Shown here: piece after piece, positions 1 through 64,000 of the stretch
How positions within the stretch are numbered: position 1 is the first letter of the stretch
How the letters are laid out: each line of letters begins with the position of its first letter
Source of the DNA: Stenocarpella maydis
Lineage: Eukaryota > Ascomycota > Sordariomycetes > Diaporthales > Diaporthaceae
Direction of reading: 5' to 3'
NCBI GenBank assembly: GCA_002270565.1
Contig: NQMI01000021.1
Location: 288,823-352,822, forward strand
Length of the DNA stretch: 64,000 nucleotides
The notes under the pieces: generated by a model
What the model saw: only the letters and a program-made list of their open reading frames with translations
The model's database searches: none
What the model was told of the DNA's origin: nothing
Program-made: the position numbers and the translations under genes

Positions 1-2364
1 CGGGAACCAGAACCAGAACCAGAACCAGACTTGGTGGATGGGGAGAGGTGAGAGGAAGCGTCCGTATTAGCGTCCGTATTCATGTCTCCACTCTCGAGCG
101 CGTGCTCGCCCTCCAGAGGCCGTTGATTATGTGGCTTATCATATATATACAGCGCGGTGAGGATGCCGGATGCGAAGTGCTGCCGTAGCACGTATGCAGG
201 CGGATGCGAGTGTAAGTCGTACTGGGTAGCGGCATGGGCTCGGGCCTGCTTGGCCCCGTGCTCGACCTTGTGTACGGCAGGTGGCAGCCGCAGCAGCAGC
301 AGCACTCGAGTGGCCCCGGCAGACAGTGGCCGGTGTATGCAGGCGTCACAAAGAGTCTCGTCGCGGGTAGGGGGCGAGCTGAGGTATCATGGTGTGGTCC
401 TTTGGCCTCTGTGGGAGTCTGTATGTCTCAGATGAAGCAGGTGTTGAAGAGCACCACCTCGGGAATGCGATTGCTGGGTTGGCACTGTCGGGCGCGCGTG
501 TGACCTCGCAGGATCGATTCAACAGACGCACGGTAATCTCGAGAGTAGTAGTGGTCGAAGGAGGTGGAGGTGGGGTGGGAGGCAGCAGGCGGTGGCTGCT
601 GCGCTGCTGCTGCTCGACGGCCGACGGCTGGCAGCGGCAGCGGCAGCGGCAGCGGAGGCGGCAGCAAGAGGAGACGGCGATGGCGACGGCGACGGCGACA
701 GCGACAGAGGAGAGAGGATGCGTGCGAGATGCAGGCTCAGTCAGGGCTGGTTGTCGTATATCGCGTGCCGTGTCGAGCTGCTCCGCATCAGGTCGGACCG
801 TGGGAGTGATAATGGGAGGGATTGATTGAAATTGAGAAGCGGACGCGGGAATGCGTTGTCTGAATCGGAGTCAATCAGGCGCTGCGGTGCGCTGTGCGCT
901 GTGCGCTGTTCGTGCTCGCGTGCCCTCTCGCAGCAGCAGAAATGTGTCGAGAGAGGAGAGGAGTCGTTCTGTTTTAGGGTGAGGCCGTGTGGGCCGCCAT
1001 TGGATCGGACGCGATGCCCTGCTGTGGGCGAGCAAGCTAGCTGCAGGGCAGTCGTGGCTGCTCTTCAAAGGCGCGACGGCGTGGTCGCTAGCTTGTGCTT
1101 CCCTGCAAGCACGGCAGAGACGCAGGGCGTTGCCCGCGTGCTGTACATGCCCCTGCCGCGGTCCTCCGCCGTGTCCGGAAGTACCTGGGTATCTACCTAA
1201 AGTGGCCCCGATGGACTACAAGGCCTACTTACCTAGGTAGCATATGTAGGTGCTAGTAGTACTACCCAGGTCCCCCAGACTTGGATTGTCTACGTGGTGC
1301 GGGGCGGCAGACGGCGGTGGGCACGTACTCCCTGCCTCCCCCAGACTCCGTTGGCCGGAGTGGTGGCCCCCAGTTGTTCTCCCCACACTACACAGTAGTG
1401 TACATACTTACAGTTTGTTATGTGCCTCCTACAAGACAGGGGATCCTGGGCGCCTGTTCATCCCTTCTCTTGCCAGTGCCTGGCCTGGTGCATGCGACTT
1501 ACATAAAGCATGAGCTTCATTCATGCCAGGACATTTTCTCGACATCGGCTTCAGTCATGCTCAGATACCTGCCTAACTACTCGCCCTGGCAGTACCCAAA
1601 AGACATAACTGGATATCTTGTCGCCGTGCTCCACAACACAGTCTCTCCAGCAGAGGCTGCTCAGCCAGGCTGCGTGCCGCCTGTCTTGCCTCGTCATGCA
1701 GCATCCCAATAGCCGTCGACCTAGCTGCCCTTCATGTCTCAACACGCGACTGGGGAAGAGGCATGACTACGGTGCCTGATGATGACATTGACGGTGGCGA
1801 TGACTGACCTCGGGTTTTTGGGGGCGGTGGAACCGGTGTCAAGCCTCCCTCCCTCTCTCCCTCCCTCCCTCTGTCTGCCAGATCCTGCTGGCCTGCCTGC
1901 CCTCTGGCCCTCACGCCAAGCTTCTCACCTCATGTCCAGGAGTAGTCCAAGTCCTTAGCCCACAAGTCCTTTTTCCACACAAGGAGTGCCGTGTTACTCG
2001 TCTAAAACAGAAGCACTCCGCGGCCCAACCACCCGCCCCTCCCCTCGTGGTCGGCTGCATCCGCGAGCGCGGCGTTTCCCCCATCCAACCGTGGTGTTTG
2101 CTGCGTGATGCCAGCACGCGCCCTCTGTCTCGCTCACTCAGCCAAAAGATTATGTTGGGGCTGAGAACAACGCACGAGACGGGTCACCAGCTTCGGGCGC
2201 TTGCTTGTCTGCCAACCAGGTGCCATCTGGCAGCAGGTAACCACGCTTCATCATCCGGGACGGTCAGGTCCGATGCACAACCCAGAGCTTATAGGGGCCA
2301 ATATATCCAGCGAAAGCCCGTAACTCTGTCTCTTGTGTTGTCTGGACTGAGTCACAGCTGCGCA

Positions 2365-2400
<36 letters not shown>

Positions 2401-2851
2401 AGCCGCTTCGTGTCTGTCGCTTATTTTGAGCGTGCTCAGCCCTACAATGCAACCTTGCTATATGCAACGCACTGCAAGGTGGCGAGCAAGACACACACAC
2501 AGGGGGAAAGGTGGCGATGCACAGCTAGAAATTCCCCGACGGCGTAGGCATTAATCAAAAAAGACGTTCTTGGTTATGAAAATGCAAGAGCACACACACT
2601 CTACACCGATTCCCATCGGCCACGGCAGTTGCCAGGCCCCTTCAGGTAGACAAAAACATAATGATTAATGTTCCACATAACCCCGTGCTCTTTAAAAGCA
2701 TGCATCACCAGCCGCCACAGGACTGACTTACTTCAGGCGGATGCCGTTAGATGCCCACCCCCAAGACGCTCTGTGTGCGCCGTCCTCCGGCCCTCCCCGG
2801 GAGACAAGAAACTCTTCACGCAAACTTCTAGTCGCCGCCGTGGCCACGACC
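1..2851. other. Intergenic, no supportable gene
   Basis: I see no coding region with convincing splice structure. The stretch holds four AACCAG units (6-29), GCAGCG-type trinucleotide/hexanucleotide runs around 600-690 whose apparent ORFs are only repeat translations, a TACCTAGGTA palindrome near 1211, a CCCT-rich tract near 1847-1872 and a run of 34 A at 2366-2399. The first kilobase may be upstream sequence of a gene lying outside the window. Confidence 0.5.
2366..2399 (+). repeat. Poly(A) run, 34 bases
   Basis: An uninterrupted run of 34 A. It could be a microsatellite or the tail of an old retroposed transcript. I saw no target-site duplication or recognisable retroelement body next to it, so its origin is undetermined. 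Confidence 0.8.
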
Positions 2852-3524
2852 CTAGGCGCTATAAGGTGGAGCACTGGCGTATGCCTCGCTGCGGGCCTGC
2901 GGCTGCGGCGGCAGAGGTGATGGTTCTCCTGCTAGCAGCTGGAGACGCCTCCTCCGCTCGAGCTTCTTCCGCTGTGCCCAGGTCAGGCGGCCGCCCTTGC
3001 CGTAGCATAGGATGACCCAGACGGCGTGGAAGAAAATTGCGGTCCCGCTTGATCGCCGGTGCCCAATCGTCAGCTTCTCTCTCTCTCTGTGCGTGTGTCT
3101 GTCCACCCCCCATCCCCCTTCCGGGGAGGGTTGGCACAAATGTGCGGCTTTCTCTGTGGGAACTCACAGGGTGAGGAGCTCGAGGATGACATTAAGCCAA
3201 AACTGTGCGTCGCAGCCAGTGATGCAGAGCACGGCAACTGGGGGGACTGCGGAAACCCATTGTTAATCAGCATGTGAAACATAGTATCAGAGAGATTGAC
3301 CGACGAAGCATGGCCGCCAGCGTGGCCAACAGGGGGACAAAGACAAAAGACACAATGTGGCTCGGAAACTGACTGAAGATTGCTATGACCAGCAGGAGCA
3401 GGATGGTCCCGTCGTCCCCCGAAGCGATCCGCCTGACGGGGTGAGATTGTTGACTCGTAGGGTTGCCTTGAGGATGAGGCTCGGTGGCAGGACATGCCAC
3501 GGGCGCAGGGCTGGTCGTCTCCAT
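2852..3524 (-). CDS. Pmp3/UPF0057-family small membrane protein
   Basis: Three exons on the minus strand, 3524-3374, 3246-3168 and 3047-2852, give 141 residues. Both introns are canonical: GTCAGT to CCGCAG, and GTGAGT to ATCAAG with a CTGAC branch site. The spliced product has a hydrophilic, proline-rich N-terminal tail (1-38), a first membrane segment (about 40-59) running into the IPPVAV motif typical of the Pmp3/RCI peptide family, a short GCDAQ turn, and a second hydrophobic segment (about 66-92) containing HAVW. A basic stretch (about 104-113) and a proline-rich tail follow. Family members are small plasma-membrane proteolipids linked to salt and ion tolerance. Classical Pmp3 is about 55 residues, so this is one of the longer forms, and the PG before the second helix is not evident. 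The ATG at 3524 was chosen because the longer reading frame has no upstream ATG. The exon 3 acceptor is the least certain point. Confidence 0.68.
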
Positions 3525-5711
3525 TGGGCTGGATCCGCGTCGGGTACCGATATTTAGGAGATAGGTCTCGTCCGGCAAAGACGGTTCTGAGTAAAGGGCT
3601 TCCGCAGCTCACGGCGCTGTGTGCGTGATCCGTCTGTCGAGGCCCAATCGCCACCCACTCAGGGGCGCCACAGCAAGTGCCAATTGCACATGGGCAGTGC
3701 ATGATGACGCTTATTTTGGGAGGCACGACCGGCGACAAGATTCCCCATGGGAAAAGCAAGTGCAGGCTGTGTCAGAACACCTGGCAGGCTGGCAGGTGTA
3801 TTTTCGACGGCATCATCCGCTGAGACCCATTGCTTGTTTGTCTTCGATCCCAAGTGTCCTGCAGTCATCCATGTCTTTCAACCTGAGCGCGTCAATATTG
3901 GTGCCACAGTTGGCCAGAAGCAAATACTACAGTCAGGCAAGCTAAGACTGACCTGAGGGTAACACATCCGCGCCCAATGAGTAGCGTTGAGGCCCAGTGA
4001 CAGCCGTTGCCTTGCAATATCGAGGCAGGGCGGAGGCTGGCTCGGAGATCTGATATGGCTTGACTTTTTTCTTCTTCTTTTTTTTGTGTATGTGTGTGCG
4101 CGCGCGTGTGTGTGCGTATGTACAATGTTGTTTCTTTGTCTCTGGGAGGAAAAGGGGGGAGGGGTGGAGAGAAGGCTCCCAGGAGACCGACATCTGGAGG
4201 GAGAAGTCCGGTGGGTCCAACCGACCGCCCTTGCGCCCTGCAGGCCCGACTTCTGTCGGAACCCGATGCGAGAAGAAAGAAGAAGGGCCGAGTGGTGTCA
4301 TCAAGTAGATGAGGCTAATCACTGTAGGAAGCCGACAACTTATGCCACAAACATGCCACAGAACGAGAGCAGGCGCGAAAGACGACGCTACAGTTCAGGG
4401 AAAATCAAAGGATTGGGAACAAGTCCTCCTCGGCAGGCTTGGACCGGTCACGCCACGATCACCAATCCTGGGTCAGAACAGCCTTGCTCACCATGTGGAC
4501 GCTTTGTGTTTAGACCCCGCCGTTCGGTATGGTGTAATCCTCGGGCCGGTGGTGGCTCAACCACAGCAAGCCATGCCCTTGCTATTCGCAGTTGACAGAG
4601 CCATCCACACCTCATGTCACTGGGCATCATCCGGTACGTGGGCGCGCGCCGGCGAGCCCTCTGCCCCCCCCCCGGGGCTTGGCTGCCATACGAGCGCCAA
4701 CGTGGGCGTCACGCATCCTCGTCCATTCCAGGTGGCTGCAGATCTCACTGCTACTGTGCCAGGCAGATAAGAGATCTCGTGCAGGGGGGTTCCACCGATC
4801 GTGTCCCCTCGCAACCCGGTCAGACTCGTGGCATTGATACGTGAGTCAATGCTCCGGAGACGTGGTGTAACCGGGCGTGCAGGATCACCAATTTCGCCGA
4901 CTTTGACGAGATGCCCCCAGCTGCGCTTCTCGCATATTCCTCCGGTAGGGACCCCTGGGTCGGGGCAGGCTGATCAGGGCCTTTAATTACGCCGGTTTGG
5001 CGAATGACAGCGAGCAGTTCGTGGGCCCCTATGTAAGTCAGGGCCACCTGCGAGGCGGCCGCTGCAAGGCTTGCAAGTAGCCATGAGCTCCACGAGTGGC
5101 AGGCCCGGCCAGCGCTCCCCATCCGCCGTAGGGATGAGCATGTCTCAGTCCGCTGCCGGGACAGAAGTACACCCGGTCGGGAAAAAGCTGAGCACCTGGC
5201 TGGAATGTGCATGTGCATGACACTGGCCTGTCCAGTTCTGTCCGTGTGAAGGGAAAGATACTCGCACCTTTTCCATGCAGTTAGCCCCCGAAATATTGAG
5301 CAATGGCTGCGACACGACTAGCCCGAAAGGCCCCAGGCTACCTAAGTGCGGCCAAGCAGCCTCGGGACATGATAAGCTCGCATTGGTGAGCAGTAGAGAC
5401 CTAGGCCCCTTGAGATGGAGCTCGGCCAGGGAGGTTTGTCCGGGCCCAGCTCGGGGAACCGGCGTGAGAAGGAGAAGCAGATGGCACGGCTCATGTATAA
5501 AACGAGGCCCCGCCCACCCTCGTGGCCGAACGCCCTTCTAGAACCGTAAGATGTTTGCTGTTTGCTCAACGTAAGACGTCTGTTGTTTGTTCTCTGAGCA
5601 CCGTGATACAAGACTCACATCAAGCGCCAAGCCTCCCGATACTGACATACCTCCAACCCCATCGACATTGCCAACCTTGTCGGCATCACGCAAGCCTCAA
5701 CGTACTTCACC
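3525..5711. other. Intergenic between the Pmp3-like and PR-family genes
   Basis: No gene recognised. It contains a T-rich tract followed by alternating TG/CG dinucleotides (about 4064-4118) and a C run near 4666. The last few hundred bases are presumably the promoter and leader of the gene starting at 5712. Confidence 0.5.
5496..5502 (+). promoter_or_regulatory. TATA-like box
   Basis: TATAAAA lies about 210 bases upstream of the ATG at 5712, in the correct orientation. It is a good match, but many fungal promoters lack a functional TATA box and no transcript start is visible here. Confidence 0.4.
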
Positions 5712-6952
5712 ATGGGCCAAGTAATGGGAAAGGTCCCTGTCGAAGACGACAAGGCGAAGGAGCCCGAAGGTCCCAGCTTCCCCGACTATATGCTCGATGC
5801 AAATGCTGTCGTAAGTCGTTCCCCCGTCAGGCTGGCCCCTACGGCAGAGCCCTAGGCCCTCAGCTGACCACTCCCGTCCCTCAGACCCATGACAAGGCGA
5901 CATGGCGGTATGGAGGGCCCCCAGACTATACAGTCACCAGGCAGATGTGGGCAAACGGTATGCTGGCCTCGGCGAGACCCAGGCACGCTGTCAACTCGGA
6001 CAAGTTCCCAGCCGTGCTGACTTCAACCCGGCAGAGAAACGCGCGAATCACGAGGCCAGGTCTCTGGAAACGCTGGTCGAGAACTTGGTCAAGAACTGGG
6101 AGATCGAGGCGTCACATAAGATGGACGTGTCGGAATGGCGAACCGTGGACCTAGAAAAGTACACCTTCTCGGTCAATGGCGGGCCGCCCCAGGATGCGGA
6201 ACACATGTTGAAAGTGTGCGTAGAGCCTTCTATCCGTCCCGTACCCTGGCTCCCCCAAGGCGTCTGTGTCACCACCAATTTGGGGGCGCGATGATGACTT
6301 TCCGAAGCAAAAGGAAGGAAGGCCAAAGCGGGGCCAAGGCAAAAACCAACGAGTCGAGGCGAATTTTGCTTCTTCTTGTTGCCTATCCAGGTGGCTGACG
6401 ACGAAAACAATTCCAGGGGTACTTATTCCGCGGTCATAGCGCCCAACAAGTATTACGGGGCCAAGTCGACGTTCGACGAGAGCCACAAGACGTTCCGAGA
6501 CATGATGCCGAACTTTGCCTGGGAGGTCCTGGAGGTGTACAGCGGCCCGCCGGTTGTTGCCTTCAAGTGGCGCCACTGGGGTTGGATGAAGGGAGACTAT
6601 GTCGGGAAAAACGAAGACGACTCGACGGTGACCATCAAGGCTCACCGCGGGGTGCTCGATATCCAAGGTGTGACAGTAGCGAAGCTGAACGACATATTCC
6701 AGGTGACAAGCCTCGAGACATGGTGAGCCTGTCCATATCCCTGTTCCCTGGCTCGCTCAGCGGCTCAGGACGGACGACAGGTGCTAACCGCAAGACACCA
6801 ACAGGTTTGATCCGGCAGACATGTTCAGGCAAATGCGGCCCTCGGAGGAGACGATGGCGATGACAATGACGGCGACGACGAAGCGGATGGAGTGCCCCAT
6901 GGGGTACCGGGTTGGTATGAAGGGGGTGGGAGGAGCTGAAGTAGGGCATTGA
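5712..6952 (+). CDS. SnoaL-like / pathogenesis-related family protein
   Basis: Five exons, 5712-5810, 5885-5957, 6035-6215, 6417-6722 and 6805-6952, total 807 nt and 268 residues. Donors are GTAAGT, GTATGC, GTGCGT and GTGAGC, and all acceptors end in AG. The product starts MGQVMGKVP and has the PPDYT..RQMW motif. It continues through MLKVGTY, SHKTFRDMMP, WEVLEVYSGPP, FKWRHWG and a final LETWFDPADMFRQM block. This is the layout of the fungal and plant 'pathogen-related protein' family with an NTF2/SnoaL-like fold (about 60-225). No enzymatic activity can be assigned from the motifs and no signal peptide is seen, so it is probably cytosolic. The basic, methionine/threonine-rich tail after about 225 is low-complexity. 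The large fourth exon makes the identification firm. The 201-nt third intron is long and has a second possible AG, so that junction is the weakest. Confidence 0.82.
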
Positions 6953-8234
6953 AGACGTAGAATTATCCTTGTCACCGCGATATTCTGGCTTGTTCCTTCT
7001 TGAAGCATGAAAAAAAAAAAAAGACTTACTGTACCGATCGCCCTCTTGGTGAGACGGGCTGGCACGGGAATGTGTGGGCGACCCTGAAGTAGCCTGTCAG
7101 TGCCTGTCCAGTCTCCGGGCGCGCGTTAGTTAGCACGGGTATGGCGTTGAGGGTCTCTGCGCCACAGGAGGTCGCTGGGAGCGCTATGACGAGAGTTGTC
7201 TCTGAAACCACGTTATGCCTATCGGATCTTTGCTGAATTCGGAGAGGCTACTGCGGAGTCTGAAACAGAAGAAGGCATTGGTGAACACAATGCGATGATA
7301 TGACATCCCAACGGTGTGAGATCGGAGACATGGGAAGGAAATAATGGCCATGATCTGTTGAGGGCCAGCAAGGTTGCGCCGTCAGCTGAGTGCGTGAGGA
7401 GAATCATGCCCGCCTCCCGACAAACCCACACCGCGCCCAGAGGTTCGAGAGCTTATCTCTGGTCGAGGCTGGGCGTCCAGGCCTATCCTGATGGTGGGTG
7501 GCACGGCCAAGGGAGCCTCTCTCAGGTTGACCATGGACCAGTTCTGGACGACTACTGAGAATGTAGAGAGAGAGAGAGTACTCGGGAGGGATGGTCTTGA
7601 GCCATGGCCTCGGACTCGGGCCAAGTTAAAGAAGACGTAACAACCTTGGAAGTCAAGGAACACAAGTAATAAGTCGGCAACACCCCGGGGTGATAGCGAC
7701 AAACCTTGGAAGGCCCCAAGAAAGGCAGGCAAGTGCACAGTTCTCTGGCGACTCGTTTAGGGAGGGGAGGGTGGTGTTGTCGCTTCGGTCCTATACTCCT
7801 GGGTATTAGTCACAAAGATAGCTGCAACCATGTCACTGTAATGAGTGACGGGCTGTCAGCTGCGACGCAAGGAGGCTGGCAGGCTGGCAGGGAGGGTGGA
7901 TATTGGCACTGTGGTCAGAAGAGAGGAGAGGGCAAAAAAAAAAAGTTGCATACAGACCTAGTACCGTGGCACGGCAGCAAGCCACGTTTTGAACCTGGCG
8001 ATCCGACTTGCGGAATGGAATATGCCATGTGGCCAATTGTGCAACGTTGAGGAGAGGGCGTCAGACAGGCTCGCCTATGCTTGGTGTAATATTGCGCACC
8101 GGGAATGGCAGAGCAGGGGACAGCAAGGTGCTATAAGAAGCAGCTCTACGTACTGATGGGTTGGTTGTTCTGTTGGTAGATGCTCTGTGGGTCTGGCTTG
8201 CATGCATTATGCCTAGGTGTGTATATACGGAGTA

Positions 8235-8333
8235 TATAGACAGAGGGATATAGACAGAGGGATATAGACAGAGGGATATAGACAGAGGGATATAGACAGA
8301 GGGATATAGACAGAGGGATATAGACAGAGGGAG
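8235..8333 (+). repeat. Seven-copy 14-bp tandem repeat
   Basis: The unit GACAGAGGGATATA repeats essentially without change; the core CAGAGGGA recurs every 14 bases from about 8240 to 8324. There are no spacers, so it is a minisatellite, not a CRISPR array. The translated frames that run through it are artefacts. Confidence 0.92.
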
Positions 8334-9709
8334 AGATGTTCGATGACAGGAAGTGTGATGATAAACAGTCGGCCCAGCAAAACTGCCGGCAAATGGTGCA
8401 CTCATGATATGACGGCCTGGTGTGCCAAAGGAAATAGACAAGGTGGCATGGCGGCGTTGTAGTTCACAGAAAGCAAGCAAGATGTGCTCCAGCTGCTGTC
8501 GACAGGGGAACCCCCAGTCCAGCGGACGGCCCAGCCCGTGACGTGTTCGCGATTGCCCGACACGGTCGACATGGTCGACACGGTCAAGGGTAAACACGAG
8601 CGTCACAGACCCCTTGGCCCGATGTCACTACAAGACAAGAGGTGCAGGCATATGTACTCAAACAGTATCCCCTGTGGTGCTGTATCTACTATCGGCGTAC
8701 CCTAAGCGAGACCAGGGTATGGGCCAATAGTCAACACCGGAAATAGCGGAAACAAGAGTGACTTCGGTTTCTTAGGCGTTCTGGTTATGAAACTTGTACC
8801 CAGAGATAGACGAGGTACAAAGGGCGACATTGCACCTATCGCAGCCGTACTGTGTGACCTTCCTCGTTGCTGAAGCTATTATGGCTGCGTTGCCTGAGAT
8901 CTCCCCCGAAACAAATTAACTAGGAAATAGGTGTATAGGGTCAAAAATAGTGGTGTTGAGGGCGAGGGCGGCGAGGGCGTTGAGGGTGGGCTTGGTGGTG
9001 AGGAAGGGCTGCAGGCGGTAGTCGGCGTTAGTGGTGACGTACCCATAGCGTACACCCCAATTGCAGGGGCCAAGAAGTGGAAAAGCGGGCCCGGATTTAC
9101 TTTACGCCGTTACAGAACCACACGGGATAGTCCAGAGAGTAGTCTCAAGTACTATGTTATATGGGTGGTGCATGATACCGGGGTTTCCAGTCCAGCTATT
9201 TCAATCTTGTTACCCCAAAAATCCGGCCCCAATTCCCGAGTCGGCTCAAGCCCCAAGCAAGGCGTGGGGTCAAAGGGTCGAGGTGCATTGAGAAAACGTG
9301 GGAGCCCTCGCTTCGTTTTCCAACATGGCCTGACATTGAGTTATGAGTTAGACCCCACAGGTCAGCTCGGTATGTGCCCTATCTTCCCAGTCTACGCACA
9401 AACGTCTACAGGTATACTATGCATGTACTTAGTAGGTAGCCATCTATCTGCCTTGATGAGCTGGCTTTTGTCGGTGCTTTGTTTTGCCTGCTCAGAAAGC
9501 AGGTCCGTACATGACATGGGTAAGCAAGCATCACTGTCGCACCACCTTTTTTTGGAGGGGGGGGGGGAGAGGGATGGAATGCATGTGCTTGCTGCATCTG
9601 GCAGGTCGAGGTTGATTTGAAATGGGCCGAGCGGAAGCTCCATGATCGGTTTCGTGTACATGTATACCACCACCACATACAATCTGCGTACCTGGGCCTG
9701 GGCCTGTGG

Positions 9710-9738
9710 ACTGTGGACTGTGGACTGTGGACTGCGGT
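9710..9738 (+). repeat. CTGTGGA heptanucleotide repeat
   Basis: Four head-to-tail copies of CTGTGGA ending in a diverged CTGCGG. A short minisatellite in intergenic DNA. Confidence 0.8.
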
Positions 9739-11639
9739 TGTTCAGACCAGACACTCTCTGGTTCCGCAAGACGGAACAGGCCGGCTAACAAGCAACCCTC
9801 ATCTAAGATAAAAGCACCCATTCGTGGGCGAGCCTCGTGCCGCAGGAGAGGATCGGCCCAGAAGCAGGATTCCCCTCCCCCGGCCTCTGACCCCTGAGGT
9901 CGCGGAATCGCACCGGATACAGGGTCGACTTGCCCCGTCCATTGCCAATCTGTCGGTTTGCCTACACCAGAGGGGGAGCAAGGGACGACATGCCCTGAGC
10001 TCCCCAAGCTCCCAAGCTCCTCTCATTACCAGGAACCCAGGTATTAGGTTCCCGAGCCGGCGAAAACGGCTCCCAACCGTCGAAAACGTGCGAGCGCAAC
10101 ATGCATGGTTTCTGATGAGGGGGGCGGCGGGAGAGGGCGAGCCCTGTACTTAGCCGTACTATGACTACTATGACTACTACTGCTGTTATGCCAACTACCT
10201 AGTACCTAGGTAGGTATAGAGTATATACTTATTAGCTACTTAAGTAGGTGAGTTCGTCCCACCCTCCCGCACTGGCCGACTTGGGGTCTCAACAGGTCAG
10301 ATAGGGTCCAACAATCCCAGCCCGGGCCAGGTCAGATCAACCGTCAGGTCGAGTCAGGTTCACGACAGTTCTGGCTGGGCTTTGATGAGGAGACATGGAA
10401 GGAGAGAAGAGGAGCTCCAGTTCCTCGCAAGCATGCTTGCTTGGTCTGCCTGCCCACCTGCCTGCGTGGCCAGCACTCGTCCTCCTCACCAAGCAACCAA
10501 AACGGAGGCCCGGATCGGCAAGGATGCCTGCAACACTGAACCTCACGCTGAAAAGCGGCCCACAAATTGACGGAAGCTCCCAATTACACTATCACACGGC
10601 CGACAGGGGTAGATGCTTCGTTTGCAAGGGGACGGAGGGAATTGGACAGAGTACAGTACAGCACACCACCATCACTACCACCACCACCACTACCACCACC
10701 AGCCACTACTACCCACTACTGCTGCCGCCGAGGGCCAGTGGAAGTACAGCACAGCTCACAGCTCACAGCTCACAGCTTACAGCACACAGGCACACAGGCA
10801 CACAGCACAATAGAGTGTGCCTGGTATCCTTCTTTTTATTTTTTTTTATTTTTTATTGACCCTTCGAACTGGTGGTTGCCGTACGCCAGTGGGGAGCTGG
10901 CTGCCCTGCACTGGCTACTTACTCTTGCTCTGTCTTGTCTATCTAATCTGTCTGATCTTGTCTGGCCTGTCTCTATTTCCTCCTCCACTTTGCTGGTCCT
11001 CTTTCTCCCTCCCCCTGGTCCGGTCCTGTCCTGTCCAGTCCTGTCCAGTCCGCCAGTCCACCTGGCAGTCCTGCCAACCCGTCGTCTCGTTTCTCTTGGT
11101 TTGGTCTTTTCCTTTACAAACCACCTCGTCTCCCACCCTCCCTCGCCTTTCCACTCTCCCCTCAAAACAAGCCAAAGAGGGCGTGTGCAGCACAGCACAC
11201 CACCGCACACAACCCACACTGCAGGCTCGGCATCTCCTTACCGAGTTCTCATATTGTGTCTGCCTCCCCTCTCCCCCATCAATCCGGCGGGCTGCCACTT
11301 TCTCCAAGTCCAATACTGCTCCCTGACCCAAGCTTTTGGCGGCAACAAGCAGCAGCAGCAGTACGTGTCCACTCGATCCTGTCTCTCCCGCCCGAGTCCA
11401 CAGCCTGCGAGGGCTCTACCTCGAGTTTTCCCCTGGCTCGCCTCGACCCGAGGCCTACAGCTTGCTTTTCGCAGCTCCCGCCCCGTCCCCACAGGCCCTG
11501 ATTGGGACCGCCGAGGTCGTGGCCGATTTTCTCTCGCTCCGACTGACCTCCTGCAGCTGGATCAGCTAGCCCGGCCGCATCTTCTCCCGCCGTCGACAAG
11601 CTACCCCTTCGAAAACCCTCACCGCCAACGGTACCGACC

Positions 11640-13922
11640 ATGGCAGCCCCCCCTCCAGCTCCCTTGAACGTTGACCGTTATGTGGTCATTCATGTCGCCA
11701 CCACCTGCGACGAGCACGGCGTTTACGTAACCAAGGATTCCGCCGAGGTTATTGAGATTGGGTGGATCCTGGTGGACGCGAAGTCACTCGAAGATGTGCG
11801 TGGGCTCTCTCGCTCTGACCCCGAATTGCTGCCCCTACAGCTCAGGGACGTGGTGACCTAGACGGGGCCCTCAAGCTGACGGCCCATCTCTCCCTCCAAC
11901 AGATACATCGCGAAAGTGTCTTGGTCAAGCCTATCAACACGCCAATCACCCCACTGTGCAGTAAGTCCTCCGCGATGCATTGCCCGTACTCGTCCGGTAG
12001 GGCGTGCTAGACCCCCTCTCCCTTCCGCATGCCCTGTGCCGCTCGTGGTCCGCATCAAGCTGACCGATATGCCTTTCCAGCGAGCCTGACAACCCTGACC
12101 TGGGAGCACGTTAGGAATGCCGGGACGTTCAGGGACGCAATTAACCGTTTCGATGCCTTCGCCTCCGAGCATCTCAACTCGCAGAACCTCGACTTCGTCT
12201 TCGTGACACTCGACGCGTGGGACCTTCGGGTCCAGCTCCCCCGAGAAGCCCGCGACAAGGCCGTCGTGCTTCCTCCATACCTCCAGCACTCCCGGACCTT
12301 CGACCTGCGGACCGAATACCAGAGGTGGCAGCAGCACCATCCCGAGTGTCTGGCCTTTGGCCCGTCGTCGCTGGCTAATATCTGTGCGGCTCTCGAGGTC
12401 GAGGCGGTCCAGTCCAGTGCTCCCATCAAGCACAACCTGCCCTTCCATCTCCAGGCTCTCGCCCCTGCCTCGCCCCGCAGGGCCATGGACGAAGCTATCA
12501 CCCTCGCTCGTGTCCTCCGCGGCCTGGTCCGCAAGTCCCAGCCCCCAAGCGAGCACCCAGACGTGCTCACCCGCCCGATGGATGCCCGCGCAGACGTCAG
12601 GGCCTTCCTCTCGGAGCGGAGCAAGGTCCTCCACATGTCGGGCTTGCCCCACGACACGACCCAGTCCGAGCTTGAGAGCTGGTTCACCCAGTTCGGCGGC
12701 CGCCCCATCGCCTTCTGGACCCTTCGCACGCCTGAGCAGCACAAGCCCACGGGCACTGGTTTCGCAGTCTTCTCATCCCATGAGGAAGTAAGTCGATACC
12801 CTCGCATCGTTGGTTTGCCCGTTCCTTCACCTTTGTTTAAATCCAAGTGGACTATCGTGTCGACGTGATATGGTGTCCGACGTGCAGCCTTTCCCCGTAC
12901 CAAGTGCAGTCAGACCTACAAGCATAGACTACGACAGGCGAGACGTGATTTCCAATGCTGACCGTGCTCGTTCACAGGCGGCCGAGAGCTTGTGCATGAA
13001 TGGCCGAGCCCTCAATGAGAAGGCCATCGAGGTCTCCCCATCGTCGAGCCGGGTGCTGGACCGGGCCCAGGAGATATTAACCCCGTTCCCTCCGAGCAAG
13101 AACCGACCTCGACCTGGAGACTGGACCTGCCCTAGTTGTGGATTTTCAAACTTCCAGCGCCGCACGGCATGTTTCCGCTGCTCGTACCCCGCGGTCAGTG
13201 CCGGCCCGACAGGCGACATGGGCTATGGTGGCTACGGCGGAGGTGGCGGCAGTGGCTATGGGCCACCGGCGATGATGGGTCCTCCTCACCACGGTGGTGG
13301 CCACCATCACGGACACATGGGCCATGGTGGCGGCGGCCGTATGGGAGGCAGCGGCGTTGTCCCTTTCCGTGCCGGCGACTGGAAGTGTGGTAACGAGGTC
13401 TGCGGCTACCACAACTTTGCCAAGAACGTCTGCTGCCTGCGTTGCGGCGCCAGCCGCGCAGGCGCTGCCATCGTCGCCGACTCGGGCTACCCTACCCCGA
13501 TGGACACCCCGTCTAGCTACATGAGCCAGGCATCCATGGGTGGCAACCCCGGGCCCGGGCCCTTCGGATCCGGGGGCGGATTCAACTCTGGTGGTGGCTA
13601 CGGGCAGCAGTTTGGCGGCCCACCAAGCACATACGCCCTGCCATCAGGGATCGGTGGCGGCGCAGCACCTTACCCTTCACTTAACACACACTTTGGCCCC
13701 GGCCCCGGTGCGCACTCTGCCGGACCCTTTGACAGCCGCGCTGCCGAGGCTGCCTTTCAGTCGGCACAGAACGGCCCTGCTTCTGCCGGGCCATCCAACT
13801 TCTACTCGGCTGGGGAGAGCGACCCTTTCGCCTTCCTCTCGAGCGGCATCGGCGGCCTCTCTGTCAGCGGCGGGGACCCCCGTCAGAACGGTGGCGGGGC
13901 TCCTAGCAAGTCGCCCGCCTGA
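11640..13922 (+). CDS. Degenerate-exonuclease/RRM/double RanBP2 zinc-finger RNA-binding protein
   Basis: Four exons, 11640-11795, 11903-11960, 12081-12787 and 12978-13922, give 1866 nt and 621 residues. Residues about 10-235 resemble an ERI1-type DEDDh exonuclease domain, with EVIEIGWILVD and SLTTLTWEHV. An RRM follows (about 250-325), then a RanBP2 C4 finger (about 353-380, GDWTCPSCG..C..C). Next come a Gly/His-rich linker, a second C4 finger (about 438-470, GDWKCGNEVC..C..C) and a low-complexity tail. RanBP2 fingers of this type often bind single-stranded RNA, so a post-transcriptional role is likely. The first catalytic motif, normally DxEATC, reads HVATTC here. The C-terminal catalytic His is also not apparent, so the nuclease is probably inactive. 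Relatives are annotated in fungi as 'asparagine-rich protein'. The 190-nt last intron removes a segment that would otherwise interrupt the RRM. Confidence 0.88.
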
Positions 13923-15704
13923 GGTTCTTGCGTGACGCATTCGCACTCGGCCTCAGCGTCATCCTTCTAGATCAACTCAACTGTCGACTTTCACTTGTGA
14001 CTATATATGCGATTACTTTGAGGACATAGAGTAACCGGAAAGGCTCGGCGATCTTCACATACCAAACGTTTGGGCCGGGCCGGCTGGCTTTTGGGAGATC
14101 ACAAACTTTTCACGGGACCGGCGGCATCGGGTGGTGTAGGAGGGCACAGGGTGGACAAAAAGCAATATGTTGCAACGGAAAGACAAAAGTAGCGCGACAC
14201 GGCGGTTGTACATTTTTGCATCCTCGGGGGTGGGGGGTGGTTTTGCCCCAGAACGCATATGTTATTCTGCTGGGAGGGGGTGGGGACGGACTTGAATGTG
14301 TCATACCCCTACTACATTCTGTCACTTGTCGTTTTTCTTCGTTCTTGTTTATTATCGCACTGTCTTTAAGTCCAAACGGTCGCAATCAGTCAAAGGAATG
14401 GAATGGCTTGGTGGTGGATGATTGGTAAAGGAATCTTTGGTGGGCGGCGGTTGGTTGGGGGGGGNNNGGGGGGGGGGGCGGTTCTTAGGCTCGGTGTCGG
14501 TTGTCAGTCACAGGTTGGTTTCCGCATCAGCGTGGAGTGTAAGGGGGGGGGTTCTCATTACTGCCGGCTATGCGAGAGAGAGAGAGAGCAAGAGAAAAGC
14601 AAAAGGGGTTCTCACTCTCCTTCTCCGGAATTGGAGCACAAAAACAGAGACTGTTGTCAACTTTACTGTCGATATCTTCTACCCTTGTCTCTGTTGACCT
14701 TACTCTTCGGATCTTTCCCCTCCCCTGCTCTTTGCCAACCCACCAAATATCCCTTTCCCCCGGCATGTTGCCCGTGGCCATGCGTGTATTGAGAGCACCG
14801 GTATACACCCTGACCTCTACGTGGGCTGTTCTAATGACAAGTTTGTATGGCGGAGTCCGGAGTACAGGAGCTTAAAGGGTCGTCATCATAGGTGCTAGAG
14901 ATGCACATGCCTGGGATAGAGGATCTACAGGTGGGAGGGCAGGAAGGAGTTGGGAAAATTGGGCTGATTTGGTAGAAAATGAAAGGGTGTGTTTGGTGTG
15001 GTTGGTGGGGGTGAAGTTGGCTACATATGTACGCTGGTACAGTTGGTTGCTCTATGGCGATTGATAGATGGGTGGTTGGCGGGCGGCTGGACGGCAGTCG
15101 TGGTTTTCCTGCTTGGCATCTTCGTGGATTATTATTATTTATAAACCACTAGATGCAACCTATGGAGACGAGAGGACGACATTGATAATCATATTTCTTG
15201 ATCTTTCTGCTGTCTCAACAATGTGTCTAAGTCGTCCAACCGCGAGCGTCGTTTGCTGTGTACGCTTTATCATCATTGGCAGGAGAATTTCCGGTGCCTC
15301 AGGAACCTATCTGCGCTTGCATACGTGCTGTCGGCATGGGAGCGAGCAGTGAGTGTGTTGCTGCGGACACCGAGGCTCGGCGGCTTCAGGGCGCATAGCC
15401 CAAGAACAACAGGACGACGACCGCGACGCATCCAACCCCGTTGCTGCCACGTTTCTAATCAACCAGTCCCGTACATGAACAACCCATGTGTTCCGACATC
15501 TTCACCGCGGGTATAGTAGTCTCACTGATAGTGTCAACAAACTCGGGCAGTGAGCGTGAGATAAGAGTATCAATTCTTTCTTGCCCTGATGATTCCAGGG
15601 GGTATGACTACACTCAACCCTCGCTCCGGGAATTGATCCTCAAGGGATGTCTTATACCGCCTCCTGTCGAGATCCAGGAGACTCGTCACCACCATGCCAA
15701 ACAT
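13923..15704. other. Convergent intergenic region
   Basis: 3' flanks of two convergent genes. I see no gene. It includes long G runs around an assembly gap (14465-14467), a GA-dinucleotide tract near 14574-14590 and ordinary T-rich 3' sequence. Confidence 0.5.
14465..14467. other. Assembly gap (three N) in a G homopolymer
   Basis: NNN is embedded in runs of G on both sides, consistent with an unresolved homopolymer. The true length here is unknown. It affects no gene. Confidence 0.98.
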
Positions 15705-18700
15705 TTAGGCCTTCTTCGACGGGAATGCCTCGCCATCACCAGGAGCTGCCTCTGACGGCTTCTCGACATGCTGGCGCTTGGATTCGCGGTTCGCATCAGT
15801 CGCCTCTGGTGGCCGTTTCCGAGGATCCTTATTGTCCTTGCTTGTTGAGCCAGAGCCCTTCTCGGCGGCCTTGCGTGCCTCCCGGTCCTTCCGCTCGTTT
15901 TCGCGCCGCAGCGCCTTGCTCTCGAACTCGTGCCAGTCGCCGTCCACGTGTTGGAGTCTGTCAGGTTGGTCAGCACAATTGTGTCATGCAGGACAGCGCA
16001 TGTCAAGAGGGAATTCGGTTCTACTTACTCCACTGCCTGCCGCGGGGCCGGTGACTCGGTGGTGAAGTAAGAATGCTCTAACACCTGGGCGGCGGTCGGT
16101 CTCTTGAGTGGGTCGTATCGCAGCATCTCGCACATGAGCTTGAACGCGGCGGGCGGTAGCTTGTCTTCGTACTGCTCTGCGAACACGTTTGGCTTCCTCA
16201 CCCCGGGTCTCAGGAGCTCAAACCATGGCATATCTAGCAAGCCTGGCCAATCCGACTTGTGTGGCGTACCGAGGACGGAATAGATCTTGTCCAGCTGGCT
16301 GATCTCCCCACCATCGCCGGGGAAGACAGCACGCCGTGTGAAGATCTCGATCATGACACAGGCGGCACTCCAGATGTCCACAGCAGGACTGTACTGAGTC
16401 TCACCAAGCAGCAGCTCGGGAGAGCGGTACCATATGGTGATGACTCGGTTTGTGTAGTCGAGCTGATGCCGCTTCGCGTAGAAGCGGGCCAGGCCGAAGT
16501 CAGCCAACTTGAGAATGCCGTCGCTGCTGACCAAGATGTTGGCAGCTTTGATGTCTCGGTGCAGGACGCCACGCTGATGCAGGTAGTCGAGGCCCTCAAA
16601 CAGCTGCTTTGACAGATGTTTCCTGTGGGCCGCCTCGAGCTTGAAGGTGGGATGGTTTAGTATACCTGTCAGGTCATGCGACATGTACTCGAACACCATG
16701 TAACACTCGTTCTTCTCGACCATGACCTCGAGCAGTGCAACAATGTTGATGTGTTTTAGAGACTGCAGAAGCTTAATCTCGCGAACAGCGGTCACTGGGA
16801 AGCCATCCCTCTCGCCTTCCATGCGGATTCTCTTCAGAGCAACGAGCTTCTTGGTGTAGACATGAAGCGCCTTAAACACCTTCCCGTAAGTACCGGCACC
16901 GATCACGGATTCGTTGCCGGGCTTCCGGAAGTAGACAGAATCCGAAGCTGCCAGGTGGTCTTCGAGGGCGGGCTTCTCCTTCAGGCGTTTCATCTTCTTC
17001 TTCACCATTCGTACCCGAGGCTCCCGGGGTTCTCGCGGCTTCTGCTGCTCATGGCGCCTCTGTTGCTCCTTGGCCGCCCGGGGCTCAGTTGGCACGTTCC
17101 TCGGCAAATCCCGACCGTCTGCACCATGCTTATGTGGGGTGTCCCGATGATCTCGGCTGCCTTTGATATCTCGGTTGTCACGATGGTCGCGGTGGTCACG
17201 GTGGTCGCGGTTGTCTCGATTGTCCCGATTGTCCCGAGGATCCCTGCTATCTCGAGGGTCGCGACTGTCCCGATCTCGGGGTTCGTGGCGATGAGGCTCC
17301 TTTGGTGGGTCCTTCTTTGTGGGCGCGTTGAATTTCGAGGATATTTCGAACTTCGGGGCTGTAACTGGCGCTTTCGGGGCCGACTTGAGCGCGAAGCTGA
17401 TCTTCTTCTCCGCCGCAGGGCCGGTCGGGGGTGGACGAGTTGAGGGGGCGGGTATTGACTCTTCTTCGTTTCCGTCATCCATGGCAGTGTCCTCCACTTG
17501 GAACTCCTTAGGAGGCCTGAAGGGGTTTTCGTTTTCATGCGTCGGCACGTCGCCGTGGGCCGAGCCTTGGTCACCTACGCTAGAGCCAGCTTGCGGGGTC
17601 GCCCTCCCTGAGCCCGCATCTTCAGGCTGACTCGAGGCAGCTCTGGAGCCGTTGCCACTTGATCCCCAGTGGCCGCTCTTGAACCCACCACGACTGGATC
17701 CTCGACCAGCCCCAGGACCCGCGCTATTCCCTCGATATCCGCCGCCAGATGAGCCTCTATACCCTCCGCGGTACGGACTTTGAGAAAACTGATGGCTTGG
17801 CCCGGTTGGTGTGCCTACAGGAGGCGAGTTGGCCTGGCTGCCTTGGAAATGCGCCGCGGGTGCGGTCGGTGCGTAGCCGTTCGGCGGGAATTGTGGCGGA
17901 TATTGGCTGCACCAGGTGTTAGCGATCCGATGTCGAGAGTGGGAGTACTCCTGACCTACCTCTGCGGTGAATACTGTTGCTGACCGCCCCAATTGCCCCT
18001 GCCCCCGCTATAAGGCGACTGGGCGGGTGGTGTGCCGTGGAAGGAGGAGCTGGGCGTGGCATGGCCGGAAGAGTGTGATCCCTGGTTATAATGACCCCTT
18101 GAGGGATACTGACCACTATATGACCCTCGAAAATTGCCTCGTGCCGACATGTTGACCTCAATACTGTTAGAGCCGGATGCCGGCTCTGAATGCAGCCCCT
18201 TGGGAGGCAAGTGATCAAGCCTTCTCTGCCGTTTGGATGAGAAGGACCCACGTCGGCCTCCTGGCGAGGGAGACCGGGTTGGCCGTCTAGTATAGTCGTC
18301 TCTCTCTCTATCGTACCCCGGGTCCAGTCTGTCCCGAGACAAGTTGTCCGGAATTGATCGCCGGCGTCGGCCGGGTGGGTGCGACTGAGGACCCTCGCGG
18401 CGAGGGGGAGAGGGTGGGAGACGTCGTCCAGTAAATGACGACGGGCTTGGGTCGCGATGTGGAGATGCTCTCTGACCGAGGGGACACAGGTTTGGGTTGT
18501 CCGGAAAATCTCGACCACGAGGTGGAGGAGGCGACCGACCACCGCTAATTGCAGGCGGCGCCTGTGGCACGCCGGAACTCTTCTTGATCAGAAGTCGCTC
18601 CCGACTCGTCAAGGAGCGTTCTCGTCTGGAGGACGGCGCCTCCGGCCGGGTTGAGTAGGGACGAGTCCTGTCTGCGTCTGGTTCCGCGTCGAACCTTCGC

Positions 18701-19557
18701 GGGCCGTGCTCGTGACGAGAGCGCCTCGGATAGGGAGCACTGGACTGAGGACTACGACTTCTCCGTCGCTCAGTCGGCAGCGGTGATCGTGGTCGTAATG
18801 GCTGGCGTGCGAGGTCGTCGGTGTGAGGATCCCTGGGTTGGTGAGGGGGCGGCTGGCGTGTGCCGGTGGGATGTGCAGCCTCGCGACCCCAAGAGGTGCC
18901 TCGAGGCCCTTGGTGCTTGTGTCGAGGGAACAAGTCACCCGGGCGACGGGCTGCGTCTCTGCTATGATCTCTAGATCTGTGACGGTACGGATGAGACGAT
19001 TTGGGATGCCCAAGGGGGCTGCGGGAGCGCTGGCGAGGTCTGGTATTGCGGTAGCTTCGGTCGTGGGCTGTTGGAGGCGGGCTGCGTATAATATCTCTGC
19101 CTCTGCGATGAGCGGCTTCTCTCTTGCTCGGGGCTGCAGCAGCGTGTGGGGCAGCGGCACGTAGGGGAGACAAGGGTTGTCGAGGAGGGTTGGCGGGATC
19201 CCTCATGCCACGATCCGACAGTGCTCTCACAGCTTTGTCGTCGCCGAGGTTGCGGCTGTCGTCTGGCATTGCATCATCTTGTCGGGGCCGGTGGCGTGTC
19301 GAGATTGCAAGGTCAGGTCGGAAGGCGGAGGAGGCAGAGGTAGGGGCAGGAAACCGCCTGTGCTTGGAGAAGTACATTTTGGCTTCTCGGTGGCCAAGAG
19401 GACCCAACGCCAGGCGGGAGGGAGCTGGGCCGGGGGGGGTGGGTGACCAGGATTTGCGGGCGTGGGGACCACGCTGAGGCGTGCTCAGGTAGCCGCTAGA
19501 CGCGCTGGGCCACAGACGTGGTGTCAGTGGAATTTTGCCGAACACCTCTCTGCGCAC
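15705..19557 (-). CDS. CTK1: CTD kinase catalytic subunit (Ctk1/CDK12-type)
   Basis: Three exons, 19557-17960, 17906-16029 and 15957-15705, give 3729 nt and 1242 residues. The kinase domain (about 860-1147) has the glycine loop GAGTYGKV, a CDK C-helix motif PVTAVRE, HRDIKAANIL, DFGLARFY, a TIWYRSPELL activation segment and a GDGGEISQLD block. This combination identifies the CDK that phosphorylates the RNA polymerase II C-terminal domain (Ctk1; CDK12/13 in animals). It works with a cyclin in elongation and mRNA processing. Residues 1-530 are rich in Arg, Ser and Pro, like an SR/RS domain. About 600-780 holds a run of RD dipeptides (DSRDPRD, DNRDNRD, DHRDHRD). The start is uncertain: the frame is open from 19557, but an in-frame ATG at 18150 (MSARGNF) would give a protein about 470 residues shorter. 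The splice sites are strong (GTAGGT..GCTAAC..TGCAG and GTAAGT..GCTGACC..ACAG). Confidence 0.9.
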
Positions 19558-22500
19558 AGGCTGGCTCTGCTGGTGGCAGTTGCGCGACCACGGCCTGCTG
19601 CGTGTGGTGTAGATGTCGGCGTCAAGCTCGCAAAAGGTAAAGAGAAGAAGCCTGGCCGATTTCCAAGCTATGGGACCATCGGGGGCCGGAAGGCGTGTGT
19701 TGTTGGTAGACCAGAAACGGTGCCTGGATCAAGGACCGCCAGCGAGCAAGCGTCGCAAGGCTCGAGCCTGGGAAGAGATCCGCTCGACAAAGAGTGCAGT
19801 GCGCTCCCTGGCCAGTCGCGTGGGCGTCGACGTCGACGTCGGCCACCAGCTTGTTCTCCCTCAGCCCCAGGAGCTGCTGTATTGCGAGAGCTATCCCGCC
19901 GGTCGGCTTCGCGTACGCGTTCTGCTGAGGAAGGGAGGGCGGTCGTCGTCGTGTCGAAGCAACAGGCTGGGTTGCAGGCTGGAATGGGCTTCCAAGGCGT
20001 CTAAGGCGTCGCGAAACAGCTGTGGGTGATGGTCGTCAGAGTGGGACGTCGGTATCACTTCTTTTGCTCCCATCAGGCCCGCGTGAGGTGCCGTGCCGTG
20101 CCAGAGTCCGAGGGAGAAGCCCGAGGGCGGTGCGTGGTGCACATGCGCAGGTGTTTCGACCTGGCGTCAGCGACAATTGCATCAACTCTGTTCCCAGGGC
20201 AAACTCCAGTCCAGACTTCCCACCACCCGTCCAGTAGTCGAGGTGCAAGCTCGTCGAGCCTGCCAAGGCCCTTGCTCTGGCTGTGTCAGAGTCCTCCTCG
20301 CGCCGTGACCGTTTCCGCTGCCACCAATACGTGCCCTTCTCCGCGACCAACTGCCGCGAAAGTGACTCGAGTTTCTCTGCCGCCTCACCAGCATATCGCG
20401 CCATCCCACTCAAGCACCACCACCTCGGGAGGGCAGGCTGGGGTGCAACACCAGGCTCGTTGCAGCACCGCCCACAGAGCTCGCTGGAGAGTCAGGACCC
20501 GCCCCTCCCCCCAGGCTGCCCCTGCCCCACCTTGTCTGCTTGAGCCTCCCTCTATCGAGGCCCAGCATTTCAAGTGTCAGGCAGTCAAAAGTATCTACGT
20601 AGGGCTATAGTGGTTTTACGACTGCTCCGGATGTAATCTCCCATCGTCATAGAAGACCAAGCAGGCAACTCAGAGCCCGGCAGGCAATTTAATGCTCGTC
20701 GCGCCGGCAGGACGCGCTCATGTCCAAGCGAAGATGTGACCCTTGATCAAAGCAACGAGGCCTGGAGAACATCAACTCCTGCTAAGCAACCGCACCCAAG
20801 TGCCACGGCAGCTTCCTTCTCACCAAGGCAGCACGGCGAAGCCCTGGGGGGTTCTGCCCTGACGCGGTTTGGCCCCATTTCCAGTAACATGCGTGTTGAG
20901 GCGGTTCAGCCGGAGGTTCAAACCTGGTCGCTTCCTAGTTGGGGCCCTTGATCTGAATCTCCCGGTGGGTATTGACAACGGGTCTGCAGCACAGTAATGA
21001 CGCATCAAGACGTTCGGGCTGTCATCATCTTCTAACAAACCCCATGGCCGGGGCACGCGATAGGCATGTCGACAGATAGCGGAACGGCAAAGGTCCTGTT
21101 GGGCGTCCTGCCCGATGCATACCACTGGTGACCGAGCTGGTCAAGACGGTCTTGGCGTGTTGGGTGGACATGAGGCCGGATGTTTTTGCAGCAGCAGCGG
21201 CTTTCCCCGGCGTTGCCTGAGAGTAAAATGACAGCATGGGCACAGAGGCGACGTCTCGCTGGAAGGCTTCCGCTTCCCGCAAGTTCATGTGCTCTTAAGA
21301 AAGCCCGCCGTAGTTCGGTCCCACGCTCTCGGAGCAGAGTATGGCAAGTACTGGTGTTCCTCCTCTTCAGCGCACTGTCCAAGCCAACTCTGGGGGTTCC
21401 GGGTCAGTCGACCCCGCGTTGGCGATTCGCTTGTTGCGATCCATCGTCGCTGCGAGGGTTTGGGCATCGCAAGATGGGTGGTGACCTAGCGAGACCTTCG
21501 TCTTGTGTCCCACCCAGGCTTCCCATCCTTTACAGAGCATCCATGCTGATACTGACAATATTTCGATTGCAAATTGTCGCCTTGCGTATCTTCCACGAGG
21601 GCCGTATACATGCAACGATGATGAGATGGTGTTGGGCGGTCGGCCGAGGGAGCGGGGACGGCAATGCTGATGAGGCTTTGTTCGGGAGGTTGCAGGAGGG
21701 AAACCCGCTGTCCGAAAGCAGGGCTGCTTCCTGAGGCACTAAGTCGTGTTGAGCCCTGCCCAGAACCCTAACCCTTTCTCCGCACTTCAACCCATTGGCC
21801 AGAGGGGTGGGGCGTCGGGGATTGGGGGGAAGGCAAAGTGTTTTGTGTGCCCTCTTTACCTGCTTCCACTGCTTTGTCCATACAAAGATTGGCAAGTAGC
21901 CCCAATTGGCATGAGCTCTTTTTTGCTCCCAAATTGATTGGTAGATGGTACAAACCATTTCAGGTATTTACTTGATATCTCCTTTTTCTTTACCTTCAAG
22001 TGTCTATTGTATCCATCCATCGCTTTTGTCTATGCCTGGTTACAAACAAAAGCCAGCACATTTGTGTTGCGAGACCAGCACACACACACTTTTGGCTCTA
22101 CAAGATGCGTCTTCACCATTGATCACACGGCTTTTCTCTCGAGTTGTAAACCTGTTGCGAAGTTACAACCCCTCAAAACTACCTTTGCAGTTCAGCTATG
22201 GCGTGAAAGTGGCTGAATTGGCTAGTAATCTATCTCAAACTACCTATAACACTTCATCTATGACCATCTGTTGTGACTCGTAAAAGCTATTGTTCGGGGT
22301 GCCATAGGCATTCATGGTTTGCCAAATGGTCGCTTCGTCTGCCTGGGAGATTGTGAGGTTTGGGCGTACCAGCGCCTCACCCATGAGCACATTAGCAAAA
22401 CGATAAAAGCAGAAACTGTGTCTGCAATAGTGTAAACACATCAGGGCATCATGGTCAGAGTCTTCTATCCAGTAGTCTGACTGGGGATCTAGCTCACGTG

Positions 22501-24941
22501 CCGGAAGGGTTATCCCGCCGACAATGGCCAGCGGGAAAGAGACTGGTATGGTCTCGCTCGCGCTCAAATTGCAATCCAACTTTCCAATGAAGCCTATTAT
22601 TGACCGAGGGATGGGAAAGACTCAACACATCAGCAAGAAACAGATCGGGCTTGGGCCTTTGATACGGAATTCCCTTGAAGCACGTGATCTCAGCATGCCC
22701 TCTCTCACCACAATGAGAGCAAACTGGAATACTCTGAGGGTTGTCTGTCTGCTTCTTGCTCCGGCACACACCTTCATTGTGCCCATTTTTGCCACAATGA
22801 GAGCAGGTCCTAGAGTCAGGCTGCTGTTGGAGTTTCCTGAGGGCTGTTTGTTATTGTTCTTATTCTTCGCCATATTGGAACTGTCAGGCCGGCTGTGAGA
22901 GGTAATGCACCGGTCGGGTGTGTACTTAATCTTTCCGACGGGTTGACATTGGACTAAAGGACAACTTCTAGAATGTTGTCAACCTAGTGGCCATGATATG
23001 CGCCTTGTAGGCGCACAAGTCTTTCAGAGCCAGAACAAGGCAGACCACGAGACAAGACATTATCTTGACTAGTGCTAAAAAGCAAGAAATAGGTATTGTC
23101 CTCAACGGGTATGGATCAAAGAGCATGCTATCGTGGTATGTTCGTCTTGTCTCTCAGCACAAGCCCGAGTCCACATGACAGCCAGGCGTGCCGCCAAAGC
23201 CTAGTCTACATTGGCAGGCGAGCATTTGGGGGGTGGATAGGATTGCCTTGTCACAGGGTCGGGCCGGGTCATCCCCGTGGAGAGAGAGACTGTCGCATCA
23301 AAATTGCAACCGCGGGCAAAGAGCGGTAAGGGAAGGGGCAATGCGATGCAAGCTCGATCTCACCACCTCAGACATGCCATTGGCATCAGCCTGGGGCAAC
23401 TCTTCCCAAGTAGACGGGCATACAACATGGCACACCAAGCACAGGAGAGTGTGGCGAGTTGCGTCAAATCGAATTTGCTGCCCCGCGCGCGTCAACACCG
23501 GGAGACGTCATAAGAACTGACTAAGGATGTGGAGGTGGGGTCACTCCCCCGGGCCGTGCTCCACGTCGACCAAGGCTGGAGGAGAGAATATGGTCAAGCC
23601 CGACTCGGGACGGCAGGACCAGGACCGCTGTGGCACCACATGATAGGTGCTTCACAGCCGTTGGGCGAGAGGAACCAACATGAACTGGGCCGTCATCCAA
23701 GCCTGACCCGACCGTCCAGCCGCCCGTCATGTCTCCGGGAGCAGACTTTGCAATGCAGTCCAGCGCAGCGCTGCATACATCACAACATTTATCGGCGCTT
23801 CTCGGGGCCGCCGTGAAGAAAATATCTGCTCTAGCGCCGAAGTCTAGCTGCGAATACCTGCCAAGCCCCATCTGATTCAGATCCACACCTGGTGCTTGGG
23901 CTTGCTTGCCTCTCCCCTCAACAAAGTCTAGGGCGACGGCGTTTGTGTGGTAACAGATCGGTTCGGGTTGGCACGACGCCCGGCTGGCTGTTCTGTCCAG
24001 GCAGTCGCGGAACCATGCAGGCCGGACATCTTGGGGCTGCTGGTGTCTGTCTTTCTCAGCATCCAGGATCTCGTAGGAAGATTTCTATTTTCACCACCCG
24101 GCTGGGGGTTGGGGGGGGGCTTTGCTCGATCCTGCGCCAGCCTGCCCGGTGGTCGGGCAGGCAGGACATCGGACTGGCAGGCGTGCAGCTGGGCCCTGGG
24201 AGGGCTTGTGGGGCGCCCGAACATGTACCTAGGTACGGAGTATAGCTTTCCAGGGTTGGCTCGAGCTCCTTCCCCTCCCCCCTCTCCCCGGCTTTAGAGG
24301 CCACAAGAAGCTGGGGGTGGCAGCTGTTTGGGGTAGCACTTCCCTGTCCCTCTAGCCCCGTGCGGCCTAACGCCCCTGCTATTTTTTGTAGAGTCCAATC
24401 CTGGATTGCCCAACCACACAAAAGTCGCTGCGAGCATCATGCCGAGCATATTACCTCGAGCTCTCACCTCACCAGCCTTTCCCTGCCCAGTCCTGCTACA
24501 CCCGCCTCCTCTCCAACTCCAAAAAGCCTTCGAGCGCCGCTCATAACACCAGCCAACTCTTCCATCCAGATACCCCCTCCTGCAGCTGGCCATTCTCCAG
24601 TCCCCCAATTGGGAACCAGCACGCAACATCTGCTTTTGCCTTGCCCTTGCTGTTCTTTCCACGATATTGCCTCCCCATACTGCCCGTAACGTCAACAGAC
24701 TTTCAGCGCGGTGACTTGACGGACCTATCGTTCGGTCGTCCCTTGTCTTGCGTCCGTTCCTCTTGTGAGTATTCTGTCTTATCCCCAGAGCTCACATCTT
24801 GTCACGGCTGTGCTGTGCTGTGCTTTCGCGCCCCCGCACACATCAGGCCATCTCGGCTGCTATTCACATGAGGGCTAAATCTTGGGGCGACCAGACACCT
24901 GACAACCTGCGAACCGTGCAAATCGTTTCCCTCCTTACACA
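19558..24941. other. Divergent intergenic region between CTK1 and glycogen synthase
   Basis: About 5.4 kb. The first kilobase is presumably the CTK1 promoter and leader. A short telomere-like AACCCTAACCCT motif lies at 21767-21778. The stretch 21840-23050 is more AT-rich and contains a possible zinc-knuckle relic, listed separately. The final 550 bases before 24942 are pyrimidine-rich, as in many fungal leaders. Nothing else is recognised. Confidence 0.45.
22244..22873 (-). pseudogene. Possible two-CCHC zinc-knuckle protein remnant
   Basis: One minus-strand frame encodes two closely spaced zinc knuckles of the pattern C-x2-C-x4-H-x4-C: CSHCGKNGHNEGVC, then CSHCGERGHAEITC 20-odd residues later. 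Another frame just upstream begins MAKNKNNNKQPSGNSN. A third open frame downstream (to 22244) continues for about 110 residues. The pieces are in different frames. They could be joined by small introns (CCTCAG before the knuckles is a possible acceptor), or they could be a broken gene. Paired knuckles are common in retroelement Gag proteins and in cellular RNA-binding proteins. I see no reverse transcriptase or LTRs nearby, so the class is open. Confidence 0.35.
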
Positions 24942-27296
24942 ATGTCGAACGAAGGCGGAGATCGCGCCCCTCGGGAGGTGAAGAACCATATCCTCTTCGA
25001 GATAGCCACTGAAGTCGCCCATCGAGGTGTGTGAGAGTTTGGAATAATGGTTATACTGCTCTTGACTAACCTGCCTCGCAGTTGGCGGTATCTACTCGGT
25101 CATCAAGTCTAAGGCACCAGTGACAACTGCAGAATACGGTGAACGGTACACTCTCATCGGGCCGCTGAACCACCAATCGGTCAGTTCTGTTCCGGTGCAT
25201 TCTGCCCCCGAGCGGGCCCTGTTCGCTGACCTCACTAGGCTGCTGTCGAAGTTGAAGAGCTTGAGCCAACTGTCCCAGAGTTGGCCGCAACCATCCAGTC
25301 CATGCGAGACCGCGGCATCGGTATACTCTACGGTCGCTGGCTCATTGAAGGAGCTCCGCGCGTCATCCTGATCGACACCAAGACTGCCTATGGGTACCTG
25401 GATGAGTGGAAGGCCGATCTGTGGAATCTTGCCTCCATCCCCTCGCCTCCCGGTGATGATGAGACAAATGAGGCAATCGTTTTCGGATACCTTGTCGCCT
25501 GGTTCCTTGGAGAGGTATGCGCCCGGCGGAGACCAGTATGGGAGGGACAGTGCGAAGCTGACGAGACTAGTACGTATGTCACGAGAAAACGAAAGCCGTC
25601 ATCGCACACTTCCACGAATGGCTGGCTGGCGTCGCCCTGCCACTGACCAAGAAGCGACGCATCGATGTGACGACCATCTTCACAACCCATGCAACCTTGC
25701 TAGGAAGGTACCTGTGTGCTGGGTCTGTTGACTTCTACAACAACTTGCAATGGTTTGATGTCGACGCGGAGGCCGGAAAGCGCGGGATCTACCATAGGTA
25801 CTGCATAGAGCGCGCCGCAGCTCACGCCTGTGACGTCTTCACGACCGTTTCCCACATCACGGCCTATGAGAGTGAGCACCTGTTGAAGCGGAAGCCAGAT
25901 GGGGTCCTGCCCAACGGGCTGAACGTCACCAAGTTCTCCGCCATGCATGAGTTCCAGAACCTGCACCAGCAGTCAAAGGAGAAGATCCACGACTTTGTGC
26001 GGGGACACTTTTACGGCCATTACGACTTTGACCCAGAAAACACTCTCTACTTCTTCACGGCAGGACGGTACGAGTTCAGGAACAAGGGTGTTGACATGTT
26101 CATCGAGTCCCTCGCGCGTCTGAACCACCGGCTCAAGGTTTCCGGAAGCAAGATCACGGTGGTCGCCTTCATCATCATGCCAGCTCAGACAACCTCGTTG
26201 ACGGTGGAAGCCCTGAAAGGCCAGGCCGTGATAAAATCGCTCAGGGACACCGTCGACATCATCGAGAAGAGCATCGGCAGGCGTATCTTTGAGCGATCGA
26301 TCAAGTGGCACGACGGAGACCCTCTGCCCGATGAGAAGGAGCTCATAACCGCCCAGGACCGGGTCCTCCTCAGGCGGCGCTTGTTCGCCATGAAGCGGCA
26401 CGGCCTCCCCCCAATTGTGACGCACAACATGCTTAACGACAGCGAGGACCCTGTGCTCAACCAGATACGCCGCGTACAGCTGTTCAACCACCCGTCGGAC
26501 CGCGTAAAAGTCATCTTCCACCCGGAGTTCTTGAACTCGGCGAACCCTGTTTTGCCCCTGGACTATGACGACTTCGTTCGGGGCACGCATCTTGGTGTTT
26601 TCGCGTCGTACTATGAGCCTTGGGGCTACACTCCGGCCGAGTGCACGGTCATGGGAGTCCCCAGTATCACGACCAACCTGTCTGGGTTCGGCTGCTACAT
26701 GGAAGAGCTCATCGAGAACTCGAGCGACTACGGTATCTACATTGTCGACCGCAGGAACAAGGGCGTGGATGACTCGGTCAACCAGCTCACATCGTCCATG
26801 TTTGATTTCTGCCTGAAGAGCCGTAGGCAACGCATCAACCAGCGGAACCGGACGGAGCGCCTGAGCGACCTCCTCGACTGGAAGCGCATGGGCATGGAGT
26901 ACGTCAAGGCCCGGCAGCTTGCTCTGCGCAGGGCGTACCCCAACTCGTTCGAGGGAGACGTGGAGGATGACGATTACATTCCTGGCGTCGAGCAGAAGAT
27001 CTCACGGCCCTTCTCAGTGCCTGGTTCTCCTCGTGACCGCACGGGCATGATGACGCCTGGTGACTTTGCCAGTATACAAGAAGGCCACGAGGGCCTTAGC
27101 ACCGAAGACTACGTTGCGTGGAAGCTGCCGTAAGTTCACCCATCCCCGCTCGTCACTCCGGACCTGGCACAGAGGCTAACCACAAGACCGCAGTGAGGAG
27201 GAGGACCCCGATGAGTACCACTTCCCTCTGACGCTGAGGACGAAGCGGACGGGCCCGGGCAGTCCCCTGGATGGGGTCCAGCTCAACGGCAACTAG
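24942..27296 (+). CDS. GSY1: Glycogen [starch] synthase, GT3 family
   Basis: Five exons, 24942-25026, 25082-25179, 25239-25514, 25571-27129 and 27194-27296, give 2121 nt and 706 residues, almost exactly the size of yeast Gsy2. The enzyme transfers glucose from UDP-glucose to the non-reducing end of glycogen in the cytosol. Landmarks are an N-terminal [11 protein letters not shown] sugar-nucleotide loop, [24 protein letters not shown] and FTTVSH. Further on come [13 protein letters not shown], the donor-site block [11 protein letters not shown] and the acidic/serine C-terminal tail. The arginine cluster near 569-580 (SRRQR..RNRTERL) corresponds to the glucose-6-phosphate sensing helix. The tail motif FSVPGSP resembles the inhibitory phosphorylation sites of eukaryotic enzymes, so allosteric plus phosphorylation control is expected. 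All four introns are 55-64 nt with clean GT..AG ends; the third joins LGE to [10 protein letters not shown]. Confidence 0.96.
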
Positions 27297-30096
27297 AAGT
27301 AATCGAGTCAAGGACCGATCTATGATTGCGGCCATCTCGTATACCATAGGCACTGAGCGAGGATAGTTAGTGGTCATCTTAACGAAGATTGTACTGATAC
27401 CGGACTCAAAACGCGAAAGCGACTGATGCTAGCACAAGCGCGACATATTGCATAGCACAACCGGGGAAAGCTATTCTGTCATGTATAATTAGTAACTTCA
27501 CATATGATCCGAGACCAAGCATACCATGGTGTTATCGCGGGTTTGATGCTATCACTGCCTCCTAGGCTGGGTGCCTTGCAGTCAGGCCATGCCAGTTGGG
27601 TTCTCCATCCGAAGCCACAAGCGAGGTGGATCAAGCTTGATGCAGGCGGACCGATCGGCCTCTCAGGATCGGGTATAGCTAGCTGGGTGTTGTTGCTGCG
27701 CCGCAAGATGTCGGCATCCCGCGCCTCACACATGCTTATCACCAACAGGTACAGGCTTGATGCGCAGGCACGGGAGTAGTGCGGCGGCTCGAAGCGCGAA
27801 GGATGTCGTAAGATTTGCTGAAACGATCCGCCGCGGCTTGTCAGCTTTTGTTCCTGAAGATGTCTCGCCGCTACCGCTCATCCTGCTCGGAACGAACCTT
27901 GCAGGGCGGTCCTTTCTGATAAGGACAGGCAGGTGTGCTGGTTCGCAGCGATAGAGGACTGCTGACTATTAGGGCGGAGAGGAAGTGAGACCATCTCTGT
28001 CTCCACCTGTTCAAACTCATTCCCTTGGGCATGCAACATACAGGGCTTTCCTCTGTTCTTTATGAAACAGTACTTCTCCCCGGTTATAATAACTATCTGT
28101 GCATATTAGATTTTGGATAAAAGAAGTACTTGTTTATATAGAGAGAAAAGAGGAAATGTAACACTATTTACATATATTAGTTTGGTTAAGTTTTAGCAAA
28201 AAAAATCAAGTTTCAGGAGGCCCATTGTTATTGCCCAGAAGTCACGACGTGATAAAAGAACAGGGTATAGTCCTGTATGCAGCCAGCCATTCAGTGTGGG
28301 CTGGGTGCTGCAGACCCACCCAACATGTCCATAAGCCCGACGACGTGTCAAATATCAGGGTTTTTCCTTTCTTATTTGCTCAATTGCTGGCCAACCGATC
28401 TGGGGCTTTTCTTTTTCTTTTTCTTTTTCTGTTGTTGATGTTGACGTTGGGCGTTGAGATTTTGAAAGCCTGGATCGTCATCCCTGTGTTCTCCTGATGA
28501 TCCAGACAGCCGGATAGGGGCGAGGCAGGATCGCAGAGGCTCATCTAGCGCCGTCTGTTGGTGATAGTTTGCGTGCCCAACTGCGGATGCGGTCGAAAAT
28601 CCCGTTGTGTCCAAGCAAGCCAGGCTGTCGGGATCGACCAAGTATACGATGCCAAATCTGGCGTTGCGGCAACCCTGTACAGGAGCACGAAGATGGTATT
28701 TCCCTCGTGTGCTTGAAGAAAAAGCACAGGCAGACGGGCTGCCCAGGCGCAGTGCTATCTCTGAAGGCTGAGGAGGGCCAGACAATGCTGGCAAGAGAGT
28801 GGGAATACCTACATAGTATCTACTCGGTACATGGACTACGTAGTAGACTACTGGCAGTCGACCGACCGATGTGCGCCAAATGAAGGGCCAAGACACCCCC
28901 CCCCCGCCTGGCAGGGTCCGCTTTCTCTGGTGGCAGAGGGTCCGACATCAAGGGTCTCTCCCTCTTTTTCTGAGAAGGGCAATTGTGTGTTGATTAATTA
29001 CGGAGCGGCGTGAGTGTAATGGGGACATGTGATTGAGGCACAGCAGCTCGTCTCAGTGCTTCGGTTCAGAGAGCAATCCAAATCCGACATGGCCTCGTAA
29101 CCTGAGCCCCCACCCCATTTGTCTGGTGTTGATCGTTGGGCTCATAAGGTTGGCGAGATACTGAAGAACAGGCAGGCCTGCAATCAAATGTCGTCGACGT
29201 GTTGGTCGGTACCAGGGCAGGAGTGCAGACTGACGGCGAGTACATAGTAATAAACAGAATGCAGAGCCCCTGAGCCCCTCCCTGCCTTGTCCTCCACCAC
29301 CACCTAACTGCCCAGGTACCTAGGGTACCCAGCTACTACATAGCAGTCTGTACGTAGTGTACACCACCAGAACTCTGTGTTTCCCCAGAAAGACTGACAG
29401 AATACATAGTGTGCACTCCACTAAAACGACGGCGCAGGGAACAGGGGTTGATGGGAATGGTGGGGGCCAACATTGAATGAAGCGTCCGTCCAATCACCCG
29501 CCACCAGCACCAGGTCGACAGGGTTCCCTGCCAGCCCCGTCCGCCGTCAGTCAAAGCCCGTCGCTCGGAGCTGCTACTGCTGCTGCTCCTGCTGCTGCTC
29601 CTGCTCCTGCCGCCGCCGCCACTTGTGAGCCTATCAAACGGGGTTGCACACATACATACATTCGCATGCGGTCCAAACAACGTGCGGCTAAAGAAAGAAA
29701 CACCAACAGCGGGCGTCCTGCACCTCAGCAGCAGCAACTGCTGGCCGACCACTCGTCGTCCGTCACGGCTCCGCTCCGCCCTGCTCTTCCTTTGTCAATC
29801 ACCTCGCTCACCTTGTTCACTCCAATGCGCCCGTTCCTCTCTCTTGCCCATGCCCCTGCACACACGTGCATACATAGAGACGGCCTGGCTACCTGCTCTC
29901 CACTCCACCACGCTTCCCCTCAGTCTATGCTTCCACTCCACCACACCTCTCCCTCCCTCCCCCTCCCCCTCTCCCTGTCCCTCGCCTTCCAATCCTCCCT
30001 GCCTGCCTTTCTTCACACCATACTCTCCTGGATCTCTCCCTGTCGTAGCCGTCACCGCCACTACCTCTTCCGCCAACCAACCGCCCATCGCCCAGG
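27297..30096. other. Intergenic between glycogen synthase and the F-box gene
   Basis: No supportable gene. It contains an AT-rich island at about 28060-28215, a repeated CTTTTT tract near 28408-28430, CTG/CCG triplets near 29570-29622 and a CT-rich leader (about 29930-30000) just upstream of the next ATG. A TACCTAGGGTA-type motif lies near 29316. Confidence 0.5.
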
Positions 30097-32209
30097 ATGA
30101 AGCTCATGAAATACTTCAAGAAGCGCAAGCAGCGCAACAAGAGCGAGGCCCCCGGCGCCGATGCCTTTGGCAAGAAATACAGGCAGTTTGGCGGCAGCAT
30201 GCCCGCGGTGCCTCGCTTCTACACCGAAGACGAATACCCGATCCCCGGCCCAATCCGCCCCTTCTCGCCCAACCGAGCCTCGGCCGCCAAACTCGCCGCC
30301 CTGCCCACCCCCGTCCTCGAGCGCATCTTTGCCCTTGTCTGCCCCCATACCCAGGACTTCTCCTACGAGACCCAGGAGCAGAGCTCCCTAGAGGACGCAT
30401 GTATGCTCTGCGACCTGAGGGACCTGTCACACTGCGTCCAGGTCAACCGGAGGTGGTCCAAGGCCGCCCCCAAGGTCCTGTACGTATTGTGTCGCGTGCC
30501 CACCGCTTCTGCGCTCCCTCTCCGCCCGTCATGCCCGCCCGAGAGACACCAATGGCCTGTCTGAGGCGACATGTGCTAACCCCAGGCCTCCCTCGCGCCT
30601 CAGTTACCATAGTATCCGGATCGAGACAGTTCATTATTGCGACCGCGAGGCCGTGCTGGCCGACAAGCGCAAGCGCAGGACCTTCCTGGACCGCAACGGC
30701 GTGCCCGAGGATACGTCCCAGAAGCGGCTGAAGCTGCTGTGCAGGACTCTCCGCGAGGACCCAGCCCGGCTGGGCCCCCTCGTGGAATACTTCAAGCTGC
30801 CATACATGCTGAGGGAGTCCTGCCAGGCCGACATAGCCCGCACCATAGCCGTGCTGCCCAACCTGCTATATGTCGACCTCCCCGAGGGCTTGTACCAAGA
30901 CGATCCGCACTGCCTCACGTTGCGGATGGAGGTGGAGGCAAGATGCCTCAACCTCAGGAAGATGACTTATATGCACGGGTCCGAGAGGAGTCTAGAGCGC
31001 GTCGCCAGTGGTCGCATGTTCCGCAACCTGGAGGTCCTGGAGCTGAAGAATATACACATGGATGGCACCACTGTCCTGCATGCCCTGGGCGCCCTCGGGG
31101 GCTTGCGTGCCCTCAAGATCAGCGGCTCGAATGTCGTAAACGACGACATGATCGCCCACGACAACGAGATGCTCCCGCCCTTCCCGGCGTTGGAGGAGCT
31201 CATCTTGGACAATGTGCCCGGCATCACGTCCCGGGGCCTGAGGAACTATCTGACCCGTGGTGATGCATCGCGGGCCCTCAGGGTCCTGAACGTTGCCGAG
31301 ACGGGGGTCAAACCTTGGAATCTGCAAGACGTCTTGGCGGCAGCCCCCATGCTCAAGCGGCTCACCATTAGCTACGAGGCCTCGACGTCTCTGCCTCTGG
31401 CTGCCGGCACGCCTCAGGTGCCACCCCTGGCTTCCAACTCGCTCGAGATCTTCCACTACGAAGTGACAAGCGCCCCCTCGGCCAGCCCGTACTCCAATAT
31501 CCTCCCATCCTTTTACAACTATCTCTCCGGCTCCCTCCTCATGGGCGGCCTGCCCAATCTCCGTGCGCTCTACGTCCGGGATGCCAACTTCCCCAACACA
31601 CTGCTCGGCCTGCCCCCCCCGTTACCCAGGTATGCGGCCGATCCTTACAAGCGACCGGGTAGCAGCAGCTCGCACACGTCCTCTGCCTTCTCGCGCAATG
31701 GCCTTGGTTCTCCTGGCCTCCCGGGGGCCCTGCAGAATGGGGCCAACTACAACCCCTTCCAGGAGCCCCCCAAGAAACCCTTTGCCAACGCGGGCCACAA
31801 CCCACGGTTCAGCTCCAACAACCCCTTTGCATCCCTCGCGGGCCCCAACGGGCCCAGTGGGCTCCCGCAGACCCTCGAAGTCTTTACGAAGGGCGACGAT
31901 GAGTTGAACTGGGGCATGGTCAAGGTGGACCCCATGCAGAGGACCCCGGACGTCGAGGCCGCTGCACGTCCATCCAGTAGCTATGGACTGGACAACAGCG
32001 ACAGCGGCTGGAACGCTCGGGCCGGTGCTCGCCGGTCCGTTTTTATGGGCGACGGCATCGGTGGCTTCCTGGCTGTGCCTGACCTGCCAGAAGCCGCCAG
32101 CGGCCCCAGAAGAGGCAGCGCGCCGAGCGTGGGCGGTGGCGATGGCTGGCCGCGGCCGAGCACCGCGACACAGGAGAAGCGCTCTTCGAGAATCGACCTG
32201 TGGCGCTGA
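30097..32209 (+). CDS. F-box protein with leucine-rich-like repeats
   Basis: Two exons, 30097-30479 and 30604-32209 (intron GTACGT to CTCAG), give 1989 nt and 662 residues. The N terminus is basic (MKLMKYFKKRKQRNK). An F-box-like segment (about 66-135) begins LAALPTPVLERIF and continues through CDLRDLSHCVQVNRRW across the splice junction. Residues about 175-400 contain irregular leucine-rich units such as FRNLEVLELKNIHM, LGGLRALKISG and FPALEELILDNVP. The last 200 residues are Ser/Pro/Asn-rich and probably disordered. F-box proteins dock on Skp1 in SCF ubiquitin ligases, and the repeat part would bind the target, which cannot be predicted. The start has a good context and begins directly after a long pyrimidine-rich leader. 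The family is widespread in filamentous ascomycetes, but I do not recognise a named orthologue. Confidence 0.85.
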
Positions 32210-35200
32210 AAGGGACATTATGGTTGAGACGTCCCATACCCAGCTTCAACCGCGAACCGTCCCTCGCAGCGGGCTGCACTGGGCCGCATGCTCTGGCCTG
32301 GTCGGGCCCTCTCGAAGGGGAGATGCGCAGCAGGCCAGATTAGTGGCCATGAGATCCCGGACAACCTAGCGCCCATTCTCACCTACGCGGCAGCTTGCGA
32401 TGTCTGACCGGCAACCCGGTCGCATATTCTCGCGCAGAGATGCTTGCGACTGAGGCTCGCCGCGACTGCGATGAGCCGAGGCGAGACCAGTCGTCGGCTT
32501 TCCAGTGCATCTGGGCCGAACCAGGGGTACCGATGCCCACAGGGCGTTGCGACTGTCACGTCGCATGAGCCTCAAGCCAGGCGGCGACTCGCATCGTCAC
32601 TTTTTGAATATCGTGGGGGAGGCCAGGCTTTCGACGCCTTTCCTTCTGCTTCGGACCTCCATGGGAAGGCCGCGGGTTTCACATCTTATACTCTCGTGCC
32701 ATCTTCTTATTTTCTTTTTGTGTTATATCCGAGCTTCCCGCACTCCTCTAATTCTGAGACACCTGCAACTAGCATAGCAGCATTCTGCCGGTATACGTGG
32801 CAAGCTTCGTCCGGCGGACCTGGGGTGAGTCCCGAGAAGCCGGGAATGTGGGGTTCTGAAGGGCGTTTTGGCCTTGGGTCACTGCATAGGGGGTCTCACT
32901 TCTGCATGTCTCCCTGATTCCTGGGTAAGATCACATAAGGGGCGCTAGCTGGGCGCGAATGAGCACGATCCTCATGGGTGGGAAGGAGGACGGGTCGAAG
33001 GTATCAACGGCCTGGGGATTTTCTTTTTTGGAGAAAGGAGAGGGGGATGGTTTGGGTGCTCTCTCGTACCGCTGTGCTGCGAAGGCCTCTGCATTGTACT
33101 GTACTATCACTACGATACCCACCTCATGAGCCGCGGCATCGTGTCGCGGAGGCGCGCTAAAGGCTTACTCGGATTGGAAGGGTGTGGATAGGGCCAAGTT
33201 GGCGTAATCAATGGGTCAAGAATAAGAACTCGTGCACTCATTCATGACCCGCGACGGTGTGTGTATGACCAACAATATCGCCCGACCGCCGCATGCCCCC
33301 AAACGGGGAGCCGTCTCCAGTCCCATGTGCTCCCCGGGGCAAAGTAGGGCCACCCGCTGATGTTAACTTTTGATATAGCAAGGATATAGATGAGCCGCAT
33401 CGGGATGTGGGTAGAGATCTGGGTTATGCTTACCCCGCCAAGATTCGCTCGACGCGTGCGCCGGACACGGAAAAAGCGGCAGAGGAGGGTCGTGATCATC
33501 CAACTATTACCCACCAGCCGGTGTTACAGAGACACACCTCCATGCTGAGAAAGATGTGTGTGCGAGTCGCATGCATCACGAGGCTGGCGTGGGGCTCATG
33601 GTCTCGACCTGCCGCTCTCGCGCCACGAGGGCAGACAGCAGAGAAAGGCGGAGGAAGAGAAACCCCCCCCCCATCCTCCCTCTTCTTCGTGGGTGTGTGG
33701 TTTTTTTCCTTCCCCCTTCGGCACCCCGGGCGCCCGGGTCCGGTGGCTGATCAGGATGAGCCGGGAACGTCATGTGCAGGACTCGGTGCGCGGGCCGCTG
33801 GGATTTTACCCGATATGGGGGGACGGGGCAAGAGCCCCAGTCGGCCGGGAGACACTTGCGAGCATGGGGAGGGGGGGGAGGGGGGAGGGGTGGACTCTCA
33901 TTGGGCACAACTCGTAGTGTATGGTATGCTGCTGTTGCTATTTGTGGATACGTCCGCCCGTGCTGTCTCCTCTCTTTGCCGTGTCTGGCCCGGCAAGACG
34001 AGGACAGGCTGTACAATGCCTTGGCAATGTCCAGTTCAGGAGTCCTTGCATGTGGTATGGTTGCCTCTTCGGGGTGACCAGCTCGAGGCGATGCTCGAGA
34101 TATGGTTGCGCGCGGCATGCACTCCTGCGTTCGATCGGTCAGTGGCTTGACCAATCTCATCTGCAGGGAGCGAAATTCACTACCCCCGCCCCCCGAGGCC
34201 GCCACGGCTTCGTCGCGGAGGCCTGTGGTCTCTCTTGGTAGCCACGGTGATTCTCACAGAAACGATCATGTACAATCCGCGCCCCCTCCTTACAGCCAGG
34301 CCCGAGACAGCCGTATATGTAAGGCTCCCAAGGGAGCCGGGTCACGATACTCGGCTGTCCTGCTTTGCCGACGCCAGCCAGAAAGCTGATATGATGATGT
34401 GCACGGTTAACAGAATATCATCATCACACCCAGCGAGTTCACCCGTAGCCAAGCCGGGATGGTGGCACGGAATTCACCCGCCCCAGCCGCCTCGAGGCTT
34501 GCTGCTGCTCACTCATGCCGGGCTCTCGGAGCAGTCGTTGCCGTGCCTCTCGGCCTTTTTTTTATTATTATTATTTTTTTTATTTTATTTTATTTTGTTT
34601 TGTTTTGTTTTCATTTTTTTTTATATTTTTTTACCAGTAGGGCTTTCCCCATGGATGAGCAGTATCCCATCATGGGAGATATTCAGATGCTGGCCACAAA
34701 GCCATTGCCACTTGCACCCACATGCCCAACAAGACCGCGCCGTCTAATTGGTGGCTTTTTATTCTATTTTTGTTTTTATTTTTAATCTCTAGGTCCGAGG
34801 AGCCTCGATCAGTCGTACCTGGATGGCGTCGCATCAACCAGGCTTGTCGTCCATCTGGTCCGCCCCATGCCATCGGGCATGTCTGCTTGTCATCTGGCCC
34901 TCCCGCCCCCACAGTAGCACCGTGTCATCGTGGGATGCTGCGCGTTTGCTGCAGAGGGGAAAACATTTAGAATAGGATTGTCGGGCCCTGGACGGAGCGC
35001 CAGCCCGGAAGCGGAAGCTCGCCCTTGGCTTGGCGCCTTGCCGAGACGAGGGCGAGATGGGTTGTTTGCCATGTAAATGTGAACGGCTCCACCCAAAGTC
35101 GCCCTTGCGAACGAATTGGGCAAAGCATGACCTGGTGGGTCGATAATTGCCAATATGTACAAGACGTATAACATGGTTTAACCTCTGGGTCGCCGCGGAG

Positions 35201-38200
35201 GTCCAAAGTAACCCGGCCAGATTTTATCTCCCGTCGAGTGCTTCTAGAAAGACCTGGGGGTCTCCCTTGGTGAAGGTATAACGTGGTTACTAATGCTCAT
35301 TTCTCTGTCGTGTCACTCGGGCCATGGTAACTCTGGCGGTGGCACCTGGAAAAATCCCCCGTAGGGCTCGTGCTCGCGGTGGTGATGGAGATCTGGGTGG
35401 GGGCCATCATTGTCTGTGGTTTAGTGCTCTGGTCCCACAGGGTGTCACTCAAATCTAGCAGGCTAGAAACTCTAATACATTGACTATACCACGGCAGCTC
35501 CCCATATTTAGCGACGTGGTCGTCATCCTCTGGATACTTGCTTGCCTAGTGTACACTACGTAGTATGCGGCCTCCGGGGTGGCAGCTTTGGGGGGGGGGG
35601 TTTGCAAATATCCGGCCATCGCGGAGCCGGGCTTGACTATTGACCACTGGCTGACTGGTGAACACACCCGTGTTAGTGCCGGGATGTCAGGATGCGTGGT
35701 TGATATGTGGCGCGGTATAGGCCAGACGACAAAACGGTGCTTCGGATACTAAACGGTGAGGACTGCTGCTTTCATTCCTGTTGTTGTTTTCCTACCCAGC
35801 GGGGCAAACACTAGGTCCCCCAGCCTCCGCGACCATGGAGGCTCCCGAGACGGGTGGGAGCAGCGGAAACTTGTTTCGTTCCAGAAGTCGTCTTGGTCCG
35901 TTACGGCTCTCGTTCGCCATCACAAAGTCCTCCTGCAGGGGGCTGGTCACAACGCCACCGAAACTTGACAGCCTTATCACCGGTCCACTATAGCTTATTG
36001 CCCTTGTGATAACGCCCCTGCTTGTGACGCCGCCGTTGGGGCCTCCAGGTTCCGGACGCCGGCCGGTGTTTCACACAGCTTCCTCCCGTGTTGGTTTCGG
36101 GAGACGACTGCACGTTCGCCCGGGGAGCCTTGGCCCCCGGTAAGCCCATGTAAGCCTGTGTTCTCACCGGCGACGGCCGTGCGGCCTGGTAGTCGAGCGG
36201 CAACAAGGCCTGCTGCCCATCCTGTGGGTGCAGCTGCGAGTGGTGGCCTCCGAGGCACTTCGTCGAGGCTGTGAGTTAATGCATCGATAGTATCCGTTGG
36301 GGCCCTGGTGGAGACGGCATCCAATCTGCACACACAAGAAGCCCCGGGATCGCATCCAAATGCACGTAGCAGAGGGCCAAGGACGCACGTACCGACAAAG
36401 TCACCAGACCCTGCCGGGAGGAAACATTCACATGTTGGAGCTTACATATATCGGACGAAATCTTGACAGACGAGAACAAATCGCCATCTGCCCAACCAGC
36501 AGGCAGCAAGGACCACGATTGCCGGCAGGCCGGGGGGGGGGGCCGGCCTCTTGTACGTTTTAAGTTTCAGGACGCCCCAGCTCCCTCTTCCGTGGCCTTG
36601 GGGGACCATCGAGTCTGCCTGGGATGCACGGGCAGCAAAACCCTCGTTCTTTTTTTGTTTGCCCTGTCCCTATCCTCCTTCCTGGCACCACCCGGGATGA
36701 TCGCCAGATCAGTGATGCATAGAACCCAATCGAGCCAGGACCTACCCGGGTTTTCAATTTCTGGGGGGGCTGTTCTGCGCTTGGAAGTGTCTGTTCTCAC
36801 CCTTCGGGTCTGGACAAGAGAATGTTCTCTGGCTGGCAGGCAAGAGAAGGAGAGGGAGAGGGAGAGGGAGGGGGAGGGGGAGGGGGAGGGGGAAAGGGGG
36901 CGAGTGAGCCTGGTAGGTCTGTAAGGATGCGCATATCGCGAGCCCCTTGGTCACATATTCGTGGCAGGCTAAGGCCGCCGACAACTCGCAGACAGAGATC
37001 CGTCCACGCACACGTAATACGTGCTTGGTCTAGTAGGTAGAAGACTGGTGGATGTATCTGAAACCTTCCGCAGGTTCGACCAGCCCATCAACGCAAGGGA
37101 ACCCCAAAAAGGGTAGCCAATGCAGATGCAGCAGCACACTAGAATCCGGCCGGGCAAGCTTGTGTGGGCAGGGATGCTGGGGCGATGAGGAGGAATGAGT
37201 CCCAGCCAGGACGATGCACGATGATGGTAATATTAGTACAAGTAGAACCACCTGGACCATCTGGGAAGCCTCAGGCTTTGTGCCCTTGGCGGCAGGGTCA
37301 GTCGCGCGGGCCATTGCGAGTTTCGATCTTCTAAACCTTCTCCCGACTGGGGGGCGCCCTTCTCCCCAGCGTGTCACGCGGTCGAAGAAGGTTTGTGTTC
37401 GGCCTTGCGCACTTGTCCCTCTCCCTCCCTCTCTGCGGCGGATGGCTCACATGGAAGAGGCTCTGTCGCCCGCAATGCGGGCGGTGTGAGGCGCGCGCGC
37501 GGAATGGGGAGCTTTAGAGAAAGCAATGCCCATTCTTGGGTGGAGGGTTTAGCTAATAACAAGGTTAGCTCGGTGACCTTTGGGGGATGTGTGCTTGATT
37601 ATTCCTTTTTCCCACCACCCCTGGTCGTTTCCGCTTCGAAACAGTCCCTCAAACGGGGAATTGTGTGACGCAGCGAGGAGGAGGGGGGGGGGTAAAAGGT
37701 TGTGGAATCCACGAGGTGTGAGTGAGTGAGCGAGTTGGTCGGCCGACGCCAGGAGCTTGTGGCAGTGAGACGATATGCATGCGCGCTGTGACCGTGACTG
37801 CTGGGCGTGCTTGCGGGAAGCTGAGAGAATGGATTAGGTCTGCTGGCTGGGTTGCATGTGCGCACTCGGAGATAGATGCCATGCATACATACATACATAC
37901 ATGTGGGCCAACAGCCTGACAGCTGGCGGCTGTTTCCACGGGAGAGCGCGATGAGGAATGGGTCGTGTCTGAGGTTCGCTGCACGCTATGACCGAGTTTG
38001 AGTGGTCACTCGTAAAGTCAATGGATTTGAGTTGTGGGCGATTCGGATCACGGCTAGCCGCAGTTATTGGCTTAAACACAGATGGATGCATGAATTCAGT
38101 ACGAACACTCATCACCGAGGGAACAGGCAGGATAGGCAGGATAGGCAGGATGCAGCATGTCTTGCAAGGGAGATTTCTCCCCGTAGTTCGATTCAAGCAG

Positions 38201-38613
38201 TTTGGTATCATAGATTCGTGAGGTACTGCTGACGACCTCGGCAACCACAGGATGGAACAGAACCCCACCCCCCAATTAAGTCTTCCCCCAGCGCCTTCTT
38301 CCCTTCCGGCCCCGGACCAAACAAGGCGGGACGACCTCGACCTCTTTTCCCCCGAGGCTGATGTCGTCTATATCCGGCAGACAGACGAGAAATGACTGCT
38401 GGTGTTGCAGAGGACATAATGAACGAATGTCCGACGCCGGTATGCCAATGCATGTTGTTGGTGCAATGAATAAAGAAAAGAAAAGAAGCCCGTGCGAATT
38501 CTCAGAACGCTTAACCCAGGAGCCTTTGTTGTGCTCTCAACTCCAAAAACAAAGCAAAAGTCTCGCGTGCCCCAGCCGACATCTCAGGATAAGGTAGACG
38601 TGATGGGCCGGCC
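32210..38613. other. Gene desert, convergent flank
   Basis: About 6.4 kb without a convincing gene. Notable composition: an ATT/T-rich tract (about 34557-34635), a G/A tract of GGGAGA then GGGGGA units (36846-36898), four CATA units (about 37884-37903) and a GATAGGCAG nonamer repeated near 38129-38152. Many short ORFs occur on both strands, but none has family resemblance or coherent splice sites. Confidence 0.45.
36846..36898 (+). repeat. Purine (GGGAGA)n/(GGGGGA)n tract
   Basis: About eight hexanucleotide units of G-runs separated by A or GA on one strand. Such sequence can form triplex or G-quadruplex structures in vitro. No gene is adjacent. Confidence 0.85.
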
Positions 38614-39999
38614 TCATAATGGTAGTTTTCCGGTGAGTTTGATGCTCATTCTCCTCCGTGCGGCGTTGAAACTTGACATTCTCTTGCCGGTGGTGGCGGT
38701 TGTGCTGGTACTGGTGGCGGACAAGGGGGACGAGGGTGAGATGGGCGACTCAGCGAGGTCGCTGGTCGGTGTCCTCGAGATAGACAGCAGCTTCTCGTTC
38801 CTCTCGTACCTCTCGTTCCTCTTGGCGACGCGGACTATCTCATCGTACGTGACTGCGGCCGAGCGAGGCTGTGGTGGCGGCCGCTGCGGTGGCGGCGGCG
38901 GCACGGCAAACTCGGCAGTGTCCCCGGGCGCCTCCTGGCTCATCTCCTGCGGGGCCTCGCACAACGGCTCGCCTAGGATGCTGCGCTTCGACGGCGACGT
39001 CGCCAGGGGCGCATGCTCCTCAGCAGTTGACAGGAACGCCTGGTTCATCCTTGGGGTGCTTCGCCTCTTCATCAGGCTCAATGTCCTGGCCACGCCCTTG
39101 AACATCTTGGTCGGCGTCCTAGGGGTCTTGGGGCGGTCGTCCTCGTGCTCTGCCTCCCTGGGCTCCTGGAGCACGTCTAGCGAGTACACGCTGCCGTTGG
39201 CATAAGGGTCGATCTGGAGGAAGGCCGGTTTCGTCTTCTTGGTGGTGTTGTAGGGCTGCATGCTGCTGCTCCGAGGGGGGTGGACTGCCCGTGTCGGCTT
39301 TGTGGAGACCGAGTCGGAAGACGTAGACATGCGCCGCCTCTTGACCTCGACGTCAGGGTCCTGTGCCAGTGACTGTGTGGTTAGGTCCATGATGCTCTGG
39401 CGCCTCTCGAACGAGGTGGGCGAGATGGACCTGCGGTTCTGTGGGACGTCCACGACAGACGGCTTCCCCGAGAAGATGACCGAGACGACCCTGGCGGTGA
39501 CCTCGTGGCTCCTCCGGTTCTTGGCGGGCGATGGGCAGACATCGTCGCTGCTCGAGTCGTACTCGAAGTCTGAGAAGTCACCAGCGGTCGAGGAGGCGTC
39601 CTCCTCCGAGGACATGTACTCGTCGTGGGGCGTCTGGGTGAAGCTGGGCGGGTCTGGCATTGTCAACTTGAGGCCAACCAGGTTGTCAAGCAGGCGTGAT
39701 GCTCGGAGGGCGCTCTTCTGGGGGAGGACGGGTGCTTGCTCGTCTGGCTGCATGCCACCGTGCTGGGTGGGCTTTGTGGGAATCATGACGTGGTCGTCCA
39801 TTGCGGCGTACGTGTTGCTGGAGTGAACTGAATCTGAACAGGCACGGCTGTGGGAGGGAGTGCTGGATGTGTAAATATGGACTCGGCCGGCGGCCGCGCT
39901 GGGGGGCGTCCCGATATATGAAGAAGGGTCGGCGGCGTGGCGTTCAGTATCGGGCCAGTGCACCTCCCTGGGTGGGCCCTGGTGCTCCACCAGGGACAT
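38614..39999 (-). CDS. Conserved disordered fungal protein, function unknown
   Basis: A single exon of 461 residues if translation starts at the ATG at 39999 (MSLVEHQGPP). The frame stays open upstream to 40398, but that part is compositionally unlike the rest and looks like leader. The protein is rich in Ser, Pro, Thr and charged residues, with no membrane segment or catalytic domain. Short blocks look constrained: ALRASRLLDNLVGLKL, DEYMSSEEDASSTAGDFSDF (acidic, with serines like casein-kinase sites), TARVVSVIFSGKPSVVD, and a C-terminal RRRMSIKLTGKLPL. This pattern of short motifs in a disordered chain suggests a regulatory or scaffold protein. I recall similar proteins annotated only as hypothetical in Sordariomycetes. 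A Pro run (VPPPPPQRPPP) may bind SH3 or WW domains, which is inference. Confidence 0.75.
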   Translation of the reverse strand: MSLVEHQGPPREVHWPDTERHAADPSSYIGTPPSAAAGRVHIYTSSTPSHSRACSDSVHSSNTYAAMDDHVMIPTKPTQHGGMQPDEQAPVLPQKSALRASRLLDNLVGLKLTMPDPPSFTQTPHDEYMSSEEDASSTAGDFSDFEYDSSSDDVCPSPAKNRRSHEVTARVVSVIFSGKPSVVDVPQNRRSISPTSFERRQSIMDLTTQSLAQDPDVEVKRRRMSTSSDSVSTKPTRAVHPPRSSSMQPYNTTKKTKPAFLQIDPYANGSVYSLDVLQEPREAEHEDDRPKTPRTPTKMFKGVARTLSLMKRRSTPRMNQAFLSTAEEHAPLATSPSKRSILGEPLCEAPQEMSQEAPGDTAEFAVPPPPPQRPPPQPRSAAVTYDEIVRVAKRNERYERNEKLLSISRTPTSDLAESPISPSSPLSATSTSTTATTGKRMSSFNAARRRMSIKLTGKLPL

Positions 40000-42900
40000 G
40001 TCGGTGGAGAAGACGGTGAGGTTTGTTTCTTTCTGGGGAGGGGCCAGGGTCGGCAGGTTAATCTGTGTTGCGGACAAGGGAGTATATGAGAGACAATGTC
40101 TTTTCCGGCAAAAGCAGGCCTGGCGGCCAGCGACTGCTACGTTGATGGGGAGGGCAGCTGTTCTTGTATGTGCGTCTGCCGGCTGTGGGGCCTCTGGAGA
40201 GGTGGCCGAATTTGGGAGGGATATGAAGGGGCTCGTGGTGGCAGAAAGCTCCGAGATATGGGAGAGAGCATGTCTTAACGACTGTGTGTGAGAGGGCGGC
40301 GCGGGCAGGGCAGACAGACAGAGAGACAGCCAGGCGCTGGGGAGACGAAAAGGGAAGCGGGCATATCCCTGAAACTGGAGATGCCCAGCCTGACCCATGT
40401 CCGTGGTCCCCTGAAGCCGGGGTGGGGTCGCGCTGGGGACAGGGGGGGCTGGACCTGCAGGCCCCTGTCCCTGCTAGCCACGCACCACGGTCCCCCTCCT
40501 TAATTGCCTTCATAATAATATGGAACGGAGCCCAGCAGAGGACGGAAACGGTGACTTACACGCCTCGCCCGGGAATGGTCAGTGTCTCTGCTCTGCCCGT
40601 ATGCCGCCAGGCCAGATACGGCACAGCAACCAGCACATCCACCACATCCACCACACCCTCCCTCTCTGGGCCGCCTGGAGAGTTGCAAGCCACTGTGTCT
40701 GCCTGCGTGTGTGTGTGTGTGGGCGTGTGTGTTTCTCGGTCTCGTCGGCGCACGCAGGTTTCAAGTGCCCCCAGTACGCGCCACCAAGGGATAACAGGCT
40801 GCACTGCACCGCAGTCACAGGCCCCGGTGTGTATTCGATCTACGCCCAGGATGCACAACCCGTGTTGTGTCGAGTCGACGCACAAGAAACGGCTCCGGTC
40901 GGGGAAGGGGCTCAAGTCGGCGTCGAGCTCCCACCTGGCCGAGGGGTCACCGCGGTCATGCCACGGCAGATCCTGTCTCGGCACGACGGGACTGACTGAC
41001 TGATCGCTTGCGGCCACCTGGAGGCAGCGAGCCAGACGGTGTTTCAGGTAGAACAAGGCCGAGAGATCATGATTTGCTCGGCGGATACCACGACACGGCC
41101 TATCTTGGACGTGGGGAATTTTACCTCTCTTGATCCTCCGAGGGGTTGCTTGTTAGCGTATTTCCCTCCCTCTTCTCCCCGTGGAGCTGGCTGGTGGCAC
41201 AGGAGCGTATCACCACAGATGGGATGACAGAAACTGGCCAGCCGGCGTCCAGTTGCTGAGCGCTGAGCACAGAACACTGGCGAAACATTTGAGGAAACAA
41301 GAAAGGGCCTCACCACGCGTCGTCATGGCATCTCCAACCTGCCGGGGTGCTTGCAGCCCGTCGCTCTTCCGTGACAGCTTCTGTTTCCCGCCCCCTGGCC
41401 TGCTCCGGCTGCCCGTCGAAGCGAAGAGATCCGATGCATCATTGCATTGCGCACATCCATGAATGCCCAGGCCTGACAGTATGGGGTGGCTGGCCTTTCG
41501 TCATCCTGTCTCTTATCTGGGGGCCACCACCACCATCAGCCCTGGAGCGTTTCCCTCCCAGCGACCCACCGTTTTCTTCTCTCCCCAGCTGTCCAGCCGT
41601 CAACCACCCATCAAGGGCCCCCAGCCGCTGATCCGGCCAGGGTGGCACAGGAGATGTGAGATGTGCGCAAAGTCTGGCTGTCTGGTCGCTTCTCTGCATC
41701 GATTGGCAGGTCCCTCAGCACCCCGGAGACCTTGGGGGATGCACATAGCCTCTTGATTGGCCCGGTGGTGCTTCCCAACCAGTTCGCTCTCCCATACAGG
41801 CCGTTGCCTTCACGCCCTCGCTACCAGTGACTGGCTGGATGGCTGGGTTGCTGGCGACATGGGGCCGACGGGCTCAGCCAAGCAACCAGCTCTCCAGGAG
41901 GGAGTTCTCCCAATTGCCAGAGCATGGGTTTTGTTCGCCACCCTGCCCGGAAGCCTAGTGAGCATCGCGTCAAGTGCAGTACGATGGCGACGGACATTTG
42001 AGCATTCCGAAAATGGCCAGTCGGTCCCCTCCCGAGTGAAATTGGACAGGTCCGTCGCAGCTCGTTTGGCCCCTCGTGTATATCTGAGATGGGCAGATGC
42101 TCAAATAGAATTGTCCTGTGGCTTGCATGCATGCAGAGAGCTCGGCCGACCACGCCGAATCTGGGGTTCGGAAGACCATCCAACGGCGCCAATTGCGCAG
42201 CGCATGCAGCGAAGGCGCCAGGCCGTGCTTTAGTAGTGTACTCCATACATGCAGATAACGTTATGGTCGCCCTCAACGGCACCGCCCCTGTCACCAGAGA
42301 GCCTAGATGCAACTGGCAAATGCTGTGCTACCAGGATACTGGCGCATGCAGGACTGGGCGGCCTGGCTGTCGCAAAGGACACAGGATCACGAGTGTCGGA
42401 CAGAATGTTCAGGATGCACCGGCCCTCAGACTATGTCATCCAATAAGTCGAATCTTAATCGAGTTTCGGTAAAGAACCGAGTCGGCCCAGAAGAAAAGAC
42501 GCGGCGCCACGCAAAATCGAAATGAGCTGGTGATCAGTGCTCACGCAGATGTGCAGATTACCATCCTGCCTAGAGCCGCTGGCACAAAAGTCCATGTCAC
42601 TTGATACGGCTTGCCGCAGTTGCCGCCCTGCTCTTGCACAGCGGAACGGCCGCCTCCCGAGTTCAACTTGGGAGCTGACCTGATGTTGTCGTCGCACCGG
42701 CCCCTAGTCAGCCTCGTGGTCTCTCATACTCAGCCTCCAGTGCTGGCCTGGAGGTTCAGCTTGAACGATCAAGTTGGCGTCTTTTCAGCGCAAGCGGGTG
42801 ACCGTGGGGTCTGCCTCGCTCTGAATTGGACGTGGACTGGGGGTGGTGTTTTTGCCCAGGATTGCTACTGGCTGCCGGGGCCGGTGGCACCTCCAAGTGG

Positions 42901-44156
42901 TTGCGGTCTAATCGTAGAGGCTGAAGCAGCGGTGCATGAGCCAGTCAGGATGCACAATAGCAAGGCTGGCTCACTGTCCCCCTATTCACGGGCAGGTCCA
43001 TCACAACCTGCAGCTTGCATAGAGTGTGTGGCATGGTGGGATGGTGTGATGGCGGGATGCCCTCCCTCACCGCACAGCCGTACAGCCCGTACCGCAGCGC
43101 AGCGCGCTGTGTCGCTCCACCCACGAACCAAGGCGCCGAATCGTCCCGAAATCAGCCATCGCCACCCGCCAAACCCCATGGCGCAAGATGTGTCGATATG
43201 CGAGAAACCCAATGTCGGCTGTCAGATTTGCGCACATGCATAGCGGGGGCCGCTACTCCTGTCCATCATTATCACCGTCCGCTCTATCCAATAGTTCAGT
43301 TCAGATGTCCGTCGTGGGCGACGTCCGGGCAATGACCACATCTGGCGTGCCCCCTTTTTCTAGGGGCTCCACCGCACTGGCGTTCCGAGTGTATGTACAC
43401 TAGAAGAACATTCGATGCCCCAGATTTTGGCGGCCAATGATCCGTGGTCGGCACTGTGCGTCCTCTGGGAATGTGACCGGCAGGGATTTCTTCTAAGCAG
43501 GCCAATCAGAAGGGTGAGACAGTGCTCCCGCTGGAGAGGGCGCATCTCTGACGGTTCCCACCGCACACGGACCTCCGCATTCCGCTTCAGGACGACGGCT
43601 CGGTTCGAGGTTATCCATCATCAAACCCGTCAAAAACACTTGTCAAACAAGCATCTGAACTAGAGACGGACGGCTGTGTGTATGAGCAATTTTTTTTGTA
43701 TCCTCCACCTCCGGTCACCGGCCCTCGGGGCGGGCCCGTGGGCTGTTGAGGACCGTGGTGCCGCACTGCTCAACCGGGGCCGCCGTACTCAAGTCCCTGG
43801 ATCTCTTGGAACCGCAGAACAGACCGTGCTCCGTGCATCGCGAAACGGAGGTGGCTGCCGCGCCCGTGAATGGCTGCCCAGCTCGGCGACCGTTTTGTGC
43901 GCCGTGGGGGGCACAGGGCGCCCACGGCGTCCGCCGGGGGGGGGGGGGGGCAGGATATTCGATGTTGTCGAGTGATCAATCAAGGTTTGCTACCATGTCA
44001 CCTATTAGAGTTTTTGATGGCGGTTGCAGCGCCGTTGGGGGACAACGTGAAAGGCAATTGCAATTGCGCGCTGCCGCCGTCATGGTGCAGTAGTAGGGTA
44101 GGCGAATCGAATCGGCCGTGGCTGTGGGCATCAAGCGATAGAGACCCTGATTGTGA

Positions 44157-44188
44157 CTCTGGCTCTGGCTCTGGCTCTGGCTCGGCCT
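44157..44188 (+). repeat. CTGGCT hexanucleotide repeat
   Basis: Five consecutive near-perfect copies of a CTGGCT unit. A simple microsatellite. Confidence 0.8.
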
Positions 44189-45429
44189 TGCTGGCGTCGT
44201 CCGGGGCACGTCGACGGCATGGCGTGATGATGCAGGATGCCCGCCCTGTTTGGACTTGCATGTGGTGGCCACAAGAACCTTGGAGTTGCAAGTAAGCTGT
44301 CAAGATCTGGGGGGAAGAACATTGAGGCGTGCACCATGCGCGCGCCCTACCAGTTGACATACAGGCAGGTCCCACATCCCGACCATGTCGTCATCATCCT
44401 GCCTGGCCCAAGCTCCTATCCCTGCCGGTACACTCGGTCGGTACGCTACTCGCCCACCACCAGCGTGGGTCCGTCGAGCAATTCGCTGCCCGGTTCCACC
44501 CGCCGCCAGCGCAGGTCTGGCACCTGCCACACTCACCAGCCGCAGGTGGCTGGGCTGGGTCAGAGACAGGCGCAGCTTCCCGAAGCAGGCTAAGCTTAAT
44601 TCTATATTTGGGCCCAGGTACCCACACTATAACTATAGTGTAGACTACCGAGTATAGTACACAGTATGTGGCAGTATCATTCAGCCGCCATCATCAGCTG
44701 CCACTTCCAGGCATGGCGAGGGCATTGCGACAATGCACAATGCCCCGCTGATATTGCATCTGACCATCAGGCGAACAGGCATCTTGAGTTGGGGAGTTCC
44801 GGGTCGTACCATCGCCATCACACATGGCCGCTGCCTGTCGCGCAAGCCCCCGGCCGACGGGTAAGCGAGAGCCCACAGCACAGCAGAGGACATGCACTCC
44901 CGCCAATCAGCCTTGTTTGCGGGCTGCGGGCATGTCATGGCAGTCTTGTGAGCCTCTTGGGTTAAATCATCACCAGCCCAGCCCAGCCCTTAGCGCCCCC
45001 GCCGGCTGCGAACTACCAAGATGCTGGCGCCCGCTGCCATTTCAGCCGCATGAATCAGTCGCACCGGCTGCTTCGCATTGGCATCTTACCAGTGCCGTGC
45101 CTGGCATTGGGCACTCTGGCACTCTGGCCCTCGGTCCCGATGCGAGGCATGATGCACGACGGAGAGATGCGCCGACCTACCGAGAACCCGACGCCAGTGC
45201 TCATCATGGGCCGGACACGAACTTGGATCATCAAAGCAAGTGATAGCTATGGCCGCGAGCAAGAGACCGCGACGCCGAAGCACCCGAGAGCAACCCTCCG
45301 GGACACAACGGCCAATCGGTCGCAATCTGCCTCCCCCGGCCAACCCCAGTGTTCGCCCGAGCGCACCGGTCATGCGCTGTCGAGCAGATGTCAGAAAGGA
45401 AGTGTTAAAAGACAAGGCGATGATCACTG

Positions 45430-45510
45430 GGAACTGAGCTCGATCAGGGGGTCGAACCAACAGCTCGTATATGGTGCAACTTTTGAGACGGTGACAACTC
45501 GTGCAGCACA
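45430..45510 (-). pseudogene. Truncated, diverged copy of the tRNA-Lys 3' part
   Basis: Read on the minus strand, this segment contains GGTTCGACCCCC followed by GAGCTCAGTTCCC. It mirrors the T-arm, 3' end and 3' flank of the nearby tRNA-Lys gene (GGTTCGACCCCC..GGGCTCAATTCCC). A TTGTCAC shared with the 22-nt tRNA intron lies upstream. The D-arm half is missing and the T-stem no longer pairs, so it is a relic of a local duplication, not a working gene. Confidence 0.5.
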
Positions 45511-45780
45511 CACCGGAGGCCCTTTATGGTACTTGTCCCGGCTGCCCCCGCGGCCCTGTTGACAAGACAGAGGAGGAGGTACATGAGACGTCAAAAAGAG
45601 ATACCACAAAGTGACTTGGAATGGGAACAGAACTTGACGTGGAGGTTGAAATTTGCCCTGGGGCATACTGGCCGGCCGTAAAACCAACAACCAAGCATTC
45701 ATTACATACGTCCCCAGCCCCCATCCCCCACCAAACAATGTTCTATGGGAACCACTGAACCCGCCGGGACATTTCTCAGC

Positions 45781-45797
45781 AAAAAAAAAATACAAAA
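45781..45797 (-). terminator. Pol III T-run terminator of tRNA-Lys
   Basis: On the minus strand, about 26-43 bases past the tRNA-Lys 3' end, the sequence reads TTTTGTATTTTTTTTTT, a strong RNA polymerase III terminator. Confidence 0.75.
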
Positions 45798-45859
45798 GAG
45801 AAGGCAAAGACCGCCGGGAATTGAGCCCGACGTGGGGGTCGAACCCACAACCTTGAGAT

Positions 45860-45881
45860 TCATCAGAGTCGTGACAATGTA
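45860..45881 (-). other. Canonical-position tRNA intron, 22 nt
   Basis: This segment lies between A37 and A38 once the adjacent GT..AG unit is removed, which is where tRNA splicing endonuclease cuts in eukaryotes. The boundary can shift by a base because of repeated bases. Its size is normal for fungal tRNA introns. Confidence 0.7.
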
Positions 45882-45883
45882 TA

Positions 45884-45940
45884 CTGTTTATTGTTAGCGA
45901 TGGTGGGTTACAAATGGTGTCGCCGGAGCCAGGAACTTAC
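45884..45940 (-). other. mRNA-type (GT-AG) intron inside the tRNA-Lys anticodon
   Basis: 57 nt beginning GTAAGT, with GCTAAC whose branch A (45894) is 10 nt from the final G of AAACAG. These are textbook filamentous-ascomycete spliceosomal signals, of the same length class as the protein-gene introns in this window. It separates anticodon bases 35 and 36. Excision is needed to create both the CTT anticodon and the canonical intron site. Whether the spliceosome or another activity removes it cannot be told from sequence. Confidence 0.75.
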
Positions 45941-45975
45941 AGAGTCTCACGCTCTACCGATTGAGCTAGCCGGGC

Positions 45976-48900
45976 GTCTTGTGGGGACGCCTTGGTCGTT
46001 AGGGACAGGCTTGGGGGCAAGACTATATTCATGTATCATGCGGCTGTCAAGCGTGGCTGGCTGGTGGGCCTCTTGGGTGCCGGATTTGCCGCGCTAAGCT
46101 GGATCGGTCAGGGATTCTGGGAGACGGGCCAATCCGGTGTAGTGCTCGCGCTGGGGTCAGCCGTGGGCAATGGGAGGCGTGTGGCGCGGTGGAACGTTTT
46201 GGTGGTTCGTCAGTCGTCGCGTATCAAGATACCGTGTGCAGAAAAGGCATGGGCGCGCAGGATTTTCCTCTCTTTTTCTTTTCCACCTTCGCGCCTCCCG
46301 CGCAAAGAGCGGTGACAACACCATCTTTCCCGCCCCTGACTCTGGCCATTCATGTGTTGGTGTGGGCCTCGCCGTACGGGTGGTGAGGATCCAGAAGCTT
46401 AGCGCGCATTTCGACATGAACGCACAAAGCACCATGCACGACACAACTTGAAAATACTGGGCGTGAATCCCTGGCTGGCTCGAAGCTGCTGCTGCCTCTT
46501 GGTCGCCTCGTACGAGGATCACGTCTCGTGAGGCCTGGGAGGCAAATAACGACCTCTTATGTGAAACCGTACCATGGGACGCCGGAATCCCACTCTTGAC
46601 TTCTCAATACTCCCAGAAGCCACCTGCTCTCACAAGCCGCAGGGTTCAGACTATTGTTCCGCTTTTGGGGGTCCCACGGGGACAGGCCAAATCCACCGCT
46701 CCCCTGCAAACCGCCGGGGACAGCCGACCACGATGAGGCTTGGTGGAGAGACGGGTCCATCTTCGGGATCGCCAGACTGACTCGTCTCTTTTGTGCAGCC
46801 TGCACCTCGGAGCTTTTTGCATGGTGCAAGTTGGAACTGATTGATCTCGACCGTTTTGCCAGACCGTCAGGACCGTATCGTCTCTGAGGTGGGCCCTGCT
46901 GGTGCATGGGAAGGGTGATGTGAGACCAGTGGGGGGGAGAAATCATCATCGTCGTCAACCCAGCTCGAACCCCCCTGTTCCTGCCACCAGCACCTGGCAA
47001 TGCCGCTCTTCATCTTCACCTGCATCGCCCTGCACACGCGCGACGTGCCGATCGACGCGGCAGACGACCTCGGTTAATCACGGGCAGCGCTGCTTCCGGG
47101 CGAGTGGAGCGGTTATCATCATCACCATCACCACCACCACGAGGCTGGCGGTTTGCCCCTCCCAGCTCCACACAAGGCAATACGTTCAGCCTTGCCAGCA
47201 AGCCAACCAGCTGCTGTCGCCGCCACCATTTCTCCCCTCCGGCCGTCCTTGTTCCTGGACGAACCCTTGGCATCGTCCCTGACTTGGCTCCACCAGCCGA
47301 GCCAAAGGTCTCGTCGTCGACATCTGCTGCTTGCCCGGGACTGACTCGACACAATAGGTCTGAACCCCCCCCCCAAAAAACCAAAAAAAAAACGACGCGC
47401 CCCCAATCCGAGTCGGGGGGATTGACGAGCAGATACGATGGGACACGGCGATAACCAGTAGGCCTATTCATTTCAAGACGGAGGAAGGCTCTTTACCCCT
47501 TCTCGACGTCGCATCAAATGAGGTAGGATCGGCACCGCAGCCGACCTCAATTGCGATGGGCTCAACCCACAAAAATGCTCATCAGCTCGACATTGCGCCA
47601 TCGGATGCCACGTGTGGGGTCTGGTCGTGCACCTCGCCCGCTCGCCTACGAAGATAATTCTATATCCGGACTCGTGTAATCGTGCTAATAATGAGCGCCC
47701 ACACGGGCTGGCTCGTGCCCCACTGCTGGGCCCGGTTCTCTCACGGGTAAGATAGCTGCCGGCTATCAAACGGCGGGTTTCTGCTCTTGACCAAGCCCGG
47801 ACCCATCATGACGGCATGTGAGTAATGGCACGCATGATGTTTCTTTGCTCGAAACAATCCTGCCTGGGCTGTCCGACTCAGTACAGGGTGGGATACAGCG
47901 GTCGGCGCCTTGTTTGGTAAGGCTGAGCCCCGTCTCAGATAGAACATCGCCGCGAGACGCCGCGGGTCCTGGCAGCCGCTAGTTGACAGCTGAGAGAACC
48001 ATGCATAATAATGAGCGCCGTAATGCAGAACTATTTCAGGACAGTGATCTCCAAATAGTATCTTCGGCCTAACACAAAACACAAAAATGACAACCGTTTC
48101 AATTGATGGCCGGACTTGGGAACTGGTGACTCAACCGACTGAATTAGGTGCCTCGGGGTTTACGGTGGAACGTGTCCAGCTGTGGCTCACAGGAGCCAGT
48201 GTAATCCTCAGCACTTTCTGAAAACTGCTTGGACAACACATGAGGATGTTTCGTAGTGCCGCCATCGATGTTATATGCTCATGTGAGCACAGAACTCTTA
48301 CCGAGGTCAAGACCAGGCCGAGCCAAATGAAGGCGACGAATTACTTTTCACCTTGTACACTTTACCACGCCATGTATAAAACCATTGACATCGAGCAGAT
48401 CCACAGCCTACTCATGTCAAATGGCTTCAATGCCTAGCCCAAGGCTCTGGTTGCCACCCTCGTCATCGTTCTGTTCTTCCATGTTTATAACTTGCCAACG
48501 CAGCGAAGGGTGGACTCGGGGTTTGAAATTGAGGGACTGGGCCTTCAATGGGCATGTTTGAAGCACCAATCATGCTTTGTTCGAGGCTTTTGGGGGTCTA
48601 CTGAGGTGTGCACTCGGTGCGGCTGAACAACAATCTTTGTGCTTGAATCCAGGGTTTCAAGAGATCCTCGATGCATAGTTGGACTTTCCTGGTGCCATAG
48701 TAGTCACCGTTGGATTTCTGTTGCTTTTCCTTATCTTCCTCGGCAAGATTGTCTTGTAAATTCTTCTGGGGTGGCCGTGGTATCAAAGGCAGCGCGCGAT
48801 TGGGTACTGGGCTTTCGAAGTCGGCCATCAGAGGCCAAGCTCAGTTTCTGCCGCGGCAGGATGGCTCCCACGAGCGAGGCTGTATTTTGATGCTTCCCCC

Positions 48901-50904
48901 TCTTACCCCTGATATGATTTTCATGCATCTAGGCATATTTGGTAACTACTGGCTAAGTTGTATCTACTGAGAGCACTTACGGTAGTTGACGTGGTCGCGA
49001 TGCTGTGTTGTGGCTGTTCCTGAATGACCTGCTGGGCAATACCTCTAGCTTGTTGCAGCCTTGGTATAACATATTTGATGACATCGTAATTCAATTTTTC
49101 TGTTTGTTTTGCCCTCCCTTTGGAGGCTGTATGAGTCACATACAACTTATACAGGCTGTGTGGTCATGAAACGGGATCATGGCTCTACTGAACATGTATG
49201 CCTGAGTGGGTCAGCAGACCACTTCAAGGTTTAGATACAACTAATCCATAAATTACCCATTGGTTTTTTTTTTTAATCGTTTCTCCTCTTGAAATGGGTC
49301 ACAGCAATTAAAGCCTTCACTCGGATGAGATACTGTAACATATGGTACAGGTATATATAATTAAGCGCAGACGGGAGTACCCTAAGCTTGTAAGGGGCGC
49401 TCACGGCCGTGCAAGAGTTTCGTAGCAGATTTTCGCTTCCATCGCCCCCATACTCGATTTGTAAATGTTAGATAATACATTGGTCTGGGGCAAGAGAAGA
49501 GATGTACCGCCCTCGCCCCCTGTCCCCCCAGAAAGACCTTGTCTTTCGTCTCAGAGGGACCTCCAGGGTGTCACAGTTGAGAGCTGTTCCTCGCAAGCGC
49601 TTCTGTCGGCTCCTGTAACTGCACCAGCCCCTGCCACTACATGATTGCCCACTCTGGGGGGTATATATGGCTTAGATCCGCAGTCATTACGGCCTGTTTC
49701 ATCTCCTTTCATTAGCACCAATAATTCTCATTGCACAGCTACATATACTTACTTCGGGTTACTCCCGTCAGCGCTTATCCCTGGGCACGCTTTGTGGGAG
49801 AACCCTCGCCCGGCTGACAATTAAATTGCGGCTCCTCAGGAACGAGTCGGTACCCTCCCTTGAGCCTGCGGAGGCCATGGAGTATTGGGTTTAGTGAAGC
49901 ACACCCGATTTCTTGTATGACAAGCACATCCACGGCTCCAGGAACAATGGGGGCTCACCCCCAAGTATTAAAGACCACTGATGTTTTCTGGCCCCATATT
50001 TCTTCATCCTGTTTTTGCCTTCAGTTGAGAACAGAGAGCAAGGTTTGGGGGGCAATCGGGATAACAAAAGAAGAAAAGACGGCCAAGCGAATCTTCCATA
50101 CAAGATTTTCCATGCCTACCAACCTCAAATTTTGTGCCAGCCAATTGTAGGATTACCAAATAAGGGTATATTTATCTAAAACTATGTCCCCAAGAGCTGG
50201 TAATCAGCTTCATTGGTCTCAGAATGAAATTTTATCCTGGTAAGACAGCTACAGTCACATGCTTCTCAAATGGCAGTGGGGAAAGCTCGAAAGAAGAAGT
50301 AACTATGAATACAAGAGATCACCGATAGAAACTACTAGTAAAATTAATTCATGGCTACCGAATAAGAATGAGTGTTTCCCATCATAAGAGTGGAGGGGTC
50401 CTGTCCTGGGAGTTTGAAGGGCAGATCAGCATCTGGCATGGGCGATTAGAATGCTTATCTAAGTAGGGTAAGCTATATCAGACTGGATCCCACCACAGCA
50501 GAGGGACTTATCATGCATGATAGGATTATACAGCAAAACTCTCTTGGTTAAGAAATTGCCGGTATCAATGTTCAGCCTACATGTCCTTCTGCCCAGGCGC
50601 AGAAGCAAAGTATGCCTCATTACAGGCACTGTCGAGCAGGGTGGTCTGAGGTCCTCGGCATGAGTCAAGGGAATTATGGTATTCATAGGAAGTGGAGAAG
50701 AGTGGTGATGGCTCTGGGAGTAGTTGCAGCTTGATACGAGGCCAGCAGGACAGGAGTGAGCCGCAGACCATATCTTAACAGCATGGGTGGGGAATAAAAG
50801 GCAGTCACACCAACAGTCATTCAGGAATGGCTGCAGCCTCTTGTGGATTTGAAGGGAGAGTAATAACGAAAAAGGAAACAGAAAGTGAGAGACCAAAAAA
50901 GGAC
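45976..50904. other. Gene-poor, increasingly AT-rich region
   Basis: No supportable gene. From about 48.0 kb the sequence becomes AT-rich with many TA steps, unlike the GC-rich surroundings, as expected for old degenerate repeat DNA. Minus-strand ORFs at 48598-48828 and 48921-49145 have protein-like composition and may be parts of one decayed gene, but no family was recognised. A tRNA-like fragment near 48115-48160 was considered and rejected. Confidence 0.4.
48598..49145 (-). pseudogene. Unidentified decayed coding remnant (possible)
   Basis: Two minus-strand frames face the same way. The upstream one contains KLNYDVIKYVIPRLQQARG and ends at an ACC/GTAAGT junction that looks like a splice donor (about 48981). 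The downstream one contains PVPNRALPLIPRPPQKN and a lysine/glutamate-rich stretch. No acceptor joins them cleanly in frame and stops intervene. Composition suggests former coding sequence, but I cannot name a family. Confidence 0.22.
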
Positions 50905-50910
50905 AAAAAA
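50905..50910 (-). terminator. Pol III T-run terminator of initiator tRNA-Met
   Basis: Six T on the minus strand lie 11 bases past the tRNA 3' end, and a second T6 follows at 50895-50900. This is the expected polymerase III stop signal. Confidence 0.8.
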
Positions 50911-50921
50911 GTACTGTGTTG

Positions 50922-51051
50922 TAGCTATGACTGGTTTCGATCCAGCGACCTCCGGGTTATGAGCCCGGCGCCTGTTATGTTTGTTAGCTCAATGTTGCTG
51001 ATAATTTTCTTGATTGCAAGTCAACTCACTCTTCCCCTGAGCTACATAGCT
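50922..51051 (-). tRNA. Initiator tRNA-Met(CAT), split in the D-arm
   Basis: The minus-strand acceptor AGCTATG pairs perfectly with CATAGCT, followed by discriminator A. After removal of the internal 58 nt the D-arm is GCTC-AGGGGAA-GAGC. The anticodon arm is CCGGG-CTCATAA-CCCGG, the variable loop AGGTC, and the T-arm GCTGG-ATCGAAA-CCAGT. Features typical of eukaryotic initiators are all present: an A1-T72 pair, A54 and A60 in the T loop (ATCGAAA), and three consecutive G-C pairs at the base of the anticodon stem. Compared with the usual fungal initiator, the acceptor and D-stem appear changed in compensating pairs, so the fold is kept. Without removing the insert, the D-stem and the base before the anticodon stem are destroyed. 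The A box (TAGCTCAGGGG) lies wholly upstream of the insert. The B box is GGATCGAAACC. Confidence 0.88.
50972..51029 (-). other. mRNA-type (GT-AG) intron inside initiator tRNA-Met
   Basis: 58 nt starting GTGAGT and ending ATAACAG, with GCTAAC whose branch A (50984) is 12 nt from the final G. It interrupts the 3' strand of the D-stem (GA|GC), far from the canonical 37/38 site. The junction can slide by one base because G follows on both sides. The segment also contains a small TTGA-CTTGCAA-TCAA hairpin that mimics an anticodon arm, probably by chance. Confidence 0.75.
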
Positions 51052-51771
51052 GTTGGGGGGTGGAATAATTGGATTTCTAAGTATGAGGGTTGAGAAGCAG
51101 AAATTTTTCTTTGAGTGAGTCACATAGTTCGGTTTACCGAGGAACCGCTGTGGGTTCCAGGCAAGCCTCCAAACCACTCACCATCCAATCACACCCACTT
51201 TCCCCACATCCTCAAGAATGCAGACTCTCAGACATATACCAGGTGAAAAGCCCCTGTCGGTGCCCTAGTAGCTATTCGTCTGAGTATTTAGGGCTCGGGA
51301 TAGAAATAGACGTGGAGAGGGTTCGCTCTCATCACTCACTCCTCTAGCGAACCCCCTCCACGCCACCCAGTAGGGCCCTCCATATATACCTAGGGGATGG
51401 ACCCAGAGGATGGACCTCTATATACCTAGGGGGAGGGCTCTCCTTCCTACGGCCCCTAGGCCCCTCTGGGGTTAGGGTTTCCTAACAGATTAATTAATGT
51501 ATTATTACTAACTAATTAGAGGCTGAATTCTGGCAAACCGTCTGGGCGTGTGGTGTTAAGATTCTGTTTATAGATTATTCTGGATGAATAGCACATGTCC
51601 TCCTGAATATAACATCACCACCATACCCCTAGTCGCGTGCAGCGCAGACATTCAATATGCATCCGATTCCTATAGTTGTCTACCGCGCCTCTGGGCCCGC
51701 ACAGCAGGACAATTATGACAAAACCCTCCCCGGATGCTGATATTCTCCTGCAACTGATCTCTCTCCCTCTC
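51052..51771. other. AT-rich flank between tRNA-Met and Coy1
   Basis: No gene. It contains the inverted repeat at 51311-51362, two copies of a TATATACCTAGGGG element near 51382 and 51421, a telomere-like GGTTAGGGTTT at 51470-51480, and AT-rich sequence that forms the 3' flank of the Coy1 gene. Confidence 0.5.
51311..51362. repeat. 17-bp inverted repeat (hairpin)
   Basis: CGTGGAGAGGGTTCGCT (51311-51327) and AGCGAACCCCCTCCACG (51346-51362) are complementary with a single mismatch and an 18-nt loop. It could be a hairpin or the inner part of a transposon terminal repeat. No partner copy was noticed elsewhere in the window. Confidence 0.8.
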
Positions 51772-54119
51772 TCACGGCTTACCATCGAAAGCACCCTCCT
51801 TCCAGTTCCCATGCCCCGTCCCACCAGCCCCAGCAATACTCCCGCCGCCACTTCCACCGGCCGCGAGCGCCGCGGCGGCGGCCGTCTGTCCAAAGTTGGT
51901 GGCCTGCTGGTCCACGTCCGATGATCCCATATAATACAGCGAGAAGAACACCAACAGGTGCAGCGCGACACAGTACGCCGCGAACAGGTTTCGGCTCGTC
52001 CTGGATGCCAACACCATCCTCGTCACCGAGTAGACCATCCTCTCCGGGAAGCTCATGCGCTTGTACGCGCGCGCCGACTCCCTCCCGCGGAACGCCGCGA
52101 ACGGGCTAATGTTGGACTCATAAGCCACGCGGTACCGGTCCATCCCGCCCGACCCGCCGCCGCCCCCTCCGATAGTCACCGTTGAGGGGTTGGGGTTATT
52201 GGCGTATGACGAGGATGAGGTCACCGCAGCGGCGCTGTTGTTGCTGCTGCGGTTGTACGACGACACGTAGCGAGTCTTCTCGTAGAGATTCAGGTTGTCC
52301 TTCTGGAGCGCGGCGATCTCCTGCCTGAGCTGGGAGACGCTGCGGTGTGTTTCTGAAAGTTCTTGTTCCAGCTGGGCGTTGCGCTTCTTGAAGCGGTCCC
52401 TCTGCGCCGTGATCATGGGCAGGATCCCTGAGCCCCCGCCCACCGGCTCGCCGCCCGAGTCTCGCGGGTGGAAGCCGCTAATAATAGAGGACGTGGGTGA
52501 CGTACGGCCTCCCCCACCCCTGCGTCCCGGTGCCATGGACGGCGCGTATCTGCTCACGTACGTGCCCGCCACCGACGCCCCTGACGGGAAGGCATTGGCA
52601 TGCTCCGACTGGATGGTCGCAAGATCGTTCTCCAGCTTCTCGTTCAGGTTCTGGGACTTCTCGAGCTCCGCGTTGGTCCGGGACATCTCTTCCGACAGCT
52701 CCGACAGCCTGCTCTGGAGGTCCTGGTGAGAGACCCGTAGTATCGTCAGCTCCTCACTCAGCTTCTTGTTCCGTGCCAGGAGGAGCTGCTCCAGGGTATC
52801 CCCCTTGGCTTTCGCCGCCTCCCCGTTGTGGTCATCTATACGATCCTTGGTCTCATCATCATCGCCGGTCGAAAACTCGATGCTCTTGAGTACTTCCAGT
52901 TCCTGCTTGATATCGTCGTAATCGACCCATTTCTGTACCTTCGCCTTCAACGCGTCCCGGTCTTCCCTTAACGAGCTCACCTCCCTTTCTAGCGCGCGCA
53001 GCTTCGCATCAAGGTCTCGCCTGAGGGACTCCTTTTCTACCCTCGAGGCGTCCAGTTTCCGTATCAGAGATGAGTTTTCGGATCTCACGCGCATGTAACC
53101 AGGATCGTCCTCCAGAGATGTGGCTTGTTGGCTAGGCACCTGTGACTTGGCCTGCGCAAGCTCGAGTCGCATTTGCTCGTTCCGCGCCTCGACCTCGGCT
53201 AATCTCATGCTCGTTCGTTCCAGGTCCGACTGGACCATCTCGAGCTCGGCGCTCGTTACATGGCCTCTGGGCACGTCCTCGTCATCCTCAGACTTCCCGA
53301 GGCGCTGGTTGACTTCGTAGCTGGCCTTGACCTCGTTCAGCAGGCGCTCCTGGTTCTCGACCTTGTCTTCCAGTGTCTTCTCCTTGGCCGCCCAGTTGTC
53401 CTTCTTCTCGTCCAGCACCGCGATCCAGGACGACTCCACCTCCTTCACCCTGCTTTCCAGGGTATCCTCTAGCTGTCTCCGGGCCTCCCTTTCCGACTGT
53501 AACCTCGATTCAGTGTCTTCCAGCTGTGACGTGAGCTCCGCCACTGAGCCCTGCAGACGCTGGTTCTCTTCCGTGACTTTCGGGAGCGTCTCCTCGGACA
53601 CAAGCATCGAGTCGACAGCGGCTTCGAGTAGTGGGTACGGATCCGGTGCATCGGAGAGCGAGGTGTAGGCTTGGAGAAATGCCGAGTTGACCGACTTGGA
53701 GTGGTTCGTCAACAGGTCGATGAATGTTTGGTAGGCTGCCAACACGTCAGAATCAGGCCCACAACGGCGGCACGGCGGTTCCGGCACCTTTCAGGAGCCC
53801 CTTTATCTCCGACAGCTTGGTGGCATCATCCAGCTTCCTGAAGTCTTTGGTCTTCTGAGCCAGATCCTTCCTCTGCACAGTTGAATCCCGTTGGTACGTC
53901 ACAATCTCGGACGCCGTGTTGTCGAGGCCGGAGACCAGGGTGGTCATGTCGATATCTAGAGCACAAACCCGTCAGCTACGCACGGGCTGGTGTCTGAGGA
54001 AGGCTTGGTGAGCAGCACGTACTCCTCCATGCCGAGATGGCGGCCTGAAACTTGTTCGTGGAGTCGGCCGGGGCAGCCCCGGGCCCCAAGGGAGGTTGGT
54101 CGTTCGTCGGCTCGGCCAT
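51772..54119 (-). CDS. COY1: Golgi coiled-coil protein CASP/Coy1
   Basis: Three exons, 54119-54023, 53955-53788 and 53735-51772, give 2229 nt and 742 residues. The N terminus contains the family blocks ISAWRNIDMTTLVSGLD, STVQRKDLAQKTKDFRKLDD and, after intron 2, AYQTFIDLLTNHSKSVNSAF. The middle (about 100-540) is long coiled coil. The C terminus has one membrane anchor (about 671-691) with the Tyr and His spaced as in CASP transmembrane domains (AYCVALH), then a Gly/Ala-rich lumenal tail. CASP/Coy1 is a tail-anchored golgin that takes part in intra-Golgi retrograde vesicle tethering with the COG complex and SNAREs. The introns (67 and 52 nt) restore the family sequence exactly. A GGTAAGC at the stop could be a donor giving a slightly different last few residues. 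The gene is divergent from Vps3. Confidence 0.93.
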
Positions 54120-54590
54120 TGTTGTTGTGCTGCAAGCATGCATCAGACGAGGGAGAGGTCAGCGGCGCAAGAGCTGGAGCTCATGGCAAGCGTGGGGGTC
54201 ACAGGAGGGGCTGGGGCACCGTTGTTGGATGCAGGTTGAGGGTGATGTGTTATTTCAGGTCGGTTCAGAATACTAGGCATCTACTCAAGTGCGGAGCGTA
54301 AGCCGCAGAGGAACGTGGCAGCGGCCGATCCGGGGAACGTCACAGGGGTCCTCCTCTTTTCCAGGGAGACAAGGCACTGTGTACTCGGTACACTATGTAG
54401 TATCTGCAGGCCGAGCCAAGCTTCTGGCGGGCAGGCAACGGTGCCACACAGCCCATCGGGAGCTCGCCCTGCCAGCCCACCTCGCATTGCATGACCCATC
54501 AGCCCGACCGACCGCGCCGCGACCCTTGACCCCAGAGCTTCGTGCCTATTGTCACCGGCCTTATAATGGTTACAGAGTGCCTGCGATGAC
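54120..54590. promoter_or_regulatory. Shared divergent promoter region of COY1 and VPS3
   Basis: 471 bases separate the two start codons. A GTACTCGGTACACTATGTAGTA-like palindromic stretch near 54380-54403 resembles motifs seen in other intergenic regions of this window. No specific factor site can be named. Confidence 0.45.
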
Positions 54591-57500
54591 ATGAGCGGCC
54601 TGGAAATGGGCTTCGACGGCCGAGCGGGCCACGACAAAGCAGAATCCAGCCCCGGCGCACAGCGGCATCCGGCGACTGGGCCCTTCGTGTTGCGCACGCT
54701 GCTCGAGCATGTGCCCTTATCCGAGGACGGGGACAACGACGACGTCAGGATCAACTTTGTCGAATATCTTGGTATGACTGTCCGGATATCTCTGGTCTAG
54801 CCATTGGCTCATGCTGACTGTTACTGCTTTTCAGGCGGCAACCTCTACATAGGCACCTCTGCCTCGGAACTCCTCCACTTCGTCCAGATCCCGCCTGACC
54901 CCGCCGACAAGACCGGACAGCCAGTCTTCATCCTTGCCTCGAGGTTGCGTCCGACATATATCGAGAGCTCAGTTGCCGGCAATGCCAGGCCCGGGGTGCA
55001 GCAGATCCTCTTGCTGTCCAGGGTCCAGAAGGCATGCGTGCTATGCAATAACACCGTCACGTTCTACTCCCTGCCGGAGCTCAGCCCTGTCTTCGGAACA
55101 GTGCGGGTCAAGAACTGCTACTGGATTGGAGGCTTGGATCTGAACATCGCAGAGGGCGATGATGACCATGATGATGGGCGCCCCAGCGGGGAGACCGTCT
55201 TGCTGTCTCTTGCCCGCAAGATCCAGGTCGTCCGGGTGGGTGAGGACGCCAGGGTGTTCAAGGTGAGATCCCGAGAATCGAAAATGTCTGGATGAAGCTT
55301 GCACGTGTGTGCTGACATCGGCGAAGCAAATCGACTTCGCTGGCAGCACGATATCGGTCCGGAGAGACTCGATAGCATGCGTGGCCGATTCGAGGAATTA
55401 CGCTCTCTTGGATGTAACCCGCCAGCTCAAAATCCCACTGATGGCCATCTCCTCCCTTGACGATTCACAGCCGAATATGGGCCAGGCTCAGAACATTGCT
55501 GGAAACTCCGAGGTTGGTATCCTGCGCAGCGCTTCTTCGGCCCAGAACAGACCTTCAAGCTCGGGTGCCAATGACGGCCACGGCCATGGGCGGAGCACCA
55601 GTCTGGGGAACTTCATGTCACAGGCAATCAAGAGGCAGAACAACGCCGAAGGTTACGACTCGGACCATCAAGGATCCGACACTCCCCAACGATCAGGAAG
55701 CCCCGATAAGCAATCCGCCCAGGACCCGGCCTCGAAGGACAAGTCGCTGCCCAGCCCTCCAAGCGGCGCGGCGCTAGCTACCAAGCCGCCCTCTGCGGCT
55801 CCGGTGATCCTCAAGGCACATATCGTATCACCCACATCAGAAGAATTCCTTCTGGTGACAGGCACTGGGCCTCATGATCCTGGCATCGGCATCTTTGTTA
55901 ATCTTGATGGTGACCCTACGAGGCCCACTCTGGAATTCGACAGATATCCCAAGGAGATAGTTGTCGATGGTGGAGTTGCGGACTTGTCATCTCCGCGGCC
56001 ATCCATGGGCGAAGAAGAAGAGGGATATGTCCTTGCGTCAATGACCAAGGAGTTTGAGGATGGACTGCACAACGGCCTTGAGATACAGCGCTGGGACTTG
56101 AACGTTGGTGAGGAAGCACATATCAAGTATTGGCTGGAGGTACCTCCTACCGAGCCCTCCAGATCCCCAAACGATGCCAAGACGCCTCCACTTGGTATCA
56201 AGTCGCTCAGGGGGACAGAGGAGTCTAATCTCCAAGAAGTAGTGGACAAGCTTTGCCAAAAGAAGTTCTCCCCGTTCTCTGGCAGTCAGCTTGAGTCATC
56301 GGCAATGTCACTCAGAAGCTTGGACTCTCGGACCGCCCTCTCGATGGAGAGAGTCTCTAAAGAGAGGGGACTATTCGAAAGGGATGACGACGAGTCTCCG
56401 TTACCTGAAGGCTGGGAAGCCACGAGGAACGCAGAAGAGCAAGGCTTTGCCAAGCGATTTGCCAGGACAACCTCCCGCCTCGCGGTGTGGTCTGGTAATC
56501 GCATATGGTGGGCGGTCAGGAACCCATTACTCCTGCAGCTCGATGCGAAGATTGTGTGCTCAGCCATGGAGGCCCATGAAGCACCGCATACCACGGAAGA
56601 ACGCCGTGAGCTGTTTTCGATCCTGGCAACAATCAGGGGGAGAGATGCCAGAACCGAACTCGAGTTCATGACGTTCAGTTATATCAAACAGAGGGCAAGC
56701 GTGCTTCTGTTCACAAGCTTCCTGCACTCGGGGGAGATACCTTTCCCGCCTGAGCTTAAGGCTATGGAGGAGGTCCTCCTAGACTCGAGCTTGGACCCAA
56801 GAGTGGTTCTGGGCCTGATCCCAGGCCTGCGCAACGAGATAATCGAGACGAGGAAGGGCATCTGGATATTTGGCGGTGTCAAAGCAAGCGTTGAGAGGTA
56901 CATGGCCTCTGAGAAGTTCAGTCAGCTGGGCCAGAACTTGGACAGTCTAGGGCAGAGGACCCTCCTATTTGTCAAATCATACCTCTGGGGCGTCCGGCGC
57001 AAGAAAGGCATGGCAAGTACAGCCAACGCGGGTGAAGTGTTCAGGACCGTGGACGCTGCGCTACTTGTGGTTCTGTTGGAGCTTGACAAGGACTCCCCGA
57101 GGGGCATCGGCAGGAATGGCAGTGTTCGGTCGGAGCTCTACGAGCTGGTGGACAAGGGCGTTGACTGTTTTGACCGGGCTGTGGACCTGCTCGAGCATTA
57201 CAACCGTCTCTTCGTGTTGAGCAGGCTATATCAGAGTCGCAAGATGTCAGCAGACGTCTTGGCAACGTGGAGGCGCATCATCGAAGGCGAGCAAGACAAC
57301 GGCGACGAGTTCCGAGATGGTGAGATGCGTGTGCGCGAATATCTTTCCAAAATCAGCAGCCAAGCTCTCGTGCAAGAGTATGGAGTGTGGCTTGCGAATC
57401 GCAACCCGAAGCTTGGTGTGCAGGTCTTTGCAGACAAGGGCCGCGCCCCCAAGTTTGAGCCAGCGCATGTCGTCGGCATCCTGCGCGAGCAAGCACCTGA

Positions 57501-58344
57501 TGCCGTGAAATATTACCTCGAGCACCTGGTGTTTGGGAAAGGGCACACCAAGTACGTGAATGAGCTCATCACATACTACCTCGATGTCGTCATCACCGAA
57601 CTTCAGTCATCACCCCAGGCCCGCGAGGCCATAGCCTCCACATATGAAGCGTATCGGGCCCTGAGGGCGCCGAAGCCGACTTACAGGCAGTTCCTGAAAG
57701 ATAATGCACCGCCTGATGACGAAGCCTGGGACAGTCGGCTACGCCTGCTACAGCTGCTAGGCGAGACGCACGAGTACGATTTCAAGTCCATCGGCTCGAG
57801 GATCAGCAAGGCCCTACCTGCCGAGAAGGCAGAAGAGCAGCTGCTGGTCCCGGAAGCAATCATCCTCGACGGGCGGGAGCGCAAGCACGAAGAGGCCCTC
57901 CGGCTCCTCGTGCACCGGCTGGGGGACTACGACACGGCCGTGTCGTACTGCCTGTACGGCGGCGCGAGCATCTACACCCCGCAGTCCGGGCGGCGGGAGT
58001 CCCTCCCCAGTGAAGACGAAGAGACGCAGGCGGACCTGTTCCGCGCCCTGCTCGGCGAGTTCCTCGCCATCGAGGACGTCAGCGACAGGGTCGAGCAGAC
58101 GGGCGCGCTGCTGGAGCGGTTCAACAGATGGTTCGACGTCATGGACGTGCTGGAGCTGATCCCGGAGGAGTGGTCCGTCGATGTGGTGGCCGGCTTCCTG
58201 GCGACAGCCCTGCGGAGGCTGGTTGCGGAGAGGCACGAGACCGAAATCGCGAGCAGGCTCAGCTCGGCGGAGAACCTGCGCGTGAGCTGGGACCTCATCG
58301 CCAAGATGGATGAGAAGGGCCCCACGGTTGAGACTGGTGGTTGA
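54591..58344 (+). CDS. VPS3: CORVET tethering subunit Vps3 (TGFBRAP1-like)
   Basis: Three exons, 54591-54771, 54835-55262 and 55327-58344, give 3627 nt and 1208 residues. The first part (about 60-440) is a CNH/beta-propeller domain, starting GGNLYIGTSASELLHF and including VCLCNN-like VLCNNTVTFYSLPEL. It is interrupted by a Ser/Gly-rich, probably disordered insert (about 250-345). The middle (about 780-870) matches the Vps39 domain 1 region (VDLLEHYNRLFVLSRLY). The C terminus (about 1120-1198) matches Vps39 domain 2 (RFNRWFDVMDVLELIPEEW). There is no RING finger. Vps3 binds Rab5-type GTPases in the CORVET complex and tethers early endosomes. Vps39, the HOPS counterpart, has the same architecture and is the main alternative. 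The inserted, longer CNH part favours Vps3. Introns have GTATGA/TTTTCAG and GTGAGA/GCGAAG ends. Confidence 0.86.
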
Positions 58345-60161
58345 GTTCGGCCTGGCGCTGTGATTGCCGACTGTAATATGATGATGTACAAAAACGCTAG
58401 GATGAATCGAAGGGCGCGCATTCCGCGTTTGCGATTGTGGAACACTTACCGGGCCCAAAGCCTTGCCGGCTACCTCATCTCCCCATAGTCCTTTCATACC
58501 CGTACTGTAACACCAGCAAGCGGCCTCTCAGTGACCCAACTGAGGCACCTCTCCGTCGCCTCGATAGTCCACCCCCCCCCGCGCCCGCCGGGATTCCAGA
58601 TACTCTTGGTTGTCCCCCCATCGAGTTCCGGTCTTTGAGGGAACATGTGTCCGATGTAACAAACAACCGTAGATCGCATCTGACGTTTCATCATCTGTGG
58701 AAAGATGCCCAAGGGACTGGTAAACCAGCAACTCTATGACCAGTTGATGAGACGGTGAGGGTCTTTCATACGTGATCCATACTGCTCGACGGCTCTGGGT
58801 GTAGCGTACTTGCTCCCAACTTGGTACTGGCTGCTAGGCCATATAAAGTGCCATGGCTTTTGCGCGGTGACGATGGTATAGTAGACGGACTGGAAATCAA
58901 TGATTACGAGTGGTCTTGGGTTGGATTACGATATTATGCACTCTAAGAGCTGGCGCAATCCTGAGAATCCCCACAAACTTGCCAACGTATGTTCCAAACC
59001 GATTTCAAGCCTCACATAGCTATGCTGAGACTCCGTGGAGAATGTGATCTCGGCGACCCCCGGGTGATTCCTGTTCCAACAGCCGGTACCTTTCCCCCTT
59101 GAGCAACAGGAATCCACGGTGAGGATCTCGACCGGTTGATTGTAGATGGTGCGACTTGGTCTATGAGAGCCCTCGGAAATGGGACCTTGTTTCACCCGAT
59201 GGCAGTCCATCTCGTAATACCGGAGGGTTCTAGACCAAAATTGTAGGATTAAAATTACTATGTGATGATGGGATGCTGAATGATCAGAAGAACTCAACAA
59301 ATGAGGGTATTGGCCTCGGTGGCACGAGACAGGCTACAGGTGCTGACTCTGAGATGAGGGAAAGAAGCGTCTCGTGACCTGAAGAGAAGCGTCCGGAGGC
59401 GCCCTGAGAAAGTGCCGAATGTAGCTCGTATAAATAAGAGTCAAAGCGAGCTAGATCGAGATCACCGGCTGAGAATGAGTTTCAACACCCACCAAGATCT
59501 AATTAAGATCAAATATCAAGGCATGTGCACGAACACGGGCGCGTCGCGGCAACAGCCAGCATACTTAGTTTTCAGGGATTTCCAGGGTGACTAGCACCGC
59601 GCTATATCTCATAGCCACCTTCTCCGCAGCGGCGCTGGAATACCGATGCAAGTAGCATCCCATCAGCATCCCATCGGCTATCACCGACTAAGTAGGAGGA
59701 TCATCGGTAACCAGGCGGGAGAGTTATACCGGGCACGAAAAGCTCTCAAGGCAGAGGAGCTGCTGGACATATGAGGCTTCTCTTTGGATTTCATACGCTG
59801 TACGGTCGGCCTACCAGGTGGCCACCCCCAAACACACGCACACATACCACTTATTTCCGGCGTCACATCCTTGTACAACATATACACCACTGTCCCGCTG
59901 CTACGGTTTTTGGAGGCCATGTTTTTTTTGCTAAGCGGCGACTGTGTCTGCTGGGTCATGTGGGGCTCATACATGCTCGGTGTCCCGGCGTATGCAGGTC
60001 ATCTGCCTGGATATGAGTTCTCATGCCCACTCGAAGCATCCCCAAGGCATATGGGTACCCGGTCCCCTATGCCGAGCCTCGGCGACTCACAAGGACCGTG
60101 GTCGTCGCCAGCACGCCTGCTATGATACTGTCCTTGTTCCCCCCAAAGGACCAGGCGCCTG
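58345..60161. other. Convergent intergenic region
   Basis: 3' flanks of Vps3 and the methyltransferase. A minus-strand ORF at 58926-59300 (about 124 codons) and a plus-strand ORF at 59412-59594 have mildly protein-like composition, but no family, splice partners or start context support a gene. A C run lies near 58572. Confidence 0.4.
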
Positions 60162-61355
60162 TCAGGGCGCGATCCTCTTCAGCACCGCAAAGACAAGCCA
60201 CCTCTTCCTGCCGACGGGGTCCTCGATGCCCCTGTCCAGGACCCAGTCCCTCTCCTCGCCGTCACAGTCCCTTTCCCAGATGCTCTCGGCCTCGAGCCCC
60301 AGCCCCGCCAGCCGCCCCTTGTCAAAGAAACCCCTCATCTTCTCCCGCCCTGTGTGGAAGCCCGCGACGACCCAGCACCTCGCCCCCGGCCCGCCGCCCA
60401 GGAACCACTCGATCGACCTCAACAGGTTCTCGTGCTCCCACGGCATCCACAGGCAGTCGCACACGAGGACCCTGTCGAAGGCGCGGCGGTTGCGCGCGGC
60501 GAGGGGGGCGTCCGCCCCGTCCCCCCCGAGGTCGCCCCACACGTGGCCGGCGACCTCGACGTCCGGGGCGACGGCGCCCGTGGGCGAGTGCTCGGGGCGG
60601 AGGTTGCGCGCGGCGTTGGCGGTGAGGTTGGAGATGACGACGGGGGCCGGGTAGTCTGTGATGACGACGCGGGACGCGCCGAGCAGGGCGGCCAGGAGGG
60701 ACGGGAGGGCGGTCCCCGCGCCGAGCTCCAGGACGGAGAGGCCGCGGGCGCTAAAGGTGGACAGCGGGGGGCCCAGGGGACTTGTCACGCCGCCGTTGCC
60801 GCCGCCTAGGCCGAGGGAGCCCGACTCGATGAATTCAGCCAGCAGTAGCGACGCATTCCAAAGGTAATGGCTGAAGAGGCGGCGGTCGTCCTCGCCATTT
60901 GGATCTGCCAGACTGATGTGGAGTGGCTTGGGGAGGTGAGGCGACTCGTACAGGAGGCCATGGTCGGCATCACCATCTGCGAGGCGTTAGCAACAACATG
61001 TCGTGTCTCTCTGCTGAGCCAGTGAGCCATGCACAGGGCCTGCATGTTCTTGGCGGCAGGGCGGGTTGGTGTCGCGGCCAACAGGCGGGCCGTTGCAGAT
61101 AGCAGCAGAAAGCAGGCAGCAAGTATTGCATACAGCACACGGTATAAGTAATGCCGCCCAACAAGCAAGCAACCAACCCAGCCTGGCAGCCTGCCCTCCC
61201 GGGGCCACGAGCATCTTGATTTCACATCACAGGCCGGAACACGCACGTTGATTCATAACATCGTCTGGGAAGATGACCCCAAGCGATGAGCCGAAGAAGT
61301 CCTCGGGATCCTCGGCAGGGGCACCGGTAGGCGAGATGCGCGAGGTCAAGGACAT
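60162..61355 (-). CDS. EFM7: EFM7/NNT1-type protein methyltransferase
   Basis: Two exons, 61355-61247 and 60976-60162, give 924 nt and 307 residues. The 270-nt intron has GTGCGT and GCTAAC..TCGCAG ends. The family N terminus EDPEDFFGSSLGVIFPDDV is followed across the splice by QHGDADHGLLYESPHLPKP. Next come GEDDRRLFSHYLWNASLLLAEF and the SAM-binding motif VLELGAGTALPSL (about 118-130). VVITDYP and CDCLWMPWEHENLL complete the class I methyltransferase fold. Yeast Efm7 (earlier called Nnt1) methylates the N-terminal glycine and Lys3 of elongation factor eEF1A. Older annotations call the family nicotinamide N-methyltransferase. Its length matches the family. Coding GC is very high, which creates long false ORFs on the opposite strand. 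An upstream in-frame ATG exists; 61355 was chosen because it begins directly before the conserved block. Confidence 0.9.
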
Positions 61356-62901
61356 GACTGCCTGGCTACTGTGCGTGCCGAGTCTCGGTTGTCGAGCCAG
61401 CCAGGCCCCTTCATTGGTCTGCTGCCCGCTGCCCCTTTTCTCTCGTCCTCGTGGTGAGCCCGTGCCTGCCCTCGTCCTCGGGTAGAAGCTGCTCAAAATA
61501 GAATGCCGCCCGACCCGAGGGGGAAAGAGACAGAGTGTGTGGGTGAGTGGGTGAGTGGGTGAGTGTATCTCGAGACCGAAATTCTCTTCTCCAATGAGGG
61601 CCTCCGGGAGGCGGGCAACGACAACAGACAGGGGTCAAGAGGGCAATACAAAACCAGGTGATGGTCAATAAACCCAGGCAGGTACGACACGTGTCTGCAT
61701 GCAGGTCGGGTTGGGTGCAGTTCGGTGCGGTCGGTCCTGGGGCTTTGCGCGAAGGAGGAGCAGCAAGAGGCAGAGGTGAGAAAGATGAAAACCCCCCCCC
61801 CCCCCACCAAACGGAGTGCTAGGCTGGTGGTTTCACACAGCCCTACTGCTTGAAGCAAGCACCTCGCCGCACCGGAAAGCATAGCCCCCCTCGGCGGCGC
61901 CTGGCCTGGCAGTGCCTCGTGCCCACTGTCGGCAGTGGCCCACTATTTTTGGGTCCTCCCGCCATTGGGTGGGGGAGCGAGAAGAGACGCCCTGCCGCCC
62001 TGGCGCGCTGCACACACGCACCCTACATAGTACACTACTTACGTAGGTAACCTACCCCACACACACGCTCGCGCAGCCAAAACCCCGGCTCGGCAACAAA
62101 GACTCCGATATGCGGCTTTGGGCCCCCAATGCTGCTCTTCCGTGGTCCCATGCATCGACTCGTGCCTATGCATGCATGCTTGATTCCCTCCGTCGATGTG
62201 CTTATACCTCCTCCACCGTCGCTTGTTTGGTTTGGGTGCTTACTTATTGCCTACCCATCAGACAGGCCTCACACATGGGCCGCAAAACTGACAGCGACAG
62301 AAAACAACGGATGGACGGTGGGGGCGGTCCCTGCTTGCTACCTCACCTCGCCCTCGAACTCCTGCACCATGGATCTTGTGTCCCCCCCGCCGTCACATTC
62401 AAACCAGCCAACAAGGAATGACTCTCGATCGGCAATCCCACCGCAATATTCAATGCAGGCAGGCCATCACACGGGCGACAGTTCTCCACCTCCGAATTTG
62501 GGGGCCGTGATGCTGTCCGTCATGGGTTTGCGCTGACGTGACGACAGCATCCCGAATCCTCCCGCCCTATCCTCCGCCTCTCCTTCGCGCTCACCGGAGT
62601 CACATCTGGCCTCCAGGTCCACTCGTCCCGTCGTCATCGTCCTCCGGATCCAAGCAAGGCTAGGTAGTGTACATAGTAGTCGCGGAGGGATTGGTGGTAT
62701 TGCCCGGCAAAGCTTGAATGTCCGCGCCCGAGGGCGCTTCTACGAACACACCATTGGATAGGCTACTTAGACCGTAACACTCCATCCGTACGGCACAGCA
62801 CCCAAAATGCCAAGGGGAAGGAAAGTCGCCCCCACCTGGTCAAGGTCCCCTGTGAGAAGGTCCCGGAAGGATTCATCAGAGCCGCCGCACTCATCACCAC
62901 C
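61356..62901. other. Divergent intergenic region
   Basis: No gene. It holds GTGGGTGA/GTGAGTGG repeats near 61537-61564, a C run at about 61792-61805, and TACGTAGGTAACCTAC-type palindromes near 62040. It presumably includes both promoters. Confidence 0.5.
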
Positions 62902-63830
62902 ATGTCCGGAGGTCACCCCACCGCCCTCACCCCGCGCCTGGTCGACACCCTGCGCGGCCAGCCAGGCATGCCCGAGGACATGTGGTACGCCGTCGTCGCC
63001 ACGACGCTGTGCCTTCCTGAACACGCCCGAGGACGTCCAGGCAGTCTACAGGCACGCCGTGGCGGCAGACGCATTAAACGCAGGCCGAGGCGCAGGTACC
63101 GCGCGACAACTGAGAATAGCGCGGCGCCTGCGCGAGGCTCTGCTCAAGACATCCGCCATAGGCGGGCTGCCAAAGGTAAGCAAGCAATCAGAGCACGAAG
63201 AATCAGGCCATCGAACAGCGCTGGTCCGTTACGAGAGGGCAAACCACGACGCCCGCGTCTAGCGTGACGCCATCCTCCTCTGATCCTCTTGCCCTCTTCC
63301 CTGCTCTGTCTGCCCTTTCATGCCAGACCCCTACCCCCCCCCAATGAAGCCACCTATCATTCCCAGTGTGCTGTTTTCTTGCCCTGGCCTATGTTCTCCT
63401 CCCACTGTGCGCTCTAGACAATCAACGCCCTCCAGGAGCTCAAGAAGGCCATGCCGCCGAGGTGTCTCGACGAGCCGCGAGTTCTCCTCCCCAATCAACC
63501 GGCGGCGGGACGTCTATGACACGCGCGCGCCAGAAGTCCTGCGCCGCGGGGAGCACTTTTTTGATGGCTGCTACGGCAAAGTCGCCCCGCGCGTCATGGA
63601 GTCCCTGGGCCACTGTGGCACCGAGGACATGGGCCTCATCGTGCGCCTCGCCTACGGCTACCTCCTCAGCACCACCTCGGTGCTGTCCGAGGCCGAGACC
63701 TCCTTTGTCATGATCGCGGGCCTGATACCGCAGGATATGAGGCCAGCCCCCCTCAAGACACGTCCCTAAAGGCGCCCCGGATGGCATCACTACGCATGAA
63801 CGAGTCACCTCCCCAGGTAGCCCAGTAGTA
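62902..63830 (+). pseudogene. Carboxymuconolactone decarboxylase-family gene with frame disruptions
   Basis: The start (MSGGHPTALTPRLVDTL, then MPEDMWYAVVATTL) and later blocks are those of fungal CMD/AhpD-like proteins of about 220-230 residues: NTPEDVQAVYRHAV, QLRIARRLREALLKT, IGGLPK, INALQELKKAMPP, RRRDVYDTRAPEVL, FFDGCYGKV, GTEDMGLIVRLAYGYLLS and AETSFVMIAGLIPQD. They do not lie in one frame. A shift occurs at about 63009-63016 (TTLC to FLNTPED), with no room for an intron. A normal intron follows (63176-63417, GTAAGC to CTCTAG). A second shift occurs at about 63474-63478 (LDE to REFSSP), and a third after LIPQD at about 63745-63765. The C-terminal end of the family is then not recognisable. 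The reaction of the cellular members is not defined. It is either a recent pseudogene or a gene with sequencing errors. Confidence 0.72.
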
Positions 63831-64000
63831 GGATAGGATGCGGCATGGGCGATGAGATTGGGTGGATGCATGTAGCGCGCTGTGCGCACCCGCCTGTGAG
63901 GTACCGTCCCCAGCCCGACAAGAGGACACGAGAGAGAATAAAAGGGCCGCAAGTGGCGCCGCCATGGCTGGTTGGGAGCCTTCTTTTCTTTTGGGGGGGG
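63831..64000. other. 3' flank to the window edge
   Basis: Nothing recognisable. It ends in a run of G at the window boundary. Confidence 0.4.

Follow-up and report, generated by a model that had tools for sequence, protein, structure and literature searches.

Does the spliceosome take part in making tRNAs? The question is raised by a tRNA-Lys(CTT) gene in the stretch of 64,000 nucleotides analysed here (the 64-kb window), whose anticodon is divided by an insert of mRNA-intron type and which carries an ordinary tRNA intron as well. Textbook tRNA splicing involves no spliceosome. The insert and its counterparts elsewhere in the genome (units hereafter) look like ordinary mRNA introns, so the cell would need the mRNA splicing machinery to make tRNAs. 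From our survey of one genome, a 53.5-Mb assembly of 312 contigs, the unit in the Lys gene is very probably a true spliceosomal intron of the U2 type, located in a Pol III tRNA gene, and one of a set.

The Rfam tRNA model (RF00005) spanned exactly 45824-45975 on the minus strand, 152 nt, with 49.5 bits versus a gathering score of 29. The strand had not been given in the earlier note. The mature body has 73 nt and two interruptions. Exon 1 (positions 1-35; 45941..45975) contains an uninterrupted A-box region and ends with C32 T33 C34 T35. It is followed by the 57-nt spliceosomal-type unit GTAAGT..CGCTAAC..ACAG (45884..45940), which matches the pattern GTAAGT..CTAAC..AG and lies between anticodon bases 35 and 36. 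Then come T36 and A37, a two-nucleotide exon separating both introns (45882..45883), and a 22-nt ordinary tRNA intron at 37/38 (45860..45881). Exon 3 (positions 38-73; 45824..45859) was assigned by sequence reading and Rfam and has an uninterrupted B box, GGTTCGACCCC; the other exons and the terminators were assigned by sequence reading. Behind the gene, at 45781..45798, the transcribed strand has runs of T4 and T10, which are terminators of Pol III type. All these features are on the minus strand. ARAGORN read the unspliced gene as Gln(ctg). Once the 57 nt were removed, it called tRNA-Lys(ctt) with a 22-nt intron, i(37,22), and the spliced body was also called Lys(ctt). The earlier note had described a 57-nt unit GTAAGT..GCTAAC..ACAG after CTCT, then TA, then 22 nt, and sequence reading and Rfam agreed with every part. 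Its proposal that removal of the 57 nt rebuilds CTT and places the 22 nt at 37/38 was borne out by the ARAGORN call.

DNA search of the genome found at least six Lys(CTT) genes. Five of them, C123 (the window gene), C278, C44, C276, and C258, each contain a unit of 55-57 nt and an ordinary intron of 20-22 nt. The sixth, C292, is a paralogue without the GT-AG unit and has the ordinary intron alone (66 nt); it offers a within-genome counterpart of the orthologue comparison suggested in the earlier note. Exon 1 is the same in all six genes as far as each junction. After all inserts were removed, an identical 73-mer was obtained from 5 of the 6 genes, and C44 was without one C in the 3' exon. The unit junction is CTCT|TA in C123, C278, and C44, CTC|TTA in C258, and CTCTT|A in C276. 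Because the donor and acceptor (GT, AG) shift together, the product is CTCTTA in all five unit-bearing copies, and the exon between the two introns is just 1-3 nt across copies. The units themselves are 68-89% identical over all pairs of the five copies.

These junctions bear on the idea that the endonuclease makes a single 75-80-nt excision at 37/38, yielding a different tRNA. ARAGORN called unspliced C278 Gln(ctg), the same as C123, and ordinary introns in this genome are up to 66 nt long, both as such an excision would have it. However, it would produce CTG in C123, C278, and C44, CGT in C258, and CTT in C276 from one body, and it would leave U37 in 4 of the 5 copies, whereas the body matches Lys C292. 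It is disfavoured in C123, C278, C44, and C258 because CTG or CGT would result, and it cannot account for the units in initiator Met, Ser, or Val genes described below. We find a single excision barely credible. Two introns of different class, removed separately, remain our preferred reading for the Lys genes, and the four more Lys copies with the same layout support it.

The Lys(CTT) copy L053 (C44:53637-53831, minus strand) contains three inserts by sequence reading. The third is a 63-nt unit, GTGAGA..TTTGCTAAC..CTCAG, in the T arm; CTAAC is present, and the B box is divided. This T-arm unit was single-copy in the genome by DNA search. It is probably a recent gain, since it is absent from the five other Lys copies. 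The gene itself may be dead because its B box is split and one C is missing in the 3' exon.

The second tRNA gene of the window has a unit too. It is a 130-nt initiator tRNA-Met(CAT) gene (50922..51051, minus strand; Rfam 45.3 bits), which was absent from the earlier note. It and the Lys(CTT) gene are the sole two Rfam tRNAs in the 64-kb window. A 58-nt spliceosomal-type unit, GTGAGT..GAGCTAAC..ACAG, found as a donor-pattern match, lies in the 3' strand of the D stem (50972..51029, minus strand), and a T6 Pol III-type terminator stands behind the gene (50905..50910, minus strand; sequence reading). The gene has A1:T72, three G:C anticodon-stem pairs (GGG/CCC), A54, and A60, which we take to be initiator hallmarks. 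ARAGORN called the spliced 72-mer Met(cat), and 21/21 of its stem pairs are present. All three initiator Met genes found in the genome carry a unit at the common D-stem site. The units are 62-64% identical between copies, and the exons keep 21/21 pairs in the three copies. Over two comparisons the exons show three double changes (pair 7:65 in both comparisons, 6:66 in one). A further three changes affect one side only and leave the pair intact, and two differences are at unpaired positions. In the predicted fold of the precursor, the D arm pairs with the unit and covers part of the branch-point element, and this pairing would have to open for splicing. No intron-free initiator Met gene was found by DNA search of the genome, such searches giving lower bounds.

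One Ser(GCT) gene was found (C226). It has a single intron, a 60-nt unit that separates positions 32 and 33. DNA search of the genome, again a lower bound, found no intron-free Ser(GCT) gene, whereas the same kind of search as for initiator Met and Ser did recover the separate exon halves of Lys C292. Two Val(CAC) genes were found. C246 contains a D-loop unit of 55 nt as well as an ordinary intron; the body of C12 is the same, with the ordinary intron present and the D-loop unit absent. The two bodies differ solely at T-stem pair 49:65, which is changed on both sides. For the Val D-loop unit, gain and loss look alike in these two sequences and cannot be told apart. The ordinary 38-nt intron of the C12 gene (L155, C12:818109-818219, plus strand) starts with GTGAGT and has no AG at the splice point; this start is possibly chance or a relic of a changed intron class. 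The like units in initiator Met, Ser(GCT), and Val(CAC) genes lend further support to the mRNA-type reading of the Lys insert.

The signals were compared over the whole set. All 11 units read GT..CTAAC..AG (donor GTNNGN) with a length of 53-63 nt, and the branch A is 9-13 nt from the end. Seven donors fit GURWGY fully and four depart from it, the consensus being that of the available part of a fungal stwintron study (PMC8469720). The Val unit has AAG as its acceptor, not YAG. The units lie in the D loop, the D stem, at 32/33, in the 34-37 region (34/35 to 36/37), and in the T arm. None is at 37/38, the site of ordinary TSEN introns, where the separate 22-nt Lys insert is found. By comparison, 43 inserts at the ordinary position had no CTRAC, two started with GT, and none ended with AG. 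A glycogen synthase gene in the window has four introns with GT, CTRAC, and AG and 55-64 nt (one gene, by eye). The top-scoring named matches to its protein were those of Whalleya and Hypoxylon (91-92% identity), closely followed by Metarhizium and Xylaria (91-92%), and proteins without a species name reached 94-96%; the fungus is accordingly a sordariomycete, probably though not certainly one of the Xylariales. The size and signals of the units match those of these four introns.

The window was searched with GTAAGT and GTGAGT, each followed by N20-50 CTAAC N2-25 AG. The two patterns gave three matches in 64 kb, with expected counts of 0.25 (GTAAGT) and 0.59 (GTGAGT). In shuffles of the window, 8 of 100 reached two matches for the GTAAGT pattern and 35 of 100 reached one for the GTGAGT pattern. 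Judged by these figures, the number of matches alone is unremarkable. Their places are notable: two matches coincide exactly with the inserts in the window's pair of tRNA genes, and the third is a glycogen synthase intron. At each of five sites, a shuffled unit regained GTNNGN..CTAAC..AG in one trial out of 200,000; with 600,000 trials at two of these sites, the counts were 7 and 4. The units contain no TTTT, which is weak support, as the same was seen in 1849 of 20000 shuffles.

If GT..CTAAC..AG were coincidental, the units could be non-canonical tRNA introns cut by a relaxed BHB-type endonuclease. Introns attributed to the endonuclease do exist at non-canonical places in some eukaryotes, according to the available part of PMC4090602, and ordinary tRNA introns are heavily used here: 43 of the 71 genes read have such an insert only. 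However, at the one register tested, the 4-bp central helix that the BHB motif has between 3-nt bulges was absent, with at most 2 of 4 pairs in each of the 11 units. All 11 keep GT, CTAAC, and AG while the remainder diverges, and their size and signals fit the four mRNA introns of the glycogen synthase gene. Cutting by such an endonuclease is very improbable on these grounds.

The count of 71 nuclear tRNA genes was assembled from an Rfam list, DNA searches, and three gap-free B-box motifs. It comprises 63 genes, including two unit-bearing Lys genes, and eight added genes with units (three Lys, three initiator Met, Ser, and Val). Units were present in 10 of the 71, an ordinary-position insert alone in 43, and no insert in 18. 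The 11 units belong to 5 of 6 Lys(CTT), 3 of 3 initiator Met, 1 of 1 Ser(GCT), and 1 of 2 Val(CAC) genes. The proportion of 10 in 71 is no frequency estimate because the Rfam ranking favours uninterrupted genes and the DNA searches extended known families. After removal of the units, ARAGORN called all 10 genes Lys, Met, Ser, or Val, with C44 lacking one C. With the units in place, it gave the right isotype for three, a wrong one for four, and no call for three. A common tRNA finder is thus poor on such genes, and related fungi may hide more of them.

Another possibility is that the genes with units are pseudogenes, or otherwise dead, and gained their inserts by chance, with functional copies elsewhere. 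Unit-free copies exist for Lys (C292) and Val (C12), the B box of Lys C44 is split, and the tRNA search was incomplete, with 63 of 1343 candidates scored. According to the available part of PMC4090602, an insertion present in just one out of many synonymous tRNA genes of a eukaryote mostly marks a pseudogene. On the other hand, the exons are kept or mostly compensated while the inserts diverge, which dead genes are not expected to do, and CTT is restored by sliding junctions in 5 of 5 unit-bearing Lys copies. DNA searches, which turned up neither an initiator Met nor a Ser(GCT) gene free of introns, did recover the exon halves of Lys C292. We therefore judge it very unlikely that the interrupted genes are dead as a group, and we continue to read them as probably working genes with spliceosomal introns. 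Rfam at the gathering threshold was also run on 15 loci. It recovered the Ser gene and part of one initiator Met gene and missed Val C246, Lys C44, initiator Met C251, and Val C12. These misses are not unit-specific, since the unit-free Val C12 was missed as well.

Spliceosomal splicing is normally coupled to Pol II. This usual tie favours another explanation, that the units are spliceosomal and Pol II transcribes the genes, for instance within longer transcripts from which the tRNA is processed out; the loss of a contiguous B box in C44 would also suit it. Against it, in 9 of the 10 unit-bearing genes, all but C44, neither the A nor the B box is interrupted (by eye), T runs stand behind both window tRNA genes, and U6 is a precedent for the splicing of a Pol III transcript (PMC10484740, available part). 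Transcription by Pol II seems very improbable, and Pol III is the polymerase assumed in the scheme given below.

U6-like genes of this genome are interrupted too. By eye, GT..AG units were seen between GAT and TAGC in three of them, C167 (L148), C301 (L150), and C68 (L152), and C21 (L149) apparently has two. C68 has no recognisable 5' half. Only C1 (L147) and C167 (L148) passed the Rfam cut-off for U6; C1 has the best score, is uninterrupted, and looks diverged. Some U6 units contain the B-box-like sequence GTTCGATTC or a similar one. A B-box-like sequence within the unit is also a feature of Schizosaccharomyces U6, going by a title cited in the available part of PMC10484740. No unit was seen in the 30 listed matches to 5S genes (the best 47 of 2715 candidates were scored).

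We propose the following scheme for the Lys gene. Pol III would transcribe it from the uninterrupted A and B boxes. In the nucleus, the spliceosome would take out the GT..CTAAC..AG unit, so that T35 is joined to T36 and the CTT loop is rebuilt. The tRNA splicing endonuclease and ligase would act next and take out the 22-nt intron at 37/38. For initiator Met and Ser(GCT) the spliceosomal step would suffice, and Val(CAC) C246 would need both. The units may have originated by intron gain such as reverse splicing. The anatomy, the match of signals, the recurrence, the sliding junctions that preserve the product, and the conserved or compensated exons are read directly from the sequence. It is likely that the spliceosome is an obligatory tRNA-processing enzyme here, with serial splicing by two systems in Lys and Val and at least five entry sites, at least one of them recent.

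A fixed order of both reactions is plausible because the Lys anticodon loop, or the Val D loop, stays interrupted until the unit leaves. The tRNA splicing endonuclease of yeast is cytoplasmic; if that is so here, nuclear splicing would come first by location alone. The endonuclease measures from the tRNA body (PMC4090602, available part), so a normal Lys loop would be visible to it only after loss of the unit. Against a fixed order, the half-spliced Lys RNA (95 nt) is predicted to form its acceptor, D, and T stems and not the anticodon stem that the endonuclease would need. Folding predictions for Lys, with the unit in or out, gave no cloverleaf with an anticodon stem.

The nearest known case is in fission yeast. 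mRNA-type introns in the U6 snRNA genes of Schizosaccharomyces pombe were reportedly described by Tani and Ohshima in 1989 and 1991 and by Frendewey et al. in 1990. The likeness is a spliceosomal intron in a small Pol III RNA, and U6-like genes are interrupted here too. The difference is that the hosts here are tRNAs, some with a second splicing system. As U6 is a component of the spliceosome, one can readily imagine reverse splicing into it, and the intron of fission-yeast U6 is thought to derive from reverse splicing (PMC10484740, available part). For structural RNAs of another kind, spliceosomal introns occur more widely in fungal rRNA genes, and Rogers et al. are said to have reported them there in 1993. 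They too are mRNA-type introns in a structural RNA, whereas rRNA is a Pol I product and tRNA a Pol III product.

Among tRNA introns, the 22-nt Lys and 38-nt Val inserts are like the ordinary 37/38 introns removed by Sen/TSEN (PMC4090602, available part), whereas the GT-AG units sit elsewhere and carry spliceosomal signals. In the available part of the same paper, the eukaryotes given as having non-canonical tRNA introns are nucleomorphs and a red alga; it leaves open how very short nucleomorph tRNA introns are spliced and contains the string 'spliceosom' 0 times. Nucleomorph, red algal, and archaeal tRNA introns resemble the units in that there can be several per tRNA, with the D and T arms included (PMC4090602, available part). 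The archaeal and red algal ones are attributed there to BHB and the tRNA endonuclease, whereas BHB was absent from our units at the register tested. In its available part, PMC11782384 names no spliceosomal tRNA intron. tRNAscan-SE 2.0 models non-canonical introns for archaea, and 'spliceosom' occurs 0 times in the available part of its description (PMC8450103). In Hypoxylaceae, which probably belong to the same broad group as this fungus, proliferating stwintrons and sister introns were gained at new places without flanking duplications (PMC8469720, available part); the main text, as far as available, has 0 mentions of tRNA. Those introns are multi-copy and symmetrical, whereas the tRNA units searched had no relatives beyond their own isotype. 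No near-identical copies of the units, as introner-like elements or sister (stw)introns would have, were found at unrelated places, and the genome searches, the Val unit excepted, matched the same isotype or the unit itself. Among titles and abstract openings of the open-access literature, a scope with subscription journals mostly outside it, we found no report of spliceosomal introns in nuclear tRNA genes.

If the units are spliced as proposed, the spliceosome would be essential for translation initiation in this lineage, and splicing capacity would be tied to protein synthesis. Splicing of initiator Met and Ser(GCT) would precede any protein start and any reading of AGC or AGT codons. It would follow that spliceosomal introns can invade Pol III genes that are short and structured, and that even an anticodon can accommodate them. 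These genes would be a natural setting in which to study how the spliceosome is recruited to a short transcript that lacks both a cap and the Pol II CTD.

Further details of the survey are given here. In the Rfam tRNA search of the genome, 63 of 1343 candidates were scored, giving 57 rows, 42 of them nuclear, and this list did not contain the window's own two tRNA genes. The B-box motifs occurred at 95, 40, and 49 places versus 114, 56, and 27 for the reversed controls, mostly by chance. Newly read were 78 regions, 33, and 40, respectively; the others were known genes, rows on the mitochondrial contig, and five unread places (5 of the 45 new places of GGTTCAAWTCC, on C297, C301 twice, C306, and C307). 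A 743-nt probe of ten approximate tRNA bodies gave no genome match, an uninformative result. Exact scans gave 0 matches for the Lys 3' exon in prokaryotic and viral collections and 0 for the initiator Met exon in the viral collection. L045 (partial) and L153 (first pair mismatched) were counted despite their weakness. Left out of the count were L069, L082, L035, and L036, which are the same genes as others, and the scan hits L093 and L122, as well as mitochondrial contig rows. Eight places with a good T stem and no convincing body (L087, L099, L114, L118, L129, L141, L171, and L174) were also left out, as were the repeats L192 and L204. The latter two (C13 and C89) are tRNA-like and resemble each other closely; they measure 118-119 nt, contain a B box, have acceptor ends that pair, and look like a tRNA-derived repeat. 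L174 (C236:44900-45190) has a T run behind a perfect T arm, with no convincing 5' half within ~250 bases and no Rfam match at the gathering threshold; it could be a tRNA with a larger insert. L087 (at C37:68004-68014, minus strand) is a tRNA-like sequence of 137 nt, and its ill-defined middle has CTAAC a few bases before AG.
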